In this document: positions 1 through 58,226 of the stretch, in pieces
Numbering within the stretch: the first letter of the stretch is position 1
Layout: each line of letters begins with the position of its first letter
NCBI GenBank assembly: GCA_903881505.1
Contig: CAIRTM010000069.1
Location: forward strand, 1-58,226
Length of the DNA: 58,226 bases
Direction: 5' to 3'
DNA from: an uncultured delta proteobacterium
GTDB lineage: Bacteria > Desulfobacterota > WTBG01 > CAIYCZ01 > CAIRTM01
The notes under the pieces: generated by a model
Seen by the model: only the letters and a program-made list of their open reading frames with translations
Database searches by the model: none
What the model was told of the DNA's origin: nothing
Translations under genes and position numbers: made by a program

Positions 1-2050
1 CATGGATGATTTTATCGACAAACGACGCGCCGCTGATGCGGCCGCGCTCAGGCGCCCGGCCGCGTGACGCCGCCGGGCGCCTGAGCGCCTCGAGCAGGCA
101 GTCAAAAACAAGCGTGCTCTTGCCCGATCCGGACACGCCGGTCACGCAGGCAAGCACCCCGAGCGGTATGCTGACGTCGATGCTTTTCAGGTTATTTTTT
201 GAGGCCCCTTCAAGGAGAAGAAAACGTGGGGCTGTCCGGCGAAGCCCGGGCACCGGAATGGACTCGCGGCCTGACAGGTACCTGCCGGTCAGCGAATCGG
301 CGCAGGCCTCGACTTCCCGGGGCGTTCCCGCGGCAACAAGGCGTCCGCCCTGCAGGCCCGCGCCGGGACCCAGATCCACGACGTAGTCGGCCGCCCGGAT
401 GCTCTCCTCATCATGCTCGACCACGAGTACGCTGTTGCCGATATCGCGCAGCTCTTTCAGAATATGCAGCAGGCGGGCTGAATCGCGCGCGTGCAGGCCC
501 ACGCTGGGCTCATCCAGCACATAGACGACTCCGGTCAGGCGGGTGCCGAGCTGGGCCGCGAGGCTGATGCGGTGCGCCTCACCGCCCGAGAGCGTTCCGG
601 AAGCGCGGTCCAGCGTCAAGTATCCCAGGCCGAGGTACTCCAGAAATCCCAAGCGCTGGATGATTTCGCGCAGCAGCGGTTCGGCAATTGTGCGGCGGGC
701 AGGCGTGTGCGCGACCCCCTCCAGAAAACCGAGCGCATCCCTGACGCTCAGCGCGCACACGCCTGCAATCGATCTGCCGCCCAGGCGGATGCTGAGGCTT
801 TCCTTCTTCAATCGCTCCCCGTTGCATGCCGGGCAGGGCTGGCGGTTCATGAACCGGGCAATCTCATCGCGAACCTGCTCCGAAGCGCTCTCGTGGTAGC
901 GCCTGTGCAGCATGGCCAGAATACCCTTGAACGGGCGCTGTGATGTATACAGACGGGTTTGGTCACGGAATTCGAAGGTGACCGCTTCAGTTCCGCTGCC
1001 GTTGAGCAGCACGGATTTGATGCGCTGCGGCAGCCTGTCAAAGGGCGTATCAAGCGAAAAGCCGTAGTGATCCGCAAGCCCCTTGCACAAATAGCGCACG
1101 TGCATGGAATCAGGATTTGGCCAGGGAGCGATAGCCCCCTGATTGATGGACAGGCCGCCGTCAGGAATGATCAGGGCCGGGTCAAGCTCGGCGCAGGTTC
1201 CAAGACCCGAACAGGTTTCGCAGGCCCCGTAGGGGCTGTTGAATGAAAACGAGCGCGGGCTGAGCTCGGGATAGCTCACGCCGCAGTCCGGGCAGGCCAG
1301 CTTTTCGCTGAACACTATTTCCTTACCGTCAACGACATCCACGATGACCAGACCGCCGCCCAGATTCGCGGCCGTCTGCAGGGAGTCGGCCAGGCGGCGC
1401 ACGATCGCGTCCTTCACGACCAGCCGGTCGACGATGACCTCGATGGTGTGGGCCCTGTTCCTGTCAAGGCTGATGTCATCGGCCAGATCGGCCTGCCGCC
1501 CGTCGATACGCGCCCGGATAAAGCCGTCTGCGCGCAGCTGGCGCAGTTCTTTTTTGAACTCGCCCTTGCGGCCCCGTACGACCGGAGTGAGCACGATAAT
1601 TTTCGCGCCCTCCCCGAGGCGCATCACCCGGTCGACCATCTCCTGAATGGTCTGCGAGCTGATCTCGCGGCCGCACTGCCAGCAGAACGGCGTTCCCGTG
1701 CGCGCGAACAGCACGCGCAAATAATCGTATATCTCCGTGATGGTCGCAACCGTTGAACGCGGGTTGCGCGCGAGCGTCTTCTGCTCGATCGCTATCGCCG
1801 GAGAGAGCCCCTCGAGCACATCAACGTCAGGCTTGGCCATCTGGTCAAGAAACTGGCGGGCATAGGCTGAGAGCGACTCCACATAGCGCCGCTGGCCTTC
1901 GGCGTAAATCGTATCGAATGCCAGCGAGGATTTGCCGGAACCGCTTCTGCCGGTGATGACGACCAGGCGGTTTTTGGGAATCGCAACCGAAATGTTTTTC
2001 AGGTTGTGAACGCGGGCACCCCGGATGATGATTTCGCGTGACTCGGACAT
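1..2050 (-). CDS. uvrA: UvrA, excinuclease ABC subunit A (3' end cut by window edge)
   Basis: DNA damage recognition ATPase of UvrABC nucleotide excision repair. About 683 codons are visible of a protein that is normally about 940 residues; the 3' part lies outside the window. The N-terminus carries Walker A GRSGSGKSS, followed by a typical UvrA stretch (YVESLSAYARQFL). A CxxC zinc module (CPDCGVSYPELSPRSFSFN) and a second (CPACNGERL) follow. The first ABC signature (LSGGEAHRISLA) and the second Walker A (GVSGSGKST) are both present. The start at 2050 is an ATG just after an AT-rich TATAAT-like stretch. It is divergent from the gene at 2287. Confidence 0.96.
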   Translation of the reverse strand, partial: MSESREIIIRGARVHNLKNISVAIPKNRLVVITGRSGSGKSSLAFDTIYAEGQRRYVESLSAYARQFLDQMAKPDVDVLEGLSPAIAIEQKTLARNPRSTVATITEIYDYLRVLFARTGTPFCWQCGREISSQTIQEMVDRVMRLGEGAKIIVLTPVVRGRKGEFKKELRQLRADGFIRARIDGRQADLADDISLDRNRAHTIEVIVDRLVVKDAIVRRLADSLQTAANLGGGLVIVDVVDGKEIVFSEKLACPDCGVSYPELSPRSFSFNSPYGACETCSGLGTCAELDPALIIPDGGLSINQGAIAPWPNPDSMHVRYLCKGLADHYGFSLDTPFDRLPQRIKSVLLNGSGTEAVTFEFRDQTRLYTSQRPFKGILAMLHRRYHESASEQVRDEIARFMNRQPCPACNGERLKKESLSIRLGGRSIAGVCALSVRDALGFLEGVAHTPARRTIAEPLLREIIQRLGFLEYLGLGYLTLDRASGTLSGGEAHRISLAAQLGTRLTGVVYVLDEPSVGLHARDSARLLHILKELRDIGNSVLVVEHDEESIRAADYVVDLGPGAGLQGGRLVAAGTPREVEACADSLTGRYLSGRESIPVPGLRRTAPRFLLLEGASKNNLKSIDVSIPLGVLACVTGVSGSGKSTLVFDCLLEALRRPAASRGRAPERGRISGASFVDKIIH

Positions 2051-2175
2051 GGGCCGATTATAATACAGGGCGCGCCGGTTGTGTACGTGTTTTTCCCGGC
2101 CGCAGGCCCGGCCGGCATGCACGCGGCACGGGATTTTCCTGGCCTGCCGAACGGCGCGGTCCTGCGAATAGGCAG

Positions 2176-2204
2176 TTGCCATTGCGCATATTCAATGCTA
2201 TATA
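2176..2204 (+). promoter_or_regulatory. Sigma-70-like promoter of the methylthiotransferase-like gene
   Basis: TTGCCA (2176-2181) and TATATA (2199-2204) are separated by 17 bp, about 80 bp before the ATG at 2287. Assigned by eye from the sigma-70 consensus. Confidence 0.5.
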
Positions 2205-2286
2205 GGTGCAGCATGCGGAACCCGGCCGGACGGGTCCGGGCCGCCGCACCGTTTCCAAACGCACACACATTGCAAAGGGCCTCAGC

Positions 2287-3492
2287 ATGAAAAAAGTCTA
2301 TATCAGGTCAAACGGCTGCATCGACAACCTTCTCGACGGCAAATCCTACAAGCAGTATTTCGCCGAAAACGGCTGGGAAATAGTCCAGAGCCCGGCCGAG
2401 GCCGACCTGATCCTGGCCAACACCTGCGCCTTTGACAAGCAGCACGAGGACACATCCGTGGCCGATATCGAGGAGCTGAAAAAATTCAAGAACGCCCAGC
2501 TCGTCGTGACCGGGTGCCTGCCGAAAATAAACCAGCAGCGCCTGGACCAGGTATTCGACGGCATATCATTCGGCCCCAAGGAGCGTGAAAAAATAAAGGA
2601 CATCATCGGCTCGGACCGGGAGGTCAAATGGAAGGACCAGCACACCATCGGCGATGATGATATCAGCGAGCTGCCGCACCGCAAGATGGTGCATCAGGTG
2701 GCCAAGCTCAAAAGCAGGGCCGGGCGCTTCGGGAAATATATCCTGCCCAATTTCGAGATCGGCGAGCTGACCGGCGACCAGGAGGCGTTCTTCCTCGTGC
2801 TCGGCGAGGGCTGCCTCGGCAACTGCGCCTACTGCGCGATCAAGAATGCCAAGGGCGGACTCGTCAGCAAGCCCATCCCGGAGGTCGTGGAGGAATTCAG
2901 GCAGGGCCTTGCCAAGGGCTTTAAACGCTTCATCCTCACGGCCGACGATACCGGCGCCTACGGCCAGGACATAAAGACCGACCTGCCCACACTGATCGAA
3001 AAACTGCTCGAGGTCGAGGGCGATTACCGTCTCAACATCTACCACCTCGAGCCCAACTGGCTGATCAAATACTTCGATTATTTCCTGAAGGTGTTCGACA
3101 CAGACAAGATCGATGTGATCTTCTCGCCCATCCAGTCCGGCAGCAACCGCATCCTGAAGGCCATGCGCCGGCCCTACACGGTGGAGGATTACGTCGCCTG
3201 CATCAGGGCCCTGCGCGAAAAACTCCCCTCGCTGAAGATCTGGAATCAGTTCATCGTCGGTTTTCCCGGCGAGACCGACGAGGACCATGCCGACAGCATG
3301 AAGGTCCTGGACCAGGTCAGCTTTAACGTCGTGCAGGCCTTCGAGTATTCCGACCGGCCCGGTACCACGGCATCGAAGATGGAGAACAAAACACCGCCGG
3401 ACGTGATGGCAAAACGCCTCAAGCAGATACGCCGGAAAATCCTGCTCAAGGTCAACCTGAAAAAACTGAAACCCATCGGCCGGGCAAGCTGA
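2287..3492 (+). CDS. Radical SAM protein of the MiaB/RimO methylthiotransferase family, lacking a TRAM domain
   Basis: A 401-residue protein with the two-cluster architecture of methylthiotransferases. The N-terminal UPF0004-like part has its three Cys at residues 11, 47 and 77. The radical SAM motif CxxxCxxC is at residues 176, 180 and 183 (EGCLGNCAYCAIKNAKGG). Family members attach sulfur or methylthio groups to tRNA bases or to ribosomal protein S12. Here the protein ends at a basic tail (LKKLKPIGRAS) where MiaB, RimO and MtaB would carry a TRAM RNA- or protein-binding domain, so the substrate is not predictable. ATG 2287 is preferred over the in-frame ATG at 2206, because homology begins at MKKVYIRSNGC. 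Followed 40 bp later by a small unknown gene. Confidence 0.85.
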   Translation: MKKVYIRSNGCIDNLLDGKSYKQYFAENGWEIVQSPAEADLILANTCAFDKQHEDTSVADIEELKKFKNAQLVVTGCLPKINQQRLDQVFDGISFGPKEREKIKDIIGSDREVKWKDQHTIGDDDISELPHRKMVHQVAKLKSRAGRFGKYILPNFEIGELTGDQEAFFLVLGEGCLGNCAYCAIKNAKGGLVSKPIPEVVEEFRQGLAKGFKRFILTADDTGAYGQDIKTDLPTLIEKLLEVEGDYRLNIYHLEPNWLIKYFDYFLKVFDTDKIDVIFSPIQSGSNRILKAMRRPYTVEDYVACIRALREKLPSLKIWNQFIVGFPGETDEDHADSMKVLDQVSFNVVQAFEYSDRPGTTASKMENKTPPDVMAKRLKQIRRKILLKVNLKKLKPIGRAS

Positions 3493-3532
3493 GCGGGCGC
3501 GATCAGGCCCGTGCAGTATCCGGAGCATCGCC

Positions 3533-3961
3533 ATGGACGAACTCGAATTCGAAGATCAGCTGAGCGCCTTCTGGGAGGCCTGCGACGAATGGACGCAGCG
3601 CCGGCTGCAGGATGCAGGCGATCCGGCCGCCGGGCTTGAAGGCGTGGACGGCAGCGTCGAGGAGCATCTCAGCGGCATGATAGCGCAGGCGGTGCAGACC
3701 CATGGATTTTCGTTCTCTCCCTCGCTGTTTAACGACCTTCACCACCTGCTGCTCGAGCTTGAGCTCAAGGACCTGGGACTGGACAACGGCGCCGAGATCC
3801 ACCGGTACAAGGATAACGCCCAGGTCGCGCTCTCGGTCATCGACGGCACGCTCGCGCCCGACAATGCCGCGCTGGTCATGATGCTCAACCGCTCGCATCA
3901 TGAAAAAAAAGGCGGCCGCGACGATGCCGTCTGCACAGACTGCATCTGCGGCCGGAAATAG
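3533..3961 (+). CDS. Hypothetical protein, 142 aa, Cys-containing tail
   Basis: Not recognised. A soluble, acidic protein, predicted largely helical, with no signal peptide or membrane segment. The C-terminus ends CTDCICGRK, a CxxCxC arrangement that could bind metal or form a disulfide. ATG 3533 follows a GGAG ribosome-binding site. It lies 40 bp after the methylthiotransferase-like gene on the same strand and is probably co-transcribed with it. Coding character is supported by codon-position bias and by the gene filling the gap; function cannot be assigned. Confidence 0.65.
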   Translation: MDELEFEDQLSAFWEACDEWTQRRLQDAGDPAAGLEGVDGSVEEHLSGMIAQAVQTHGFSFSPSLFNDLHHLLLELELKDLGLDNGAEIHRYKDNAQVALSVIDGTLAPDNAALVMMLNRSHHEKKGGRDDAVCTDCICGRK

Positions 3962-4129
3962 CCCCGGGCCGGCCGTGCGCTGCCGCACGATTCCTGCCGG
4001 ATGCAGAACGACGCCCAGGCTGTCGCGACATAATGCCCCGCACACAGGCATGATTGCTGCGCGCCGGCAAGGCATCCCGGCCCGGGCGCCCGTATGCAGC
4101 CGAACCTTCATATGTACAGGAGGCACACG

Positions 4130-5170
4130 ATGAAAAAACTTTGTACAATCCATGCGCTGCTCGCTGTGGCCGCGTTCCTGGCCGCTCCGGCCGAAGCCGA
4201 CGACGCCCTGCGCGAACGGGCACTGAAGGTTTTCAAGCCTGTTCCCCGGGAGGCCCAGCTCGCCACCAACCCGCTGTCAAAGGACAAGGTCGAGCTTGGC
4301 AAGATGCTGTTCTTTGAGCCCCGCCTGTCAAAAAGCGCTTTGATCAGCTGCAACACCTGCCATAATCTCGGCCTGGGAGGAGCCGACTTCCAGGAGACCT
4401 CTACCGGGCATCGCTGGCAGCGCGGAGCGCGCAATGCCCCCACGGTGCTCAACTCGGTCTTTAATATCGCCCAGTTCTGGGACGGCCGCGCCGAAGACCT
4501 GCTGCAGCAGGCAAAAGGCCCGGTGCAGGCGGGCGTTGAAATGAACAATACCCCGGAGCAGGCGGTAAAAACGCTCACCAGCATGCCCGAATATGTCGCG
4601 CGCTTCAAGGCTGCCTTCCCGGGAGAAGAAGATCCGGTTACGTTCGACAACATGGCCCGGGCGATCGAGGCCTTCGAGGCGACCCTGCTCACGCCCGGCT
4701 CCCCGCTTGACAAATTTCTGCTTGGAGATACGGATGCGCTCAGCGCTCAGCAGCAGGAAGGGCTGCGCGTGTTCATAGACAAGGGCTGCGCGGCCTGCCA
4801 CGGCGGCGTCAACATGGGAGGATCGGGATATTTCCCGTTCGGCGTGGTTGAGCGGCCGAAAGACGAAATCACCGCCGGCGACAAGGGGCGCTTCACGTTC
4901 ACGGGCTCCGAATCCGACCGGTATGTGTTCAAGTCGCCCTCCCTGCGCAACATCGAGCTGACGACCCCCTACTTTCACTCCGGCAAGGTCTGGTGCCTGA
5001 AAGAGGCGATCACGATCATGGGCTCTGCCCAGCTGGGCATCAGCCTGAATGAAGCCGATGTTCTCAATATTGAAGCGCTTCTCAAGGCAACGACCGGCAT
5101 ACAGCCGCAGGTTGACTATCCGATTCTGCCGTCGCCGACAAAAACGACCCCGTTGCCGGTACTGAATTAA
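4130..5170 (+). CDS. ccpA: Diheme cytochrome c peroxidase (CcpA/MacA family), periplasmic
   Basis: Reduces H2O2 to water with electrons from periplasmic cytochromes. The 346-residue precursor begins with a Sec signal peptide (MKKLCTIHALLAVAAFLAAPAEA). It carries two c-type heme motifs, CNTCH at 74-78 and CAACH at 220-224, in the N- and C-terminal heme domains. The family stretch WQRGARNAPTVLNSVFN follows the first heme. The C-terminal PSLRNIELTTPYFHSGKV contains the expected region around the distal Met/His ligands. ATG 4130 is chosen over the upstream in-frame ATG at 4094 because it has a strong AGGAGG site and starts the signal peptide. It appears monocistronic. Confidence 0.93.
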   Translation: MKKLCTIHALLAVAAFLAAPAEADDALRERALKVFKPVPREAQLATNPLSKDKVELGKMLFFEPRLSKSALISCNTCHNLGLGGADFQETSTGHRWQRGARNAPTVLNSVFNIAQFWDGRAEDLLQQAKGPVQAGVEMNNTPEQAVKTLTSMPEYVARFKAAFPGEEDPVTFDNMARAIEAFEATLLTPGSPLDKFLLGDTDALSAQQQEGLRVFIDKGCAACHGGVNMGGSGYFPFGVVERPKDEITAGDKGRFTFTGSESDRYVFKSPSLRNIELTTPYFHSGKVWCLKEAITIMGSAQLGISLNEADVLNIEALLKATTGIQPQVDYPILPSPTKTTPLPVLN

Positions 5171-5254
5171 GGCACGGCCTGCCGGGGCTGTGCCGCGCAC
5201 TGCCGGTGGACATAATGGACGCAGGGGACTGTGTGGACGCACTGCACCGGATGC

Positions 5255-5281
5255 AAAAAAAGGCGGCCACGGGGGGCCGCC
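5255..5281 (-). terminator. Rho-independent terminator of cysDN
   Basis: On the minus strand, GGCGGCC (5281-5275) and GGCCGCC (5268-5262) form a 7-bp GC stem followed by seven T, about 40 bp after the cysN stop. It may also limit read-through from the convergent peroxidase gene. Confidence 0.85.
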
Positions 5282-5320
5282 CATACCTTGGAGCTTAAAC
5301 TTTAAGCCGGTTTCTTACCC

Positions 5321-7129
5321 CTACCAGGGCCGGAAGATAATCCCCTTGTCCTGCAGATAGGCTTTCAGTATATCGACCGATTCCGCAACGTTTTCGTGCT
5401 GGCTGAGCTGCAGGTCATAGGCGATATCGGTCGTGACGTTTTCTCCGATCCACACGGTCTCTATCTTCTCGGGGCTGACCGTTGTTTTCATGATTTCCAG
5501 ATCATCCTGGGTCAGCTCAACAGCGGTAAGCAGCAAAATGATGCCGGCGTCAAGCAGTATGTTTGCGACCTCTGAGAGCCGGCGCATGTGCTCCTCATGC
5601 TGATTGCCGTCGCGGCCCTTGATGTCGGCGTCGATTCCGTAGAGCACATTGCCGATCCCCAGGAAATAGACGACTTTGCCGTCTTCAAACAGGCGGTCCT
5701 CCAGCTGCTTGGCGATCGCCTTGCGGTCGACCTGCTTTTCGCCGGTGAGCACCAGCAGCGTTGATTTCTGGTTGTATTTCTCGGCGCGCTTTTCAGGGGA
5801 AATGATGCTTTTCTCCCACTTGTAATTGCGCAGCATCACGGTCTCGCGCAGCCAGGTCTGCCGGTCGTCCATGGCTTCGGCGATAATGCCGCCGCCGCGT
5901 ATTTCGTAGTTGTCAACGATAACGAAACGGCCCGTTGCCCCGATATCAGCTGTGGGGTCGAACGCTATGGCGCGGTTGAGTTTAAACACGCATTCGGCCA
6001 CATCGTGGCGCTCGATCTGGTTCTTGCTGGCGCTGTTAAGGTCCGATGCGTCAATAACGCGGCGCACCTCTTCGAGCCGCGCGGTCACGCGTGCGGTTCC
6101 CAGCTTGAACAGATAGTCCTTCCGCGGCACCAGCGCTTCGCGGCCCAGCCAGAACAGGTTCACCCGTATGCGCGACGATACCCGGGGCTTGGCCTCTCCG
6201 GCCTTTGTCGCCAGCTCGCCGCGGGTGACGTAAATCTGCTCTTCAAGTGTAAATCCGGCAGCTTCGCCGCAGGCGGCCTGCGTCTGCACGGGAGCGTTAA
6301 ACCGTTCAATCGTCTTAACCCGGCTCTTTTTGCCCGACGGGTAGAACACCACCGCATCGCCGATGGCCAGGCTGCCGGTTTCGATGGTGCCGGCTACGAT
6401 GCGGCGGTTGTCGCCGAAGCGGGTAAATTTGTATACGTCCTGAACCGGCATGCGGAAAGGCTTGTCGAGGGGCAGCGGCTCCTTCTCGAAGGCGTCCAGC
6501 ATGTCAAGCACGGTGTTGCCCGCATACCACGGCATGTTCTCCGCCGAGAGGGAGGCGATGTTATCGCCCAGCATTGCGCTCACCGGGATGAAACAGGCCG
6601 GGGTAACGTCGATGTTCTTCAAAAACGCCGTGTACTCCCGCACAATCGCCTCGAACACATCCCGGCTGTAGGCCTTCAGGTCCATCTTGTTCACCAGCAC
6701 CGCGATCTGGCGTATGCCGAGCATGGACATCATGTAGCCGTGCCGCCGCGAATTCTCGCGCACGCCCTCGTCGGCGTCGATCACCAGCAGCGCGGCCTCG
6801 GCCCGGGCGGCGCCCGTGACCATGTTCTTCAAAAACTCGATATGGCCCGGCGCGTCCAGGATAATGTAGTTGCGTTTGGCGGTCTTGAAAAACACCCGGG
6901 CCGTGTCGATGGTGATGCCCTGCGACTGCTCGTCTTTGAGCGCGTCGATCAGGAATGCATACTCGAACGGCTTGGAGTTGCGCCGGCAGTTCTCCTGCAC
7001 CTGGGCGAGCTTGCCTTCGGGAAGCGAACCCGTATCGGCAAGCAGGCGGCCGATGACCGTGCTTTTGCCGTGGTCCACGTGGCCCGCTATCACGATGTTC
7101 ATTTTCTGCTTTTCAAGCTTTTCAGTCAT
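5321..7129 (-). CDS. cysN: CysN, sulfate adenylyltransferase GTPase subunit, with fused degenerate APS-kinase-like domain
   Basis: GTPase subunit of assimilatory ATP sulfurylase; GTP hydrolysis drives APS formation by CysD. Length is 602 residues. EF-Tu-like G motifs are intact: GHVDHGKST (17-24), DAPGH (92-96) and NKMD (147-150). Beta-barrel domains run to about residue 440. The last 150 residues resemble APS kinase (CysC), but at the P-loop position the sequence is TGEKQVDRK (462-470) instead of GxxGxGKS/T, so it should not bind ATP in the usual way. Start ATG 7129 has an AAGGG site at 8 nt. It lies 81 bp after cysD in one operon ending at the 5255-5281 terminator. Confidence 0.94.
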
Positions 7130-7210
7130 GTCAGATTGCCCTTCAGCCTGTATTCCGTATTGAAATGCCCATCCTTGACATCACCTGGCGTGTTACATAA
7201 AACTACCGGG

Positions 7211-8092
7211 CTACATGTAGCCGTCACGGCGCAATGTCTCAAGCCCCCCGCCGTCATCCTTGTCCTGCGCGCGCCCCGAGCGCTCGGCGATATTCTTCAA
7301 GCCGCCGCTTTTGAGCTCCTCTATGATCTCGGCCACATTGCGCGAAGGCGATTCGATCGGTGTGGTACAGGGATAGCAGCCCAGCGAACGGTAGCGTTTC
7401 CCGTCGCCCTGATTGTAATACAGCGACACGGTGGGAATGTTTTCGCGCTCGATGTATTCCCAGATGTTCAGTTCGGTCCAGTCCAGCAGCGGGTGTATGC
7501 GCAGATGCGTTCCGGGCGGAAAATCGGTCTTGAACTGGTTCCAGAACTCGGGCGGCTGGTCGCCGAGGTCCCACATGTTTTCGCGGTCGCGGGGCGAAAA
7601 GTAGCGCTCTTTTGAACGCGAGCCCTCTTCATCGGCGCGCACGCCCACGATCACTCCGGTATAGGGCTCGGTGTTCTTATACACGTCATAGGCCCCGGTC
7701 TTGTGGTTGAGCACGAAGCGCGGCCACTTGCCGCTGAGCGTATTTGCGAGCGCGGTGCTTTTCAGGTTGCGGCAGCAGGCGATCCGGTCGACCGCGCCGT
7801 CCGGGAACGTCTGCTTTTCGCGCAGGGCCTCCTCGTTCATGCCGTAGACCATCTCAAGGCCCCACTCGCGCGCCAGGCGGTCGCGGTAAGCGATCATCTC
7901 GGGTATTTTAAAGTTCGTATCAATGTGCACCAGCGGGAACGGCACATGCCCGTAGAAGGCCTTGCGCGCCAGCCACAGCAGAACCGTGCTGTCCTTGCCG
8001 ATCGACCACAGCATGCACAAATTCTTGAAACCGGCGTAGGCCTCGCGCAGTATGTGTACGCTCAGGCTCTCCAGCTGCTCTAAATGATCCAT
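7211..8092 (-). CDS. cysD: CysD, sulfate adenylyltransferase catalytic subunit
   Basis: Catalytic subunit that forms adenosine phosphosulfate from ATP and sulfate, working with CysN in sulfate assimilation. The 293-residue protein matches the usual CysD length. It has the PP-loop motif SIGKDS near residue 35, the [15 protein letters not shown] region and the typical C-terminal [13 protein letters not shown] segment. The open frame extends upstream to 8239, but [18 protein letters not shown] is the conserved N-terminus, so ATG 8092 is the start. First gene of the cysDN operon, transcribed divergently from potA. Confidence 0.96.
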
Positions 8093-8183
8093 ATGCGCAT
8101 CTCTTTCTCTGTAAGCGGCCTGTTTCGGAAGCCCCGGGGGCCGCACGGCATTCACGGCGGCCGGCGGGCCGAAAAGCCTTGAA

Positions 8184-8212
8184 GTTGTAGCGGATTTCGC
8201 CGCAAACGTCAA
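8184..8212 (-). promoter_or_regulatory. Sigma-70-like promoter of cysDN
   Basis: On the minus strand TTGACG (8212-8207) and TACAAC (8189-8184) are spaced by 17 bp, about 90 bp before the cysD ATG. Confidence 0.6.
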
Positions 8213-8265
8213 GGGTGCAATTGCGCGCGCCGAATGCACACGCGCGTTACGGCGCGCGTCCGTTC

Positions 8266-8295
8266 TTGACAGCGGCAGCCTCGAAGACCTATAAT
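8266..8295 (+). promoter_or_regulatory. Sigma-70 consensus promoter of potABCD
   Basis: Perfect TTGACA (8266-8271) and perfect TATAAT (8290-8295) with an 18-bp spacer, about 70 bp before potA. It is back to back with the cysDN promoter, in one intergenic control region. Confidence 0.8.
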
Positions 8296-8366
8296 GCGTA
8301 CTCCTTCAGCAAGGGGGGACCAGAGACTGCCACCGGCCAGTCGAAAACCGGGGTGCTGCGGCCGCG

Positions 8367-9506
8367 ATGAACGCTCCTGATTTTCTCGAATTTAAAAATG
8401 TATCACGGCATTTCGGCAGCATCCGGGCGGTCGACCAGGTGTCGCTTTCCATCCGCAAGGGCGAATTTTTCTCCCTGCTCGGGCCCAGCGGCTGCGGCAA
8501 AACCACCCTGCTGCGCATCCTGGCCGGGTTCGAGCGTCCCGATACCGGCTGCGTCATCCTGAGCGGCCAGGACATCACGCAGCTGCCGCCCAACCGCCGC
8601 AAGGTCAACACCATTTTTCAAAGCTATGCACTGTTCCCGCATTTGACGGTGCGCGACAATATCGCTTTCGGACTGCGCATTGAAAAACGGCCTCAGCGCG
8701 AAATCGACCATGAAGTCGAACGCATGCTTGAGCTGATCCAGATGAAGGCCGAGGCCGGAAAATTTCCCGATACGATCAGCGGCGGCCAGAAACAGCGCGT
8801 GGCCATTGCACGGGCGCTGATCAAGAAGCCGCAGGTGCTGCTGCTGGACGAGCCCCTGGCGGCCCTTGACCTGAAGCTGCGCCAGCGTATGCTGATCGAG
8901 CTCGATCTTATCCACGACGAGGTCGGCATCACGTTTCTCTACGTGACCCACGACCAGGGCGAGGCCATGAGCCTGTCTGACCGCATCGCTGTCATGAACA
9001 GCGGCATCATCGAGCAGGTGGGCACGCCCGCCGAGATCTACGAGGCGCCCCGCAGCAGCTTCGTGGCCGCATTCATCGGCGATACGAATTTTTTCGAGGG
9101 CAGGGTCGCCGAACTGATCGGCAATGAGTACAGCCGGCTGGTTATCGACGGATTTCCCGATGTGACCGTGTTTAACGACAAGCAGCTTGCCGTCAACAAC
9201 CTGATCTATCTCAGCGTGCGGCCCGAAAAATTTCATATTTCCCGCGAGCGCCAGGAAAAAAGCCCGCGGCATAACGTTGTGCCGGGCCGCGTTGAGGAGG
9301 TCATCTACCAGGGATCGCTGACCCGCTACTGGGTGCGCGTGCAGGAGTACCGTATCGCCGTAACGCAGCAGCACAGCCGCTTCCTGCTCGATGAAAAGCC
9401 CATAACCTGGGACGAAAACGTCTGGGTCTCCTGGCATGCCGACGACGGCTTTATGCTCGAGCGCTACAGCCAGTCGGATGAGCAGCTGGTAACCCTGCCA
9501 GAATAA
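8367..9506 (+). CDS. potA: PotA, polyamine ABC transporter ATPase
   Basis: ATP-binding subunit of a spermidine/putrescine-type ABC importer. 379 residues: Walker A GPSGCGKTT, signature SGGQKQR, Walker B VLLLDEPLAALD and switch His in VTHDQGEAM, followed by a TOBE-type C-terminal regulatory domain (about 240-360). It is followed by potB after 28 bp, and the four pot genes form one operon downstream of a consensus promoter. The exact polyamine specificity cannot be read from this subunit. Confidence 0.95.
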   Translation: MNAPDFLEFKNVSRHFGSIRAVDQVSLSIRKGEFFSLLGPSGCGKTTLLRILAGFERPDTGCVILSGQDITQLPPNRRKVNTIFQSYALFPHLTVRDNIAFGLRIEKRPQREIDHEVERMLELIQMKAEAGKFPDTISGGQKQRVAIARALIKKPQVLLLDEPLAALDLKLRQRMLIELDLIHDEVGITFLYVTHDQGEAMSLSDRIAVMNSGIIEQVGTPAEIYEAPRSSFVAAFIGDTNFFEGRVAELIGNEYSRLVIDGFPDVTVFNDKQLAVNNLIYLSVRPEKFHISRERQEKSPRHNVVPGRVEEVIYQGSLTRYWVRVQEYRIAVTQQHSRFLLDEKPITWDENVWVSWHADDGFMLERYSQSDEQLVTLPE

Positions 9507-9534
9507 CCGCCATTGAAACAGCAGGCTTCAGCCC

Positions 9535-10410
9535 ATGACACCAGCACGCGCGCGGCTCAATGAAATTCTGGTAACGCTGCCGTCGGCCGGATGGCTTGCC
9601 GTGCTGTTCGTTGTGCCCGCCCTGATAGTCGTGGCCATCTCCTTCAAGCCGACCGACCCGCTGGGCGGGGCCGGCGCCGGCTGGACGCTTGACACCCTGA
9701 AGAGCCTCGGCAACCCCAATTATCCCGCGATTCTGTGGCGCACGCTCTGGCTGAGCATCACAACGACCGCCCTGTGCATCCTGCTGGCGACTCCCGTCGG
9801 CTACTGCCTTGCGCGGCTCGAAAAAAAATGGCGCCAGATGGTGCTGCTGCTGGTGGTCGTGCCGTTCTGGACGAGCTTTCTGATCCGCATCTTCGCCTGG
9901 AAGATGCTGCTGCATCCCGAGGGCATCATCAAGCAGGCGCTGGCAGGGCTCGGCATCGTGTCCCCTGAAACGCCCCTGCTCTACAATCAGTGGGCCGTGC
10001 TGCTGGTCATGGTCTACACGTTTCTGCCCTTTGCCATTCTGCCGGTGTATGCCGCCGCGGAAAAATTCGACTTCCGCCTTATTGAAGCCGCGCGCGACCT
10101 GGGCGCGCGCCGGTTCCAGGCATTCTGCAGGGTTTTCCTGCCCGGCATCAGGCGCGGGCTTTTCACCGCCCTGCTGATCGTCTTCATACCGGCCCTGGGA
10201 TCATACGTCATTCCCGATATCGTCGGCGGCCCCGGCGCCGAAATGCTCGGCAACAAAATCGCCCAGCGGGTGTTCGTCGACCGCAATCTGCCGCATGCCT
10301 GCGCCCTGTCCCTGCTGCTGATCCTGGCCGTGCTGCTGCCCCTTACAGCGGTGCTCGCGCTGCAGGGCGCTAGGGAAAAAGCCCGGCCCATTATCGAGGA
10401 GGGCGCATGA
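9535..10410 (+). CDS. potB: PotB, polyamine ABC transporter permease
   Basis: Inner membrane permease of 291 residues with six predicted TM segments. It has the permease EAA loop (IEAARDLGARRFQAFCRVFLP), which docks on the ATPase. Hydrophobic segments include LAVLFVVPALIVVAISF at the N-terminus. The stop codon overlaps the potC start (ATGA at 10407-10410), implying translational coupling. Confidence 0.94.
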   Translation: MTPARARLNEILVTLPSAGWLAVLFVVPALIVVAISFKPTDPLGGAGAGWTLDTLKSLGNPNYPAILWRTLWLSITTTALCILLATPVGYCLARLEKKWRQMVLLLVVVPFWTSFLIRIFAWKMLLHPEGIIKQALAGLGIVSPETPLLYNQWAVLLVMVYTFLPFAILPVYAAAEKFDFRLIEAARDLGARRFQAFCRVFLPGIRRGLFTALLIVFIPALGSYVIPDIVGGPGAEMLGNKIAQRVFVDRNLPHACALSLLLILAVLLPLTAVLALQGAREKARPIIEEGA

Positions 10411-11177
10411 AGCGCAGCCTCGTTCCCTACTGTGTTACCGCTGCCATCCTGGTGTTCTTCTATCTGCCGATACTGGTGCTGGTGGTCAATTCATTCAACA
10501 CCTCGCGCTTCGGCGGCTCGTGGGAGGGGTTCTCGCTTGTGTGGTACAGCCGCCTGCTGAACCACCGCGAAATCTGGCACGCGCTCACCAACAGCCTCGT
10601 GATCGCCGTGAGCTCTTCCATCGTGTCGGTACTGCTGGGCACAACGGCCGCCCTTGCCCTGCACCGCTACGCGACCCGGCTGCAGAAGGCGCACTACATG
10701 CTGATCTACACCCCGCTTATCATGCCCGAGATTCTCATGGGCATCAGCATGCTGCTTTTTTTCATCGCCGCGGGCATGCAGCTGGGCCTGTTCACGATTT
10801 TTCTGGCGCATGTCACCTTCTGCATCAGCTTTGTTGCCATGGTGGTGCTCGGTCGCCTGCAGGATTTTGATTTTTCCATCATCGAGGCGGCGCAGGACCT
10901 CGGCGCCAACTGGTGGCAGGCGACCTGGAAGGTGCTCGTGCCGCTGCTCATGCCGGGCCTGGTCGCAGGCGGCCTGCTGGCCTTCACGCTCTCGATCGAC
11001 GATTTCGTCATCACGTTTTTCGTTGCCGGGCCCGGCTCAACGACCCTGCCTATCCGGATTTACAGCATGATCAAGCACGGCTCGCCGCCCCTGATCAATG
11101 CGCTTTCCACGATACTGCTGGCCGTAACCTTTGCAGCGGTATACATAAGCCAACACCTACTGGAGGACAAGACATGA
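10407..11177 (+). CDS. potC: PotC, polyamine ABC transporter permease
   Basis: Second permease, 256 residues, six TM segments, with its own EAA motif (IEAAQDLGANWWQATWKVLVP). It contains the TLSIDDFVITFFVAGPGSTT stretch typical of PotC. It starts inside the potB stop and overlaps the potD start by ATGA (11174-11177), so potBCD are translationally coupled. Confidence 0.94.
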   Translation: MKRSLVPYCVTAAILVFFYLPILVLVVNSFNTSRFGGSWEGFSLVWYSRLLNHREIWHALTNSLVIAVSSSIVSVLLGTTAALALHRYATRLQKAHYMLIYTPLIMPEILMGISMLLFFIAAGMQLGLFTIFLAHVTFCISFVAMVVLGRLQDFDFSIIEAAQDLGANWWQATWKVLVPLLMPGLVAGGLLAFTLSIDDFVITFFVAGPGSTTLPIRIYSMIKHGSPPLINALSTILLAVTFAAVYISQHLLEDKT

Positions 11178-12202
11178 AGCACATCACCCTGCTTATCGCG
11201 GGCCTTGCCGCCTGCCTCTTCGGCTGCAACCGGGAAACACCCGTTCTGCATATCTACACCTGGGCCGACTACATAAAGCCCGAACTGATCGAGCGCTTTG
11301 AGCGCGAAAACAGCTGCCGGGTGGTGATCGACACCTTCGACTCCAACGAAGTCATGTACGCCAAGCTGAAGGCCGGCGCCTCGGGCTATGACCTGGTGAC
11401 CCCCAGCAGCTACATGGTCAAGGTCATGAACGATCAGGGCATGCTGCGCAAGCTTGACCACGGCCGGCTGCCGAACCTGAAAAATATCGATCCCGGCTAT
11501 CTCAAGGTCGCCATAGATCCGGCAATGGAATACAGTGTGCCCTACATGCTCACCACCACGGTCATCGCCTACCTGAAAAGCAGGGTCCCCGATTTCGAAC
11601 CCAGCTGGGCAATGTTCAGCCGGCCCGAGTACGGCGGCCGCATGACCATGCTCAGCGACATGCGCGAAACCATCGGAGCGGCCCTCAAATTCCTTGGCTA
11701 CGGCATCAACTCAACCGACAGGGGTGAGCTTGAAAAAGCGCGCGACGTGGTCATCGGCTGGAAAAAAAACCTGGCCAAGTTCGAAAACGAACAGTACAAG
11801 ACAGGGCTGGCCTCGCAGGAATTCTTCATCGTGCACGGCTACAGCGGCGATGTCATGGCCGTGCAGGAGGAAAACGACGATATCGCCTATGCCGTTCCGG
11901 TTGAGGGCACCTCAATTGCATGCGACGATTTCGTGATCCTCAAATCAGCCCGCCAGGTCGAACTCGCGCACCGGTTCATCAATTTCCTGCACGAGCCCGA
12001 CGTGGCCGCCGAGAACACCGTGGCGGTCAACTACCTGTGCCCCAACCAGGCATGCTACAAGCTTCTGCCGCAGGAGATCCTGGACGACCCGACGGTCTTT
12101 CTGCCCGAGGAGATAAAGGCCAGATGCGAGGTCATCAACGACGTGGGCCCGGCGCAGGCGCTCTACACGGCCATGTGGGACCAGATCAAGGCGGCTCCGT
12201 GA
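11174..12202 (+). CDS. potD: PotD, polyamine-binding lipoprotein
   Basis: Extracytoplasmic substrate-binding component, 342 residues. The signal sequence ends in a lipobox (LFGC, Cys18), so it should be lipid-anchored; E. coli PotD is a soluble periplasmic protein. The PotD/PotF-type N-terminal motif LHIYTWADYIKPELIERFE follows. The VMAVQEENDDIAYAVPVEG segment corresponds to the ligand cleft region of the family. ATG 11174 has a GGAGG site and overlaps the potC stop. The frame is open further upstream but without homology. Confidence 0.93.
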   Translation: MKHITLLIAGLAACLFGCNRETPVLHIYTWADYIKPELIERFERENSCRVVIDTFDSNEVMYAKLKAGASGYDLVTPSSYMVKVMNDQGMLRKLDHGRLPNLKNIDPGYLKVAIDPAMEYSVPYMLTTTVIAYLKSRVPDFEPSWAMFSRPEYGGRMTMLSDMRETIGAALKFLGYGINSTDRGELEKARDVVIGWKKNLAKFENEQYKTGLASQEFFIVHGYSGDVMAVQEENDDIAYAVPVEGTSIACDDFVILKSARQVELAHRFINFLHEPDVAAENTVAVNYLCPNQACYKLLPQEILDDPTVFLPEEIKARCEVINDVGPAQALYTAMWDQIKAAP

Positions 12203-12260
12203 CAGAGCACACAGCCGTACACCGCATTCATGAAAAATTTTTCTGGACGGAGGCCTTTGT

Positions 12261-13130
12261 ATGCCCCTTGTAATTGACGGCGAACTGTGCGCCCGCTGCG
12301 GATCCTGCATCGGCAACTGCCCCAACCGGGCCATCGTGCGGCAGTCTGACCGGGTCGTCATCACCGGCATGTGCTGCGACTGCGGCGTGTGCGTGCGCTA
12401 CTGTTCAGTGGGCGCAATCGCCATGGGGCCGGTGAAGGCCGAGCGTGACAGCGCGAAACTGTGCTCGCAGCTGAAAGAAAAACTCCGCCTGACGCGGGGC
12501 ATCGCTGCCATGAAATTCTGCGACAGCACGCCTGAGGATGCGGCGGTCGAAGAGGGACCGCAGTTCTGGTGCGCGATCTGCGGCGATATTTTCGACGGCC
12601 AGGGCTCTCCCCTGCTGTTCACCGCATCAGCGAGCATGTGCGGCGGATGCGCCAACATGGGGCTGGGTGCAAAACGCGTGACACGCGAGGAATTCGACGC
12701 GGCGCTCGAGGCCTCGGTCGTCGGCGAGGGCAACCTGTATGCAACGCGCGAGCCCATGACCAAAAACCGCGACGCTTTCCCGCAGTTCAGCCGCATTCAC
12801 CGGGGCATGGTCATCGGCTCGCTCGAGCATATCAGCAGGCCCGACATGGTGCTGTTTCCGGCAACGCCCGAGCAGCTGACCATCGTTTCAACCGCATTCG
12901 CCTTCGAAACCGGCGAGATCGTCACGGGGTACGCGGGCAAGTCGACCTGCCTGATGACGATTCCGGCGATGCTCGAGGCCAACAGGCCCGTGTTCACCGC
13001 CGCCGACCACGGCGGGCGCATGTTCATGCGCCTGAAGGCCCAAGAGCTGCTCATCGGCTTTCCGTTCAGCCTGCTGCCGGGCCTGGCGGCGAATCTCGAC
13101 AAAACCGTCTACGCGCACCACGCTGAGTAG
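12261..13130 (+). CDS. Two-[4Fe-4S] ferredoxin domain fused to DUF169 protein
   Basis: 289 residues. The N-terminus is a bacterial-type ferredoxin: Cys 10, 13, 16, 20 (CARCGSCIGNCP) and Cys 38, 41, 44, 48 (CCDCGVCVRYC). From about residue 60 the protein matches the DUF169 family (COG2043), whose function is unknown. It keeps family-like stretches such as SMCGGCANMGLG and a C-terminal FPFSLLPGL. No signal peptide, so it should be cytoplasmic. The ATG has a strong GGAGG site. It lies 58 bp after potD and may be co-transcribed, but has no obvious link to polyamine transport. A redox role is inferred only from the Fe-S clusters. Confidence 0.8.
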   Translation: MPLVIDGELCARCGSCIGNCPNRAIVRQSDRVVITGMCCDCGVCVRYCSVGAIAMGPVKAERDSAKLCSQLKEKLRLTRGIAAMKFCDSTPEDAAVEEGPQFWCAICGDIFDGQGSPLLFTASASMCGGCANMGLGAKRVTREEFDAALEASVVGEGNLYATREPMTKNRDAFPQFSRIHRGMVIGSLEHISRPDMVLFPATPEQLTIVSTAFAFETGEIVTGYAGKSTCLMTIPAMLEANRPVFTAADHGGRMFMRLKAQELLIGFPFSLLPGLAANLDKTVYAHHAE

Positions 13131-13164
13131 CGGAAACAGCCCTGCGCCCAGGTATACACGCAAT

Positions 13165-13189
13165 AAAAAAGGGCGCTGTCGCGCCCTTT
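13165..13189. terminator. Bidirectional terminator between convergent genes
   Basis: GGGCGC (13171-13176) and GCGCCC (13181-13186) pair around a TGTC loop, with A6 on one side and T3 on the other. It ends the pot/DUF169 unit and could also serve the convergent sulfatase-like gene. Confidence 0.75.
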
Positions 13190-13274
13190 CATTGTTCCTG
13201 CCCAAAAAAGTTATGCGTATCTTTATGATGTCCCCCTGTTCCCCTCCTTTGTTCATACCTGCCGGGCGTGTGTC

Positions 13275-14696
13275 CTACTGGACGTAGCCCAGCGACTTCA
13301 GCGCGTCACGGTCTTTGCCGCTCAGGGGTGCCGACGGCCGCGGCTGCGCTGCCGGAGGGGCGCCATCCGCGGGCCAGGGGGTGCGCGCGCGGGTAATGGC
13401 GTCGGCAGCGAACTGACGCATTGTCTTCAGCTCGTGCGCACGCGAGCCCACCAGGTCGCTCCGTCCGAGCGGATCGCTCCGGTAGTCATGCAGACCTGCC
13501 GGCGGCTGCGGACCGATCAGCTGCAGCGAGGGCCCCATGACGGAGCAGCGGCTCGGACGGGGTGATTCGCTCAGCACAAGCTCGGCCGTATGCATGAGCA
13601 CCGTGCCCTCTTCGGAAAACAATTTTTTGCCCATCATGCTCGCGGGCGGCTCGATACCCGCCAGGGCCAGCAGGGTCGGGGCCACATCGATGCTCTCCGC
13701 GAACGAGTCGGTCTTCCCGCCCCTGGGCACGCCGGGACCGCCGAACACCAGCGGTATCATCAGCGACTGGCTGTAGAGATCGTCGTGTACAAACCAGCGC
13801 CCGTGCTCGCCCAGGTACTCGCCGTGATCGGCTGACACGACGATGATGGCGGAGCCAAGCGCGCCGGCTTTCTCCAGCAGGCCGGCAATATCCCTCAGCG
13901 CGTCGTCGGCCATCCTGATTTCGGCGTCGTAGCGGCTGATATAGAACTGGCGGTCCTGGCGCTCGCCGGCGATCTTCGTCCACTCAGGGGGCCTGGGCCC
14001 GGTGCCGGGGGCATCAAGCACGGCGTCCTGCGGCCCGAGCCCGTCATCGACGAACATGTCCGCGCAGCCCGGAAGCGGCGTGTAGGGGCCGTGAGGATCG
14101 TACAGATGCACCCACGCGAACCAGGGCTTGCCCGCCCCGCGCGCCTGCCACCAGCGCGTAAACGCCGCGGCAGTGTCCGGGGCCCGGCGTTCGACCTTCC
14201 ATGTGCCGCCGAACAATTTGTCCTGCATGTCATCATCATAAAAATCAAAGCCGGCCGCGAGGCCTGAGCGCCTGAGCAGCGGATAGCCGCTCACGAAGGC
14301 GGCCGTTTCGTAGCCGGCCTGCCGCAGCACCTCCGAAATCATAACAGGCACGCGGCCCTGCACACCCGTTCGGTTGTGCAGGTTGTCGCGCGACCCGTGC
14401 CGTGACACAAGTGCCCCTGTCATAAAACAGAAGTGCGACGGCGTGGTCCAGGGCGTATTCGAAAAAGCCCGGGTAAATACGGTCCCCTGCGCGGCGATCC
14501 GGTCGATCGCCGGCGTGGTGGCCCGTTTGTAGCCGTAGCAGCCCACATGGTCAGCACGCAGCGTATCGATCGTGACCAGCAAAATATTGGGCTGCGCGGC
14601 GGCGGAAGGCTGGCCGGCCCGGGCCTGGATTCCACAGGTCATGACGCACAGCAGGCACATTGCAAAAACAGGGTAACATCTCAGAACTCCAGCCAT
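13275..14696 (-). CDS. Exported sulfatase-fold hydrolase with Thr in place of the catalytic Cys/Ser
   Basis: Alkaline-phosphatase superfamily protein, 473 residues, with an N-terminal signal sequence. The metal-binding start (NILLVTIDTLRADHVGCYG) and the SADHGEYLGEHG segment are typical of arylsulfatase-like enzymes. At the nucleophile site, C/S-x-P-S-R of sulfatases is replaced by T84-T-P-S-H88, so no formylglycine can form. A Thr nucleophile as in phosphotransferases or phosphodiesterases is possible. The tail LKSLGYVQ resembles the junction found in sulfatase-TPR fusions, but no TPR follows. ATG 14696 is preferred to the upstream in-frame start at 14732 because of a perfect AAGGAG site. 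Substrate unknown. Confidence 0.85.
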   Translation of the reverse strand: MAGVLRCYPVFAMCLLCVMTCGIQARAGQPSAAAQPNILLVTIDTLRADHVGCYGYKRATTPAIDRIAAQGTVFTRAFSNTPWTTPSHFCFMTGALVSRHGSRDNLHNRTGVQGRVPVMISEVLRQAGYETAAFVSGYPLLRRSGLAAGFDFYDDDMQDKLFGGTWKVERRAPDTAAAFTRWWQARGAGKPWFAWVHLYDPHGPYTPLPGCADMFVDDGLGPQDAVLDAPGTGPRPPEWTKIAGERQDRQFYISRYDAEIRMADDALRDIAGLLEKAGALGSAIIVVSADHGEYLGEHGRWFVHDDLYSQSLMIPLVFGGPGVPRGGKTDSFAESIDVAPTLLALAGIEPPASMMGKKLFSEEGTVLMHTAELVLSESPRPSRCSVMGPSLQLIGPQPPAGLHDYRSDPLGRSDLVGSRAHELKTMRQFAADAITRARTPWPADGAPPAAQPRPSAPLSGKDRDALKSLGYVQ

Positions 14697-14937
14697 GTTG
14701 TTCTCCTTGCAGACACTCTCTGTATTTCTCAAAACGTCGGCTCTTGACCGAAGCAGGATTCCAGCCGGCGCTTCCAGACCGCTACAGGCTTCCTGTTCTA
14801 TGCCCCTTCAAAAAAACGGCCTGGACGAACAGCGAATAGTCCCCTGCGCGCCTGAGCTTACGTGCGGCGTTAGGGAAGGTCCTAAATACATATGCTGTGC
14901 CGACCCCATGGTATCGTGCATGCATTGTTGTGTGATG

Positions 14938-15870
14938 CTACAGGCTCAGCAGGCGCTGTGCGTTGCCGCCCAGAATCAATCCAATCTCGTCTTCCTTGAA
15001 AACAATGCCGCCCGGAGACTTTTGCGGAAGGTCGCGTATAAGGTTCACCCAGTCGGCATTCGACATGATTGAACGGAAGGACGGGCTGTCGGAACCGAAA
15101 AAAATACGCTCAGGCCCGGTAAAATCCAACAACTCGCGCAGCGCGCGGCAGAATCCGTTATAGTTCCGCTGGGCAAAAACCTGCCAGGCGGACAGGTCAG
15201 CCATAAAATTGAGCTTTATGCTCATGAGTGAGAGCATCTGCTGGTATCCGAACATGCCGCCGGCATGGGCGGCAATAATAGGAAGGTCCGGGAAATCAAC
15301 CCCGAGGTCATCCAAATGCATCACTTGAGAATATTTGCTGTGCAGAGGCACCATCATTGATCCGGAATGAATAATCACCGGCAGCCTGTTGTGTTGGGCG
15401 ATTTCAAGCAGCGGATAGACCTCCTTCTGGTTTGGATAAAACCCGGCGCAGGGGTGAAGTTTCAGCCCGCGCATGCCCCATTCGGTTACGCAGGTTTCAA
15501 AAAGATCGGCGGCCCCGGCGCGTCGCGGGTCAACGCCGGCAAAGGGAATCAGCCTTCCGGGATGCCTGCGGCCAAGTTCGGCATACAGGCGGTTGACCTC
15601 TTTGATAGGCACATCCGGGTCGCCGAGCGCCAGGCCGAAATCCACCGGAAAGATCACACTTGCATCGATGCCGGCCTCATCCATTTCCGCCAGCAGCATC
15701 GCCGCATCCGGGTCGCTGCTGCCCTCCAGCAGTGCGTCGCCGACTTCTTCGTTGGTCTGGTGAATGCCCTGTTTCGCGAACTCATGCGTGATAAAACGGG
15801 CCACGCCGTGGAAAAAAGAACGGGGCACCCATCCTGCGGCAAAAAGATGCGTATGCATGTCGATGATCAT
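14938..15870 (-). CDS. Amidohydrolase family protein (Amidohydro_2, TIM-barrel metal-dependent)
   Basis: 310 residues. Metal-dependent hydrolase or decarboxylase of the ACMSD/2-pyrone-dicarboxylate hydrolase type. Visible ligand motifs are MHTH (His6, His8), IIHSG, AAHAGG and the C-terminal FGSDSP Asp. No signal peptide. The GAGGAG site is upstream of ATG 15870. It is separated from the sulfatase-like gene by about 240 bp with no recognisable feature. The exact substrate cannot be predicted. Confidence 0.85.
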   Translation of the reverse strand: MIIDMHTHLFAAGWVPRSFFHGVARFITHEFAKQGIHQTNEEVGDALLEGSSDPDAAMLLAEMDEAGIDASVIFPVDFGLALGDPDVPIKEVNRLYAELGRRHPGRLIPFAGVDPRRAGAADLFETCVTEWGMRGLKLHPCAGFYPNQKEVYPLLEIAQHNRLPVIIHSGSMMVPLHSKYSQVMHLDDLGVDFPDLPIIAAHAGGMFGYQQMLSLMSIKLNFMADLSAWQVFAQRNYNGFCRALRELLDFTGPERIFFGSDSPSFRSIMSNADWVNLIRDLPQKSPGGIVFKEDEIGLILGGNAQRLLSL

Positions 15871-16095
15871 GGCGTATCGTTTCTCCTCAGGCGCGGGCGG
15901 GGAAAAGAGGAATCATTTCCCGTTCATGCCTTTCTACTGATTACAGGTCACCGGACCGGCCAAAACGCAATGCCGCACATTTCGATTTCAAGTCGTGCTA
16001 CGTGCGCTTATCGCAAAAGCTGCTGTTTTTGTCAAATTAATCCGTGCGAACAGCACATAGCGCTGCTGTTTTCTTGCACCCCGGCCCGCGCATAG

Positions 16096-16130
16096 AAAAA
16101 GCCGGGGGCTCACATGAGCGCCCCGGCTTT
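16096..16130 (-). terminator. Terminator downstream of the secreted hydrolase
   Basis: On the minus strand, GCCGGGG and CCCCGGC arms (16127-16121 with 16107-16101) are followed by TTTTT, 26 bp after the hydrolase stop. Confidence 0.8.
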
Positions 16131-16155
16131 GCGCATAATCCTTACTGACCAGTAC

Positions 16156-17112
16156 TTACTGGCAGTTGTCAGGCGGCATGTCGAGAAAGCGGCTTTCCGT
16201 ATAGATTTCGATCTTGGTGTCGCTTTTGGCGATGCTGCCGTTGATATAGGGGTAGGCGGCAGCGTCACAGTTGGCATAGGCCTCGATCATGGCCGTACCA
16301 TAGCGCTTGACCTCGTTGTTCTTGGTTGAGTCCCAGCCGCCGAACGGCCACTTCAAACAGGCGATGGCGCAGGCCGACGTATAGTAGGACTCAAAGTCGC
16401 AGTGGTCGGCAGCTTTCACGTAAATGCCGTAGGAGGGGCCGGCCGTGTTCTGGAAAATGCCGGTGCCCGCGCCGAAGCTGTTGCAGATGTCGCTCACGCC
16501 GTAGAGCATGACAGAAGGAATCGCAATGCTCTGGGCAATCGTCTCGGAATAGCCGACATCCGTGGGAACCGGATCATAGAGCACCATGACCGCGCAGTCG
16601 AAATTGCCTTCGCCCTGGGCCACGTTCTTGTAGGTCGCGATTTCAGCCGTGTAGCCGCCGGCCGAGTGGCCGCCGAAAATCACCCTGCTGGGGTCGATCT
16701 TTCCGGTCAGGTAATTGCCCGCCGTGGCGCTTCTGAGCACGGCCCAGTTGGCGCAGTCGATCATGTCATTGGAGTCCTTGCCCGTATAGTCGGGGGAAAT
16801 GCCGGTGCGCGAATCGGGCAGGATGACGTTAAAACCGCGGGTTGCCCAGTGCGTTCCGTAGTTGTTCAGGACGTCCTTGCTGCGGGAAAAGCCGTGGCGA
16901 AATACAATCAACGGGCGCATGCCTGCTGCGCTCGTTGTATAAACATAGGTGGAAATCGTTCCCCCGTCCCTGGCGGTTATGCTCTGGCTGTAGCGGGTGG
17001 AGGTGTATGGGCCGTTATTCTCAGGTGCTGCCCAGGCGGTAGCGCTCAGTAGCAGACATGCGCAGGCTGCGATTACCGTGAACTTCATACCCTTTGAAAA
17101 TGTTTTCATCAT
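16156..17112 (-). CDS. Secreted alpha/beta hydrolase (dienelactone-hydrolase/PET-hydrolase-like fold)
   Basis: 318-residue precursor with a Sec signal peptide ending near AWA-A29. The nucleophile elbow is GGHSAGG (Ser150). Likely acid and base are Asp208 (GVSDIC) and His237 (ADHCDF). The oxyanion region is FRHGFSRS (71-78). The layout (signal peptide, GPYTSTRYS start, HG motif, GxSxG, Cys-rich C-terminus) resembles the cutinase/PETase and chlorophyllase-like branches of the family, but the exact substrate is not predictable. Several Cys in the C-terminal half suggest disulfides. Two adjacent ATG codons (17112, 17109) are both possible. Single gene with its own terminator. Confidence 0.8.
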   Translation of the reverse strand: MMKTFSKGMKFTVIAACACLLLSATAWAAPENNGPYTSTRYSQSITARDGGTISTYVYTTSAAGMRPLIVFRHGFSRSKDVLNNYGTHWATRGFNVILPDSRTGISPDYTGKDSNDMIDCANWAVLRSATAGNYLTGKIDPSRVIFGGHSAGGYTAEIATYKNVAQGEGNFDCAVMVLYDPVPTDVGYSETIAQSIAIPSVMLYGVSDICNSFGAGTGIFQNTAGPSYGIYVKAADHCDFESYYTSACAIACLKWPFGGWDSTKNNEVKRYGTAMIEAYANCDAAAYPYINGSIAKSDTKIEIYTESRFLDMPPDNCQ

Positions 17113-17493
17113 CTCCCGTCTCCCTGTCTATGGTGGTTTATGTTCCTGCACAGACACTCAAACTGCGCATGGGCTTTGGCCTGCGGCGGCCCGATCCCAT
17201 GTTGCTGCAAGCCCGGCAATCCTGCATCTGTGCTCATGAACTTTGCAGTCTTAACTGTTACCGGCAGTAATACTTTACAGGTTTAACGGTCAAACTATCA
17301 CGATTTTTTCACTGCACCAAGACCTGAAAAAAGCCTGCCCAATACCGGTCAAAAACAGGTAATTATTGAAAGGGTTGCGCTATCGTACCCGGCAGGCAGG
17401 GCAAAGGCGGTCTGCACGCCGGCTTTCCGACATTTAAAAGCAAAATTTATTAATTTGTTAGATAAAACCGGCTACCAGACAGGAAGGCATTGC
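17113..17493. other. Intergenic region, AT-richer, 381 bp
   Basis: Upstream region of the secreted hydrolase. It holds the possible promoter/operator at 17267-17295 and a T/A-rich stretch near 17440-17465. I see no gene, RNA or repeat family in it. Confidence 0.5.
17267..17295 (-). promoter_or_regulatory. Possible promoter with overlapping palindromic operator for the secreted hydrolase
   Basis: GTTTAACGGTCAAAC (17281-17295) is an imperfect palindrome (GTTT-n-AC-n-GT-n-AAAC). On the minus strand it includes TTGACC (17293-17288), with TATTAC (17272-17267) at a short 15-bp spacing. Regulator unknown. Confidence 0.3.
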
Positions 17494-17655
17494 TCAGCCG
17501 AAGCGCTCACGGAATTCAGGCGGGGCACACTGATCGAGGATTTCCAGGATCAGTCCGCGGCCCATGCGCGTTGCGCGCCAGCCGTCAGCTGCCAGGCTCC
17601 ATAGTCCCGATGCGGCGTCCCTGCTGGCGCGAAATTGCGGAGCATCGCCAGGCAT
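17494..17655 (-). CDS. Possible small protein, 53 aa, downstream of the MoaD-like gene
   Basis: Short open frame reading MPGDAPQFRASRDAASG at its start and ending PPEFRERFG. It follows the MoaD/ThiS-like gene by 21 bp on the same strand. The amino-acid mix looks protein-like and the frame is stopped just before the ATG, but the ribosome-binding site is poor. It could be a chance frame or a gene remnant. No family recognised. Confidence 0.3.
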   Translation of the reverse strand: MPGDAPQFRASRDAASGLWSLAADGWRATRMGRGLILEILDQCAPPEFRERFG

Positions 17656-17676
17656 TGTTCATAGTGTGGAACTGCC

Positions 17677-17958
17677 TTAGCCCCCGTCAAAGGGTACCAG
17701 GATGGTCACCTCGTCGGCATCTCTCAGAGGTGTCTGCATGTCGGCAGTCGAGCGGTATGACCTGCCGTTGACAAGGATCAGGAACGGCACTATTTCACCC
17801 GTGATCTGGTCCCGGACCTGGCGGTCGAACCGGGGGTAGGTGCTCGATAACTTCCTGAAAAGTCCTGAAAGGGTCGATCCGTCCTCAAGCGGCAGGCAAA
17901 CGCTTGTCGAGCCTATAACGTCGCGGATGTTTGCAAACGTATGTAATGTTATGTTCAT
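17677..17958 (-). CDS. MoaD/ThiS-family ubiquitin-like sulfur carrier
   Basis: 93 residues with a beta-grasp pattern and the diagnostic C-terminal di-glycine (VPFDGG), which is adenylated and thiocarboxylated in sulfur carriers. The start [16 protein letters not shown] fits MoaD, which is the small subunit of molybdopterin synthase. The frame is open upstream to 18132 without homology, so ATG 17958 is used. No ThiF/MoeB-like activating enzyme is adjacent. Members of this type often accompany tungsten aldehyde ferredoxin oxidoreductases, and one such enzyme lies at 29259-31157; a link is only an inference. Confidence 0.8.
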
Positions 17959-18283
17959 GCGTACGCTCTGCCGTTCTGCGCTGTCCCTGATTCTGAGTAT
18001 AGGTCCGCGGCGCCTGAATGTCAATAAAGGCCCGGAACGCGAATGCGCCGCACGTGCAGCGCATGATCCCGCCCCCATTGCGCTAAAAAACATCCGGGCT
18101 CCGCCCTTCCCGGCAGTGCGTCTTCGGCTCAAGGCAGCAGTCCGCGCAGCCCGCTGTCATCAATATACTCTGGCAAAACACGCCTGTTTATGGTATATAT
18201 ACCATCTTTTTGAAGGCCGCAGGCCAGCTCGTTCTCCTGTACGGCCCTCGAGCACGACAACATCCGTTCAGGAGGAACACCCG
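17959..18283. other. Divergent intergenic region upstream of glyQ
   Basis: 325 bp separate the MoaD-like gene from glyQ. It carries the 16-bp palindrome at 18190-18205 and AT-rich promoter-like sequence around 18165-18210. No T-box or other known leader RNA was recognised. Confidence 0.5.
18190..18205. repeat. Perfect 16-bp palindrome upstream of glyQ
   Basis: ATGGTATATATACCAT reads identically on both strands, about 80 bp before the glyQ start. It could be an operator or an AT-rich -10 region with fortuitous symmetry. Confidence 0.45.
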
Positions 18284-19151
<868 letters not shown>

Positions 19152-19156
<5 letters not shown>

Positions 19157-19181
19157 GGGCACGGCATGCCGTGCCCCTACG
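19152..19181. repeat. Perfect 30-bp GC-rich palindrome overlapping the glyQ stop
   Basis: The half-site CGTAGGGGCACGGCA is followed by its exact reverse complement. The glyQ stop TAG (19154-19156) is inside the left arm. No T tract follows, so it is not a standard terminator. It resembles the GTAGGGGC...GCCCCTAC palindromic elements dispersed in many bacterial genomes. A role in glyQ/glyS mRNA stability or as a small mobile palindrome is possible. Confidence 0.85.
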
Positions 19182-19210
19182 AAGAATACCTTACCTAAAG
19201 GATAGCTTTA

Positions 19211-21283
19211 ATGAACGACGAACTTCTGCTCGAAATCGGCACCGAAGAAATACCCGCGGCATTCATGCCCGACGCGCTTTCCGCGCTGAAATCGCTGATG
19301 GAAAAAGAGCTCTCGGCCTGCCGCATCGGCTCTGGCGCGATAGAGACCTTCGGCACGCCGCGACGCCTGACGCTGACGGCCGCAGGCGTGGCTGCCGCGC
19401 AGACCGACCTCACCGTTGAAAAAATGGGCCCCGCAAAATCAATCGCCTTTGACGCCGGGGGCAACCCTACGAAAGCGGCCCTCGGCTTCGCCAAGGGACA
19501 GGGCATCGACATCAGCCAGGTCACAATCGTTGCCACGGACAAGGGCGAGTACATCTGCGCAAAAAAACATGAAAAGGGCGCGCAGACCGCAACCCTGCTC
19601 CCCGAGATCTGCTCACGCGTCATCGCTCAGCTGCCCTTTCCCAAGTCCATGCGCTGGAAGGATCTGGACATCCGCTTCGCCCGGCCCATTCACTGGATCG
19701 TGGCGCTCTACGGCGGCAAAGTCGTGCCTTTCACCTGCGGCAATATCAGCTCGGGCGACAGTACGTGCGGCCATCGCTTCATGGCGCCGGAGACCGTAAA
19801 GGTACGCGGCATCTCTTCCTACCGCGCGGCCATGGAAAAAGCGCATGTGGTCATTGACCAGAAACAGCGCAGGGAACTGATTACCGCGAAACTGAACGAA
19901 CTTGCCAGGAAGGCCGGCGGCGAGGCCGATGCCGATGAAAAGCTCCTGCAGGAAGTTATGTTTCTCATTGAGGCGCCGTACCCCGTGCTGTGCAGCTTTG
20001 AGAAAGAATTCCTCGAGCTGCCCAAGGAGGTGCTTGTCACCACCATGAAAAAGCACCAGAAGTACTTCCCCGTGCTTGACAAACAGGGCAGGCCGCTCAA
20101 CCATTTTATCGCCGTAAACAACACCGCGGTAAAAGACCCGGCCGTTGTCATCAACGGTCATGAGCGCGTGCTGCGCGCGCGCCTGTCGGATGCCCGTTTT
20201 TTCTATGCCGAGGACCAGAAGAAATCCCTGCCTGCCATGACCGAGTCACTTAAAAATGTGCTCTACCAGAAGCAGCTCGGCACCTCGTATGAAAAAATGG
20301 AGCGCTTCCGGGCCCTTGCCGCGCGCATTGCGGAAGCCGTCAATCCGTCCATCAGGGACACCGCCGACCGTGCCGCCTACCTGTGCAAGGCCGACCTCGT
20401 GAGCGAAATGGTGGGCGAATTCCCCGAGCTGCAGGGCATCATGGGCCGCGAGTACGCCCGGCTTGCCGGCGAGCCCGAATCTGTATGCCAGGCCGTCTTT
20501 GAGCACTACCTGCCGCGTTTTGCCGGCGACGAACTCCCCGCGAGCGATGCCGGGGCGGTGGTCAGCATGGCCGACAAGCTCGACACGATCACGGGCTGCT
20601 TCTCCATCGGCATGGTCCCAAGCGGCACCGCCGACCCCTACGCGCTGCGCAGGCAGTGCCTGGGCATCATCAACATTATCCTCGCCGGAAAATACAATCT
20701 GTCGCTTGCCGGCCTGGTCGCGGCATCCGCCGGCCTGCTTGCCGGCAAGTCCACACGGCCGCAGGAGGAAACGGTCAAGGGCGTACTCGACTTTTTCTCC
20801 GGCAGGCTTTCAAACCAGCTCACGGGCCAGGGCATACCCTATGATGTGGTGGACGCGGTGCTCTCGCTGGGAATCGACAACATCACCGACACCTGCAACC
20901 GCATCGAGGCCCTGCAGCAGATGAAGAAGGACCCCGATTTCGAGGCCCTTTCCATTGCATTCAAGCGGGTGGTCAACATCCTGAAATCCGGCCGTCCGGA
21001 TACGGGTGTCGACACGGCCGCCTTCGAGCATGAAGCCGAGCGCAGCCTGCATCAACAATATCTCGAAATCCGCGACCGGGTCCGTGAGCTCATGGCGCAG
21101 CGCACGTATCTGGACGCTCTGCGTCTCATTGCAGCGATCCGCGAAACCGTCGACGGTTTCTTCGATAATGTCATGGTTATGGCCGAAGACGCAAAGCTGC
21201 GGGCGAACCGGCTCGCCCTTCTCGGCGACGTCGCCTCGATGTTCACGAGCTTTGCCGACTTTTCAAAACTGTCCGCGGAGTGA
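19211..21283 (+). CDS. glyS: GlyS, glycyl-tRNA synthetase beta subunit
   Basis: 690 residues, normal length for GlyS, the tRNA-binding subunit. It begins with the conserved MNDELLLEIGTEEIPAAFM and contains family landmarks such as VLVTTMKKHQKYFPVLD and the HD-like central region. The C-terminal anticodon-binding domain ends FDNVMVMAEDAKLRANRLAL. ATG 19211 follows AAAGGA. It partners with GlyQ just upstream. Confidence 0.97.
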   Translation: MNDELLLEIGTEEIPAAFMPDALSALKSLMEKELSACRIGSGAIETFGTPRRLTLTAAGVAAAQTDLTVEKMGPAKSIAFDAGGNPTKAALGFAKGQGIDISQVTIVATDKGEYICAKKHEKGAQTATLLPEICSRVIAQLPFPKSMRWKDLDIRFARPIHWIVALYGGKVVPFTCGNISSGDSTCGHRFMAPETVKVRGISSYRAAMEKAHVVIDQKQRRELITAKLNELARKAGGEADADEKLLQEVMFLIEAPYPVLCSFEKEFLELPKEVLVTTMKKHQKYFPVLDKQGRPLNHFIAVNNTAVKDPAVVINGHERVLRARLSDARFFYAEDQKKSLPAMTESLKNVLYQKQLGTSYEKMERFRALAARIAEAVNPSIRDTADRAAYLCKADLVSEMVGEFPELQGIMGREYARLAGEPESVCQAVFEHYLPRFAGDELPASDAGAVVSMADKLDTITGCFSIGMVPSGTADPYALRRQCLGIINIILAGKYNLSLAGLVAASAGLLAGKSTRPQEETVKGVLDFFSGRLSNQLTGQGIPYDVVDAVLSLGIDNITDTCNRIEALQQMKKDPDFEALSIAFKRVVNILKSGRPDTGVDTAAFEHEAERSLHQQYLEIRDRVRELMAQRTYLDALRLIAAIRETVDGFFDNVMVMAEDAKLRANRLALLGDVASMFTSFADFSKLSAE

Positions 21284-21316
21284 CCCGCACCAAGAACAAC
21301 AACCAGGGAGGACGCT

Positions 21317-24055
21317 ATGGCTAAGAAGTACGTTTACTATTTCGGTTCCGGCAAGGCTGAAGGCAAGGCCCAGATGAAGGAGCTGCTCGGCGGCAAAGGG
21401 GCCAACCTTGCCGAGATGTGCCTGATCGGGCTGCCCGTGCCCGCGGGCTTCACCGTCACCACCGAGTGCTGCGTGGACTATTTCAAGGCCGGCGGGAAAT
21501 ACCCCGCAAGCCTCACAGGCGAAGTAAAAGCCGCGCTGAAAAAAGTCGAAAAGGACATGGGCATGGTGTTCGGCGACCCGAAAAACCCGCTGCTCATCTC
21601 CTGCCGCTCAGGGGCCCGCTCCTCCATGCCAGGCATGATGGAAACGGTCCTGAACGTCGGCCTGTCCTCGAAAACCATCCCCGGCATGATCAAAAAAACC
21701 GGCAACGAGCGCTTCGTCTACGACGCCTACCGCCGCCTGATCATGATGTATGCCGACGTTGTCATGGAAAAGGCCGAGGGCATCGAGCCCGAAGAGGGCA
21801 TGGGCATCCGCAAGCAGCTGGATGAGATGCTCGGCGATTATAAAAAGAAAAAGGGCTGCAAGCTTGACACCGATCTGAGCGCCGAGGATCTCAAAAAGCT
21901 CGTCGAAGCTTTCAAGAAAAAAGTCAAGCAGGTGCTCAAGAAGGACTTTCCCGATGATCCCTGGAAGCAGCTCTGGGGCGGCATCGGCGCGGTGTTTAAA
22001 AGCTGGAACGGCAAGAGAGCCATCTCCTACCGCCGCATCGAAAACATTCCCGACGACTGGGGCACGGCCGTAAACGTGCAGGCCATGGTGTTCGGCAACA
22101 TGGGCGACTCATCGGCCACGGGCGTTGCATTCACGCGCAACCCGGCAACCGGCGAAAACAAATTCTACGGCGAGTGGCTCGTGAACGCCCAGGGCGAGGA
22201 CGTGGTCGCGGGCATCCGCACCCCCAACCCCCTGAACGATGCAACCAAAAACGAGCAGAACAAGCACCTTCCCTCCCTGCAGCAGGCCATGGCATCGAAT
22301 TACAAGAAACTGCTGGGCATCCGGGCACGGCTTGAAAAGCACTACAAAGACATGCAGGACATAGAATTTACCATCCAGGAAGGCAGGCTCTACATGCTGC
22401 AGTGCCGCAACGGCAAGCGCACCGGCACCGCGGCCCTGAACATGGCCATGGACATGCTGGCCGAAAAGCTCATCGACGAGAAAACCGTCATCAGCCGCGT
22501 TGAGCCCGCGCATCTTGACCAGCTGCTGCATCCCTTTGTCGATCCGGCTGCCGAGAAAAAGGCAAAGGTCATTACCCGGGGCCTGCCCGCGGGTCCGGGC
22601 GGCGCAACCGGCATCATCGTGTTCACGTCCGAAGAGGCGGTCAGGCTCAACAAACACGGCAGAAAGGTCATCCTCGTGCGCGAGGAGACCAACCCCGAAG
22701 ATATCGAGGGCATGCGCGCGGCCCAGGGCGTCCTGACGGCCCGCGGCGGCATGACCAGCCACGCGGCGCTTGTGGCCCGCGGCTGGGGCAAATGCTGCAT
22801 CGTCGGCGCCGGGGAAATCCATGTGACGCTTTCGGCAAAGAAAATGACCGTCAGGGGAGCGACCTTCAAGGAAGGCGACTGGGTCACACTGAACGGCACG
22901 CAGGGCGTTGTTTATCAGGGACAGCTGCCCATGATCGACGCATCTGAAAATCCGCGCTTCAAAAAATTCATGCAGATTGTCGACAAGTACCGCGTCCTGG
23001 GCGTGCGCACCAATGCCGACACGCCTGCCGATGCCAAAATCGCGCGCGCCTTCGGCGCCGAGGGCATCGGCCTGTTCCGCACCGAGCACATGTTCTACGG
23101 CACGGGCGCGGAAAAGCCCCTGTTCGTGCTGCGCAAGATGATCCTGTCCTCAACCGCGGCAGAACGCGCCAAGGCGGTCAACGAGCTGTTCGCGTTCGTG
23201 AAGCGCGACATAAAAAACACCCTGGCGGCCATGGAAGGCCTGCCGGTGACCATTCGCCTGCTCGACCCGCCCCTGCACGAGTTTGTGCCCCAGGGCAAGG
23301 ACAAGCAGGCCGAAATCGCCAAGGCCCTCAAGATCACCGTCGACGAGGTCAAGAAGCGCGGCGAGGCCCTGCATGAGTCCAACCCGATGATGGGACACCG
23401 CGGCGTGCGCCTGGGCGTCACCTTCCCGGAAATTACGGCCATGCAGGCCCGCGCGATTTTTGAAGCCGCTGCCGAGCTCAACAAGGCGGGGAAAAAATGC
23501 AAGCCTGAAATCATGGTTCCCGTCACCTGCGACGCAAGCGAAATCAAAAACCAGAAAGCCATCATCGCCGCTGAATACGCGGCTGTGTGTAAAAAGACGG
23601 GCGTCAGGCAGATTCCGCACATGGTCGGCACCATGATCGAGATCCCGCGCGCAGCCCTGATGGCCGACCGGCTGGCGGTCGAGGCCGAGTTTTTCTCCTT
23701 CGGAACCAACGACCTCACGCAGATGAGCTTCGGGTTCAGCCGCGACGATATCGGCGGGTTCCTGCCCGATTATCTGGACAAGAAGCTGCTTGCAGCCGAC
23801 CCGTTCCAGACCATCGACCAGGACGGCGTGGGCCAGCTCATCCAGATGGCCGTCCAGAAGGGCCGTTCAACCAGAAAGGGCCTGAAAGTCGGCATCTGCG
23901 GCGAGCAGGGCGGCGAGCCCGCCTCGGTCGCCTTCTGCAACAAGACGGGCCTGAACTATGTCAGCTGCTCGCCGTTCCGCGTGCCGATCGCGCGCTTAGC
24001 TGCTGCCCAGGCCGCGATCAAGGCCGGCGCCGCAAAAGCGAAGAAGAAAAAGTAA
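21317..24055 (+). CDS. ppdK: PpdK, pyruvate phosphate dikinase
   Basis: Interconverts pyruvate, ATP and phosphate with PEP, AMP and PPi; useful for gluconeogenesis or PPi-linked glycolysis. Full length at 912 residues. The N-terminal ATP-grasp part includes LLGGKGANLAEM, and the swivelling phosphohistidine domain has GGMTSHAALVARG (catalytic His). The C-terminal PEP/pyruvate barrel ends with GICGEQGGEP (catalytic Cys) and a Lys-rich tail. ATG 21317 has a GGGAGG site. It follows glyS by 33 bp, the order seen in Geobacter-like genomes. Confidence 0.97.
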   Translation: MAKKYVYYFGSGKAEGKAQMKELLGGKGANLAEMCLIGLPVPAGFTVTTECCVDYFKAGGKYPASLTGEVKAALKKVEKDMGMVFGDPKNPLLISCRSGARSSMPGMMETVLNVGLSSKTIPGMIKKTGNERFVYDAYRRLIMMYADVVMEKAEGIEPEEGMGIRKQLDEMLGDYKKKKGCKLDTDLSAEDLKKLVEAFKKKVKQVLKKDFPDDPWKQLWGGIGAVFKSWNGKRAISYRRIENIPDDWGTAVNVQAMVFGNMGDSSATGVAFTRNPATGENKFYGEWLVNAQGEDVVAGIRTPNPLNDATKNEQNKHLPSLQQAMASNYKKLLGIRARLEKHYKDMQDIEFTIQEGRLYMLQCRNGKRTGTAALNMAMDMLAEKLIDEKTVISRVEPAHLDQLLHPFVDPAAEKKAKVITRGLPAGPGGATGIIVFTSEEAVRLNKHGRKVILVREETNPEDIEGMRAAQGVLTARGGMTSHAALVARGWGKCCIVGAGEIHVTLSAKKMTVRGATFKEGDWVTLNGTQGVVYQGQLPMIDASENPRFKKFMQIVDKYRVLGVRTNADTPADAKIARAFGAEGIGLFRTEHMFYGTGAEKPLFVLRKMILSSTAAERAKAVNELFAFVKRDIKNTLAAMEGLPVTIRLLDPPLHEFVPQGKDKQAEIAKALKITVDEVKKRGEALHESNPMMGHRGVRLGVTFPEITAMQARAIFEAAAELNKAGKKCKPEIMVPVTCDASEIKNQKAIIAAEYAAVCKKTGVRQIPHMVGTMIEIPRAALMADRLAVEAEFFSFGTNDLTQMSFGFSRDDIGGFLPDYLDKKLLAADPFQTIDQDGVGQLIQMAVQKGRSTRKGLKVGICGEQGGEPASVAFCNKTGLNYVSCSPFRVPIARLAAAQAAIKAGAAKAKKKK

Positions 24056-24085
24056 ACCGAGATCAATTATCACAGCTTAAACACA

Positions 24086-24120
24086 GCGCCCCTGGCGGAC
24101 ATGCTCCGTCAGGGGCGCTT
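24086..24120 (+). terminator. Terminator after ppdK
   Basis: A long stem pairs GCGCCCCTG...CGGA with TCCG...CAGGGGCGC (24086-24099 with 24105-24118), followed by TTCCTTT. It ends the glyQ-glyS-ppdK unit. Confidence 0.75.
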
Positions 24121-24131
24121 CCTTTCTGCGG

Positions 24132-24175
24132 AATCAGGCTGTGATCCGCATGCCGCGGGGGACGGCAGCCTGATT
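24132..24175. repeat. Stem-loop at the 3' end of the tetrapyrrole-related operon
   Basis: AATCAGGCTG (24132-24141) is perfectly complementary to CAGCCTGATT (24166-24175) around a 24-nt GC-rich loop. It lies just after the last flavodoxin stop. It lacks a T tract, so it may stabilise the 3' end of the operon mRNA rather than terminate. Confidence 0.55.
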
Positions 24176-24188
24176 GGAAGTCACGCCT

Positions 24189-24803
24189 TTACTTCTTAGC
24201 CCCTGTGCAGGCCTTGATTTCAGGCAGAAATTTCAGTGCGTCTTCAACAATTTTTTCCTTTGTGCGCGGCACCTTCTTGCCGTCGACAAGATCGGCCGCC
24301 TGTACCTGGAAATATCCGGCAACCCTGCCTTTTGATGCCGCTACAAGATCTTTGTGCTTCTGCTGGTATTTTTCCTCGATAAAAGAGTCGGACGTTATAA
24401 AGATAATCACGTCCTTTCCCGCAAAACTGTTGCGCTCGATGAACGTGCGCATGGCAAGGCCGAACTGTGCCGCCCAGATCGGCGTGCTGATGATGAGGCG
24501 GTCATAGGGGGCGAAATCTACAGAGGCTGGCTCAATATCGGTCTGCATGCCCATAAAAATTTTCAGCATGCCTGTTGCCGCCCCAAACCCCTGCCTGCTG
24601 TTCAGGTCCTTGATCTCCCGAATGTCAGCACCTGTCTCCTTTTGAAGGGCCTCACATGCTGCCCTGGTATTGCCGGTCTTGGAATAATAAAGAATCAGCG
24701 TCTTTCCCGGAGCCGGCTGCCCACCGGCAATACACAAACCGCCGGACACGGCAAAACATACTGCGATAATGACTGCGACCGCTGTTTTAACTATTGCTTT
24801 CAT
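24189..24803 (-). CDS. Exported flavodoxin-like protein A
   Basis: 204 residues. An N-terminal Sec signal (VAVIIAVCFAVSGGLCIAGG) precedes a flavodoxin domain with the FMN phosphate loop YYSKTGNTRAACEAL. It is thus predicted to act outside the cytoplasmic membrane, unlike ordinary flavodoxins. It closely resembles protein B at 24829, sharing ALQKE-G-DI, the RTFI region and GRVAGYFQVQA, and the pair looks like a tandem duplication. Flavodoxin folds include HemG protoporphyrinogen oxidase, but specific HemG identity cannot be claimed. A strong AGGAGG precedes ATG 24803. Last gene of the operon. Confidence 0.85.
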   Translation of the reverse strand: MKAIVKTAVAVIIAVCFAVSGGLCIAGGQPAPGKTLILYYSKTGNTRAACEALQKETGADIREIKDLNSRQGFGAATGMLKIFMGMQTDIEPASVDFAPYDRLIISTPIWAAQFGLAMRTFIERNSFAGKDVIIFITSDSFIEEKYQQKHKDLVAASKGRVAGYFQVQAADLVDGKKVPRTKEKIVEDALKFLPEIKACTGAKK

Positions 24804-24828
24804 TCCATAGCCTCCTGCAAAAAATTCA

Positions 24829-25461
24829 TTACTGTTTCAGTACTGTTTCTATTTCACTGGCGAGTTTGACCGCGTCCTGCGCGATCAGTTCCCGGGAGCG
24901 CACCGTTTTTTCACCGTTTATTTTTTCCGTGGCCGCCACCTGAAAATAGCCGGCGACCCGGCCGCCGGATTGCACCACCATCTTCTCCGTCCTGCTCTGT
25001 GAACCCTTGTTTTCAAAGACATTGGTCGTCGTGAACATAATAACCTTCCTGCCGTCAAATCTGTGCTTTGCAATAAACGTGCGGATTGACGCGGCGGGCC
25101 TGCCCGCCCAGACAGGCGAGCCGATGACCACGGCACCGTACGGGGCAAGGTCGATATGGTCCGGGTCGATTTCGGTATGCGTATTGAACATGGAGCCAAG
25201 CGCAGCGGTGAAAAAACCCCAGCCTCCCGCCCTGCTTTTCAAATCCCTGATCTCAAGGATATCGCAGCCGAGTTCCTTCTGCAGGGCCTCGCATGCAGTT
25301 TTCGTGTTGCCGGTTCTGGAATAATAAACAATCAGTGTTTTCACAGCCGTATCCTCCAGGGCGCAGGCAGGCTGCACATACAGTGCTCCGATACAAACCA
25401 TGATAAAAACCGGGGCAACCACGCACCGCCACATTATAGACGCCGCTTTTCGCTTGTTCAT
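24829..25461 (-). CDS. Exported flavodoxin-like protein B
   Basis: 210 residues, with a signal sequence of about 34 residues (MWRCVVAPVFIMVCIGALYV, then ACALED) and then a flavodoxin domain with YYSRTGNTKTACEAL as the FMN loop. Paralogous to protein A, which follows after 25 bp. The conserved GRVAGYFQVAA and C-terminal INGEKTVRSRELIAQDAVKL region suggest the two arose by duplication. AGGAGA lies 8 nt before ATG 25461. The location in the operon suggests electron delivery to, or oxidation of, an extracytoplasmic tetrapyrrole; this is an inference. Confidence 0.85.
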   Translation of the reverse strand: MNKRKAASIMWRCVVAPVFIMVCIGALYVQPACALEDTAVKTLIVYYSRTGNTKTACEALQKELGCDILEIRDLKSRAGGWGFFTAALGSMFNTHTEIDPDHIDLAPYGAVVIGSPVWAGRPAASIRTFIAKHRFDGRKVIMFTTTNVFENKGSQSRTEKMVVQSGGRVAGYFQVAATEKINGEKTVRSRELIAQDAVKLASEIETVLKQ

Positions 25462-25492
25462 ATACAGTCTCCTGTTCCAGAGTCACCAGCTG

Positions 25493-25933
25493 TTATGCTG
25501 CTCTGTGTTTTTTGGCACGCATGAGCTTCAGGACAAACTGGCCAAAGTTAATAAGGTAGACCGTGTTGGCGACAATCATCAGAACAACAGTGCCCTGCCG
25601 GCTCCAGCCGAACCAGAAAGCGGCAAGGCAGACGTGGAAGGCAATGAGCGCCGCCAGGTTGCCCACGTCCTCCCAGAAAAATTCACGGCACATAAAATAG
25701 TGCCCGTAGATTTCCTTCTCCCAGAGCATGCCGATAACGGTATTGAGCCAGAGCAGGACGATATTGAGCCAGCACGTGATCAGCGCGCCCGTATAGCCTG
25801 CGCCCGCGGCCAGAAAATACACGGCACAGCAATAGCTTGCAATGATGACCATAAGCTGCAGCATGCTGGCTGCCATCATTGCCCCGGTCAGAGGTGTTGC
25901 GTTGCGCCGGGCCATCTGTTCGGGAGTATACAT
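25493..25933 (-). CDS. BchF-like 3-vinyl (bacterio)chlorophyllide hydratase homologue
   Basis: 146-residue integral membrane protein with four predicted TM segments (about 21-43, 46-68, 92-110, 116-135). It shows the signature layout of the BchF family: YTPEQMARRNATPLT at the N-terminus, WEKEIYGHY (71-79), FFWEDVGNL (85-93), His100, and a C-terminal INFGQFVLKL. BchF adds water to the C3-vinyl of (bacterio)chlorophyllide precursors. No other chlorophyll gene except bciB is nearby, so the substrate here may be another vinyl-bearing tetrapyrrole such as heme or protoporphyrin. AAGAGG precedes ATG 25933. Recognition is from remembered family motifs, not from a search. Confidence 0.72.
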   Translation of the reverse strand: MYTPEQMARRNATPLTGAMMAASMLQLMVIIASYCCAVYFLAAGAGYTGALITCWLNIVLLWLNTVIGMLWEKEIYGHYFMCREFFWEDVGNLAALIAFHVCLAAFWFGWSRQGTVVLMIVANTVYLINFGQFVLKLMRAKKHRAA

Positions 25934-25956
25934 GCTGGTGCCTCTTTTCTGAGTGG

Positions 25957-27180
25957 CTATGCCGGAATTTCGTAGTCTTCCAGAATTTTATAAACGTGCC
26001 GGGGTACCAGCGTACCGAGAAGACCGGGATAATTGAACTTCACATAGTGGTAATTGCGCACCAGGTGCATATCAACGGCATAGCCTGCAAACTCAAGCCC
26101 CTTGGGTCCGGTTTCATACAGCATGTCAGCAATTTCCCGGCCTTCCTTCAGGGACACATCCCTGCCCGGCTTCACCGGCGCAGCATCACGATTTGCAAGG
26201 CGCGGGATGATCTTGTTCGCGTACATGAGAATGCCGGGACGGCGGTCACCGCTGCTGAACTCAGCCGACGTTTCCAGTTCGTCCGCTATCAGGTCGCGCA
26301 GCACCCGGCCTTTTTCCGTTCTGAGGGTAACCCACTGGGGCATTTTCTCCCGGTCAAGCGGCGCGCCGATATAGCCCACGGTGATATCGGCAAGGCTGTT
26401 CATGTAGTCAAAGCAGGCCATGCAGCTCTCGGCAAACACATTGGTTCCGAACAGCTCGCGGGGAAAACTGAAAAACGGGACCTTTTCAATCGATCCGTCC
26501 GCATGGGTGATGTGGCAGGTATAATCCTGCATGTACTCAACATGGCGGGCGGTCCTGTGGGATTTACTCACCCTGCGAAGCATCCACCGGAAACGCCGCG
26601 GGTTGGCGTTGTCCGTGCAGGGGATACCGATGGTGTATATTTCCATATCGCGCAGATATGGATATGCTTCCTGAAAATTACGCAGGTTGTGAATCTGGCA
26701 GGGAGTACCGATCACGAGCAGCTTTTGTATGCCCTCCCTGCAGGCATCCTGAAGAGAGACAAGCGTCGGGGAAAGCACCGGCTTGCTGCCGCCGCCTGCC
26801 AGAATATCCTCTGATGACCGGGCAAGCACCGGCCGCGGGAAGAAGAAATCCTCTCGGCTGCGGTGCAGCGTGACGACGGCTTCTACCAGGCCGGACTCAA
26901 AGGCCTTCTGGGCCATGCGGGTGATGATGCCGGTAAACTGGGTGCGGGGAAGCGGCTTTTTAAGCCGGCCCACAAAGCGCTCACGGCTGATGCCGAAGCG
27001 TAATTCTTCGGTGTCGTCCAGAGAGCGCTCGCGCCCGAACAGGTCGCGCTCCCTGGCGCCCAGCCATCCCGTATTGAAGACGCACGACCGCATGCTTTCC
27101 TTCGCGGGCCATGCATCCGCCATGCACAGGCCGCACAGGCTGCAGAGCTTTTGTCTGAATTGCTCATACTGCATGAACAT
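25957..27180 (-). CDS. bciB: BciB-type ferredoxin-dependent 3,8-divinyl (proto)chlorophyllide 8-vinyl reductase homologue
   Basis: 407 residues of the F420-hydrogenase-beta (FrhB-like) superfamily. It keeps BciB-specific stretches: CSLCGLC near the start, DDTEELRFGIS, QFTGIITRMA, GLVEAVVTL, KPVLSPTL, LLVIGTPCQIHNLR, DGSIEKVPFFSFP and CMACFDYMNSLADITVGYIG. All expected Fe-S Cys are present (13, 16, 19, 33, 161, 188, 253, 256). Known BciB uses two [4Fe-4S] clusters and FAD to reduce the C8-vinyl to ethyl. The frame extends to a GTG at 27216; ATG 27180 or 27174 are better starts because homology begins there. Cytoplasmic; 23 bp before the BchF-like gene. Confidence 0.82.
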   Translation of the reverse strand: MFMQYEQFRQKLCSLCGLCMADAWPAKESMRSCVFNTGWLGARERDLFGRERSLDDTEELRFGISRERFVGRLKKPLPRTQFTGIITRMAQKAFESGLVEAVVTLHRSREDFFFPRPVLARSSEDILAGGGSKPVLSPTLVSLQDACREGIQKLLVIGTPCQIHNLRNFQEAYPYLRDMEIYTIGIPCTDNANPRRFRWMLRRVSKSHRTARHVEYMQDYTCHITHADGSIEKVPFFSFPRELFGTNVFAESCMACFDYMNSLADITVGYIGAPLDREKMPQWVTLRTEKGRVLRDLIADELETSAEFSSGDRRPGILMYANKIIPRLANRDAAPVKPGRDVSLKEGREIADMLYETGPKGLEFAGYAVDMHLVRNYHYVKFNYPGLLGTLVPRHVYKILEDYEIPA

Positions 27181-27237
27181 CTCTTCGCAGATGATATTCC
27201 TGGGCCGTTGTGACACTCAACACCAGCCGGGAAAATA

Positions 27238-27819
27238 CTACCGGACGGGTGTCTTTTTAAGGAAATCAGCAACCTCGGTGTCGAAGACCTCCTGCGTTTT
27301 GCCGGCCTGGAATCCGTACACGCCTTTTGCTATGAGGCCGCTTTCAGCAACGAGTTCTTCAATGCCTTTCTTCGTAAAGCCCGCCAGGGGGCCGCCGGAC
27401 GTGGTAAAAACATACACCTCCGATCCGTCGGGTATGACCTCCTCGATGAAAAACCTTCCCGGAGCGCTCAGCTGCATGAGATAGACGGGTGCAACGACAA
27501 TGATGGGGCTGTAGTCCTGTAATTTCTTCTCGAACGGCTTCTGCCTGTCATCGCCCCAGAACCACTGCTCGCCGATAATGGTAAAAATTCCCCGGCCCTT
27601 CTCCGACGGTATCTCGGCGACTTCAGCGTCAAGGTGTTTGCCCAACGCTTTTGCCACCATGCGTGCATTGCCCGTGCGGGAATAGTAGGCCACCAGAGGC
27701 TTTTTTGCGCCGGGCGCGGACTGGTCATCGCTGCCGGCAGCACTGGCGCTGCCGGCACCCGTCACAAGCACCATGAGAGCAAACATCACAACTGCGTTAC
27801 TACATGTTTTCTTCAGCAT
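27238..27819 (-). CDS. Exported flavodoxin-like protein C
   Basis: 193 residues. The signal peptide ends around SASAAGS (25-31); the flavodoxin domain has YYSRTGNARMVAKAL as FMN loop and VYVFTTSGGPLAGFTKKG as the second flavin loop. It is more distant from proteins A and B and resembles the Flavodoxin_4-type family more closely. It lies between the ferrochelatase-like and bciB genes. A good AAGGAAGG site precedes ATG 27819. Being exported, it may exchange electrons with the membrane polyferredoxin or the anchored ferrochelatase homologue (inference). Confidence 0.83.
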   Translation of the reverse strand: MLKKTCSNAVVMFALMVLVTGAGSASAAGSDDQSAPGAKKPLVAYYSRTGNARMVAKALGKHLDAEVAEIPSEKGRGIFTIIGEQWFWGDDRQKPFEKKLQDYSPIIVVAPVYLMQLSAPGRFFIEEVIPDGSEVYVFTTSGGPLAGFTKKGIEELVAESGLIAKGVYGFQAGKTQEVFDTEVADFLKKTPVR

Positions 27820-27846
27820 GTCGTTTCCTTCCTTTCTGCAACGGGG

Positions 27847-29262
27847 CTAGAACATCCCCTTTTTTTTCTTCTCCTCCACGAGAATCAGCTGCGGCCACTG
27901 CTCGCCGCGCAGGACCGTGGCCAGGGCGTCGAAAATTCCTTGCGAGATATGGGGACGATAACGGTTCCCCACGGGGCATCCGGCGCTGACGACCCGGGTC
28001 GGTCCGCTCCTGAGTTCGAGCCGGAAGGGCTTGTCAAAATCAGGATAGGGCACCTGGCCCTTATATGCAAAATGCAGGGGCTCGAGCGACTCGGTCGGAT
28101 GCGCGAAAATCGTATCAGTGTTCTCGCTGAGGAAATCGACAAGGATGAACACCACATGGTCGTAGCGGTCCTCGAGCGCCATCTCAAGCGCCTCGAATGT
28201 TGCAAGGCGCTTCTGGCCGGGATCCATGTCTCCGCCGGCGAAATCGGTGTCCGCGAAAATCACGTGCGTGTTCGTTCCGGCGAGTGCAGCTTCTATCTCT
28301 TTCTTAAGGTTGCTGTAATAGACAACGGCAAGTTCGGGATACGGGTCGCCGGGGATTTCGGGAAAGCCGTGGCGCGTCAGGATGACCAGCTTCCGGTCCT
28401 TGACGGGCAGCGGCAGGATCTCGTCTTCAGCCATCTTCACGCATGCCTTCCGGTAGGAGGCATACGCTCCCGGGAACGGCGCGTATACTATTTTTGCCCG
28501 CTCGGCAACCGCGTCCCGTATCTCCTTAAACAGGGCGTTGAACTCCTCAAGCGAGGAATAGACGTGAAAAAGGTCGATGGCCACGATGGTTTCAGCCCCG
28601 GCGTGCACCAGTTCGTCAACGGCCTCCTCGATCGTTTCCGGGTACATGGACAGTGCCCAGCGCATGGGAACGCCGGGAAACTCTTTTGCCAGCATCTGCT
28701 CGATATCCCGGAAAATCGCCCTGTGCTGGTGCATGTAGGGAATCTTGTTGCCCGGCATAATGCCGTAGTATGTTTTCAGGATTTTTATGGAGACTTTTTC
28801 AACGATATCGATGTAGCCGTTTTTATGTTCCTTCCACAGGAAATGTCCCGGCGAGTCTTCATCACGGGGGGCAACCCATTCGTAATCCAGGCTCACATAC
28901 TCCTTGCCCTCTTCATTTTTATCATTGCCGAAACAGTCTATCAGCCGCTTCGGGCCAAATTCCTCCCTGGCCAGGGGGTTGTCGGGGTCAAGCAGCACCG
29001 TGCCCTTGTCGGCCATGATGACGGGCTTTGCGATCGGCGGGAAGGCCGCATTGAATATCTGCGTCATGTAGCGGTTGAAAAAATCAAAATCATAGTGCTC
29101 GGGCTGCCCGAGCGCCACAAGCAGCACGCCCGGTTTCCCCTGCACGGTTGTGTCCTGCATAAGGAAACGCCGGTACTGCATATCGTCCTGCTTCCGTGAA
29201 AAAGCAGCGCCGAGCCCCATCAGGACAATCAACGAGCCTGTGATAACCCAGAACTTTTTCAT
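27847..29262 (-). CDS. Membrane-anchored ferrochelatase homologue with altered active site
   Basis: 471 residues. One N-terminal hydrophobic segment (4-21) should export and anchor the protein. The ferrochelatase pattern is clear: GVLLVALGQPE (45-55), PMRWALSMYPETIEEAV (199-215), and RHGFPEIPGDPYPE (297-310), containing the catalytic His298 and the GDPYP motif. In FLSENTDTI (377-385) the His-x-Glu pair of canonical enzymes (human H341, E343) is Asn381 and Asp383. An insertion of about 100 residues (75-175) is unusual. The reaction may be metal insertion, removal, or only porphyrin binding. Its start overlaps the aldehyde oxidoreductase stop (ATGA). The D. vulgaris periplasmic CbiK is a functional parallel but a different subfamily. 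Confidence 0.78.
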   Translation of the reverse strand: MKKFWVITGSLIVLMGLGAAFSRKQDDMQYRRFLMQDTTVQGKPGVLLVALGQPEHYDFDFFNRYMTQIFNAAFPPIAKPVIMADKGTVLLDPDNPLAREEFGPKRLIDCFGNDKNEEGKEYVSLDYEWVAPRDEDSPGHFLWKEHKNGYIDIVEKVSIKILKTYYGIMPGNKIPYMHQHRAIFRDIEQMLAKEFPGVPMRWALSMYPETIEEAVDELVHAGAETIVAIDLFHVYSSLEEFNALFKEIRDAVAERAKIVYAPFPGAYASYRKACVKMAEDEILPLPVKDRKLVILTRHGFPEIPGDPYPELAVVYYSNLKKEIEAALAGTNTHVIFADTDFAGGDMDPGQKRLATFEALEMALEDRYDHVVFILVDFLSENTDTIFAHPTESLEPLHFAYKGQVPYPDFDKPFRLELRSGPTRVVSAGCPVGNRYRPHISQGIFDALATVLRGEQWPQLILVEEKKKKGMF

Positions 29263-31157
29263 GCCATGCCCCCCTTTCCCGAAGAGAGGATTGTGCGCAT
29301 GTCTTCGCCGATGTCGGGCAGGTCGAGCGCATACAGCCTTTCGGGAAGCGGGATGCCCGTGGCAATGTCCCAGCCCCGCAGGCGATAGTATTCATCCTTC
29401 ATCGTTTCAAGCATGTCCCGTGTTATGACCATGCCCTTTGAGGGCCCGTCGGGTATGGGTTCGGAAAGAAACCGGTACGGCAGCGTGTCATCCGCGCGCC
29501 GCAGCCCTTCGCGCACGGCAAAGGCGCGGATCACATTCCAGATGCGCTCGGCGGTCACCCTGGCCTGCTCAAGGGTGAGGTCCATGCCGGTAACGGCATT
29601 AAAAATATCAATGCACGGCTTCTTTATTTCCGTGGGCCCCCAGATAGCTTCGGCCAGATGGCACAGGATCATTGAATCCGTGAGAATATTAAGATGGTTG
29701 ACGTTAATGATGTACTGAGGCTTGCCCTCAACAGTCTCGCGCGGCACGTATCCGGCGCGCTCACCCGTCGGCCGCCCGTCATGATGGGAGGCTCCCCGCG
29801 GCCCGGTTGCGTACCCGAGAGCGAACCCCGGAAGACCGCGGGCCGAATGCCCGGGGAAGGTCATGCCCTTGTTCTGCATGGCAAAGTCGGAAGCGTTCCC
29901 GCCGATCCTTTCGGCAGCGCGCTTGACGCCTTCGGCAAGCAGGTCGCCGATGCCCTCGCGAAGGCCGATTTTATGCACCATGGGCATGATGACCCCCTGA
30001 TTGCCGAACGACAGGTCAAGCCCGCCGGTGTCTTTCTCCGTCAGCAGGCCCTTCTCGCGGGCCTCCATGCTGAAGGCGATGGAAACGCCGGTCTCAACCG
30101 CATCCATGCCCAGATCGTCGCAGAGCCGTTCGGCCGCGGCCACAATCTCGATCGAGTCGTTTTCGACCATGGAACCCAGGGCGAAGATATTTTCATACTC
30201 CGGGCCCTCGACCTCGGAGCCCTTATAGGGCCCGTCGGACACCACGGTATACTTGCTGCAGCCGATCGGGCAGGCGAAGCATGATTTGTGGCGCACGAAT
30301 ATCTTCTCGCGCAGGGTTTCGGCGCACAGTCCCTGGGCTCCGTCGAAGGTCTCCCGCTGCCAGTTGCGGCTGCCGAAAACCCCGAGGCTGTTATTGGCAT
30401 TCACCAGCACGGGCGTTCCGAAATTGGCAAGGACCTGGCCGGTCGTCGGGTTGCTGCGCATGATGCTGATCAGCTCCTGTGTGACTCTCAGCGTGGCCTC
30501 CATGTCGTCGACCGCAAGGCTGCCGGTGCCGCGCACGGCGATGCCCTTGAATTTTTTGGACCCCAGGACCGCTCCGATCCCGCCCCGGCCGAGGGCCCGG
30601 CCCCCGACGATCACCGAGGCAAAGCGCACCATGCGCTCTCCCGCGGGGCCGATGACCGCGCTCTGCACCGCCTCATCGCCGCTGTCGATCTTGATAAGCT
30701 CATGCGTGCGGTACGTCATCTCGCCCCAGAGGTGCGCTGCGCTGCGCAGCTCGACGCCCGTGTTGCTGATAAACAGGTACACCGGCTTATCGCTCGCGCC
30801 CTCGATCACCACGCCGTCGTAGCCCGCGTATTTAAGTTCGGCGCCGAAGCAGCCGCCCGCGGACGAGTGGAAAAACCCGCCGGTCAGCGGCGATTTCGTG
30901 TACACGCCGATACGGCTGCCCGTGGGCGCGATGGTGCCGGCAAGCGGTCCGGCCAGGAATATGACCTTGTTGCGGTGCGACAGGGGGTCAATGCCGGGAT
31001 CGAGCTCATCGTAGAGCATGCGCGCGGCGAGGCCTGCGCCGCCGATGTATTTGAGCAGCTGGGCATTGGGAGTTTCCTCAACACGGATGGTCCTGCTGGT
31101 CAGGTTCACCCTGAGCAGTTTATGCGTATAGCCTTTGTATAATTTAGCGCGGCTCAT
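29259..31157 (-). CDS. Tungsten aldehyde ferredoxin oxidoreductase (AOR) family protein
   Basis: 632 residues, cytoplasmic, no signal peptide. It shows the AOR [4Fe-4S] ligands Cys293, 296, 300 (CFACPIGC) and Cys499 (SMILCHLA). It also has N-terminal tungstopterin-binding stretches (AGPLAGTIAPTGSRIGVYTKSP; GRALGRGGIGAVLGSKKFKG; shown here as separate pieces). AOR enzymes oxidise aldehydes to acids and reduce ferredoxin, or run in reverse; related BamB-type members reduce aromatic rings. The start overlaps the polyferredoxin stop by ATGA, and its stop overlaps the ferrochelatase-like start, so the three are translationally coupled. The substrate is unknown, and oxidation of a tetrapyrrole side chain is only a guess. 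Confidence 0.92.
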   Translation of the reverse strand: MSRAKLYKGYTHKLLRVNLTSRTIRVEETPNAQLLKYIGGAGLAARMLYDELDPGIDPLSHRNKVIFLAGPLAGTIAPTGSRIGVYTKSPLTGGFFHSSAGGCFGAELKYAGYDGVVIEGASDKPVYLFISNTGVELRSAAHLWGEMTYRTHELIKIDSGDEAVQSAVIGPAGERMVRFASVIVGGRALGRGGIGAVLGSKKFKGIAVRGTGSLAVDDMEATLRVTQELISIMRSNPTTGQVLANFGTPVLVNANNSLGVFGSRNWQRETFDGAQGLCAETLREKIFVRHKSCFACPIGCSKYTVVSDGPYKGSEVEGPEYENIFALGSMVENDSIEIVAAAERLCDDLGMDAVETGVSIAFSMEAREKGLLTEKDTGGLDLSFGNQGVIMPMVHKIGLREGIGDLLAEGVKRAAERIGGNASDFAMQNKGMTFPGHSARGLPGFALGYATGPRGASHHDGRPTGERAGYVPRETVEGKPQYIINVNHLNILTDSMILCHLAEAIWGPTEIKKPCIDIFNAVTGMDLTLEQARVTAERIWNVIRAFAVREGLRRADDTLPYRFLSEPIPDGPSKGMVITRDMLETMKDEYYRLRGWDIATGIPLPERLYALDLPDIGEDMRTILSSGKGGMA

Positions 31158-32746
31158 GCTGCTTCTCCTTTTTTCGCACCGTTCTGCCGGGCCGCGTTGA
31201 TATCACAGGCCGGACACCCCGAGGGATACGCTCCGCAGGGTGTCGGACACGGCGGGGGCGTTTTGGAAAACGGGTTCAGCTTCGCAAACAATTTTTTTAT
31301 GGCGCCGGGCCGCTTCGGCTCCAGCCCCTTTCTGGCGCCGTCCTTGTCCCAGATGATGACCCGGGCGGGGCACACCTTGAGGCAGCGCGGGTCACCGCCG
31401 CAGGCATCGCAGGTGTTTTTCAATTTCGGCACGGGTATCTCCGGGGTGCCTTCCATCTCGATCTGTATGTTCGAGCGGGAGGGGTCGAACACGCCGAGCC
31501 TGCCGCCCGAGCAGGCGAGCTCGCACAGCCGGCAGCCGATGCAGCGCTCGGGAATGACATTGATCCGCCGTATCTTCTTCTGGAAAACGCCGTGGGGGCA
31601 GGTGTCGCGGCATTCGTAGCACAGGTTGCAGTTTACCGGCACCTCGCCGATCGCACGGATTGAAAGTTCCGCCTCTCCTTCAGGAACGGACTGGAACTGG
31701 AAGCCCATGACGCAGCGCTTTTCGGGCTCGCAGTCAGGGCAGACCCTGCAGCGGTCGGTCTTGAAGGGCACGCGGTACAGGGCCGGCTGGCCCAGGGTCA
31801 CCCGGTACCCGATGTACCAGCAGAAATAGCGGCAGTAGATGCGGTAGGCGAACAGCAGCGATCCCAGGAACATGCCGTTGGTCAGCACCTTGGTCCAGAC
31901 CATGGGCTTCCACAGTGAAGTCCAGTCCGGGTCGCGCATCATCTCCGCGGACGAGGCCAGCTGAAACACCCGTTCAAAGGTATATATCACGATGATCATG
32001 ACAACCATGGTGACCGGCACGTAAATCCTGTTGATCTGCGACTTGAATTTGTCGGTAAGCTTGATGCCCGTGAAACTATAAAACCGCATGATGGAGTCCT
32101 GCAGCGTGCCCACCGGGCACATCCAGCCGCAAAACCAGCGGCCGATGAAAAAAGGAAGTACGAGCGAGCCGAGCAGCATGGCCAGAAACCAGAAAAAAAG
32201 CTCGGGGTTTGTTACGGGCCGGGCCGTCATGCCCGTGGCGAAGAGCACGAGGTACCAGCCGAACATGATGCTCTGGCACCAGATCCGCCATTTCTTGGTC
32301 TTAACCGTTTTGCGGGCCCGGGCTTCGGCGTCCGGCGGCGTGCGCAGCAGGCGCACGGCGATGTAGGTTATGTACAGGACCACCGGCAGGGCCAGCAGGA
32401 CCCCCAGGCCGGGAAACAGCTCAAAACCCTTGCCGCCGAACTGCCAGGCGATAATGTCGTTGGTGTCGATCTTCCAGCGCTCCTGATCGCCGGGGAACTG
32501 AAAGGGGAAAAAATTGGAAAATCCCTGGATGGAAAGATATACCCAGAAACGCCCCGAACCTTTGGGCCGCCCGTAGAAATAGTCGGCAAACTGCAGGGTA
32601 AACGCGCCGATGGCGATCATCACGCACAGCCAGTTGGGCACGTAGCCCGCTACGATCCCCAGCACGTACAGGATAAGACCGAGGGAGGACATGTTGCGCA
32701 CGTGGCGCACGAACTCATCGCGGCTTGAAAAGGCTCCCCATGCCAT
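31154..32746 (-). CDS. NapH/NosR-like membrane polyferredoxin
   Basis: 530 residues with about six to seven TM segments in the first 310 residues. It has the NapH-type cluster motif FCGWMCPVGTLQD (Cys206, 210) and a variant second motif CRYFCW (305-310) lacking the usual Pro. The C-terminal half has three ferredoxin-type Cys groups: 373/376/379/383, 402/405/408/412 and 446/449/455/459, plus CRVCPDC (333-339). A Cys-rich tail (CPTPCGAYPSGCPACD) ends the protein. It should carry electrons between membrane quinol or exported redox partners and cytoplasmic ferredoxin-type proteins. It is coupled to the AOR gene by ATGA and lies 1 bp from the upstream membrane-protein gene. Confidence 0.88.
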   Translation of the reverse strand: MAWGAFSSRDEFVRHVRNMSSLGLILYVLGIVAGYVPNWLCVMIAIGAFTLQFADYFYGRPKGSGRFWVYLSIQGFSNFFPFQFPGDQERWKIDTNDIIAWQFGGKGFELFPGLGVLLALPVVLYITYIAVRLLRTPPDAEARARKTVKTKKWRIWCQSIMFGWYLVLFATGMTARPVTNPELFFWFLAMLLGSLVLPFFIGRWFCGWMCPVGTLQDSIMRFYSFTGIKLTDKFKSQINRIYVPVTMVVMIIVIYTFERVFQLASSAEMMRDPDWTSLWKPMVWTKVLTNGMFLGSLLFAYRIYCRYFCWYIGYRVTLGQPALYRVPFKTDRCRVCPDCEPEKRCVMGFQFQSVPEGEAELSIRAIGEVPVNCNLCYECRDTCPHGVFQKKIRRINVIPERCIGCRLCELACSGGRLGVFDPSRSNIQIEMEGTPEIPVPKLKNTCDACGGDPRCLKVCPARVIIWDKDGARKGLEPKRPGAIKKLFAKLNPFSKTPPPCPTPCGAYPSGCPACDINAARQNGAKKGEAA

Positions 32747-32747
32747 G

Positions 32748-33527
32748 TCAGTGCCCTCCCAGGATATAGGGCGCGCGGGTCAGAATAAAATGAAATTCCT
32801 CCGCGGACATGCCGAACCCCATGCGCAGGTAGATGAGCAGCACCGCAAAATTCACCATCTGCAGCTTGAACCACTTCTCACGGGGCACGCCGTTGCGCCG
32901 GAACAGCCGGGCCGCGCACAGGAAGTAGAGGGTAAACCAGGTGTACATGAAGACAATTGATCCGATCCACCAGCCGCGCGCGCTGTCGGGATTGTTGGCC
33001 CTCACCGTGCCGTAGGAGGCAAGCAGGTACGCGTTCTGCTCGGTGATCTCCGTGCCCTTCTCAAAGCCGCCGTAGTCCTGCGCGAGATGCTTGCCCACGA
33101 GCTCATCGGGCGCCTTCTGCTCGATGCGCAGTTCCATGCCGATGTTTTCGCAGAAGAAATCCGACATGAAACCCGTCAGCAGGGCTATCAGGATAAAGCA
33201 CAGCGACCCGATGCGGGCCGCCTTGGCATAGGCCCAGTCATGCAGCACCCACTTATACAAAAGGCCTATAAAAAGCGCGTACAGCACGCCGACGGCCGCG
33301 CCCGAAATCACCCCCAGGAACCGGCCGGTATAGTAGTATTCCTTGCCCGGCAGGTCGCGAAAAAAGCCGGCCAGCCGGATAAAGGCCCCCGGGTACATGA
33401 ACGTGTCAAGCACCCGGTACTTGGCATCCGATGTGCCGAAGGTCTTGCCGAAGAAATACCCGGGGATAATCAGCTCCCACCAGACCGAGCTGCGTGTCCA
33501 GAAATCAAGTCCCTTCATGGTTTTCAT
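32748..33527 (-). CDS. Four-TM membrane protein of unknown family
   Basis: 259 residues, not recognised. Predicted TM segments are about 71-91, 105-124, 187-208 and 222-241, with a 60-residue charged loop (125-185) between the second and third. His and aromatic residues near the membrane edges (HDWAY; WWIGS) could bind heme or quinone, but no motif proves it. The frame is open upstream to 33704; ATG 33527 is chosen because of a GGGGGAG site. It is separated from the polyferredoxin gene by one base, suggesting a partner subunit of that membrane complex. Confidence 0.75.
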   Translation of the reverse strand: MKTMKGLDFWTRSSVWWELIIPGYFFGKTFGTSDAKYRVLDTFMYPGAFIRLAGFFRDLPGKEYYYTGRFLGVISGAAVGVLYALFIGLLYKWVLHDWAYAKAARIGSLCFILIALLTGFMSDFFCENIGMELRIEQKAPDELVGKHLAQDYGGFEKGTEITEQNAYLLASYGTVRANNPDSARGWWIGSIVFMYTWFTLYFLCAARLFRRNGVPREKWFKLQMVNFAVLLIYLRMGFGMSAEEFHFILTRAPYILGGH

Positions 33528-33570
33528 GGTGCTCCCCCTGTGTCCGCAGGCAGCGTCAGCCTGCATGCAT

Positions 33571-34053
33571 TTATTGCACTGCCATGCCGGCAGTCTTATC
33601 AGCCACCGCTTTTTCAAGGATAATCGCCGCAGCCTCGACCGTTGCGAGCAGCAGTTTTTTTTCTGAATGATCGATACCTGCCAGAATTTCGCCGATAATT
33701 TCAAACTGCTCGCCGCGAAACGCCTTGAAACCCGCGCGCCCCCTGGCGGTCAGGCGGATATCGGACATGCGCTTGTCGCTCCGGTTTTTCGAGCGCGCCA
33801 CGTGCCCCATAACCTCAAGCCGGTGCACCAGGTTGTTGACGCTTTGCAGCGACATGCCGAGCACGCGGCTTATTTCCGAGATGTGGACAACGTCCCGCTC
33901 GTTGAAAAAAGAAAGAATCCGCATCTGGGCCACGGACAGCGTGGGGCTTTTCGCTTTCAGGCTTCTGCCGAAGCTCAGGCAGCGGAACATTTTCTGAAAG
34001 TTCACAAACAGTGTTTCGGTCATGTCGGAATGAAACGTCGTATCTGTTTTCAC
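33571..34053 (-). CDS. MarR-family transcriptional regulator
   Basis: 160 residues. Winged helix-turn-helix: the recognition region is ISEISRVLGMSLQSVNNLVHRLE, here split as ISEISRVLGMSLQS and VNNLVHRLEVMG, followed by the wing KNRSDKRMSDIRLTARGR. Flanking helices fit MarR dimerisation. GTG 34053 is the likely start (GGGAGG 7 nt upstream); upstream in-frame ATGs lie inside the promoter. It is the first gene of a ten-gene minus-strand array and probably regulates itself and the tetrapyrrole-related genes. The ligand is unknown; a porphyrin or heme effector would fit the operon. Confidence 0.88.
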   Translation of the reverse strand: MKTDTTFHSDMTETLFVNFQKMFRCLSFGRSLKAKSPTLSVAQMRILSFFNERDVVHISEISRVLGMSLQSVNNLVHRLEVMGHVARSKNRSDKRMSDIRLTARGRAGFKAFRGEQFEIIGEILAGIDHSEKKLLLATVEAAAIILEKAVADKTAGMAVQ

Positions 34054-34088
34054 GGGCGCCCTCCCGGAGTTTGTATTTACTATACATA

Positions 34089-34116
34089 TATATACTATTA
34101 TCCCCCTGCTTGTCAA
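34089..34116 (-). promoter_or_regulatory. Promoter of the marR-led operon
   Basis: On the minus strand, perfect TTGACA (34116-34111) with TATATA at a 16-bp spacing (34094-34089); another TATATA lies at 18 bp. The position is about 35 bp upstream of the GTG start. Confidence 0.75.
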
Positions 34117-34149
34117 CATGTTTGCCATTATTATTAAAGATAATACTAT
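34092..34149. promoter_or_regulatory. Inverted repeat flanking the marR promoter, candidate operator
   Basis: ATACTATTATC (34092-34102) and GATAATACTAT (34139-34149) are inverted copies with 10 of 11 matches, 36 bp apart. They surround the -35 element and overlap the -10 region. Such placement suits autoregulation by the MarR protein. The pairing was found by eye. Confidence 0.5.
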
Positions 34150-34322
34150 AGCCAGCGGCATATTTTATACATAAACGTTTATTAAACTGTACGGCACAGC
34201 GGGGGCGACAGCTGCGGTTCGAAACGGGGGGTATGCGCAGGCGGAACCCGCGCGGATCGAAACGGTCAATGCAGGAACAGCGGCCAGGCCGTCTTCCGCG
34301 AGGATGCGGAACGGCGACTGTC

Positions 34323-34835
34323 CTACGGAAGGTATACGATTACGGAGCCGCTGGCGCGCTTATGTCTTTTCTCCCAGGCGAACGCTGCGATGCGGCCACG
34401 GCGTTTCAGCTCAACAATTTTTTTCTCAACCGCATCGGGCAGCACGGCGCCGGACTGCGAGTGCAGCCCCCTGCCCACGATAATGCGGGCCGCATCAAGG
34501 CCCTGCAGCGCGCAGGTTTCAACAAACGCCTCAACGCGCACAAGGGCCTCATGCACATGGCAGCCGTGCAGGTCAAGCTCCGCCCGGGGGGCCGCCTGCT
34601 GCGCAACGCTCTGCATGGCGGGGCCCGCCGCATCCGGCCCGGGATATTTGCGCCTGAGCATCTCCCTGTGATCGATTCCCGAGAGCGCTTCTTCGAGCAT
34701 GGTGCCGAAGGGCTCATCCCGCCCACAATCCGGCTTCTCAGGCACGCCGCCCTGCCCTGCGCCGAAGATCTCATAGAGGTCGTCGGATGCATCCAGCCTG
34801 CGGATCTTGGCCCGTTTACCTGTTTTTGCGGCCAC
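34323..34835 (-). CDS. Smr-domain protein (GTG start)
   Basis: 170 residues. A C-terminal Smr (MutS2-related) domain is marked by ELDLHGCHVHEALVRVEAF, IIVGRGLHSQSG and a final VIVYLP strand. Smr domains act as nucleases on DNA or RNA, often in ribosome rescue. The N-terminal 80 residues are charged and probably flexible. GTG 34835 has a GGGGGAG site and lies within the end of the TPR gene (20-bp overlap). Third gene of a three-gene operon. Confidence 0.86.
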   Translation of the reverse strand: MAAKTGKRAKIRRLDASDDLYEIFGAGQGGVPEKPDCGRDEPFGTMLEEALSGIDHREMLRRKYPGPDAAGPAMQSVAQQAAPRAELDLHGCHVHEALVRVEAFVETCALQGLDAARIIVGRGLHSQSGAVLPDAVEKKIVELKRRGRIAAFAWEKRHKRASGSVIVYLP

Positions 34836-36063
34836 CGGCCACTCCCCCTGCGAACACGGTCATTTTCCTGCGCACATACCGGCTGTGCCGCCGCGCAAGA
34901 GCCGCCGCGCGATTTTCAAGCGCATCATCGTGATCGGGATCGATTTCAAGCGCCCGGTTGAAATCACAAATCGCCTGATTATAATCACCCAGCGCGGCAT
35001 AGGACGCCCCGCGGTCATTCCAGGCCTGGGCATTGCGCGGCTCAAGTCCCAGGCAGCGGCTGTAATCATCTATGGCTTCATGGAAAGCGCCCTGCCCGGC
35101 ACAGACCTGACCGCGATGGTAATACAGGGGCGCGGAATCCGGTGCGCATGCAAGCGCCCGGGAAAAATCATCACGCGCCTCCTGCATGTTGCCGAGGGAA
35201 AATTGTGCCAGCGCGCGCGCACCGTAGGCGTCAGCATCAGCCGGGTTGCGGTGCGCGACGCGTGTAAAATCTGCAACCGCACGGGCATGGTCGCCCGCGG
35301 CACAATATTCAAGACCCCGGTTATAGAGCGCATCATCGTAATAGGGGTCGAGCTCGAGCGCACAGCAGTAGTCCTGCAGCGCGCCTTCGCATTTACGCAG
35401 ATCTGCCAGGGCATTGCCGCGGTTATTGTAGGCCTTGACGAATCCGGGCCTGAGCGCAATGGCTGCGCTGAAATCATCGATGGCCCGGGCGTGGTCGTTA
35501 AGCCTGCGAAACGCAATGCCGCGGTTGTAGTAAAATTCAGGGCGCTTTTCGATTGCAAGCGAACGCGTATAGTCTTCTATGGCCCGGCCGTAATCCTCAA
35601 GCTCATCATGGGCGCATCCGCGGTTGTACCAGGCCGGCGCAAAGGCAGGGTCAACGGCCAGGCAGGCGGTGTAGGATGCGGTCGCGGCCTTAAAATCACC
35701 CAGCAGGTACAGGGCGTTGCCGCGGTTGTTCCAGGCCCGGGCATGCCGCGGATTGAGTGCGACCGCACGGTCGTAATCGGCAAGCGCGGCAGTAAAATCG
35801 GAGAGGTTGCGCCAGGCAAGGCCGCGGTTGTAGAAGGCATCGGCCGAAGGCCGGATCGCGAGGCAGCGGCTATAATCGGCAGCGGCTTTTTCAAACTGCC
35901 CCAGCGTGTCATACTCACGGCCGCGGCAAAACCAGGCAACGGCACAGCGCGGCTCACGCTCAACAGCATTCGTGAACAGTTCTATGGCTTCAGCTGAAGC
36001 ACCGCGGCCGGAAGCGCGCAAGGCTTTTTTTAAACACTGCAAAGGCGACAGCGGCGTTTTCAT
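34816..36063 (-). CDS. TPR-repeat protein, about ten repeats
   Basis: 415 residues made almost entirely of 34-residue tetratricopeptide repeats of the type AWYNRGCAHDELEDYGRAIEDY and its variants. There is no signal peptide or membrane segment, so it should be a cytoplasmic scaffold. The start overlaps the stop of the upstream 83-residue protein by ATGA, and the end overlaps the Smr gene. Binding partner unknown. Repeats are regular enough that internal duplication is recent-looking at protein level. Confidence 0.9.
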   Translation of the reverse strand: MKTPLSPLQCLKKALRASGRGASAEAIELFTNAVEREPRCAVAWFCRGREYDTLGQFEKAAADYSRCLAIRPSADAFYNRGLAWRNLSDFTAALADYDRAVALNPRHARAWNNRGNALYLLGDFKAATASYTACLAVDPAFAPAWYNRGCAHDELEDYGRAIEDYTRSLAIEKRPEFYYNRGIAFRRLNDHARAIDDFSAAIALRPGFVKAYNNRGNALADLRKCEGALQDYCCALELDPYYDDALYNRGLEYCAAGDHARAVADFTRVAHRNPADADAYGARALAQFSLGNMQEARDDFSRALACAPDSAPLYYHRGQVCAGQGAFHEAIDDYSRCLGLEPRNAQAWNDRGASYAALGDYNQAICDFNRALEIDPDHDDALENRAAALARRHSRYVRRKMTVFAGGVAGGRKNR

Positions 36064-36311
36064 ACGGTCAGCACACGCAGCATCTTCACATACTGCTCAA
36101 GGCGCGCATTCCTGTCGGCCGTCCGTCCGCCCTGAGCCCCTTCAATAAACTCCCATGCCCCTTTACGCCAGGAAACTTCCTGATGCAGCGCCCTGCCGGA
36201 CATATCAAGATACACCACCTCAACGCGTCCTGGACGGATTGCCGAGGCAACCGCCGGGATCTGTTCATCCTTGCCGACCATCAGCACGCTGCCGGGCACG
36301 ATCGTTTCCAT
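36060..36311 (-). CDS. Small hypothetical protein, 83 aa
   Basis: Not recognised. Short beta-rich protein beginning METIVPGSVLMVGKDEQIP, with no membrane segment. A strong GGGAGG site precedes ATG 36311, and the stop overlaps the TPR gene start (ATGA), so it is real and coupled to it. Possibly an Sm- or OB-like small domain, but this is unsupported. Confidence 0.7.
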   Translation of the reverse strand: METIVPGSVLMVGKDEQIPAVASAIRPGRVEVVYLDMSGRALHQEVSWRKGAWEFIEGAQGGRTADRNARLEQYVKMLRVLTV

Positions 36312-36458
36312 GCGGACACCTCCCGGTGCACATAATCACGACGTTATATACAATTGTAGCAGATCGCGCGGCGGGGCTTCAAAAATGCCGGCCCGGGAAC
36401 ACGACAAAAAAAATCAGCAGTCATACCCTGAGCCGCCGGCGTGCGCAGGCCGCCATAA

Positions 36459-38354
36459 TCAGCGGCCCGATGCAGATGCCTGGCGCTTCTTGAGATGCAC
36501 CATCAGAATCGAAACCGCCGCGGGCGTGATGCCCGCGATGCGTGATGCCTGGCCAAGCGATGCCGGGCGCACCCGGTTAAGCTTGAGACTCGCTTCCGCG
36601 CTCAGGCCGGCAATCCCGTCATAGCACATGTCCGGCGGTATGCCCCAGTCCTCAAGATGCCTGAATTTTTCGACCAGCTGCTGCTGGCGCTGAATGTAGC
36701 CTTCATATTTCGTGAAAATCTCAACCTGGCGGCGCACGTCCGGATCAAGGCCCGGATCGCCGAGGGCGCCGTGCACCAGCGCATCATAATCTATTTCCGG
36801 CCGCTTCAGCAGCTCAAGCAGGCTGCAGGGCTGCCTGAGAGGCGCAGATCTGCAGCGCTCAAGCCACTGCTGAATCTCAGGCTGCGGCGCGACCCTGATG
36901 CTGTTGAGACGCTCAAGCTCATGCGCAACGGAGGCCTGTTTGACCTGCAGGCGCTCAAAATCAGAACCGCTGACGAGGCCCAGGCGGTAGCCTTTCTCCC
37001 GAAGGCGGGCATCGGCATTGTCTTCCCTGAGCAGCAGGCGGTACTCGGCCCGCGACGTAAACATGCGGTACGGCTCAAGGGTGCCGAGCGTGACCAGATC
37101 GTCTATCAGCACGCCTATATAGGCCTCATCGCGGCCCAGCACCAGCGGCGGCAGGCCCCTGACACGGCAGGCCGCATTGATGCCCGCCACGAGGCCCTGC
37201 GCGCCGGCCTCCTCATAGCCCGACGTGCCGTTGATCTGGCCGGCCAGGAACAGGCCTGCGACCTGCTTGGTTTCAAGGGTGGGCTTGAGCTGCTCCGGGT
37301 TGACATAATCATATTCAATCGCATATCCGGGCCGCATGATTTCGGCCTGTTCAAGGCCGCGGATGCTGCGAACCATGCGGTACTGAATGTCGATCGGCAG
37401 GCTGGTCGGTATGCCGCTCGGATAGATCTCGACCGTATCGAAGCCTTCGGGCTCCAGAAATATCTGGTGCCGGTCCTTGTCGGGAAAGCGCTTTATTTTA
37501 TCCTCGATCGAAGGGCAGTAGCGCGCGCCCGTGCCCTGGATAATGCCGGTGTACAGCGGTGAGCGGTCAAAACCCTCGCGGATGATGCGGTGCGTGGCTT
37601 CATTGGTGTAGGTGATATGGCAGGGCATCTGGGGGCGGCGGTGCTGCCGGGAAGCATTAAATGAAAACGGCTGCACGGGATCATCGCCGTACTGCGGCTC
37701 AAGCACGTCGAAATTGATCGTGCGCGCGTCAAGCCGCGGCGTGGTGCCGGTCTTCAGCCGGCCGGTCTGCAGGCCCAGCGCGTTCAGGCAGCCGCTCAGG
37801 GCCTCAGCGGGCAGTTCGCCGAGCCGCCCGGCACCGAACCGGGTCAGGCCGATATGCACCAGCCCGTTCAGAAACGTCCCGGTGGCGACAATCACCGTGC
37901 GGCCGCAAAAGCGCTCGCCGATACTCGACACGACACCGGCGGTTTCGCCGCCCTCGACCAGGATGTTCTCAATCAGGGCCTGCCTGATGTCAAGGCCCGG
38001 CATGGACTCCAGTTTGTTTTTAATCCAGAGCCGGAAGCGCTGCCGGTCGGCCTGGGCGCGCGAAGATCGCACCGCCGGCCCCTTTTTGGTGTTGAGGATG
38101 CGGAACTGGATGGCGGTTGCGTCAGTAGCCTCGCCCATGATGCCGCCGAGCGCGTCGATTTCCTTGACCAGCTGGCCCTTGGCAAGCCCGCCGACCGCGG
38201 GGTTGCATGACATAAGCCCGATGGTATCCAGCTGTATGGTGGTCAAAAGCGTGCGGCAGCCCATTTTCGCGGCAGCGTGCGCGGCTTCATAGCCGGCATG
38301 GCCGCCGCCGACGACAATGACATCATATTTCACAGGATGGTCAAACAGCTGCAT
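36459..38354 (-). CDS. mnmG: MnmG (GidA), tRNA uridine-34 carboxymethylaminomethyl synthesis FAD protein
   Basis: Works with MnmE to modify wobble U34. About 631 residues, normal length. It starts near the FAD-binding [15 protein letters not shown] and contains [20 protein letters not shown] and [11 protein letters not shown]. The C-terminal helical domain has the usual [18 protein letters not shown] and [18 protein letters not shown]-like end. ATG 38354 is preferred; an in-frame GTG lies at 38360. mnmE is not adjacent in the window. Confidence 0.96.
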
Positions 38355-38714
38355 GCGCACGATCCATACAGGGTGAACAGATCAGGGATGTTTATGTAGC
38401 ATATTTCAGCCTGCGGGTAAATCACTGATACGGCGGAAGACCCGGTGACTCCGGGTACGGAAGAAAAATTTTTCGGTTCTGCCAACCGCAGCGCTGCCGA
38501 CAGCAGGCGGCCACAGGGGGGGCCTGCAGATGCAGCCGACTCCGGCAGCGATCCCGATATCGATTTTTTTGACCCCTGAATCAGCGATCCTGTACACGTC
38601 CCTTCCAGCGCCCGAGCCGGCCCTGCACTCATGCAGTGAACTGTTTGACAGTAAAAAATTTATTGGCAGAAATTAAAAAATATGCGATGAACAATAAAAA
38701 AAACAGGCCATACC
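38355..38714. other. Divergent intergenic region between mnmG and the histidine kinase
   Basis: 360 bp. It contains a perfect GAAAAATTTTTC palindrome (38463-38474), a small CCCGG/CCGGG hairpin near 38441-38455 and TTGACA at 38645-38650 without a good -10. No gene or RNA recognised. Confidence 0.4.
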
Positions 38715-40724
38715 ATGGCAGACCGCGCCTCACCCTTGCAGAACAGACTGGCGGACAGACTGCGGCGCCCGGGCACCCGCCCATTGCTTTTTGCCCTGTC
38801 CCTGCTGGTCTATTTATTGCTCGTCCTTACGGGTAAAAATATCGGCCATACCGCCTCGGCAGCCTTTTTCCCGGTTCTCACGGCTGCTGTATGCTGGGGA
38901 TGGAGGGCCGGCCTTGCCGCAGGACTGGGCGCTTTTCCCGTCAACGCACTGCTCCTGGCCGCCATCGGCATTGACTGGCGTATCGGCATGCTCAACCCGA
39001 TAGGCCTTACGGGCCATGTTTTTTTTATCATCCTGGGCCTGCTGATCGGGTTTCTCCGCGACCTGTACCTGCAGCGCAGGCGCACCGAGCTGCTCCTTGA
39101 AGAGCAGATCATGCAGCGCTCTGCTGATCTCGAACGCGCGCGCTCCGCTGAGCAGCGCCTTGAATCAGTGCTGGAACAGTCGGCCGACGGAGTGTTCATC
39201 ACCGAGCGTGATACCGAAAAAATCCTGCTGGTCAACCGCGCCATGCTTGAGCTTGCGGGCATGGGCCGCGAGGAAATCATCGGCGGACAACCCTACTGCT
39301 TCATGCCCGACATCGGCACGACCTACCGCACCACGCTGGGCGAAGAAATCACGATCGATATGCAGTACTATGAAAAAAACTACCTGGTCCAGCAGAAGTT
39401 CTTGGAAAAAGGGATGCTCAGGGGCTGGGAATATTACATTATCAACGGTCGCGGCGAGCTCGTTCCGGTGGAAGCCAATGTCACGCAGTTGATCGACGGA
39501 AACGGCAACCGTGCCGGCGCGATATCCATGTTGCGCGATATTACCGAGCGGAAACGCGCGGAGAGCGAGCTCAACCGGGCCAACGATTTTTTAAACAACA
39601 TTATCGAAAACTCTGTCGAGTGCATCATTGTCAGCGACAGCACGGGCCACATCACGAAAATCAACCGCGCCGGCCTTGCGCTGATGGGCTATGAACTTGA
39701 AGACCTCATCGGTACAACCCCCATGTCAGTGTCGTCTGTCGAAGAGGGCCTGTACGAAACCACGGCCGGCGAAGAGATATGGCTGAGCAGGGAAGACATT
39801 GAAAGCAGCTACGCACGCATGGGGGATTTTCTGCGGGACGGCAAAATCAGCAACTACGCTTCCTACCTCAGGCACAAAGACGGCCGCCTGATAGAGGTAG
39901 AGCACAACATCACCATGCTCTACGACCCACAGGGCAGCCCCGTGGGCTCGGTAAGCATGACGCGCGACCGAACCATGCGCCGCCGCATGGAACGGGAGCT
40001 GAGCAGGCAGAGCGAACTGCTGAGCCAGGCCAACCGCGAACTTGAAAGCTTTGCCTATTCAGTATCGCATGACCTGCGGGCGCCCCTGCGCAGCATCAGC
40101 GGATTCAGTGAAGCGCTTGAGGAGGATTTCAGTCACCAGCTGCCCGATGAGGCCAAAGCCTATCTGCAGCGCATCAGGAAGGCCTCCGGGCGCATGGCCC
40201 TGCTCATCGACGATATCCTGAAGCTCTCGCGCGTCAGCCGGCACGAGATGAGGCGCGGGCAGGTTGACCTGAGCGCGCTTGCCTCAGACATCATCGCGCA
40301 GCTGCGGGAACACTCGCCGGGCAGAAACGTCGCCTGCACGGTCGAGCCCGGCATAACAGTGCATGGCGATGAAAACCTGCTGCACATCATGCTTCAAAAT
40401 CTGCTCGACAATGCCTGGAAATATACGATCAGGCAGGCCAGCCCCGAGGTATACTTCGGACGCGCCGATGAGGCCGACCCCCGCGCCCCCGCCCATGAGC
40501 GCAGCCGGCCGATTTTCTGCGTGCGCGATAACGGCGTGGGCTTCGACATGGCCTTTGCCGATAAACTGTTCGGAGCCTTTCAGCGCCTGCACGCTGAGCA
40601 GGATTTTCCCGGCACCGGCATCGGGCTGGCGACGGTGCAGCGCATCGCGGGCCGGCACGGCGGGCGGGTCTGGGCTGCAAGCTCCCCCGGAAACGGCGCC
40701 CGATTTTACTTCACCCTTGGATAG
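38715..40724 (+). CDS. Membrane PAS sensor histidine kinase
   Basis: 669 residues. The N-terminal membrane sensor has about four TM segments (23-112), then a short coiled coil and two PAS domains (about 150-275 and 290-430), each followed by a PAC-like stretch (GAISMLRDITERKRAE; GSVSMTRDRTMRRRM). HisKA has the H-box SVSHDLRAPLRSI near residue 452. HATPase_c has the N-box LLDNAWKYT, G1 DNGVGFD and G2 GTGIGLATV. The kinase domain resembles those that pair with Rcp1-like regulators, and such a regulator follows by 9 bp. The signal is unknown. Confidence 0.92.
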   Translation: MADRASPLQNRLADRLRRPGTRPLLFALSLLVYLLLVLTGKNIGHTASAAFFPVLTAAVCWGWRAGLAAGLGAFPVNALLLAAIGIDWRIGMLNPIGLTGHVFFIILGLLIGFLRDLYLQRRRTELLLEEQIMQRSADLERARSAEQRLESVLEQSADGVFITERDTEKILLVNRAMLELAGMGREEIIGGQPYCFMPDIGTTYRTTLGEEITIDMQYYEKNYLVQQKFLEKGMLRGWEYYIINGRGELVPVEANVTQLIDGNGNRAGAISMLRDITERKRAESELNRANDFLNNIIENSVECIIVSDSTGHITKINRAGLALMGYELEDLIGTTPMSVSSVEEGLYETTAGEEIWLSREDIESSYARMGDFLRDGKISNYASYLRHKDGRLIEVEHNITMLYDPQGSPVGSVSMTRDRTMRRRMERELSRQSELLSQANRELESFAYSVSHDLRAPLRSISGFSEALEEDFSHQLPDEAKAYLQRIRKASGRMALLIDDILKLSRVSRHEMRRGQVDLSALASDIIAQLREHSPGRNVACTVEPGITVHGDENLLHIMLQNLLDNAWKYTIRQASPEVYFGRADEADPRAPAHERSRPIFCVRDNGVGFDMAFADKLFGAFQRLHAEQDFPGTGIGLATVQRIAGRHGGRVWAASSPGNGARFYFTLG

Positions 40725-40733
40725 GAGTATGCG

Positions 40734-41180
40734 ATGAGCAACAACATTATCATGGTGGTTGAAGACAACCAGGACGATCTGGACCTGACCCTGCGCGCGT
40801 TCGCCAAGAATAATATCCTGAACGAAATCGTCATCGCGCGCGACGGCGTTGAAGCGCTTGACTACCTGTTTGCAACCGGCGCGCACCAGGGCCGCGACCT
40901 GCGCGTCATGCCCGAGGTGATCCTGCTTGACCTCAAAATGCCCCGCATGGGCGGCATCGAAGCTCTCAAACGTATCCGCTCCGATGCGCGCACAAAACTG
41001 CTGCCCGTTGTGGTGCTGACGTCGTCGGATGAAGAGCGCGACATGATTGACAGCTATGAGTGCGGGGTCAACAGCTACATACGCAAGCCGGTCGACTTCA
41101 ACCAGTTTGTTGATGCGGTGCGGCAGCTGAGCCTGTATTGGGTCGTGCTCAACCAGTGCCCGCACATACTCGCTCCCTGA
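40734..41180 (+). CDS. Single-domain response regulator (Rcp1-like)
   Basis: 148 residues, receiver domain only. Acidic pair VVEDNQDD, phospho-acceptor Asp in VILLDLKMPRMGG, Thr/Ser in VVLTSSDEE and Lys in YIRKPVDF. There is no output domain, so it acts by protein contact, like Rcp1 partners of phytochrome-type kinases. A good AGGAG site, 9 bp after the kinase gene; the two form a cognate pair. Confidence 0.94.
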   Translation: MSNNIIMVVEDNQDDLDLTLRAFAKNNILNEIVIARDGVEALDYLFATGAHQGRDLRVMPEVILLDLKMPRMGGIEALKRIRSDARTKLLPVVVLTSSDEERDMIDSYECGVNSYIRKPVDFNQFVDAVRQLSLYWVVLNQCPHILAP

Positions 41181-41196
41181 CAGGTGCGGCGCCCGC

Positions 41197-41604
41197 ATGA
41201 AAGAAATTGAACCTGTCAAGTTTCATATCTATGACCTGCCCGGCGGCTGGATTGTGGTAGCCGGCCGCACCGATGAGGACAATGACCGCCTGAGCATCAA
41301 GCTCGCCGATCCGCGCGACTGGTGGTTCCACGTGCACGGCATGCCCGGCAGCCATGTGCTGCTGAAATACCGGCCCGACTACCCCGAGGAGCCGGGGCCG
41401 GACACGCTCAAGACCGCGGCTGCCATCGCCGCGTATCACAGCAAGGCGCGCTCAGGCGGCGTTGTGCCGGTTTGCTGCACGCGGGCCTGCAACGTGAGCA
41501 AGCCGCGCGGCGCGCCCGCGGGCACGGTATCGATCCGCAAAGAAAAGGTGTTCAAAGTCCGCCCGGCCCTGCCCCAGTCCGTACCAAACGAACAAAACGG
41601 TTGA
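41197..41604 (+). CDS. Stand-alone NFACT-R (DUF814) domain protein
   Basis: 135 residues corresponding only to the NFACT-R RNA-binding domain of RqcH/NEMF/FbpA proteins. Signature: DWWFHVHGMPGSHVLLK and later a Tyr/His segment AAYHSKARSGGVVPV. The NFACT-N and coiled-coil parts are absent. Short NFACT-R proteins are known in several bacteria; an RNA- or ribosome-related role is expected but unproven. It starts 16 bp after the response regulator, perhaps co-transcribed. Confidence 0.8.
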   Translation: MKEIEPVKFHIYDLPGGWIVVAGRTDEDNDRLSIKLADPRDWWFHVHGMPGSHVLLKYRPDYPEEPGPDTLKTAAAIAAYHSKARSGGVVPVCCTRACNVSKPRGAPAGTVSIRKEKVFKVRPALPQSVPNEQNG

Positions 41605-41898
41605 AAAATCGCATGGCGCGCCCTGTTGCGGCCGGGTGAGCGGACAGCGATCCAGCCTCCAGCCGCTTTTTCTCCGCATTCCCGTTTTCAAACCGCAACG
41701 CCCGCTGGCGCTTGCCCTTATCGGACATTGTGTTGTGATAGTATCATGCGTCCGGATCTGCCGATTGCCACCCGGACAGCGGCCTGCCGGTGGCGGTGCA
41801 TACTGTCCCACCGCGCCGGATCAGAAATCGGGTGAGTCGTGCGCCCCATCAACAGCGCCACTGCAAAAATGGCATGCGGGCGCAGTCAGTGCAGCCCG
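41605..41898. other. Intergenic region between convergent genes
   Basis: 294 bp between the NFACT-R and rnk genes. I see no gene, RNA, repeat or clear terminator. Confidence 0.4.
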
Positions 41899-42300
41899 TC
41901 AGGAGTCAAAATCGCCTGATGCCTCGGGCTGATACAGGACTTCACGGATCTGCAGCGTCTTTGTCCGGCCGTCAGGCATCGGCCACTCAATCGACTGACC
42001 GGTCGAAAGCCCCAGCAGCGCCGAACCGACCGGAGCGAGCACGGAAATTTTACCGGCATCGGCATCGGCCTGCGACGGATACACGAGCGCGATGACCAGC
42101 TCCCGGCCTTCGCTTTTATCAAAGACCCGCACGCGTGAATTCATGGTCACGACATCGGGCGGAATGGCATCGGACTCGACCACGACGGCGCGTGCCAGTT
42201 CCTCCTCGAGCCTGCTGGTGTTGTCCGAGGGCGCCAGCGTGTCCAGCAGGCTTTCCAGCCGATCGAGATCGGTTTTGGTCAGATATAATTTCTGTTCCAT
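41899..42300 (-). CDS. rnk: Rnk-type regulator of nucleoside diphosphate kinase (GreA/GreB fold)
   Basis: 133 residues. A short N-terminal helical region (LYLTKTDLDRLESLLDTL) is followed by the GreA/GreB C-terminal FKBP-like domain (VVTMNSRVRVFD, then VALVYPSQAD and ISVLAPVGSALLGLSTGQSI). The short coiled coil matches Rnk rather than GreA. Such proteins bind RNA polymerase; Rnk affects nucleotide kinase levels in gammaproteobacteria. Own transcription unit, with TTGACA at 42425-42420 on the minus strand but a poor -10. Confidence 0.82.
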   Translation of the reverse strand: MEQKLYLTKTDLDRLESLLDTLAPSDNTSRLEEELARAVVVESDAIPPDVVTMNSRVRVFDKSEGRELVIALVYPSQADADAGKISVLAPVGSALLGLSTGQSIEWPMPDGRTKTLQIREVLYQPEASGDFDS

Positions 42301-42478
42301 GGCATATTCCCTTCACGCGCGGCGGCATGGGCCGGCGCAGCTGCGCGGTGCTCAGTATCCTGCAGCACGAAAAGCCAGCGCCCGGCAATAGATCCAAGGC
42401 TATCCAAGCCTGCTGCCATTGTCAACCCTTAACGGCATGACCGGAAACTGCGACAATCCGCCAAACGGCTGGCAGCGC

Positions 42479-45160
42479 TCAAGCCGTGCCTGACGCGGGC
42501 GAAGACGGCTCCGCCTCAAGTTGTTTTTTAAGATCTGCAAGCAGGCTCAGCGCCTGCAGGGGGGTAAGCGTATTGATATCAATGCCGGAGAGTTTTTGCA
42601 GAACGGGATGCTCTGCAAGGGCCTGCCGGACCAGCTCCTGCGTATCATGGACAGGGGCGCTGTCCTTCAGGGGCTGGAACAGCGGCAGGTCGTAGACCGA
42701 GCCGGACGCCTTTTTCTTTTTCAAAATCTGGCTGACCGACTCCTCTGAAATTTTCTCCTCCTCGAGACACAGCAGGATTTCTTCAGCACGCTCGATAATT
42801 TCTCGGGGAAGCCCGGCCAGCTTGCCGACATGGATGCCGTAGCTGCGGTCGGCGCTGCCGGGCACGACCTTGCGCAGGAACAGAACCCGGTCTTCGACCT
42901 CCTTGACGCTCACCGTATAATTCCTGATGCCCGGCCGGTGATCGGCCAGCTCGGTCAACTCGTGGTAATGCGTCGCGAACAGGCACTTGGGAGCAAACCC
43001 GGGACGGCTGAGAAACTCGCACACCGACCAGGCGATGCTGACCCCGTCGAACGTGGATGTGCCGCGGCCGATCTCATCGAACACCAGCAGGCTGCGAGAC
43101 GTGGCATTGTGCAGGATATTGGCGGTCTCGATCATCTCCACCATGAAGGTGCTCTCTCCGCGGGCGATGTTGTCGGCCGCGCCGATGCGCGAGAACACGC
43201 GGTCGACCACCCCCATGCGCGCCAGGCGGGCAGGCACGAAGGAACCCATCTGGGCCATGAGCGCGATATGGGCCACCTGCCGGATGAAGGTCGACTTGCC
43301 GGCCATGTTCGGGCCCGTCACGATCAGGAGCTGGTTTGACGCGGTGTCAAGATGCACGTCGTTATCGACGAACGCGCCTTTTTCCAGGGACTGCTCAACC
43401 ACCGGGTGCCTCCCGCCGGCGATGTACAGGGTCGAGCTGTCGGTTATCTCGGGCTTGCAGTATTTGTTGGCGAGCGCGCATGCGGCCAGCGACGCCAGCG
43501 TGTCCAGCACCGCCACGGCATCCGCGGTCTGCTGGATGGCGGCGATGCGCTCGAGTACGGCGGCGCGCACCTGCTCATAGATGCGCAGCTCGAGCTCGCC
43601 GGAGCGCTCATCAGCGCCCAGGATTTTTTCCTCATACGCCTTGAGCTCGGGCACAATGAAGCGCTCGGAATTGACAAGCGTCTGCCTGCGGGTGTAATAG
43701 TCCGGCACCAGGTGCAGGTTCGGCCTGGTGATGTCGATATAGTAGCCGAACACCCGGTTGTATTTGATCTTGAGGGATTTAATGCCGGTTTTTTCGGCCT
43801 CTTTCTTCTGCAGCGCGGCGATCCAGTCGCGGGCGCTGGTGGAGATGCCGCGCAGTTCATCCAGCTCGGCCGAATAGCCCGCGCGCACGAACCCGCCCTC
43901 GCGCACGCCCGGCGGGGGCTGATCGATAATGGCGGCCTCGATCAGGTCGGCCACATCGCGCAGCTCATGCATGTCCTCGAAGTGCCTGCGCAAAAGGGAC
44001 GCATCCAGGCCGCATACGGCCTCCTTCAGGCCCGGCACCGAGCGCAGCGAAACGGCCAGGGCCACGAGATTGCGCGCCGAGGGCGTGCCGCAGGTGATGC
44101 GCCCGAGCAGCCGCTCCAGGTCCCTGACCGGCTGCAGCAGACGGCGGATGCGCTGCAGGATGTCGGGCTTGCACACGAGCGCCTCAACCGCGTCGAGCCG
44201 CTCGCGTATGTCCGCGGCGACGATCAGCGGACGCACAAGCCAGGCCGCGAGCATCCGGGCGCCCATGGGCGTGAGGGTCTGGTTGAGAACGCTGTACAGG
44301 CTGGGCGCGTGGCGCTCGCCCGATGCCGGAGAGAGCAGCTCGAGGTTGCGCAGGGTCTGGCGGTCAAGCCGCATGGACCGGCTGTGCTGCACGACGCGCG
44401 GAGAGCGCACATGCGCGAGCGCGGTGTGCATGTTGTCCTGCAGATAATACAGCAGGGCGCCGGCGCAGCTCAGCGCAGCGCTCATGTCCTCAATGCCGAA
44501 GCCGGCCAGGGACTGCACGCCGAACTGAGCGCACAGGCGCTTGACGGACTGCGGGCGGTCGAATACCCAGTCCTCATACTGATTCATGACCGGATGCAGC
44601 TCGCGCAGCGCCCCGGCAAGAGCTTCGCGCTCCGTGCCGCCGCCCGTGATCATCTCGCTGGGCCGCAGGCGCAGCAGCTCATCGGCCATGTCCGCAGGGC
44701 CGGCATGCTCGCTCAGCACAAAGTCGCCCGTGCCGAGATCAAGCGCCGCGCAGCCCCAGCAGGCGCCGTGCATGTGCACGGCGGCGATATAGTTGCAGGC
44801 GCCGCCGCTTTCATCATCGAGATTGGTGCCGGGTGATACCATGCGCACCACCTCGCGCTTCACAAGCCCCTTTGCCTGCGCGGGGTCTTCAACCTGCTCG
44901 CACACGGCGACCTTCAAACCGGCGCGGTTCAGCCGGTTGATGTAGCCCTGGGCCGCGTGGTACGGGACTCCGCACATGGGGATCCTGCCGGCTTCTCCGC
45001 CGTCGCGCGCGGTCAGGGTGATGTCAAGAAGTGCGGAGGCGCGGCGGGCGTCCTCGAAAAACATCTCATAGAAGTCGCCCATGCGGAAAAAAAGCACCGT
45101 GTCGTCGCCGAGCGTGGCGCGCACGGACTGATACTGCCTGAGCATGGGGGTCAACGTCAT
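42479..45160 (-). CDS. mutS: MutS, DNA mismatch recognition ATPase
   Basis: 893 residues, full length. Mismatch-binding domain I has the Phe-x-Glu motif in FFRMGDFYEMFFEDA, with the usual connector, lever and clamp. The ATPase has Walker A TGPNMAGKSTFIRQ, Walker B LLVFDEIGRGTSTFDG and the His switch ATHYHELTEL. The C-terminal end holds the usual short dimerisation tail. It starts 78 bp after the zinc-ribbon gene. mutL is not in the window. Confidence 0.97.
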   Translation of the reverse strand: MTLTPMLRQYQSVRATLGDDTVLFFRMGDFYEMFFEDARRASALLDITLTARDGGEAGRIPMCGVPYHAAQGYINRLNRAGLKVAVCEQVEDPAQAKGLVKREVVRMVSPGTNLDDESGGACNYIAAVHMHGACWGCAALDLGTGDFVLSEHAGPADMADELLRLRPSEMITGGGTEREALAGALRELHPVMNQYEDWVFDRPQSVKRLCAQFGVQSLAGFGIEDMSAALSCAGALLYYLQDNMHTALAHVRSPRVVQHSRSMRLDRQTLRNLELLSPASGERHAPSLYSVLNQTLTPMGARMLAAWLVRPLIVAADIRERLDAVEALVCKPDILQRIRRLLQPVRDLERLLGRITCGTPSARNLVALAVSLRSVPGLKEAVCGLDASLLRRHFEDMHELRDVADLIEAAIIDQPPPGVREGGFVRAGYSAELDELRGISTSARDWIAALQKKEAEKTGIKSLKIKYNRVFGYYIDITRPNLHLVPDYYTRRQTLVNSERFIVPELKAYEEKILGADERSGELELRIYEQVRAAVLERIAAIQQTADAVAVLDTLASLAACALANKYCKPEITDSSTLYIAGGRHPVVEQSLEKGAFVDNDVHLDTASNQLLIVTGPNMAGKSTFIRQVAHIALMAQMGSFVPARLARMGVVDRVFSRIGAADNIARGESTFMVEMIETANILHNATSRSLLVFDEIGRGTSTFDGVSIAWSVCEFLSRPGFAPKCLFATHYHELTELADHRPGIRNYTVSVKEVEDRVLFLRKVVPGSADRSYGIHVGKLAGLPREIIERAEEILLCLEEEKISEESVSQILKKKKASGSVYDLPLFQPLKDSAPVHDTQELVRQALAEHPVLQKLSGIDINTLTPLQALSLLADLKKQLEAEPSSPASGTA

Positions 45161-45238
45161 GCGGGCAACCGGAATCTATGCCGGCCCCGGCCAGCGGCGG
45201 GAGGCGGCTGTGCATACCTGTGATACTTCCGCCGCGCT

Positions 45239-45970
45239 TCAGGCCGGCTGCTGGCCTTCAGCCGCGCCGCGGTCAACGTATAAAATACGACGGCAGTGCG
45301 GGCAGGTGTGCAAATGATCGCCCTGCACAACCTCATTATACAGCTGCGGTGGTATTTTCATGCTGCAGCCGAAGCAGTGTTCATTGTCAGCCAGCGCAAC
45401 CGCCACGCCGTTGCGGGCCTTGTGAAGCTGCTGATACGTTTTAAGCATATCAGGCTTGATCTCCTGCAGCAGGTTTTCGCGCGCCTGGCGCTGCCGTTCG
45501 ATATCGTCCAGGTAGTCGCGCAGCTGTGTTTCCGCCTGCTGTTTCTTGGCGTCAAAGCGCCGGCGGGACTCCTGCATGGCCGCCTCCGCCGATGCTGTCA
45601 GCGCCTTTGTGCTTTCAACGGCATCCATGGCAAGGATAATTTCCTCCTCCTTTTTGCCGATTGCCTGCTCGATGGATGAAATTTCATGCTGGGCGGCCGC
45701 GTACTCCTTGTTGGTTTTGATGGCCATCATCTTTTCCTGCACCTTGCGCTTCTGGTCTTCCAGAACCTTGAGCGCCGCTTCATGCTCGCGGTGCTTTTTC
45801 GCCAGGGCGTCGACCTCCTGCCTCACGGCCGTGCTTTTCTCTACTTCAGCGTCCAGTTCGGCCTGGAGCCTGCCCACCTCTTCCTCAAACTGCCGCTGCA
45901 GCGCTTCCGAACGCTTGATGTTTGAGTCAATCGTCTGCAGCCTGTAGAGCAATTCCATCTGTTTCTTCAA
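45239..45970 (-). CDS. C4-type zinc-ribbon coiled-coil protein (zf-RING_7 / COG1579) with TTG start
   Basis: 243 residues. A long coiled coil (about 10-180) precedes a C-terminal four-Cys zinc ribbon (CFGCSMKIPP and HTCPHCRRILY). Proteins of this family are widespread and poorly characterised. TTG 45970 is preferred because AGGAGG lies 5 nt before it; the first ATG (45958) is 17 nt from that site. It lies between the tRNA-Met terminator and mutS, and may be co-transcribed with mutS. Confidence 0.88.
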   Translation of the reverse strand: MKKQMELLYRLQTIDSNIKRSEALQRQFEEEVGRLQAELDAEVEKSTAVRQEVDALAKKHREHEAALKVLEDQKRKVQEKMMAIKTNKEYAAAQHEISSIEQAIGKKEEEIILAMDAVESTKALTASAEAAMQESRRRFDAKKQQAETQLRDYLDDIERQRQARENLLQEIKPDMLKTYQQLHKARNGVAVALADNEHCFGCSMKIPPQLYNEVVQGDHLHTCPHCRRILYVDRGAAEGQQPA

Positions 45971-46078
45971 ACCGGCCTCCTTTACCTGTTCGTACCGGCC
46001 GGAAGCACGTGCGGTGCGCGTTTCCGGCCGTATGTTAAATATGTATGGTTACCGCTGCCGCCGGCTGCGCGCAGGCAT

Positions 46079-46106
46079 AAAAAAAGCACCCGCTCGTTGG
46101 GGTGCT
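46079..46106 (-). terminator. Terminator after tRNA-Met
   Basis: On the minus strand, AGCACCC and GGGTGCT arms (46106-46100 with 46091-46085) are followed by seven T, 85 bp after the tRNA. Confidence 0.85.
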
Positions 46107-46190
46107 TTGCAGCTGCAGCAGCCGGATGCTGTTTCTCCATGAAAGGCACTATCCATTGCAAACATCGCTGTCTCGCTTTCAAAAAGGGTA

Positions 46191-46263
46191 TGGGCTCACC
46201 AGGGTTCGAACCTGGGACCATCCGGTTATGAGCCGGGAGCTCTACCAGCTGAGCTATGAGCCC
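46191..46263 (-). tRNA. tRNA-Met (CAU anticodon)
   Basis: 73-nt cloverleaf read on the minus strand. The acceptor arm GGGCTCA/TGAGCCC has discriminator A; the anticodon loop is CTCATAA (CAU at 46230-46228), and the T-arm loop is TTCGAAC. CCA is not encoded. The outermost anticodon-stem pair is a C-A mismatch. Position after rpoD and similarity to elongator Met tRNAs favour tRNA-Met over the tRNA-Ile2 (CAU) that needs TilS. Confidence 0.92.
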
Positions 46264-46436
46264 GTTACAGCCTTGAATGTACTCCTGATGGAATCGTGCA
46301 AACCCCGCAAAAACCTGTTTTCAGGACGCTGCCGTACAACGTCCGCAGGCAGGGCGCGCCAATCCGAAGGAACGAGGCGTGCTTCTGCGTACGCCGTGTT
46401 GAGCGCACCGCGGCATCCGGGCTTTTTACGAGTGCG

Positions 46437-48185
46437 TCAGTATTCAACAAAACTCTTCAGCTTCTTGTTGCGGATCGGGTGGCGCAGTTTTCTCAGTGCC
46501 TTGGCCTCGATCTGGCGGATACGCTCGCGCGTGACGTCGAAATCGCGGCCGACCTCCTCCAGCGTATGGTCGGCGCGCTCGCCGATGCCGAAGCGCAGGC
46601 GCAGCACTTTTTCCTCGCGCGGCGTCAGGGTCCCGAGCACCCGCTGCGTCTGGTCCGACAGGTTCTTGTACGTGACCGAATCCAGCGGGTTGGCGATCTT
46701 CTTATCCTCGATGAAGTCGCCGAGATGGCTGTCCTCCTCCTCTCCGATGGGTGTTTCAAGCGAGATGGGCTCCTTGGCGATTTTCAGGACCTTGCGCACC
46801 TTCTCCAGCGGCAGCTCCATCTTTTCGGCGATCTCCTCCGGCACGGGTTCGCGCCCGTTCTCCTGCACCAGGTAGCGCGACGTGCGGATGAGCTTGTTGA
46901 TGGTCTCAATCATGTGCACCGGTATCCTGATGGTGCGCGCCTGGTCGGCAATGGCACGGGTGATGGCCTGCCTGATCCACCAGGTCGCGTACGTGCTGAA
47001 TTTGTAGCCGCGCTGGTATTCGAATTTTTCAACCGCCTTGATCAGGCCGATATTGCCTTCCTGAATCAGGTCCAGAAACTGCAGGCCGCGGTTGGTGTAT
47101 TTCTTGGCCAGGCTGACCACGAGGCGCAGATTGGAGCGCACCAGCTCATCCTTGGCGATTTTCGCCCGCTTCTCGCCGTTTTCGATGCGGTCGATTGCGT
47201 CCTTGAGGCTGGTCACCGGCAGTCCCGATTCCTTCTCCATCTGGCGGATCTGCTTGGTGTAATTGCGGATTTCGCGGTCGAGGTCCTGGAGGTCTTCGAC
47301 CTTCAGGCCGTATTTGCGTTTGATCTTGCGCTGCTCGTTCTTGTCGTCGCGCCCCTGGCGGATCATGCGGCGGATTTCGGTCGGGTCAAGGCCGACCTTG
47401 CGGCAGCACCTGGTTATGCGCCGTTCAAAGGCCTCGACCTCCTTGAGAAAGGTGCGCAGCCGGGCAACCACCCGGTCAAGGTAGCGCTTCTTTATCTTCA
47501 GCTTTTTCAGGGCCTCGAAAAGCTCGGCCTTGTTCGCGTCGATCTGGGCGCTCAAAACTTTTTTGCGTTTTTCGCTTAGTTCCTTCTTGGTCGCCAGGCG
47601 CAGGGTTATCTTTTCATTGTCGCGGTACAGCTTGCCGATATGCGCAACCTGTTTCAGGAAGCCGTTCACATAGGCTTCCTCGTCGATTTCGCTCTCATCA
47701 TCATCGAGATCGGAAATTATTTCGCGGATGGACATTTCGCCGTTCTCGAGCGCGCTGCCGAGCTGCAGAATTTCCTCAACCGTTATCGGCGAATTCAAAA
47801 CGACATCCAGGACCTCGGCCTCGCCGTCTTCGATGCGGCGGGCGATGCGCACCTCCTCATCGCGGGACAGCAGCGATACCGAACCCATCTCCTTCAGGTA
47901 CATGCGCACCGGATCGTTCATCCGGCCGTAGAGATCTTTATCGTCATGCGGGCCGTCATCCTGCGCGGCGGCCTTGCCGGCCTTGCTGGGCACGCGCACA
48001 CCCTGACCCGAGTCGACGATTTCGATATCCATCTCGCCGAACATGTGCATCAGCTCATCGATCTGGTCGGGGGATACCATCTCGGGAGGCAAAACATCAT
48101 TGACTTCGTCGTAGGTAAGAAACCCCTTTTCCTTGCCGATGTCGATAAGCTGCTTTACCTGCTCGATTTTGGGTTTGCGTCCCAT
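46437..48185 (-). CDS. rpoD: RpoD, primary sigma-70 factor
   Basis: 582 residues. Region 1.1 at the N-terminus ([21 protein letters not shown], split at the Gly), then [10 protein letters not shown] (region 1.2), an acidic linker and region 2.4 [17 protein letters not shown]. Region 4.2 helix-turn-helix is near [23 protein letters not shown] 48185 follows GAAAGGAAA. Third gene of the rpsU-dnaG-rpoD macromolecular synthesis operon, 23 bp after dnaG. Confidence 0.98.
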
Positions 48186-48208
48186 TGAAGATTTCCTTTC
48201 AAACGTGC

Positions 48209-50002
48209 TCAGACATCATAGGTCGCGCTCAGTATCCGGCGCTTGTCCTGCAGCAGATCCTGAGAGATGCGCTGATGCTCCCGCGCTGCATGTTCATCCC
48301 GGACGGCTTCAGCCTGTTTCATCAGCGCGGTGACACGCTCGTACTCCCGTGCGTTTTTCTTCAGGCGAATGTCGCGGATACAGTCCGTAAGAATCTTGTC
48401 AGACGGGCCGGCGGGCGCTTCCGCATAGGCCGCTTCCGCCAGCAGCCTTCTGGCCGCGACGTCCGGCACTTCATCCAGCAGCGCTGCATTGTCACTGCCG
48501 GCGCCGTGACGGCATTTTTCTATAACAAAACGGCACAGGTGCTGCAGTGCCGGATCGGCAAAATCCTCCAGAACACCCGAACTGCCGACCGCCGCAGCAG
48601 TGGCGGGGTGCGCGACCACGAGCTGCAGGAGTAATTTCTCGGCATTTTTATGGGCACCTGAACTCTTTTCCGGCCGCCCGCCAGGATCCGCCGCCCGTAC
48701 GCCGCGCATGCGGGCGCTGACCTGCTGTTCCTGCAGGCCGAGGCGGCGCGCCAGTTTTTGAACATGCAGCTGCCGCTCCAGAGGATCGGCCAGCCTGCCC
48801 AGCAGGGCAAGCGCTGCGTCGCAGGCGGCCACTTTCCCGGCCGGATCTGCAAGCACATGTTTTTGCAGCGTTTTTTCAATTACATGGTCAAGCAGCGCGC
48901 CGGCATTGTCCATGTACTGCCTGAATTTTTCTGTCCCGCCCTTTTTCACAAAACTGTCGGGGTCCTCCCCCGGCGGCAGCAAAATGAAGCGCGGGGCCAG
49001 CTGTGCCTCCAGAAACGGCTCAAGGCTGCGCATCATCGCGTTTTCACCGGCCGTGTCAGCATCAAACACCATGATGATGGTGCGCGAATAACGCCTGAGC
49101 AAAGCGATGTGCTGCTCGCTCAGGGCCGTTCCCAGGGCCGCAACCGCATTCTGTATGCCGGCCTGATGCAGGGTGATGGCGTCAAGGTAGCCTTCCACCA
49201 CCAGGGCCCGGTCTTCACGCGATATGTGCTGCGCAGCCAGATGCAGGCCGTAGAGACTGCCGCGTTTGCTGTATATCGGCGATTCGGGCGAATTCAGGTA
49301 TTTCGGCTCGCCCTGGTCGATGATGCGGCCGCCGAATCCGATCACCTGCCGCGCGCTGTTGCGGATCGGGAACATGATCCTGTTTCTGAACCGGTCATAG
49401 AAGCCTTGGCCCGTGCGCGGGGAAACAAGGCCGATTTCAGCGGCTTTTTCGAGCGGAAAGCCCCTGGCGCGCAGCCGGCCCGCGAGCGTATCCCAGGCCT
49501 CCGGGGCAAAACCGATCTCAAAGTCTTTGATCGTTTCAGCGCTCAGGCCGCGTCCGGCCAGATACTGGCGGGCCCGTCCGGCCCGGGAGTCTTTCAGGAG
49601 CAGCTCGTGGTACATCCGGGCGGCTTCAGCGTTGATCGCGAAGCACTGCTCGCGGGCCTCAAGCCGGGCCGTGTCCTGCGGGCTGAGCCGGCGCTCCGGA
49701 AGCGCTATTCCGCAGCGCTGCGCAAGGTGGCGGACCGCCTCGCCGAACGTCATGTTCTCCCGTTTCATCAGAAATGAGAAAACATCGCCGTGCTCGCCGC
49801 ATCCAAAGCAGTAAAAAGAGCGGCGGCTTTCATTGACAAAGAACGACGGGGTCTTTTCACTGTGAAACGGACACAGCCCCCGATGGTTGATTCCTGTCCT
49901 TTTCAGGCTGACATAATCGGAAATGACATCGACTATACTGCATGATTCCCGGATGGCTCTGACGGCGTCTTCGGGAATGAGATGTGCTCTGGATTCCGGC
50001 AT
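48209..50002 (-). CDS. dnaG: DnaG, DNA primase
   Basis: 597 residues. N-terminal CHC2 zinc finger ([13 protein letters not shown] then [11 protein letters not shown]), TOPRIM catalytic core ([31 protein letters not shown]) and C-terminal helicase-binding domain. ATG 50002 begins [17 protein letters not shown]; the frame is open 20 codons further upstream without homology. It sits between rpsU and rpoD. Confidence 0.97.
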
Positions 50003-50095
50003 TGTCTGTCTAAAAACGCTGATCCCGTTACGTATAAGGAGCAGCAGTGCAGTGCAGCACAACCGCGCGTGAACTGCGGCGCGGTTCCCGGTCCG

Positions 50096-50290
50096 CTACT
50101 GAAGCGGACGCCGCGACTTGACTGACCGCTTGCGGGCCGCGACGGCCTTCTTCTTCCTGCGCAGGCTCGGCTTTTCAAAGCACTGCCGCTTGCGGACTTC
50201 GCTTAAAATCCCGGCCTTTTCACACTGTTTTTTGAAACGCCGCAGCGCTGTCTCAAACGGCTCTTTTTCTCTAACGATGATATCCGGCAC
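50096..50290 (-). CDS. rpsU: Ribosomal protein S21 (bS21), GTG start
   Basis: 64 residues, highly basic. Family signature [20 protein letters not shown], then [18 protein letters not shown] and a Lys/Arg-rich tail. GTG 50290 (VPDIIVRE) is preferred over GTG 50299 because it matches the conserved N-terminus and lies 8 nt after AAGGGG. First gene of the rpsU-dnaG-rpoD operon. Confidence 0.96.
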
Positions 50291-50443
50291 ACATCTCACC
50301 CCTTTCCCTGTAGGCTATCCGTACAGGCAAAGCAGGTTCCGGACACCGCGCAATGCACGTAAAAATAGAACCCACCCCTTTCCCGGCTTACTGCACAAAA
50401 AAAATATAACTACTTAAAATTACTACACATATATAAACGTTTT

Positions 50444-50471
50444 ATTATAGCCCCAAAACACTAATTGTCAA
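50444..50471 (-). promoter_or_regulatory. Consensus promoter of rpsU-dnaG-rpoD
   Basis: Minus strand: perfect TTGACA (50471-50466) and perfect TATAAT (50449-50444), 16-bp spacer. It begins only 10 bp after the ptsI stop codon, with about 150 nt of AT-rich leader before rpsU. Confidence 0.85.
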
Positions 50472-50480
50472 GGCTATTTT

Positions 50481-52226
50481 TCAGGCAGGCAGCAGTCCGG
50501 CGGTCTCGCGGCTGACAAACGAGCGGATTTCTTCAGCGGTGCTGAACGTGAAGAGTTCGTGGACAATCCGGCGGCACTGGCGGTAATCCATGGATCGCAG
50601 GATCTTTTTAACCTCCAGAAGGGCGATAGGGGTCATGCTCAGATCATCGATCCCCAGCCCGAGCAGGATCGGCAGGTACAGGGGCTCGCCGGCCATCTCG
50701 CCGCACATGGCAACCGGAATCCCCTGCGCATGCGCCGCGTCGATAATGCGCCGCAGCAGGCGCAGCACGGCCGGGTGCAGCGGCTCATAGAGGTAGGACA
50801 CCTGCTCGTTGACCCGGTCGATCGCCAGCAGGTACTGTATGAGGTCATTGGTCCCGATGGAAAAGAAGTCCACCTCGCGCGCGATCAAGTCCGCGATGGT
50901 GCCCGAGGAGGGCACCTCGATCATGCTGCCGATTTCAATATGCGGGTCATAGGGCTGCTTTTCCCGGGTCAGCTCGGCCATCACGCCGGCCAGGATATCC
51001 TTGACCTGCCACATCTCCGTGACGCAGGAAACCATAGGAAACATGATTTTGACTTTACCGTAGGCGCTGGCCCGCAGGATGGCCCGCAGCTGCGTCTTGA
51101 AAATGGGGATTTCTTTCAGGCAGAAGCGGATCGCGCGCAGGCCCATGGCCGGGTTCATTTCCTCGGCCACGTCAATCTGCGACATGAACTTGTCGCCGCC
51201 GATATCGATCGTGCGCACCGTGACCGGCTTGGGCGCAAGCTGCTCGGCCGCCCGCCTGAATATCCCGAAGAGCTCATCCTCGCTCGGCAGGGTCTGCTTG
51301 TTGAGATAGAGGAACTCGGTTCTGAACAGGCCGATGCCGTCGGCGCCGTAGTGCTGCACGGAGTCGAGCTCCTCGACGATTTCGATATTTGCGAGCAGGT
51401 TGACCCGGAACCCGTCAACCGACAGCGACGGCAGGCTCTTGTAGCGCAGCAGGCTGCGCTCGAACTCCTCGTATTTTGCCTTCTGCTGGCGGTATTTCAG
51501 CAGGGTCTGGGCGTCGGGGTTGACGATAACGGCGCCGTTGGTGCCGTCGACAATGACCATGTCGCCGTTGCTGATCCTGAGGGAGGCGTCATTGAGCGCG
51601 ACCACGGCCGGTATCTTGAGAGCACGCGCTATGATCGCGGTATGCGACGTCTTGCCGCCGCAGTCGGTGACGAAGCCCAGCACGGTCTTAACATCAAGGC
51701 TGGCCGTGTCGGCGGGAGAAAGGTCGTTGGCCACGATAATGGCGTTTTCAGCCGGACGGCTGACAACCTCGACGGTCGTGCCGGCAAGATTGCGCAGAAT
51801 CCTCTGCTCGATATAGTCGATATCGCTGGTGCGCTCCTGCATGTACTCATCGCTGATTTCGCCGATATTTTTCTTAAACTCGGCCATCACCAGCCCGACC
51901 GCCCAGGCAGCGTCGATCTTCTCGTCGCGTATGCGTCTGCTAACGCTGTTGAGCAGCACCTTGTCCTGCAGGATCAGCAGGTGGGTATCGATGATATATT
52001 CGCCTTCGGGCACATTTCTTTTGCGGACCTCCTGCTTGGCCCGCTCAAGCTGGGCTTTTGACTCCTCGATGGCCCGGTAAAAAAATGCAATCTGCTGCTC
52101 GACGTCCTGGTCGGTCGACAGGCGCACATGCGAAAAATCAGGCCGGCCCCGGTCAACAAGCATTGCCGTGCCGATTATAACGCCCGGCGATGCACCGATG
52201 CCGGTCAGCAGTATGTTCTCTTCCAT
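50481..52226 (-). CDS. ptsI: PtsI, PEP-protein phosphotransferase (Enzyme I)
   Basis: 581 residues. Active-site His in GGKTSHTAIIARALKIP, PEP-binding barrel with GLFRTEFLYLN and the C-terminal catalytic Cys in AMCGEMAGEP. It phosphorylates HPr from PEP, for sugar uptake or for regulatory nitrogen/sugar PTS circuits. HPr is not in the window. rsmI lies 56 bp upstream on the same strand. Confidence 0.97.
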   Translation of the reverse strand: MEENILLTGIGASPGVIIGTAMLVDRGRPDFSHVRLSTDQDVEQQIAFFYRAIEESKAQLERAKQEVRKRNVPEGEYIIDTHLLILQDKVLLNSVSRRIRDEKIDAAWAVGLVMAEFKKNIGEISDEYMQERTSDIDYIEQRILRNLAGTTVEVVSRPAENAIIVANDLSPADTASLDVKTVLGFVTDCGGKTSHTAIIARALKIPAVVALNDASLRISNGDMVIVDGTNGAVIVNPDAQTLLKYRQQKAKYEEFERSLLRYKSLPSLSVDGFRVNLLANIEIVEELDSVQHYGADGIGLFRTEFLYLNKQTLPSEDELFGIFRRAAEQLAPKPVTVRTIDIGGDKFMSQIDVAEEMNPAMGLRAIRFCLKEIPIFKTQLRAILRASAYGKVKIMFPMVSCVTEMWQVKDILAGVMAELTREKQPYDPHIEIGSMIEVPSSGTIADLIAREVDFFSIGTNDLIQYLLAIDRVNEQVSYLYEPLHPAVLRLLRRIIDAAHAQGIPVAMCGEMAGEPLYLPILLGLGIDDLSMTPIALLEVKKILRSMDYRQCRRIVHELFTFSTAEEIRSFVSRETAGLLPA

Positions 52227-52282
52227 CTCTGGTGCAGCCCCCGTCTGTTGAACATGTCCATGGCCGGCGACCGGACACAGCC

Positions 52283-52969
52283 TCAGCCGTGCGCGCGGCA
52301 GCCCTCGACCACAAGCGTAATTTCGCCCTTCAGCGTCCGCCCCCCCACCGACCGCACAATGTCGGCAAGGCGGCCCCGCATGATCTCCTCGTGCATTTTC
52401 GTCTGCTCGCGGGCCAGCACCGCGCGACGGTCGCCCAGGACGGCCAGCATGTCCTCAAGCGTTTTGCCGATGCGGTGCGGGGATTCATAAAAAATCAGCG
52501 TGCGCTCCTCCAGGGCCAGGGCCTCCAGGCTTTTTCTGCGCCGGTTTGTCTTGGGCGGCAAGAAGCCCTCGAAGGCAAAGCGGTGCAGCGGCAGTCCGGA
52601 AACGCACAGCGCGCTCACCGCGGCGCAGGCGCCCGGCAGGGCCTCAACCGTAATACCGCGCTCAGCCGCGCCGGCCACAAGACGGTAGCCGGGATCGGAT
52701 ATGCAGGGCGTGCCCCCGTCGGTGACAAGGGCAAGCCTCAGCCCCTGTTCAAGGCGGTCAAGCAGCTGCGGCGTCTTGTGCTGCTCATTATGCTCGAAGT
52801 AGCTCGTCAGCGGCTTGTGTATATTATAATGGCTCAGCAGCCGCCCGGTCACGCGCGTATCCTCGGCAGCCACAAGGTCGACCTCCGAGAGCACCCTCAG
52901 GGCGCGCAGGGTGATATCTTCAAGGTTGCCTATCGGCGTGGCGATAATATAGAGCCTGCCTGCAGCCAT
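52283..52969 (-). CDS. rsmI: RsmI, 16S rRNA (cytidine-1402-2'-O)-methyltransferase
   Basis: 228 residues. SAM-dependent tetrapyrrole-methylase-fold enzyme: LYIIATPIGNLEDITLRAL, AAEDTRVTGRLL, LVTDGGTPCISDPG and LIFYESPHRIGKTLEDM are RsmI landmarks. It methylates the ribose of C1402 in the decoding centre. ATG 52969 has a GGAG site; the frame extends upstream without homology. The shorter C-terminus (normal form about 275) lacks the extra terminal domain seen in some members. Confidence 0.95.
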   Translation of the reverse strand: MAAGRLYIIATPIGNLEDITLRALRVLSEVDLVAAEDTRVTGRLLSHYNIHKPLTSYFEHNEQHKTPQLLDRLEQGLRLALVTDGGTPCISDPGYRLVAGAAERGITVEALPGACAAVSALCVSGLPLHRFAFEGFLPPKTNRRRKSLEALALEERTLIFYESPHRIGKTLEDMLAVLGDRRAVLAREQTKMHEEIMRGRLADIVRSVGGRTLKGEITLVVEGCRAHG

Positions 52970-53101
52970 GCCCGCTCCGTCAGTGGTTCCTGCCCGGCGC
53001 CTTCGCGCCGGCAGTGCGCTCAGCTTAAAGCCTTCGCGCGAAAAGGTCAACCATATAAAACCTATTGCGCGGCTCCCGGCTTTAGGCTACAGTTGCAGGC
53101 C

Positions 53102-53494
53102 ATGTTCAGTCCTGATACGCCCAAAATCATCTCACGCCTCTATGACATCATCGCGGCACTTGAATCAGGACTCGCCGGGCGCTTTGCCGTGCAGCCGCAT
53201 CAGCGCCAGGGCGAGCGGGCCGTATTTGTTGCCGATGGCGGCGGGCGCCGCTTTTTTTACGTCGGCGCCTGGTATGAGCTGTGGTCCCGCAGCGGTTTCC
53301 CGCTCTGGTACGGCGTGCACGAGGACTGGGACGCGGCCGTGGTCACAACATTCCTGGCGCGCCACCCCGAAGCGGTCGCATTTGAAGGCTACCGCCTGTG
53401 CCGGGCAGAGTGCGCGCCGGTATTTGAAGACGGGCCGCTTGAACCGTTTACGGGACTGATCGAAAGCGAACTGGCCTTCCTGGCGCGCGCATAG
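53102..53494 (+). CDS. Hypothetical protein, 130 aa
   Basis: Not recognised. Soluble, no signal peptide, rich in aromatic residues in its centre (FFYVGAWYELWSRSGFPLWYG). Starts at ATG 53102, divergent from rsmI. It lies 70 bp before obg. It could be an unrecognised small enzyme or a binding domain. Confidence 0.6.
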   Translation: MFSPDTPKIISRLYDIIAALESGLAGRFAVQPHQRQGERAVFVADGGGRRFFYVGAWYELWSRSGFPLWYGVHEDWDAAVVTTFLARHPEAVAFEGYRLCRAECAPVFEDGPLEPFTGLIESELAFLARA

Positions 53495-53563
53495 AAAACA
53501 GTCCCCGCACGCGCCCCGGCCGGGCGCTCATACGTCTGCATAACCGCACGAGGTTTTGCGCAC

Positions 53564-54568
53564 ATGTTTGTTGATTATGCCAATGTCATCATCCGCTCCG
53601 GCCACGGCGGCTGCGGGTGCGTGTCGTTCAGGCGCGAAAAATACATGCCCAAGGGAGGGCCCAACGGCGGCGACGGCGGCAACGGCGGCGATGTGCTGCT
53701 CGTAGGCGACGCCGCCTTGAACAGCCTGGTGAAGTACCGCTATGCGCCGCGCCTGTTCGCCAAAGACGGCAGCCCCGGATCGGGCAGCAACAAAAGCGGC
53801 CGCCGCGGGGCCGACATGCGCGCTCCCGTGCCCTGCGGCACGATTCTGCGCGACCCGGAAACCGGCGACGTACTGTGCGAAGTGCTTGAGCCCGATGTGC
53901 CGGTGCTTGTGGCCAAAGGAGGCAAAGGGGGCCTGGGCAACCAGCACTTTGCAACCGCCACGCGCCAGGTGCCCCGCTATGCGCAGCCGGGCCTGCCCGG
54001 CGTTGAATTCAGGGCCGTGCTCGAGCTCAAAGTCATGGCCGATGTCGGGCTGGTGGGCCTTCCCAATGCCGGCAAATCATCGCTCATCCAGGCGGTTTCC
54101 CGCGCACGGCCCAAAATCGGCGACTACCCTTTCACCACGCTTGAGCCGCAGGTGGGCGTGGCTGAACTGCCCGGATTCCGCACGCTGATGATCGCCGACA
54201 TTCCCGGCATCATCGAAGGCGCCTCCGACGGCAAAGGCCTGGGCATTCAGTTTCTAAAGCATGTCGAGCGCACCCGGCTGCTGGTGTTTGTGCTTGACAT
54301 ATCACCGTACGCCGGGATGCCTGCTGCCCGGGCCCTGGAGGTCCTGCGCTGCGAAATCGAGGCCTTCGGCCACGGCCTTGCGCACAAACCCTTTGTCATC
54401 GCAGCCAACAAGACCGATATGGACCCGGACGGCGCCGCGCTCGGGGACCTGCTCGCGCAGCTTGGCCCGGATGATGCCGCCCGGGTGGCGGCGATTTCCG
54501 CCCTGCAGCGCACCGGCCTTGAGCAGCTGCTTGAGCGGCTCTACGCCTGCCTGCATAACGGAACATAA
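53564..54568 (+). CDS. obg: Obg (CgtA), ribosome-assembly GTPase
   Basis: 334 residues. N-terminal Gly-rich Obg fold (GPNGGDGGNGGDV, GKGGLGNQHFATATRQVPR) followed by the GTPase domain with G1 GLPNAGKSS, G3 DIPGIIEGAS and G4 NKTD. Acts in 50S assembly and stress control. No C-terminal OCT domain is present. ATG 53564 has a GAGG site. Confidence 0.97.
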   Translation: MFVDYANVIIRSGHGGCGCVSFRREKYMPKGGPNGGDGGNGGDVLLVGDAALNSLVKYRYAPRLFAKDGSPGSGSNKSGRRGADMRAPVPCGTILRDPETGDVLCEVLEPDVPVLVAKGGKGGLGNQHFATATRQVPRYAQPGLPGVEFRAVLELKVMADVGLVGLPNAGKSSLIQAVSRARPKIGDYPFTTLEPQVGVAELPGFRTLMIADIPGIIEGASDGKGLGIQFLKHVERTRLLVFVLDISPYAGMPAARALEVLRCEIEAFGHGLAHKPFVIAANKTDMDPDGAALGDLLAQLGPDDAARVAAISALQRTGLEQLLERLYACLHNGT

Positions 54569-54697
54569 ATGCGCCCTCTTTTTTTAATTCACATTTTCAG
54601 CCTGTTCATATAATATTTACAGGTATCGCGCCGGCATGCGCAATGCCCGCGGGCCGGCGCAGGCAATGAACACTTTTTTAGCAAGGAGCACCCTGTT

Positions 54698-55981
54698 ATG
54701 ACTGCCTACGCACCGGATTTTGAAAAAGCGCTCGCCGTCGGGCGTCCGCCGAACATCGTCAAGCTGTTTCCGCATTCCAAGGCCCTGATCGTCAGCGGCA
54801 AGGTCATCGACCGGGCCATGATCGCCAAGGGCAAAGCCATGACCATTGCGGCCAACGGCCGCTCGGCAGTCGTGATCCGCGGCGCCCTGCAGGCGGCCCA
54901 GCGGGCCAACGCGGCCATTATCATCGAAATCGCCAAGTCCGAAGGAGGATCGGGCGCCTACTGCGCGGTCAATTTCTGGAACATGGCCTCGCTGGTCGAC
55001 CAGATGTGCAATGAGCTGGGCATCACGGTTCCGGTCGCCATCCATGCCGATCATTACGGCATCAAGGGCGACAAGGACGTCAAGGCCGCCAGGACCGAAA
55101 TACCCAGCATGTTCGAAGCGGGCATCACCTCGATCGCCATTGACGCCTCGCACCTTCCTGACGACCAGAACCTGCTGGCCAACATCGAGCTTGCCCCCTT
55201 CGTCCCGTCCTGGGCCGGACTTGAAACCGAGGTGGGCGAGATCAAGGGCAAGGAAGGCCTTTCCACCCCGGCCGAAGCGCTTTTTTTGATACAGGGCCTG
55301 AACGCGCACGGCATTTTCCCCGACTGGATCGCGCTCAACAACGGCACCACCCACGGCATCGAGGCCAGTGACGCCGGCATCCAGGTGGAACTGACCGCCG
55401 AGATTCACAAAAAAATCGAAAAATACCGTGTTTCCGGCGCGCAGCACGGCACATCGGGCAACAACTCCGACCGCCTGCGGGCCATTGCCGCCAGGACGCA
55501 TACCACCAAGGCCAACGTGGCGACCGCCCTGCAGATGATCTCCTGGGGGCTTGAGGTCAATGATTACGGCAATGCCATCATGGACGCCGAGAAAAACTTC
55601 AACAAGGTCAGGGATGCCGGCGTCACAGAGGAACTCTGGGCGGAAATGGTGGCCTACGCGACCGGCAAGGGCATCAAGGCGGGCGACTATAAAAAGCTGA
55701 ACCTGCCGTTTGAAAACAAAATCGCCGGCCAGAGCGCTCAGGTGCGCGAGCGCATGGCACAGCGCGTGGCTGATTTCGTCCATGGCATGCTCGTTGACGT
55801 GTTCAACGCGCGCGATACGGCCCCGCTGGCGATCGATGCCATTATAAAGGCCGGTTCATATGATCTGGGCCCCAAAACAGGGCGCATCGAAGATCCGGCC
55901 GAATGGACCCCGGAAAAAATCAGGACCCGGGCTGCAGGGCTTGCGGGCAGCAGGGGACCTGGCGGTAATTTTGACGACTGA
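54698..55981 (+). CDS. Class II fructose-bisphosphate aldolase family protein
   Basis: 427 residues, longer than the usual 300-360. Zinc-ligand motif HADHYG, NNGTTHG and QHGTSGNNSDRL at the active-site positions. Aldol cleavage of fructose-1,6-bisphosphate is the likely reaction; a related sugar bisphosphate is possible. It has its own AAGGAG ribosome site and a TATAAT-like -10 at 54609-54614. A strong terminator follows. Confidence 0.9.
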   Translation: MTAYAPDFEKALAVGRPPNIVKLFPHSKALIVSGKVIDRAMIAKGKAMTIAANGRSAVVIRGALQAAQRANAAIIIEIAKSEGGSGAYCAVNFWNMASLVDQMCNELGITVPVAIHADHYGIKGDKDVKAARTEIPSMFEAGITSIAIDASHLPDDQNLLANIELAPFVPSWAGLETEVGEIKGKEGLSTPAEALFLIQGLNAHGIFPDWIALNNGTTHGIEASDAGIQVELTAEIHKKIEKYRVSGAQHGTSGNNSDRLRAIAARTHTTKANVATALQMISWGLEVNDYGNAIMDAEKNFNKVRDAGVTEELWAEMVAYATGKGIKAGDYKKLNLPFENKIAGQSAQVRERMAQRVADFVHGMLVDVFNARDTAPLAIDAIIKAGSYDLGPKTGRIEDPAEWTPEKIRTRAAGLAGSRGPGGNFDD

Positions 55982-56019
55982 CCGGGGTCCCTGCACCGCC
56001 CGATCGATGCCGGACACGA

Positions 56020-56056
56020 ACCGCAGCCCCCGCGCAGGCGGGTGCTGCGGTTTTTT
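56020..56056 (+). terminator. Terminator after the aldolase gene
   Basis: CCGCAGC...CCCGC pairs with GCGGG...GCTGCGG (56021-56050), followed by TTTTTT. Confidence 0.85.
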
Positions 56057-56125
56057 AACCAGTCCATACCCGGAGTACATGCACACGCGGCAACAAGCCT
56101 GTGCCCGAGGGCAAGGGAAGTATCC

Positions 56126-56938
56126 ATGAGCGCCTTTTCTCACGACCCTGCGCTGCAGCCTTTTTTCCCGGATAACGACTACCGCACCCCGCCGGGACGC
56201 GAGCGCCTCCTGCACCGGCTGCTGCTGCGTTCGCGCATCTACTATATGAGCGGCCTGATAAGAATCGTGCTGCGCTACCGGCGGCAGACCCTGAACGGCA
56301 CGTTTGACAAGGCAACCTGGGCCCGGGCTGCCATGGATTTTTTCGATCTCATGGAGTCCTGCGGGGGCCAGTTCCGCATCTCGGGCCTGAACAACCCGCG
56401 CAGCTGTGAAGGCCCGCTCGTGTTCATCGCCAACCACATGAGCACCATGGAAACGATGATCCTGCCGGCGCTGGTGTTCCCCTGGAAAAATGCCATTTTT
56501 GTCGTCAAGCAGCAGCTGCGCGATGTGCCGCTGTTCGGCCCCTATGTACAGGACTGCATCGCGGTCACCCGCACAAGCCCTGCCGATGATTTCAAGCAGG
56601 TCATGACGATCGGCTGTGAAAAAATAGCCCGGGGCTGCAGCGTGATTATTTTCCCGCAGGCCACCCGCAGCGCAGTATTCGATCCTGAAGCATTCAACAC
56701 CCTCGGCATCAAGCTCGCCCGCCGGGCCGGCGTTGCGGCCATGCCGGTAGCGCTCAAGACAGACTTCTGGGGCACGGGCGCGCTGATGAAAGATTTCGGC
56801 CCGATCAACACGGGCCGCACCATCCACATCGAATTCGGCGAGGCCCTGACCGTATCGGGAGCCGGCAAAGCCGAGCACGAGCGGACGGTCGGCTTCATCC
56901 GCGGCCGGCTTCTCTCCTGGGGCGGCCGCTCCCGCTAG
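56126..56938 (+). CDS. PlsC-like 1-acylglycerol-3-phosphate acyltransferase, variant motifs
   Basis: 270 residues. Acyltransferase fold, membrane-associated. Motif I is NHMSTMET, so the usual H(x4)D is H(x4)E; motif III is FPQATRS instead of FPEGTRS. Both changes occur in a deltaproteobacterial subfamily I recall, so it is probably active. ATG 56126 follows AAGGGA; the upstream in-frame ATG lies in the terminator region. Confidence 0.82.
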   Translation: MSAFSHDPALQPFFPDNDYRTPPGRERLLHRLLLRSRIYYMSGLIRIVLRYRRQTLNGTFDKATWARAAMDFFDLMESCGGQFRISGLNNPRSCEGPLVFIANHMSTMETMILPALVFPWKNAIFVVKQQLRDVPLFGPYVQDCIAVTRTSPADDFKQVMTIGCEKIARGCSVIIFPQATRSAVFDPEAFNTLGIKLARRAGVAAMPVALKTDFWGTGALMKDFGPINTGRTIHIEFGEALTVSGAGKAEHERTVGFIRGRLLSWGGRSR

Positions 56939-56981
56939 CATGCAGCCCCCGGATTCCTGCTTTGCGCCTGTTTTTTTACGC

Positions 56982-57010
56982 TTGACAAACCTGCCCGTCC
57001 ATACTATAGT
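56982..57010 (+). promoter_or_regulatory. Promoter of rplM-rpsI
   Basis: TTGACA (56982-56987) and TATAGT (57005-57010), 17-bp spacer, 34 bp before the GTG start of rplM. Confidence 0.85.
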
Positions 57011-57043
57011 TTGCGACTTAATTTTGCGAAAAAGGAGTACAGC

Positions 57044-57481
57044 GTGAAAACCTACAGTGCCAAACCGAATGAAGTTCCGCAGGACTGGCTGCTCGTTGAC
57101 GCCGACGGCAAAACCCTGGGCAGGCTTGCCGTCCAGATCGCCCACCGCCTGCGCGGCAAGCATAAGCCCGCCTTTACCCCGCACGTTGATACCGGCGATT
57201 TCATCGTCGTCATCAATGCCGACAAGGTAAAGCTGACCGGCAGGAAGCTCGAGGATAAAAAATACTACCGGCATACCGGCTATCCCGGAGGCATCCGCGA
57301 AACCAATGCCGCGGACCTGCTCGCCGCCAGGCCGACCGACATCATCACCGGCGCCGTGCGCGGCATGCTTCCCAAAAACAGCCTTGGCCGCAAGATGCTT
57401 TCCAAGCTGAAAATATACGCCGGAAGCGCGCATCCGCATCAGGCCCAGAACCCCCAACCCCTGGAATTGAAAGGCGTGTAA
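57044..57481 (+). CDS. rplM: Ribosomal protein L13 (uL13), GTG start
   Basis: 145 residues. Signature [21 protein letters not shown], then [19 protein letters not shown] and the C-terminal [19 protein letters not shown] 57044 has an AAGGAG site and starts the conserved KTYSAK; the upstream ATG 57011 lies next to the -10 element. Operon with rpsI. Confidence 0.98.
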
Positions 57482-57488
57482 GCAGACC

Positions 57489-57884
57489 ATGGAAGGGAAA
57501 AAATACTTCGCTACCGGCCGCAGAAAAACATCCGTAGCCCGCGTCTGGATGGAGCCCGGCAACGGCGCCATCACCATCAACAGGCGCACAATGGATGACT
57601 TCTTCGGCGGGCTGGAATTCAAAAAAGCCACCGTGCGGCAGCCGCTGGAACTGTGCGGCGTTGCCGATAAATACAATGTGCATATCAATGTCCAGGGCGG
57701 CGGCATCACCGGCCAGGCCCAGGCGATCCGGCACGGCATCGCCCGCACGCTCACCGTCATTGACGAGCAGATGCGCGCAACGCTCAAAAAAGCCTTTCTG
57801 CTCACCCGTGATTCGCGCAAGACCGAGCGTAAGAAATACGGCCTCAAAAAAGCCCGTCGGCGTTTCCAGTTCTCAAAACGCTGA
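57489..57884 (+). CDS. rpsI: Ribosomal protein S9 (uS9)
   Basis: 131 residues. Signature [19 protein letters not shown], then [19 protein letters not shown] and the C-terminal tail ending FSKR, which reaches the P-site tRNA. Starts 7 bp after rplM. Confidence 0.98.
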
Positions 57885-57921
57885 TCCGGTTACGCTTGGA
57901 ATGTAGTGCGGCGCATTATAC

Positions 57922-57950
57922 GGGAAGGACCTTGTCCTTCCCTTTTTTTT
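57922..57950 (+). terminator. Terminator after rpsI
   Basis: GGGAAGGAC and GTCCTTCCC (9-bp stem, CTT loop) are followed by eight T. Confidence 0.93.
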
Positions 57951-57962
57951 GGGGAGACTGCC

Positions 57963-58226
57963 ATGCGGATTGCCATTGCGGGTGCAACCGGGTATACAGG
58001 ACTTGAACTGATGCGGATACTGAGCGCCCATCCGCACATCACGATCGGCGCCCTGACCTCGGAAACCTACGCCGGGCGGGAATTCGCGCATGTCTATCCC
58101 GGCTATCTCAAGCGCGATCTTCCGCGGCTTGAACCGCTCGTGCCGGAAACAATCGCCGCGAAGGCCGACATCGTTTTCACGGCCCTGCCGCACAAGGAAG
58201 CCATGAGGGTCGTGCCCGCCCTGCTC
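57963..58226 (+). CDS. argC: ArgC, N-acetyl-gamma-glutamyl-phosphate reductase (3' end cut)
   Basis: 88 codons are visible. NADPH-binding start MRIAIAGATGYTGLELMRIL and FTALPHKEAM; the catalytic Cys lies beyond the window. Arginine biosynthesis. GGGGAG before ATG 57963; placement after rplM-rpsI is as in Geobacter-like genomes. Confidence 0.94.
   Translation, partial: MRIAIAGATGYTGLELMRILSAHPHITIGALTSETYAGREFAHVYPGYLKRDLPRLEPLVPETIAAKADIVFTALPHKEAMRVVPALL

Follow-up and report, generated by a model that had tools for sequence, protein, structure and literature searches.

BchF-family and BciB/HCAR-like proteins encoded in a class-wide operon of uncultured Desulfobacterota

A ten-gene operon containing BciB-like and BchF-family genes

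The window (the whole 58,226-nucleotide stretch analyzed here) corresponds to one 58-kb contig from a draft genome of 3.16 Mb. This genome is 97% complete and belongs to a small, uncultured class of Desulfobacterota, from which 17 genomes were compared. Homologs of BciB and BchF are encoded by genes 7 and 8 of a ten-gene run on the minus strand, which has the following order:

33571..34161, minus strand: MarR-family regulator, operon gene 1 (MarR_2, E 3e-10), in the same place in relatives
32748..33524, minus strand: multi-pass membrane protein, adjoining the NapH-like gene in 6 genomes
31154..32746, minus strand: NapH-like membrane polyferredoxin (Fer4_5, Fer4_9, NapH/MauN)
29259..31157, minus strand: AOR-family (aldehyde ferredoxin oxidoreductase) protein (AFOR_N/C; CxxCxxxC motif)
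27847..29262, minus strand: ferrochelatase-fold (class II chelatase) protein, predicted to be exported or anchored (PF00762, E 2.4e-10)
27238..27819, minus strand: flavodoxin-like protein with an N-terminal signal or anchor (Flavodoxin_5, weak; hydrophobic N-terminus)
25957..27180, minus strand: BciB/HCAR-family Fe-S flavoprotein, putative tetrapyrrole side-chain reductase, 407 aa (HCAR 5dqr, 254 bits)
25493..25933, minus strand: BchF-family vinyl hydratase homolog, 146 aa (PF07284; membrane protein of four to five helices)
24829..25461, minus strand: flavodoxin with an N-terminal signal or anchor (Flavodoxin_5; hydrophobic N-terminus)
24189..24803, minus strand: flavodoxin with an N-terminal signal or anchor (Flavodoxin_4/5; hydrophobic N-terminus)

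The start of the multi-pass membrane protein (~33524-33527) was set by comparison with a 259-aa relative, and family searches did not assign this protein to any family. The BchF and BciB genes are 23 bp apart on the same strand, which agrees with their description as adjacent in a preliminary description of the window. Because of this spacing, the ten co-directional genes and the conservation in relatives, the pair is not a chance match of open reading frames, and we regard it as confirmed.

Most of the operon order recurs in five other genomes of the class (G034, G185, G071, G350 and G388), and the arrangement running from the MarR gene through the membrane protein, NapH-like, AOR, chelatase and flavodoxin genes to BciB is kept across several genera. 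The chelatase gene is found in all 8 genomes that carry the BciB clade. The pair belongs to a class-wide operon that is probably also a regulon. The preliminary description assigned both families correctly and expected no complete bch pathway, so that it holds in outline, but it dealt with the pair; the gene set is larger than this and conserved.

Family relationships of the two proteins

The window BciB frame runs from an ATG at 27180 to a stop at 25957 and encodes FrhB_FdhB N- and C-terminal domains. Its best match in the PDB is HCAR, the 7-hydroxymethyl chlorophyll a reductase (5dqr), at 254 bits versus 61 for FrhB, which rules out an ordinary FrhB as its identity. The preliminary description held that all eight Fe-S cysteines are retained; in the 407-aa protein these are residues 13, 16, 19, 33, 161, 188, 253 and 256 (columns 25-268 if counted from a GTG start), and all eight are invariant in 17 sequences drawn from the class, phototroph BciB and HCAR. 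Class sequences share these cysteines and 58 invariant positions with both BciB (an 8-vinyl reductase) and HCAR, but they form a third group, at 34-41% identity to phototroph BciB (Chloroflexota and Thiodictyon) and to HCAR alike, and their gene sits in an operon with a chelatase, an AOR and flavodoxins. Identity within the class is 45-74%, and the window protein is 39-41% identical to BciB of Chloroflexota; judged by pairwise identity, the class proteins stand apart from phototroph BciB. The clade occurs in 8 of 395 genomes of the phylum, all 8 in this class. Because the distances to phototroph BciB and to HCAR are about equal, reduction of a vinyl group by the BciB-like enzyme is not assured.

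The 146-aa protein, for which a PF07284 search had been proposed, matches this family at 103.1 bits (cut-off 25; E 1.6e-29) over nearly its full length, with residues 2-138 aligned to model positions 1-138/139. Like known BchF, the 3-vinyl (bacterio)chlorophyllide hydratase, it has four to five helices and keeps the WEKE..FFWED..N motif, and W71, E72, W87, E88, D89, N92 and G68 are kept in 5 of 5 class sequences. It differs from known BchF in its non-phototrophic host, in missing the TIGR02020 equivalog cut-off (89.2 versus 101.35 bits) and in lacking K57 and H99, two residues that phototroph BchF nearly always keeps. An AlphaFold model of the protein (pLDDT 92) gave no significant match in a fold search. 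The two best matches, neither of them significant (TM 0.61, E 0.08), were CcmC chains of the heme-handling CcmABCD complex; CcmC likewise handles vinyl-bearing heme in the membrane.

A genome-wide search found one BchF in the window genome, and BchF occurs in 4 of the 17 class genomes, all from one family. Most BciB-bearing relatives have no BchF, and across most of the class the gene is either absent or located elsewhere; BchF is thus an add-on to the operon. In G185 it adjoins an AOR gene, an SDR gene and a gene of the MarR cluster associated with a nitrogenase-like reductase operon (see below), and in G388 it adjoins a homologous flavodoxin gene. The closest named relatives of BchF beyond the class are for the most part from Chloroflexota. 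However, in a midpoint-rooted tree the class sequences and one Myxococcota sequence form a supported, deep group on long branches, separate from Chloroflexota and two proteobacterial sequences. This tree sets the class clade apart from Chloroflexota; it covers the class, Myxococcota, Chloroflexota and two proteobacterial sequences, a narrower sample than the one proposed in the preliminary description, which took in Chlorobi. The Myxococcota relative (L064:3809-4246) lies on a 5.4-kb contig with no recognizable bch gene adjoining it. Weak PF07284 matches (~20-22 bits, under the cut-off) were also seen in ~240-aa frames from two other Desulfobacterota families (L005-L009).

It is improbable that the two proteins have been exapted for a non-tetrapyrrole substrate. 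On this reading, BchF would be an unrelated membrane enzyme, and the BciB-like protein would belong to the wider FrhB fold and act as a flavin reductase that uses ferredoxin. FrhB_FdhB domains are employed in many reactions, and the patchy occurrence and long branches of BchF would agree with such a change of role. Against this, the specific resemblance of the window BciB is to HCAR/BciB, not to FrhB, and a single operon unites two independent families of porphyrin enzymes with a ferrochelatase fold.

BchF has been stated to occur "only and exclusively" in bacteria that make bacteriochlorophyll a, and has on this basis been treated as direct evidence of how that type of photosynthesis originated (PMC4783071). 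A BchF clade in non-phototrophic Desulfobacterota, beside a BciB/HCAR clade, ends the claimed exclusivity. On this evidence, some relatives of chlorophyll-branch enzymes may serve a cofactor at the heme or porphyrin level, and chlorophyll-type chemistry outside photosynthesis becomes a testable question.

Searches for a chlorophyll pathway

Profile searches of the window found no bch or reaction-center gene beyond BchF and BciB, as the preliminary description had it. Photo_RC (type II reaction center) was found in none of the 17 class genomes, and BchE, BchM and BchL had no match over the family cut-off in any of them. The window BchF is therefore not accompanied by a bacteriochlorophyll a pathway, and a complete bch pathway elsewhere in the genome was rejected on the same searches. 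A genome-wide search had been suggested at the outset; it bore out the lack of a complete pathway but also retrieved, elsewhere in the genome, a BchH-like chelatase over the TIGR02025 cut-off.

These searches leave very little room for the idea that the genes came from phototrophic Chloroflexota and are left over from, or still belong to, a hidden chlorophyll pathway. In its favor are the mainly chloroflexotal named relatives of BchF and the BchH-like and DPOR/COR-like genes in the genome. Set against it, together with the missing type II reaction center and the lack of BchE, BchM and BchL matches over the cut-off, are the deep clade that BchF shares with a single Myxococcota sequence, the distance between class and phototroph BciB, and an operon too well conserved to resemble gene debris; the BchF tree and the BciB distances likewise disfavor a recent transfer from Chloroflexota. 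Contamination by a phototroph was also rejected, as the operon shares its 58-kb contig with housekeeping genes, glyQS, mutS, rpoD and dnaG among them, its genes have a GC content of 51-62% (60% for the window) and relatives have the same operon.

Incomplete bch gene sets have been described in Binatota, where bchF and bciB were reported absent (PMC8262859). Binatota are likewise non-phototrophs with several bch-like genes; in the class studied here, by contrast, bchF and bciB are present and operonic. We found no description of this gene set in the open-licence literature.

Chelatases, a nitrogenase-like reductase and a proposed tetrapyrrole pathway

The operon chelatase has the ferrochelatase fold with its catalytic His and Glu. 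Its model (pLDDT 85) matches ferrochelatases in Foldseek (E 1e-10, probability 1.00); the top 44 matches are ferrochelatases, followed by the periplasmic CbiK of D. vulgaris (9e-6). The TRHGFP and SENTDT motifs are kept, and H298 and E380 are invariant. While HemH/CpfC ferrochelatase and D. vulgaris CbiK have this fold and these His and Glu motifs in common with the operon protein, the latter is longer (471 aa), carries an anchor at its N-terminus, where paralogs show a lipobox-like cysteine, and shows 14% identity. It falls under the hemH equivalog cut-off, a phmmer search against the PDB gave no match and a plasmid search for it found none. A ferrochelatase-fold protein in the operon fits a substrate at the heme or porphyrin level, the kind suggested in the preliminary description. 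However, the export predicted from sequence for the chelatase and flavodoxins would separate them from the cytoplasmic BciB, which weighs against the pathway proposed below.

The BchH/CobN-like chelatase of the window genome (G000 C102, L090:9655-15686) scores 866.9 with TIGR02025 (cut-off 829), a BchH model that also matches in non-phototroph controls. It forms its own clade beside BchH, and is accompanied by AAA+ and VWA subunits. BchH-like genes adjoin nikR in G000, G104 and G034, with loci L090, L098 and L101 as examples, and a NicO-like permease gene in G071 and G274; the nikR neighbor hints at a nickel-linked chelatase. We did not take magnesium chelation as the defining step, on account of these neighbors and of two BciB-bearing genomes (G160 and G253) that have no BchH-like match.

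Most of the class also carries a nitrogenase-like operon, which in the window genome is located as follows:

L091:920-6244 (G000 C135): nitrogenase-like operon encoding two NifH-like proteins, an N-like subunit and a B-like subunit with PCP_red

Like DPOR (BchLNB) and COR (BchXYZ), this reductase has two NifDK-like subunits, a NifH-like partner and PCP_red. Its N-like subunit keeps the three cysteines (C36, C61 and C119), and C42 of the B-like subunit aligns with the BchB Asp and the BchZ Cys at the fourth-ligand position, so that the ligand set is DPOR/COR-like. It differs in having ~20% identity to DPOR and COR alike, two NifH paralogs and a Cys in place of the DPOR Asp, and it falls under the equivalog cut-offs for BchL, BchN and BchB (216/345, 59/420 and 154/490 bits). 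For its NifH-like proteins, the top-scoring models are those of NifH and CfbC. The window genome is unlikely to encode a further iron protein, of BchX or nitrogenase type, because this pair accounts for all its strong NifH-family matches.

The reductase operon adjoins an AOR gene and a gene of one MarR cluster, which lies beside it at 10 loci; members of that cluster also neighbor BchH-like genes in four genomes and, in G185, BchF-AOR. FeoB is near one BchF, one BchH and one reductase locus, in three genomes, and BchF and BchH loci also have DtxR/FeoA close by. The genes for the BciB-like protein and for the reductase are on different contigs, and their co-occurrence is not significant (p 0.13, kinship ignored); of the co-occurrence tests among gene sets, which likewise ignore kinship, only that of BciB with the operon chelatase was significant. 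The operon, the reductase and the BchH-like sets may form one pathway.

We propose, with a probability of about one half, that the BciB-like and BchF proteins modify side chains in a pathway of this class that tailors tetrapyrroles anaerobically and outside photosynthesis, and that probably remodels a vinyl-bearing heme or porphyrin. The basis for this is the two families, their conserved operon, the cluster and active-site motifs, and a genome with no recognizable chlorophyll pathway or type II reaction center. The substrate would be a vinyl-bearing porphyrin at the heme or protoporphyrin level. With reduced ferredoxin, the BciB-like enzyme would reduce a side chain, either a vinyl or, as in HCAR, a hydroxylated group, and BchF, where present, would hydrate the other vinyl to a hydroxyethyl group. 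Low-potential electrons may come from the AOR, the ferrochelatase-fold protein would insert or remove a metal outside the cytoplasm, and ring reduction to a chlorin-type product may fall to the separate nitrogenase-like complex.

The proposal is favored by the family assignments, the eight invariant cysteines, the class-restricted BciB clade, the conserved operon, the ferrochelatase fold of its chelatase with His and Glu motifs, and the presence of the operon chelatase in 8 of 8 BciB genomes; the reductase operon in the same genome with AOR and MarR-cluster neighbors, the BchF neighbors in G185 and G388 and FeoB near the loci are also in its favor. It is weakened by the absence of BchF from most BciB-bearing relatives, by the long branch, TIGR02020 score and lost K57 and H99 of the window BchF, and by the link between BciB and the reductase, which is one of non-significant co-occurrence.

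The operon might instead serve catabolism or salvage, in which external heme or chlorophyll derivatives are imported, stripped of metal outside the cytoplasm and reduced or hydrated at their side chains for breakdown or for recovery of iron or nickel. We consider this unlikely, though it is the strongest of the alternatives. The predicted export of the chelatase and flavodoxins, the OprB-family porin gene that follows the operon in G034 and the FeoB and DtxR/FeoA genes close to BchF and BchH loci would suit such a role. Bacteroidota are known to have a CobN-like heme dechelatase, HmuS (PMC12583661), which the BchH-like protein matches at 364 bits; however, this protein is nearer to ChlH (577 bits) and is accompanied by motor subunits, a nitrogenase-like, ATP-driven step is costly, and a ring-opening enzyme was not found in the operon. 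We prefer building over salvage, given that the reductase is driven by ATP and the BchH-like chelatase has motor subunits.

Taken together, these data point to the remodeling of a heme- or porphyrin-type molecule by a pathway not yet described. A fuller version of the tailoring proposal is more tentative, and we consider it less likely than not: that this anaerobic pathway makes a chlorin-type tetrapyrrole with modified vinyls for a non-photosynthetic purpose, by means of the BciB/HCAR-like, BchF and ferrochelatase-fold proteins and the COR/DPOR-like, ATP-driven reductase. A BchH-like chelatase, linked to nickel or iron, might take part as well.

Two further genes in the window were noted. An alpha/beta hydrolase at 16156-17112 (minus strand), ~7 kb from the operon, matches the Pfam Chlorophyllase family at 29.6 bits (cut-off 26) and may be a generic hydrolase. 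A DUF169 protein is encoded at 12261-13130 (plus strand), adjoining an ABC transporter, and a second DUF169 protein (L011:8687-9487) is encoded immediately beside BchF in G185.

Follow-up and report, generated by a model that had tools for sequence, protein, structure and literature searches.

What does a probably exported ferrochelatase-like protein do when two residues of its active site have been exchanged? The question is raised by one gene of the window, by which we mean the whole stretch of 58,226 nucleotides analysed here, from an uncultured delta proteobacterium. The likely answer is that tetrapyrroles are handled outside the cytoplasm of a probably anaerobic, non-phototrophic bacterium. 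More specifically, we give a probability of about 45% to the reading that the gene encodes a class II chelatase-fold protein which most likely removes or guards the metal of an imported pigment, within a lineage-specific anaerobic tetrapyrrole system. The computed support consists of the fold, a family-wide residue pattern, a conserved operon and the co-distribution with bilin-reductase-like genes.

Fold, active site and location of the ferrochelatase-like protein

The gene originally predicted at 27847-29262 is present there on the minus strand as an ORF of 471 aa with an ATG start; a long plus-strand ORF at 27634-29199 was rejected as a shadow ORF. The product matches the Pfam family Ferrochelatase (PF00762) with 40.4 bits, above the cut-off of 27, and its score against the NCBI ferrochelatase equivalog TIGR00109 (35.3 bits vs. 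a cut-off of 124.6) indicates a distant relative rather than a standard HemH. When the solved structures were searched by sequence with the protein or its alignment, nothing relevant matched, so that the fold assignment comes from profiles and a structure model. The AlphaFold2 model, built from 12 group A sequences, is of moderate confidence (pLDDT 71.8). Foldseek with this model placed ferrochelatases in the top rows, and a structural aligner gave Z 19.2 for Listeria CpfC (LmCpfC) and 18.4 for human ferrochelatase vs. 13.7 for the periplasmic CbiK (2xvz) and 13.3 for the P. gingivalis FetB (9b86). The ferrochelatase homology proposed earlier is thus upheld by superposition of the predicted structure. 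Residues 42-455 of the model cover CpfC residues 3-311. The excess of about 100 residues noted earlier is correct as a total and not as a single insertion: about 60 extra residues are found from the first strand up to residue 161, and the remainder is dispersed.

As predicted, the protein has kept the catalytic His (H298, equivalent to human H263) and the GDPYP motif (305-309). Two profile-profile alignments, one including two canonical HemH proteins of the same class alongside E. coli HemH and the other with E. coli HemH alone, agree in placing S379-E-N-T-D-T384 on A-D-C-L-E-T of the E. coli enzyme. N381 is thereby matched to human H341 and D383 to human E343, just as the original prediction had it. 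Canonical HemH proteins from sister-family genomes read A-D-H-L-E-T (L155) or A-D-H-L-E-V at the aligned site. Both substitutions in the His-Glu pair therefore stand, while the idea that H341 is a universal ferrochelatase residue does not, as E. coli has Cys there. Because this site varies among true ferrochelatases, the exchange of Glu for Asp is the stronger change.

None of H298, E380, N381 and D383 varies in the 35 non-redundant relatives; position 382 holds S or T (giving E-N-S/T-D at 380-383), position 384 holds T or S, and the HGxP motif is retained; the Glu of the human E343 site is absent, with Asp instead, from every one of them. Comparison with the nearest orthologue gives a dN/dS ratio of about 0.08 (pS 0.57, pN 0.08). 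Taken together, these data show an active site under selection and exclude an origin of the altered site by chance or in a pseudogene. Judged from the aligned relatives, the N/D substitution is a signature of the family and not a one-off. The protein resembles a class II chelatase in its fold and catalytic His, but the defining Glu, the equivalog score and the location set it apart from ferrochelatase. In the human enzyme, E343D, the single change nearest to D383, impairs a step after chelation, while E343K is inactive and co-purifies with protoporphyrin still bound (PMC9133952). The behaviour of E343D means that the changed residues need not imply a loss of chelation, and the difference between the two mutants makes the direction of the effect of the altered site uncertain.

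The N-terminal anchor that had been claimed is confirmed: every relative whose 5′ end is intact has a hydrophobic segment there. Five group A orthologues have a lipobox-like Cys motif at the end of the segment and then KQD or PQD, the same sequence as after the anchor of the window protein. Export of the chelatase-like protein is well supported as a predicted location. The earlier pairing of export with a changed site is supported, and the changed residues define a family. An exported chelatase fold is not without precedent, given CbiK of Desulfovibrio and IhtB/FetB.

Comparison with these systems sets the protein apart from each of them. It shares with HemH/CpfC (PF00762) the fold (Z 18-19), the catalytic His in HG-x-P and the domain order, and differs in having N-D for H/C-x-E, a membrane anchor and the extra residues. 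CbiK(P), the periplasmic cobaltochelatase of Desulfovibrio vulgaris, is likewise an extracytoplasmic class II chelatase fold, but it has about 260 residues and other metal-site residues, and its gene context is different as well. IhtB/FetB of Porphyromonas gingivalis has the chelatase fold and is exported, as predicted for the window protein, but is nearer to CbiK in size and homology; its gene lies in the context of a TonB receptor and an ABC transporter, neither of which is found in the ten-gene operon described below, where the neighbours are AOR, HCAR-like and BchF-like genes. Described as a putative heme-binding lipoprotein, IhtB/FetB has been suggested to strip heme of its iron outside the cytoplasm (PMC10913741). 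A chelatase homologue that takes the iron out of heme anaerobically is known in HmuS (PMC12583661), but this de-chelatase belongs to another family (class I, CobN/ChlH) and serves as a precedent for the reaction only. A literature search, mostly covering papers available without subscription, returned no description of the chelatase subfamily or of the gene combination.

The ten-gene operon

The ferrochelatase-like gene belongs to a run of ten minus-strand genes extending from 34161 to 24189 with a spacing of -4 to 43 bp. The first gene encodes a MarR-family regulator (33571..34161; Pfam MarR_2, 40.5 bits) and is followed, after the 43-bp gap, by a gene for a 259-aa hydrophobic, probably membrane protein (32748..33527), which is conserved in the operon, has no Pfam family and gave a structure model too poor for use (pLDDT 46). 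Next come a NapH-like integral membrane iron-sulfur protein of 530 aa (31154..32746; Fer4_5, 41.6 bits; NapH family, 31.6 bits, below the cut-off) and a 632-aa member of the aldehyde ferredoxin oxidoreductase (AOR) family (29259..31157; AFOR_C, 410.7 bits; 1aor, 457.6 bits), whose gene overlaps the ferrochelatase-like gene by 4 bp. The gaps in the flavodoxin-side half of the operon are 21-31 bp throughout.

This half contains two genes that point to pigment chemistry. The first (25957..27216) encodes an FrhB-family protein (Pfam, 84.7 bits) that is a close homologue of 7-hydroxymethyl-chlorophyll reductase (HCAR): it matches 5dqr with 254 bits over 24-415, nearly the full length, vs. 60.6 bits to FrhB. 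BciB 8-vinyl reductases are orthologues of 7-hydroxymethyl chlorophyll a reductase (PMC4836224). The second (25493..25933) encodes a hydrophobic 146-aa homologue of BchF, the 3-vinyl bacteriochlorophyllide hydratase family (PF07284, 103.1 bits with a cut-off of 25). Its score against TIGR02020, 89.2 bits, is slightly under the cut-off of 101.35, which is exceeded by the BchF copy of a relative (128.3 bits) that adjoins another AOR and a MarR-like gene.

The remaining genes encode flavodoxin-like proteins with signal peptides, of 193 aa (27238..27819), 210 aa (24829..25461; Flavodoxin_5, 45.9 bits) and, as the last gene of the operon, 204 aa (24189..24803; Flavodoxin_4, 37.4 bits). Exported flavodoxins are unusual, and here three with signal-peptide-like starts are found in one operon (24189-25461 and 27238-27819, minus strand).

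The operon core (MarR, the membrane protein, the NapH-like protein, AOR, the ferrochelatase-like gene and flavodoxins) was found again in other genera, and BchF lies within the ferrochelatase-like operon only in the genome of the window. No heme-synthesis genes lie beside the ferrochelatase-like gene in the window. The strongest evidence, which did not figure in the original prediction, is this conserved operon together with genomes that are rich in chlorophyll- and bilin-type enzymes and in which no type II reaction centre was found.

Distribution of the family and pigment-type genes of its carriers

Among the 395 genomes scanned across the phylum, 13, all from a single class, carry the ferrochelatase-like family (groups A and B). 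It occurs in 9/9 searched genomes of the family of the window, with up to six matches each. A scan of named genomes gave 11 loci, all in MAGs titled Deltaproteobacteria, Thermodesulfobacteriota, Proteobacteria or plain bacterium; it used group A peptide patterns, which would miss group B, and so does not show absence elsewhere. Judging by titles, a deep lake cast and sediment of Lac Pavin each contributed one of the related named MAGs. Plasmids yielded no homologue. Among the carriers no HemH-like match reached canonical strength, in contrast to two of three genomes of a sister family lacking the altered protein, which have one each (281 and 272 bits).

Ferredoxin-dependent bilin reductase genes (PF05996) were found in 12 of the 395 genomes, and all 12 are among the 13 carriers, the exception being G005. 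Fisher's test for the co-distribution gives 5e-22, a value that overstates independence because the lineages are related. The genome of the window has 10 PF05996 matches and the relatives in its family have 7 to 17, apart from one with none; one such protein scores 78 bits against solved bilin reductases. Group B paralogues directly abut PF05996 genes in G000:C136 and G003:C9. Linkage within about 6.5 kb is confined to a few of 21 loci, which places more weight on the co-distribution, itself phylogenetically non-independent. Bilin reductases in heterotrophs are already known (PMC10151467). As side observations, the ten PF05996 loci of G000 (3.16 Mb; e.g., L092:8242-8919, L093:7488-8276 and L029:11001-11963) include proteins fused to ferredoxin-type Fe-S domains and one with an N-terminal hydrophobic segment, and the group B genes of G002 are clustered with MMPL, DUF1302, DUF1329, YCF48-like and alpha/beta hydrolase genes.

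Chlorophyll-type genes are also present. BchF exceeds the cut-off in 4/395 genomes of the phylum, all in the family of the window, and CobN/BchH-type genes occur in 9/9 genomes of that family. The BchH of G006 scores 1038 bits vs. an equivalog cut-off of 829 and has I/D-type genes alongside, just past the operon; that of the window genome, 814 bits with a truncated query, is slightly under. Beside BchH and the I/D-type subunits in G006 we noted a small transporter gene with a weak match to nickel/cobalt efflux permeases (L110:1120-1854) and a MarR gene that matches BilQ weakly (L110:1902-9156). Contig C135 of the window genome (L182:920-9491) carries in one run genes for AOR, a WrbA-like flavin reductase, MarR, two adjacent NifH-like proteins, a NifD/E-like and a BchB-like subunit. 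The latter has 3aet as its best PDB match, and its 153.9 bits to BchB are far under the cut-off of 490; the run looks like a divergent nitrogenase-type complex with a large subunit that resembles protochlorophyllide reductase more than nitrogenase.

Phototrophy was rejected on present evidence: the type II reaction centre (PF00124) was found in 0/17 genomes of the class, and no BchL or BchM equivalog scored above the cut-off in these incomplete MAGs. Stray chlorophyll-synthesis genes in non-phototrophs are known from Binatota, which lack bchF and bciB (PMC8262859).

Possible function

Under the main reading, the window protein would sit on the outer face of the inner membrane, lipid-anchored in some orthologues, as part of a lineage-specific, anaerobic and largely reductive processing of tetrapyrroles. 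It would bind a ring of the porphyrin or chlorin type coming from outside; His298, together with Asp383 and Asn381, would pass protons to the ring nitrogens, whereby the metal (Fe2+ or Mg2+) would be released and kept out. The ring could then be modified by the HCAR/BciB-like reductase, the BchF-like hydratase and the exported flavodoxins, with AOR and the membrane Fe-S electron path also taking part. Both the substrate and the direction of the reaction are what we infer here. Tetrapyrrole binding is probable; net metal removal in vivo is more tentative, its chances being somewhat short of even. We prefer metal removal because the protein faces outward, has retained the catalytic His and a carboxylate, and has neighbours that look like enzymes modifying rings or side chains. 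Several points weigh against the main reading: the co-distribution, confined to one class, may reflect shared ancestry rather than function; one carrier has no PF05996 match; BchF is part of the operon in the window genome only; the score against the ferrochelatase equivalog is low and the structure model of moderate confidence; and some operon proteins may have nothing to do with tetrapyrroles, given that AOR and flavodoxins serve many purposes.

The main alternative is a pure carrier or receptor, in which fold and pocket would still serve to bind and pass on the tetrapyrrole, much as in hemophores, with the H-x-E network required for catalysis gone. Both residues at the 343/341 sites are indeed replaced, human E343K is inactive and yet retains protoporphyrin (PMC9133952), and the exported chelatase fold of IhtB/FetB is a putative heme-binding lipoprotein (PMC10913741). 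A mere carrier, however, has no need of a catalytic His, and H298, Glu380, Asp383 and HGxP persist in 35/35 relatives, Asp preserving the carboxylate; we regard this role as rather unlikely. We see lower chances for a chelatase working in the direction of insertion, e.g., of Fe, Co, Ni or Mg into a novel tetrapyrrole cofactor made by the lineage. The retained fold and catalytic His would suit it, as would the post-chelation defect of human E343D (PMC9133952) and the canonical-strength HemH seen in two of three sister-family genomes and not in carriers, but the product of an enzyme outside the membrane would be lost, and several paralogues in some genomes exceed what a single cofactor step requires.

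Least probable, and quite improbable in our view, is recruitment of the fold away from tetrapyrroles, for metal storage or for redox-partner assembly of the AOR and NapH-like complex. The 4-bp overlap with the AOR gene, the further AOR gene beside another ferrochelatase-like gene of the same genome (G000:C25) and the generic redox nature of several operon proteins speak for it, but the HCAR-like and BchF-like genes of the operon and the bilin-reductase-like genes beside group B paralogues point to tetrapyrroles.

Chlorophyll and heme are abundant pigments that arrive in anoxic water and sediment, and the known ring-opening and demetallating enzymes are mostly oxygen-dependent or come from few anaerobes, HmuS being one exception. 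The bacterium of the window, apparently anaerobic and non-photosynthetic, may with its relatives process pigment rings by an undescribed route. A bolder proposal, which we hold possible but doubtful, is that this class-level lineage of non-phototrophic anaerobes has an oxygen-independent pathway to degrade or remodel heme, chlorophyll or pheophorbide. It would comprise the exported N/D-type dechelatase, AOR-family tungsten enzymes, side-chain enzymes resembling HCAR/BciB and BchF, a nitrogenase-type reductase similar to BchB and the expanded bilin-reductase-like set. An altered chelatase family in a pigment-chemistry operon of likely anaerobes supplies named, expressible candidates for an anaerobic pigment step, and the family-wide N/D change is a natural test of the role of the H-x-E pair in chelatases.

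Further chelatase-like proteins were noted, one of them in the genome of the window itself. This protein, of G000:C25 (L002:1471-2748, L028), has 425 aa, a PF00762 score of 30 bits and several N-terminal hydrophobic segments. Open frames of 612-619 aa (L025:1501-2325, L027:1501-2319, L141) carry a distant chelatase-family copy after an N-terminal extension. Another PF00762 group of 320-350 aa (L157, L169, L179 and L158; G297 and G257) has HGEPE and HGEPD motifs, with four members in G297 alone and a signal-peptide-like start in L179.
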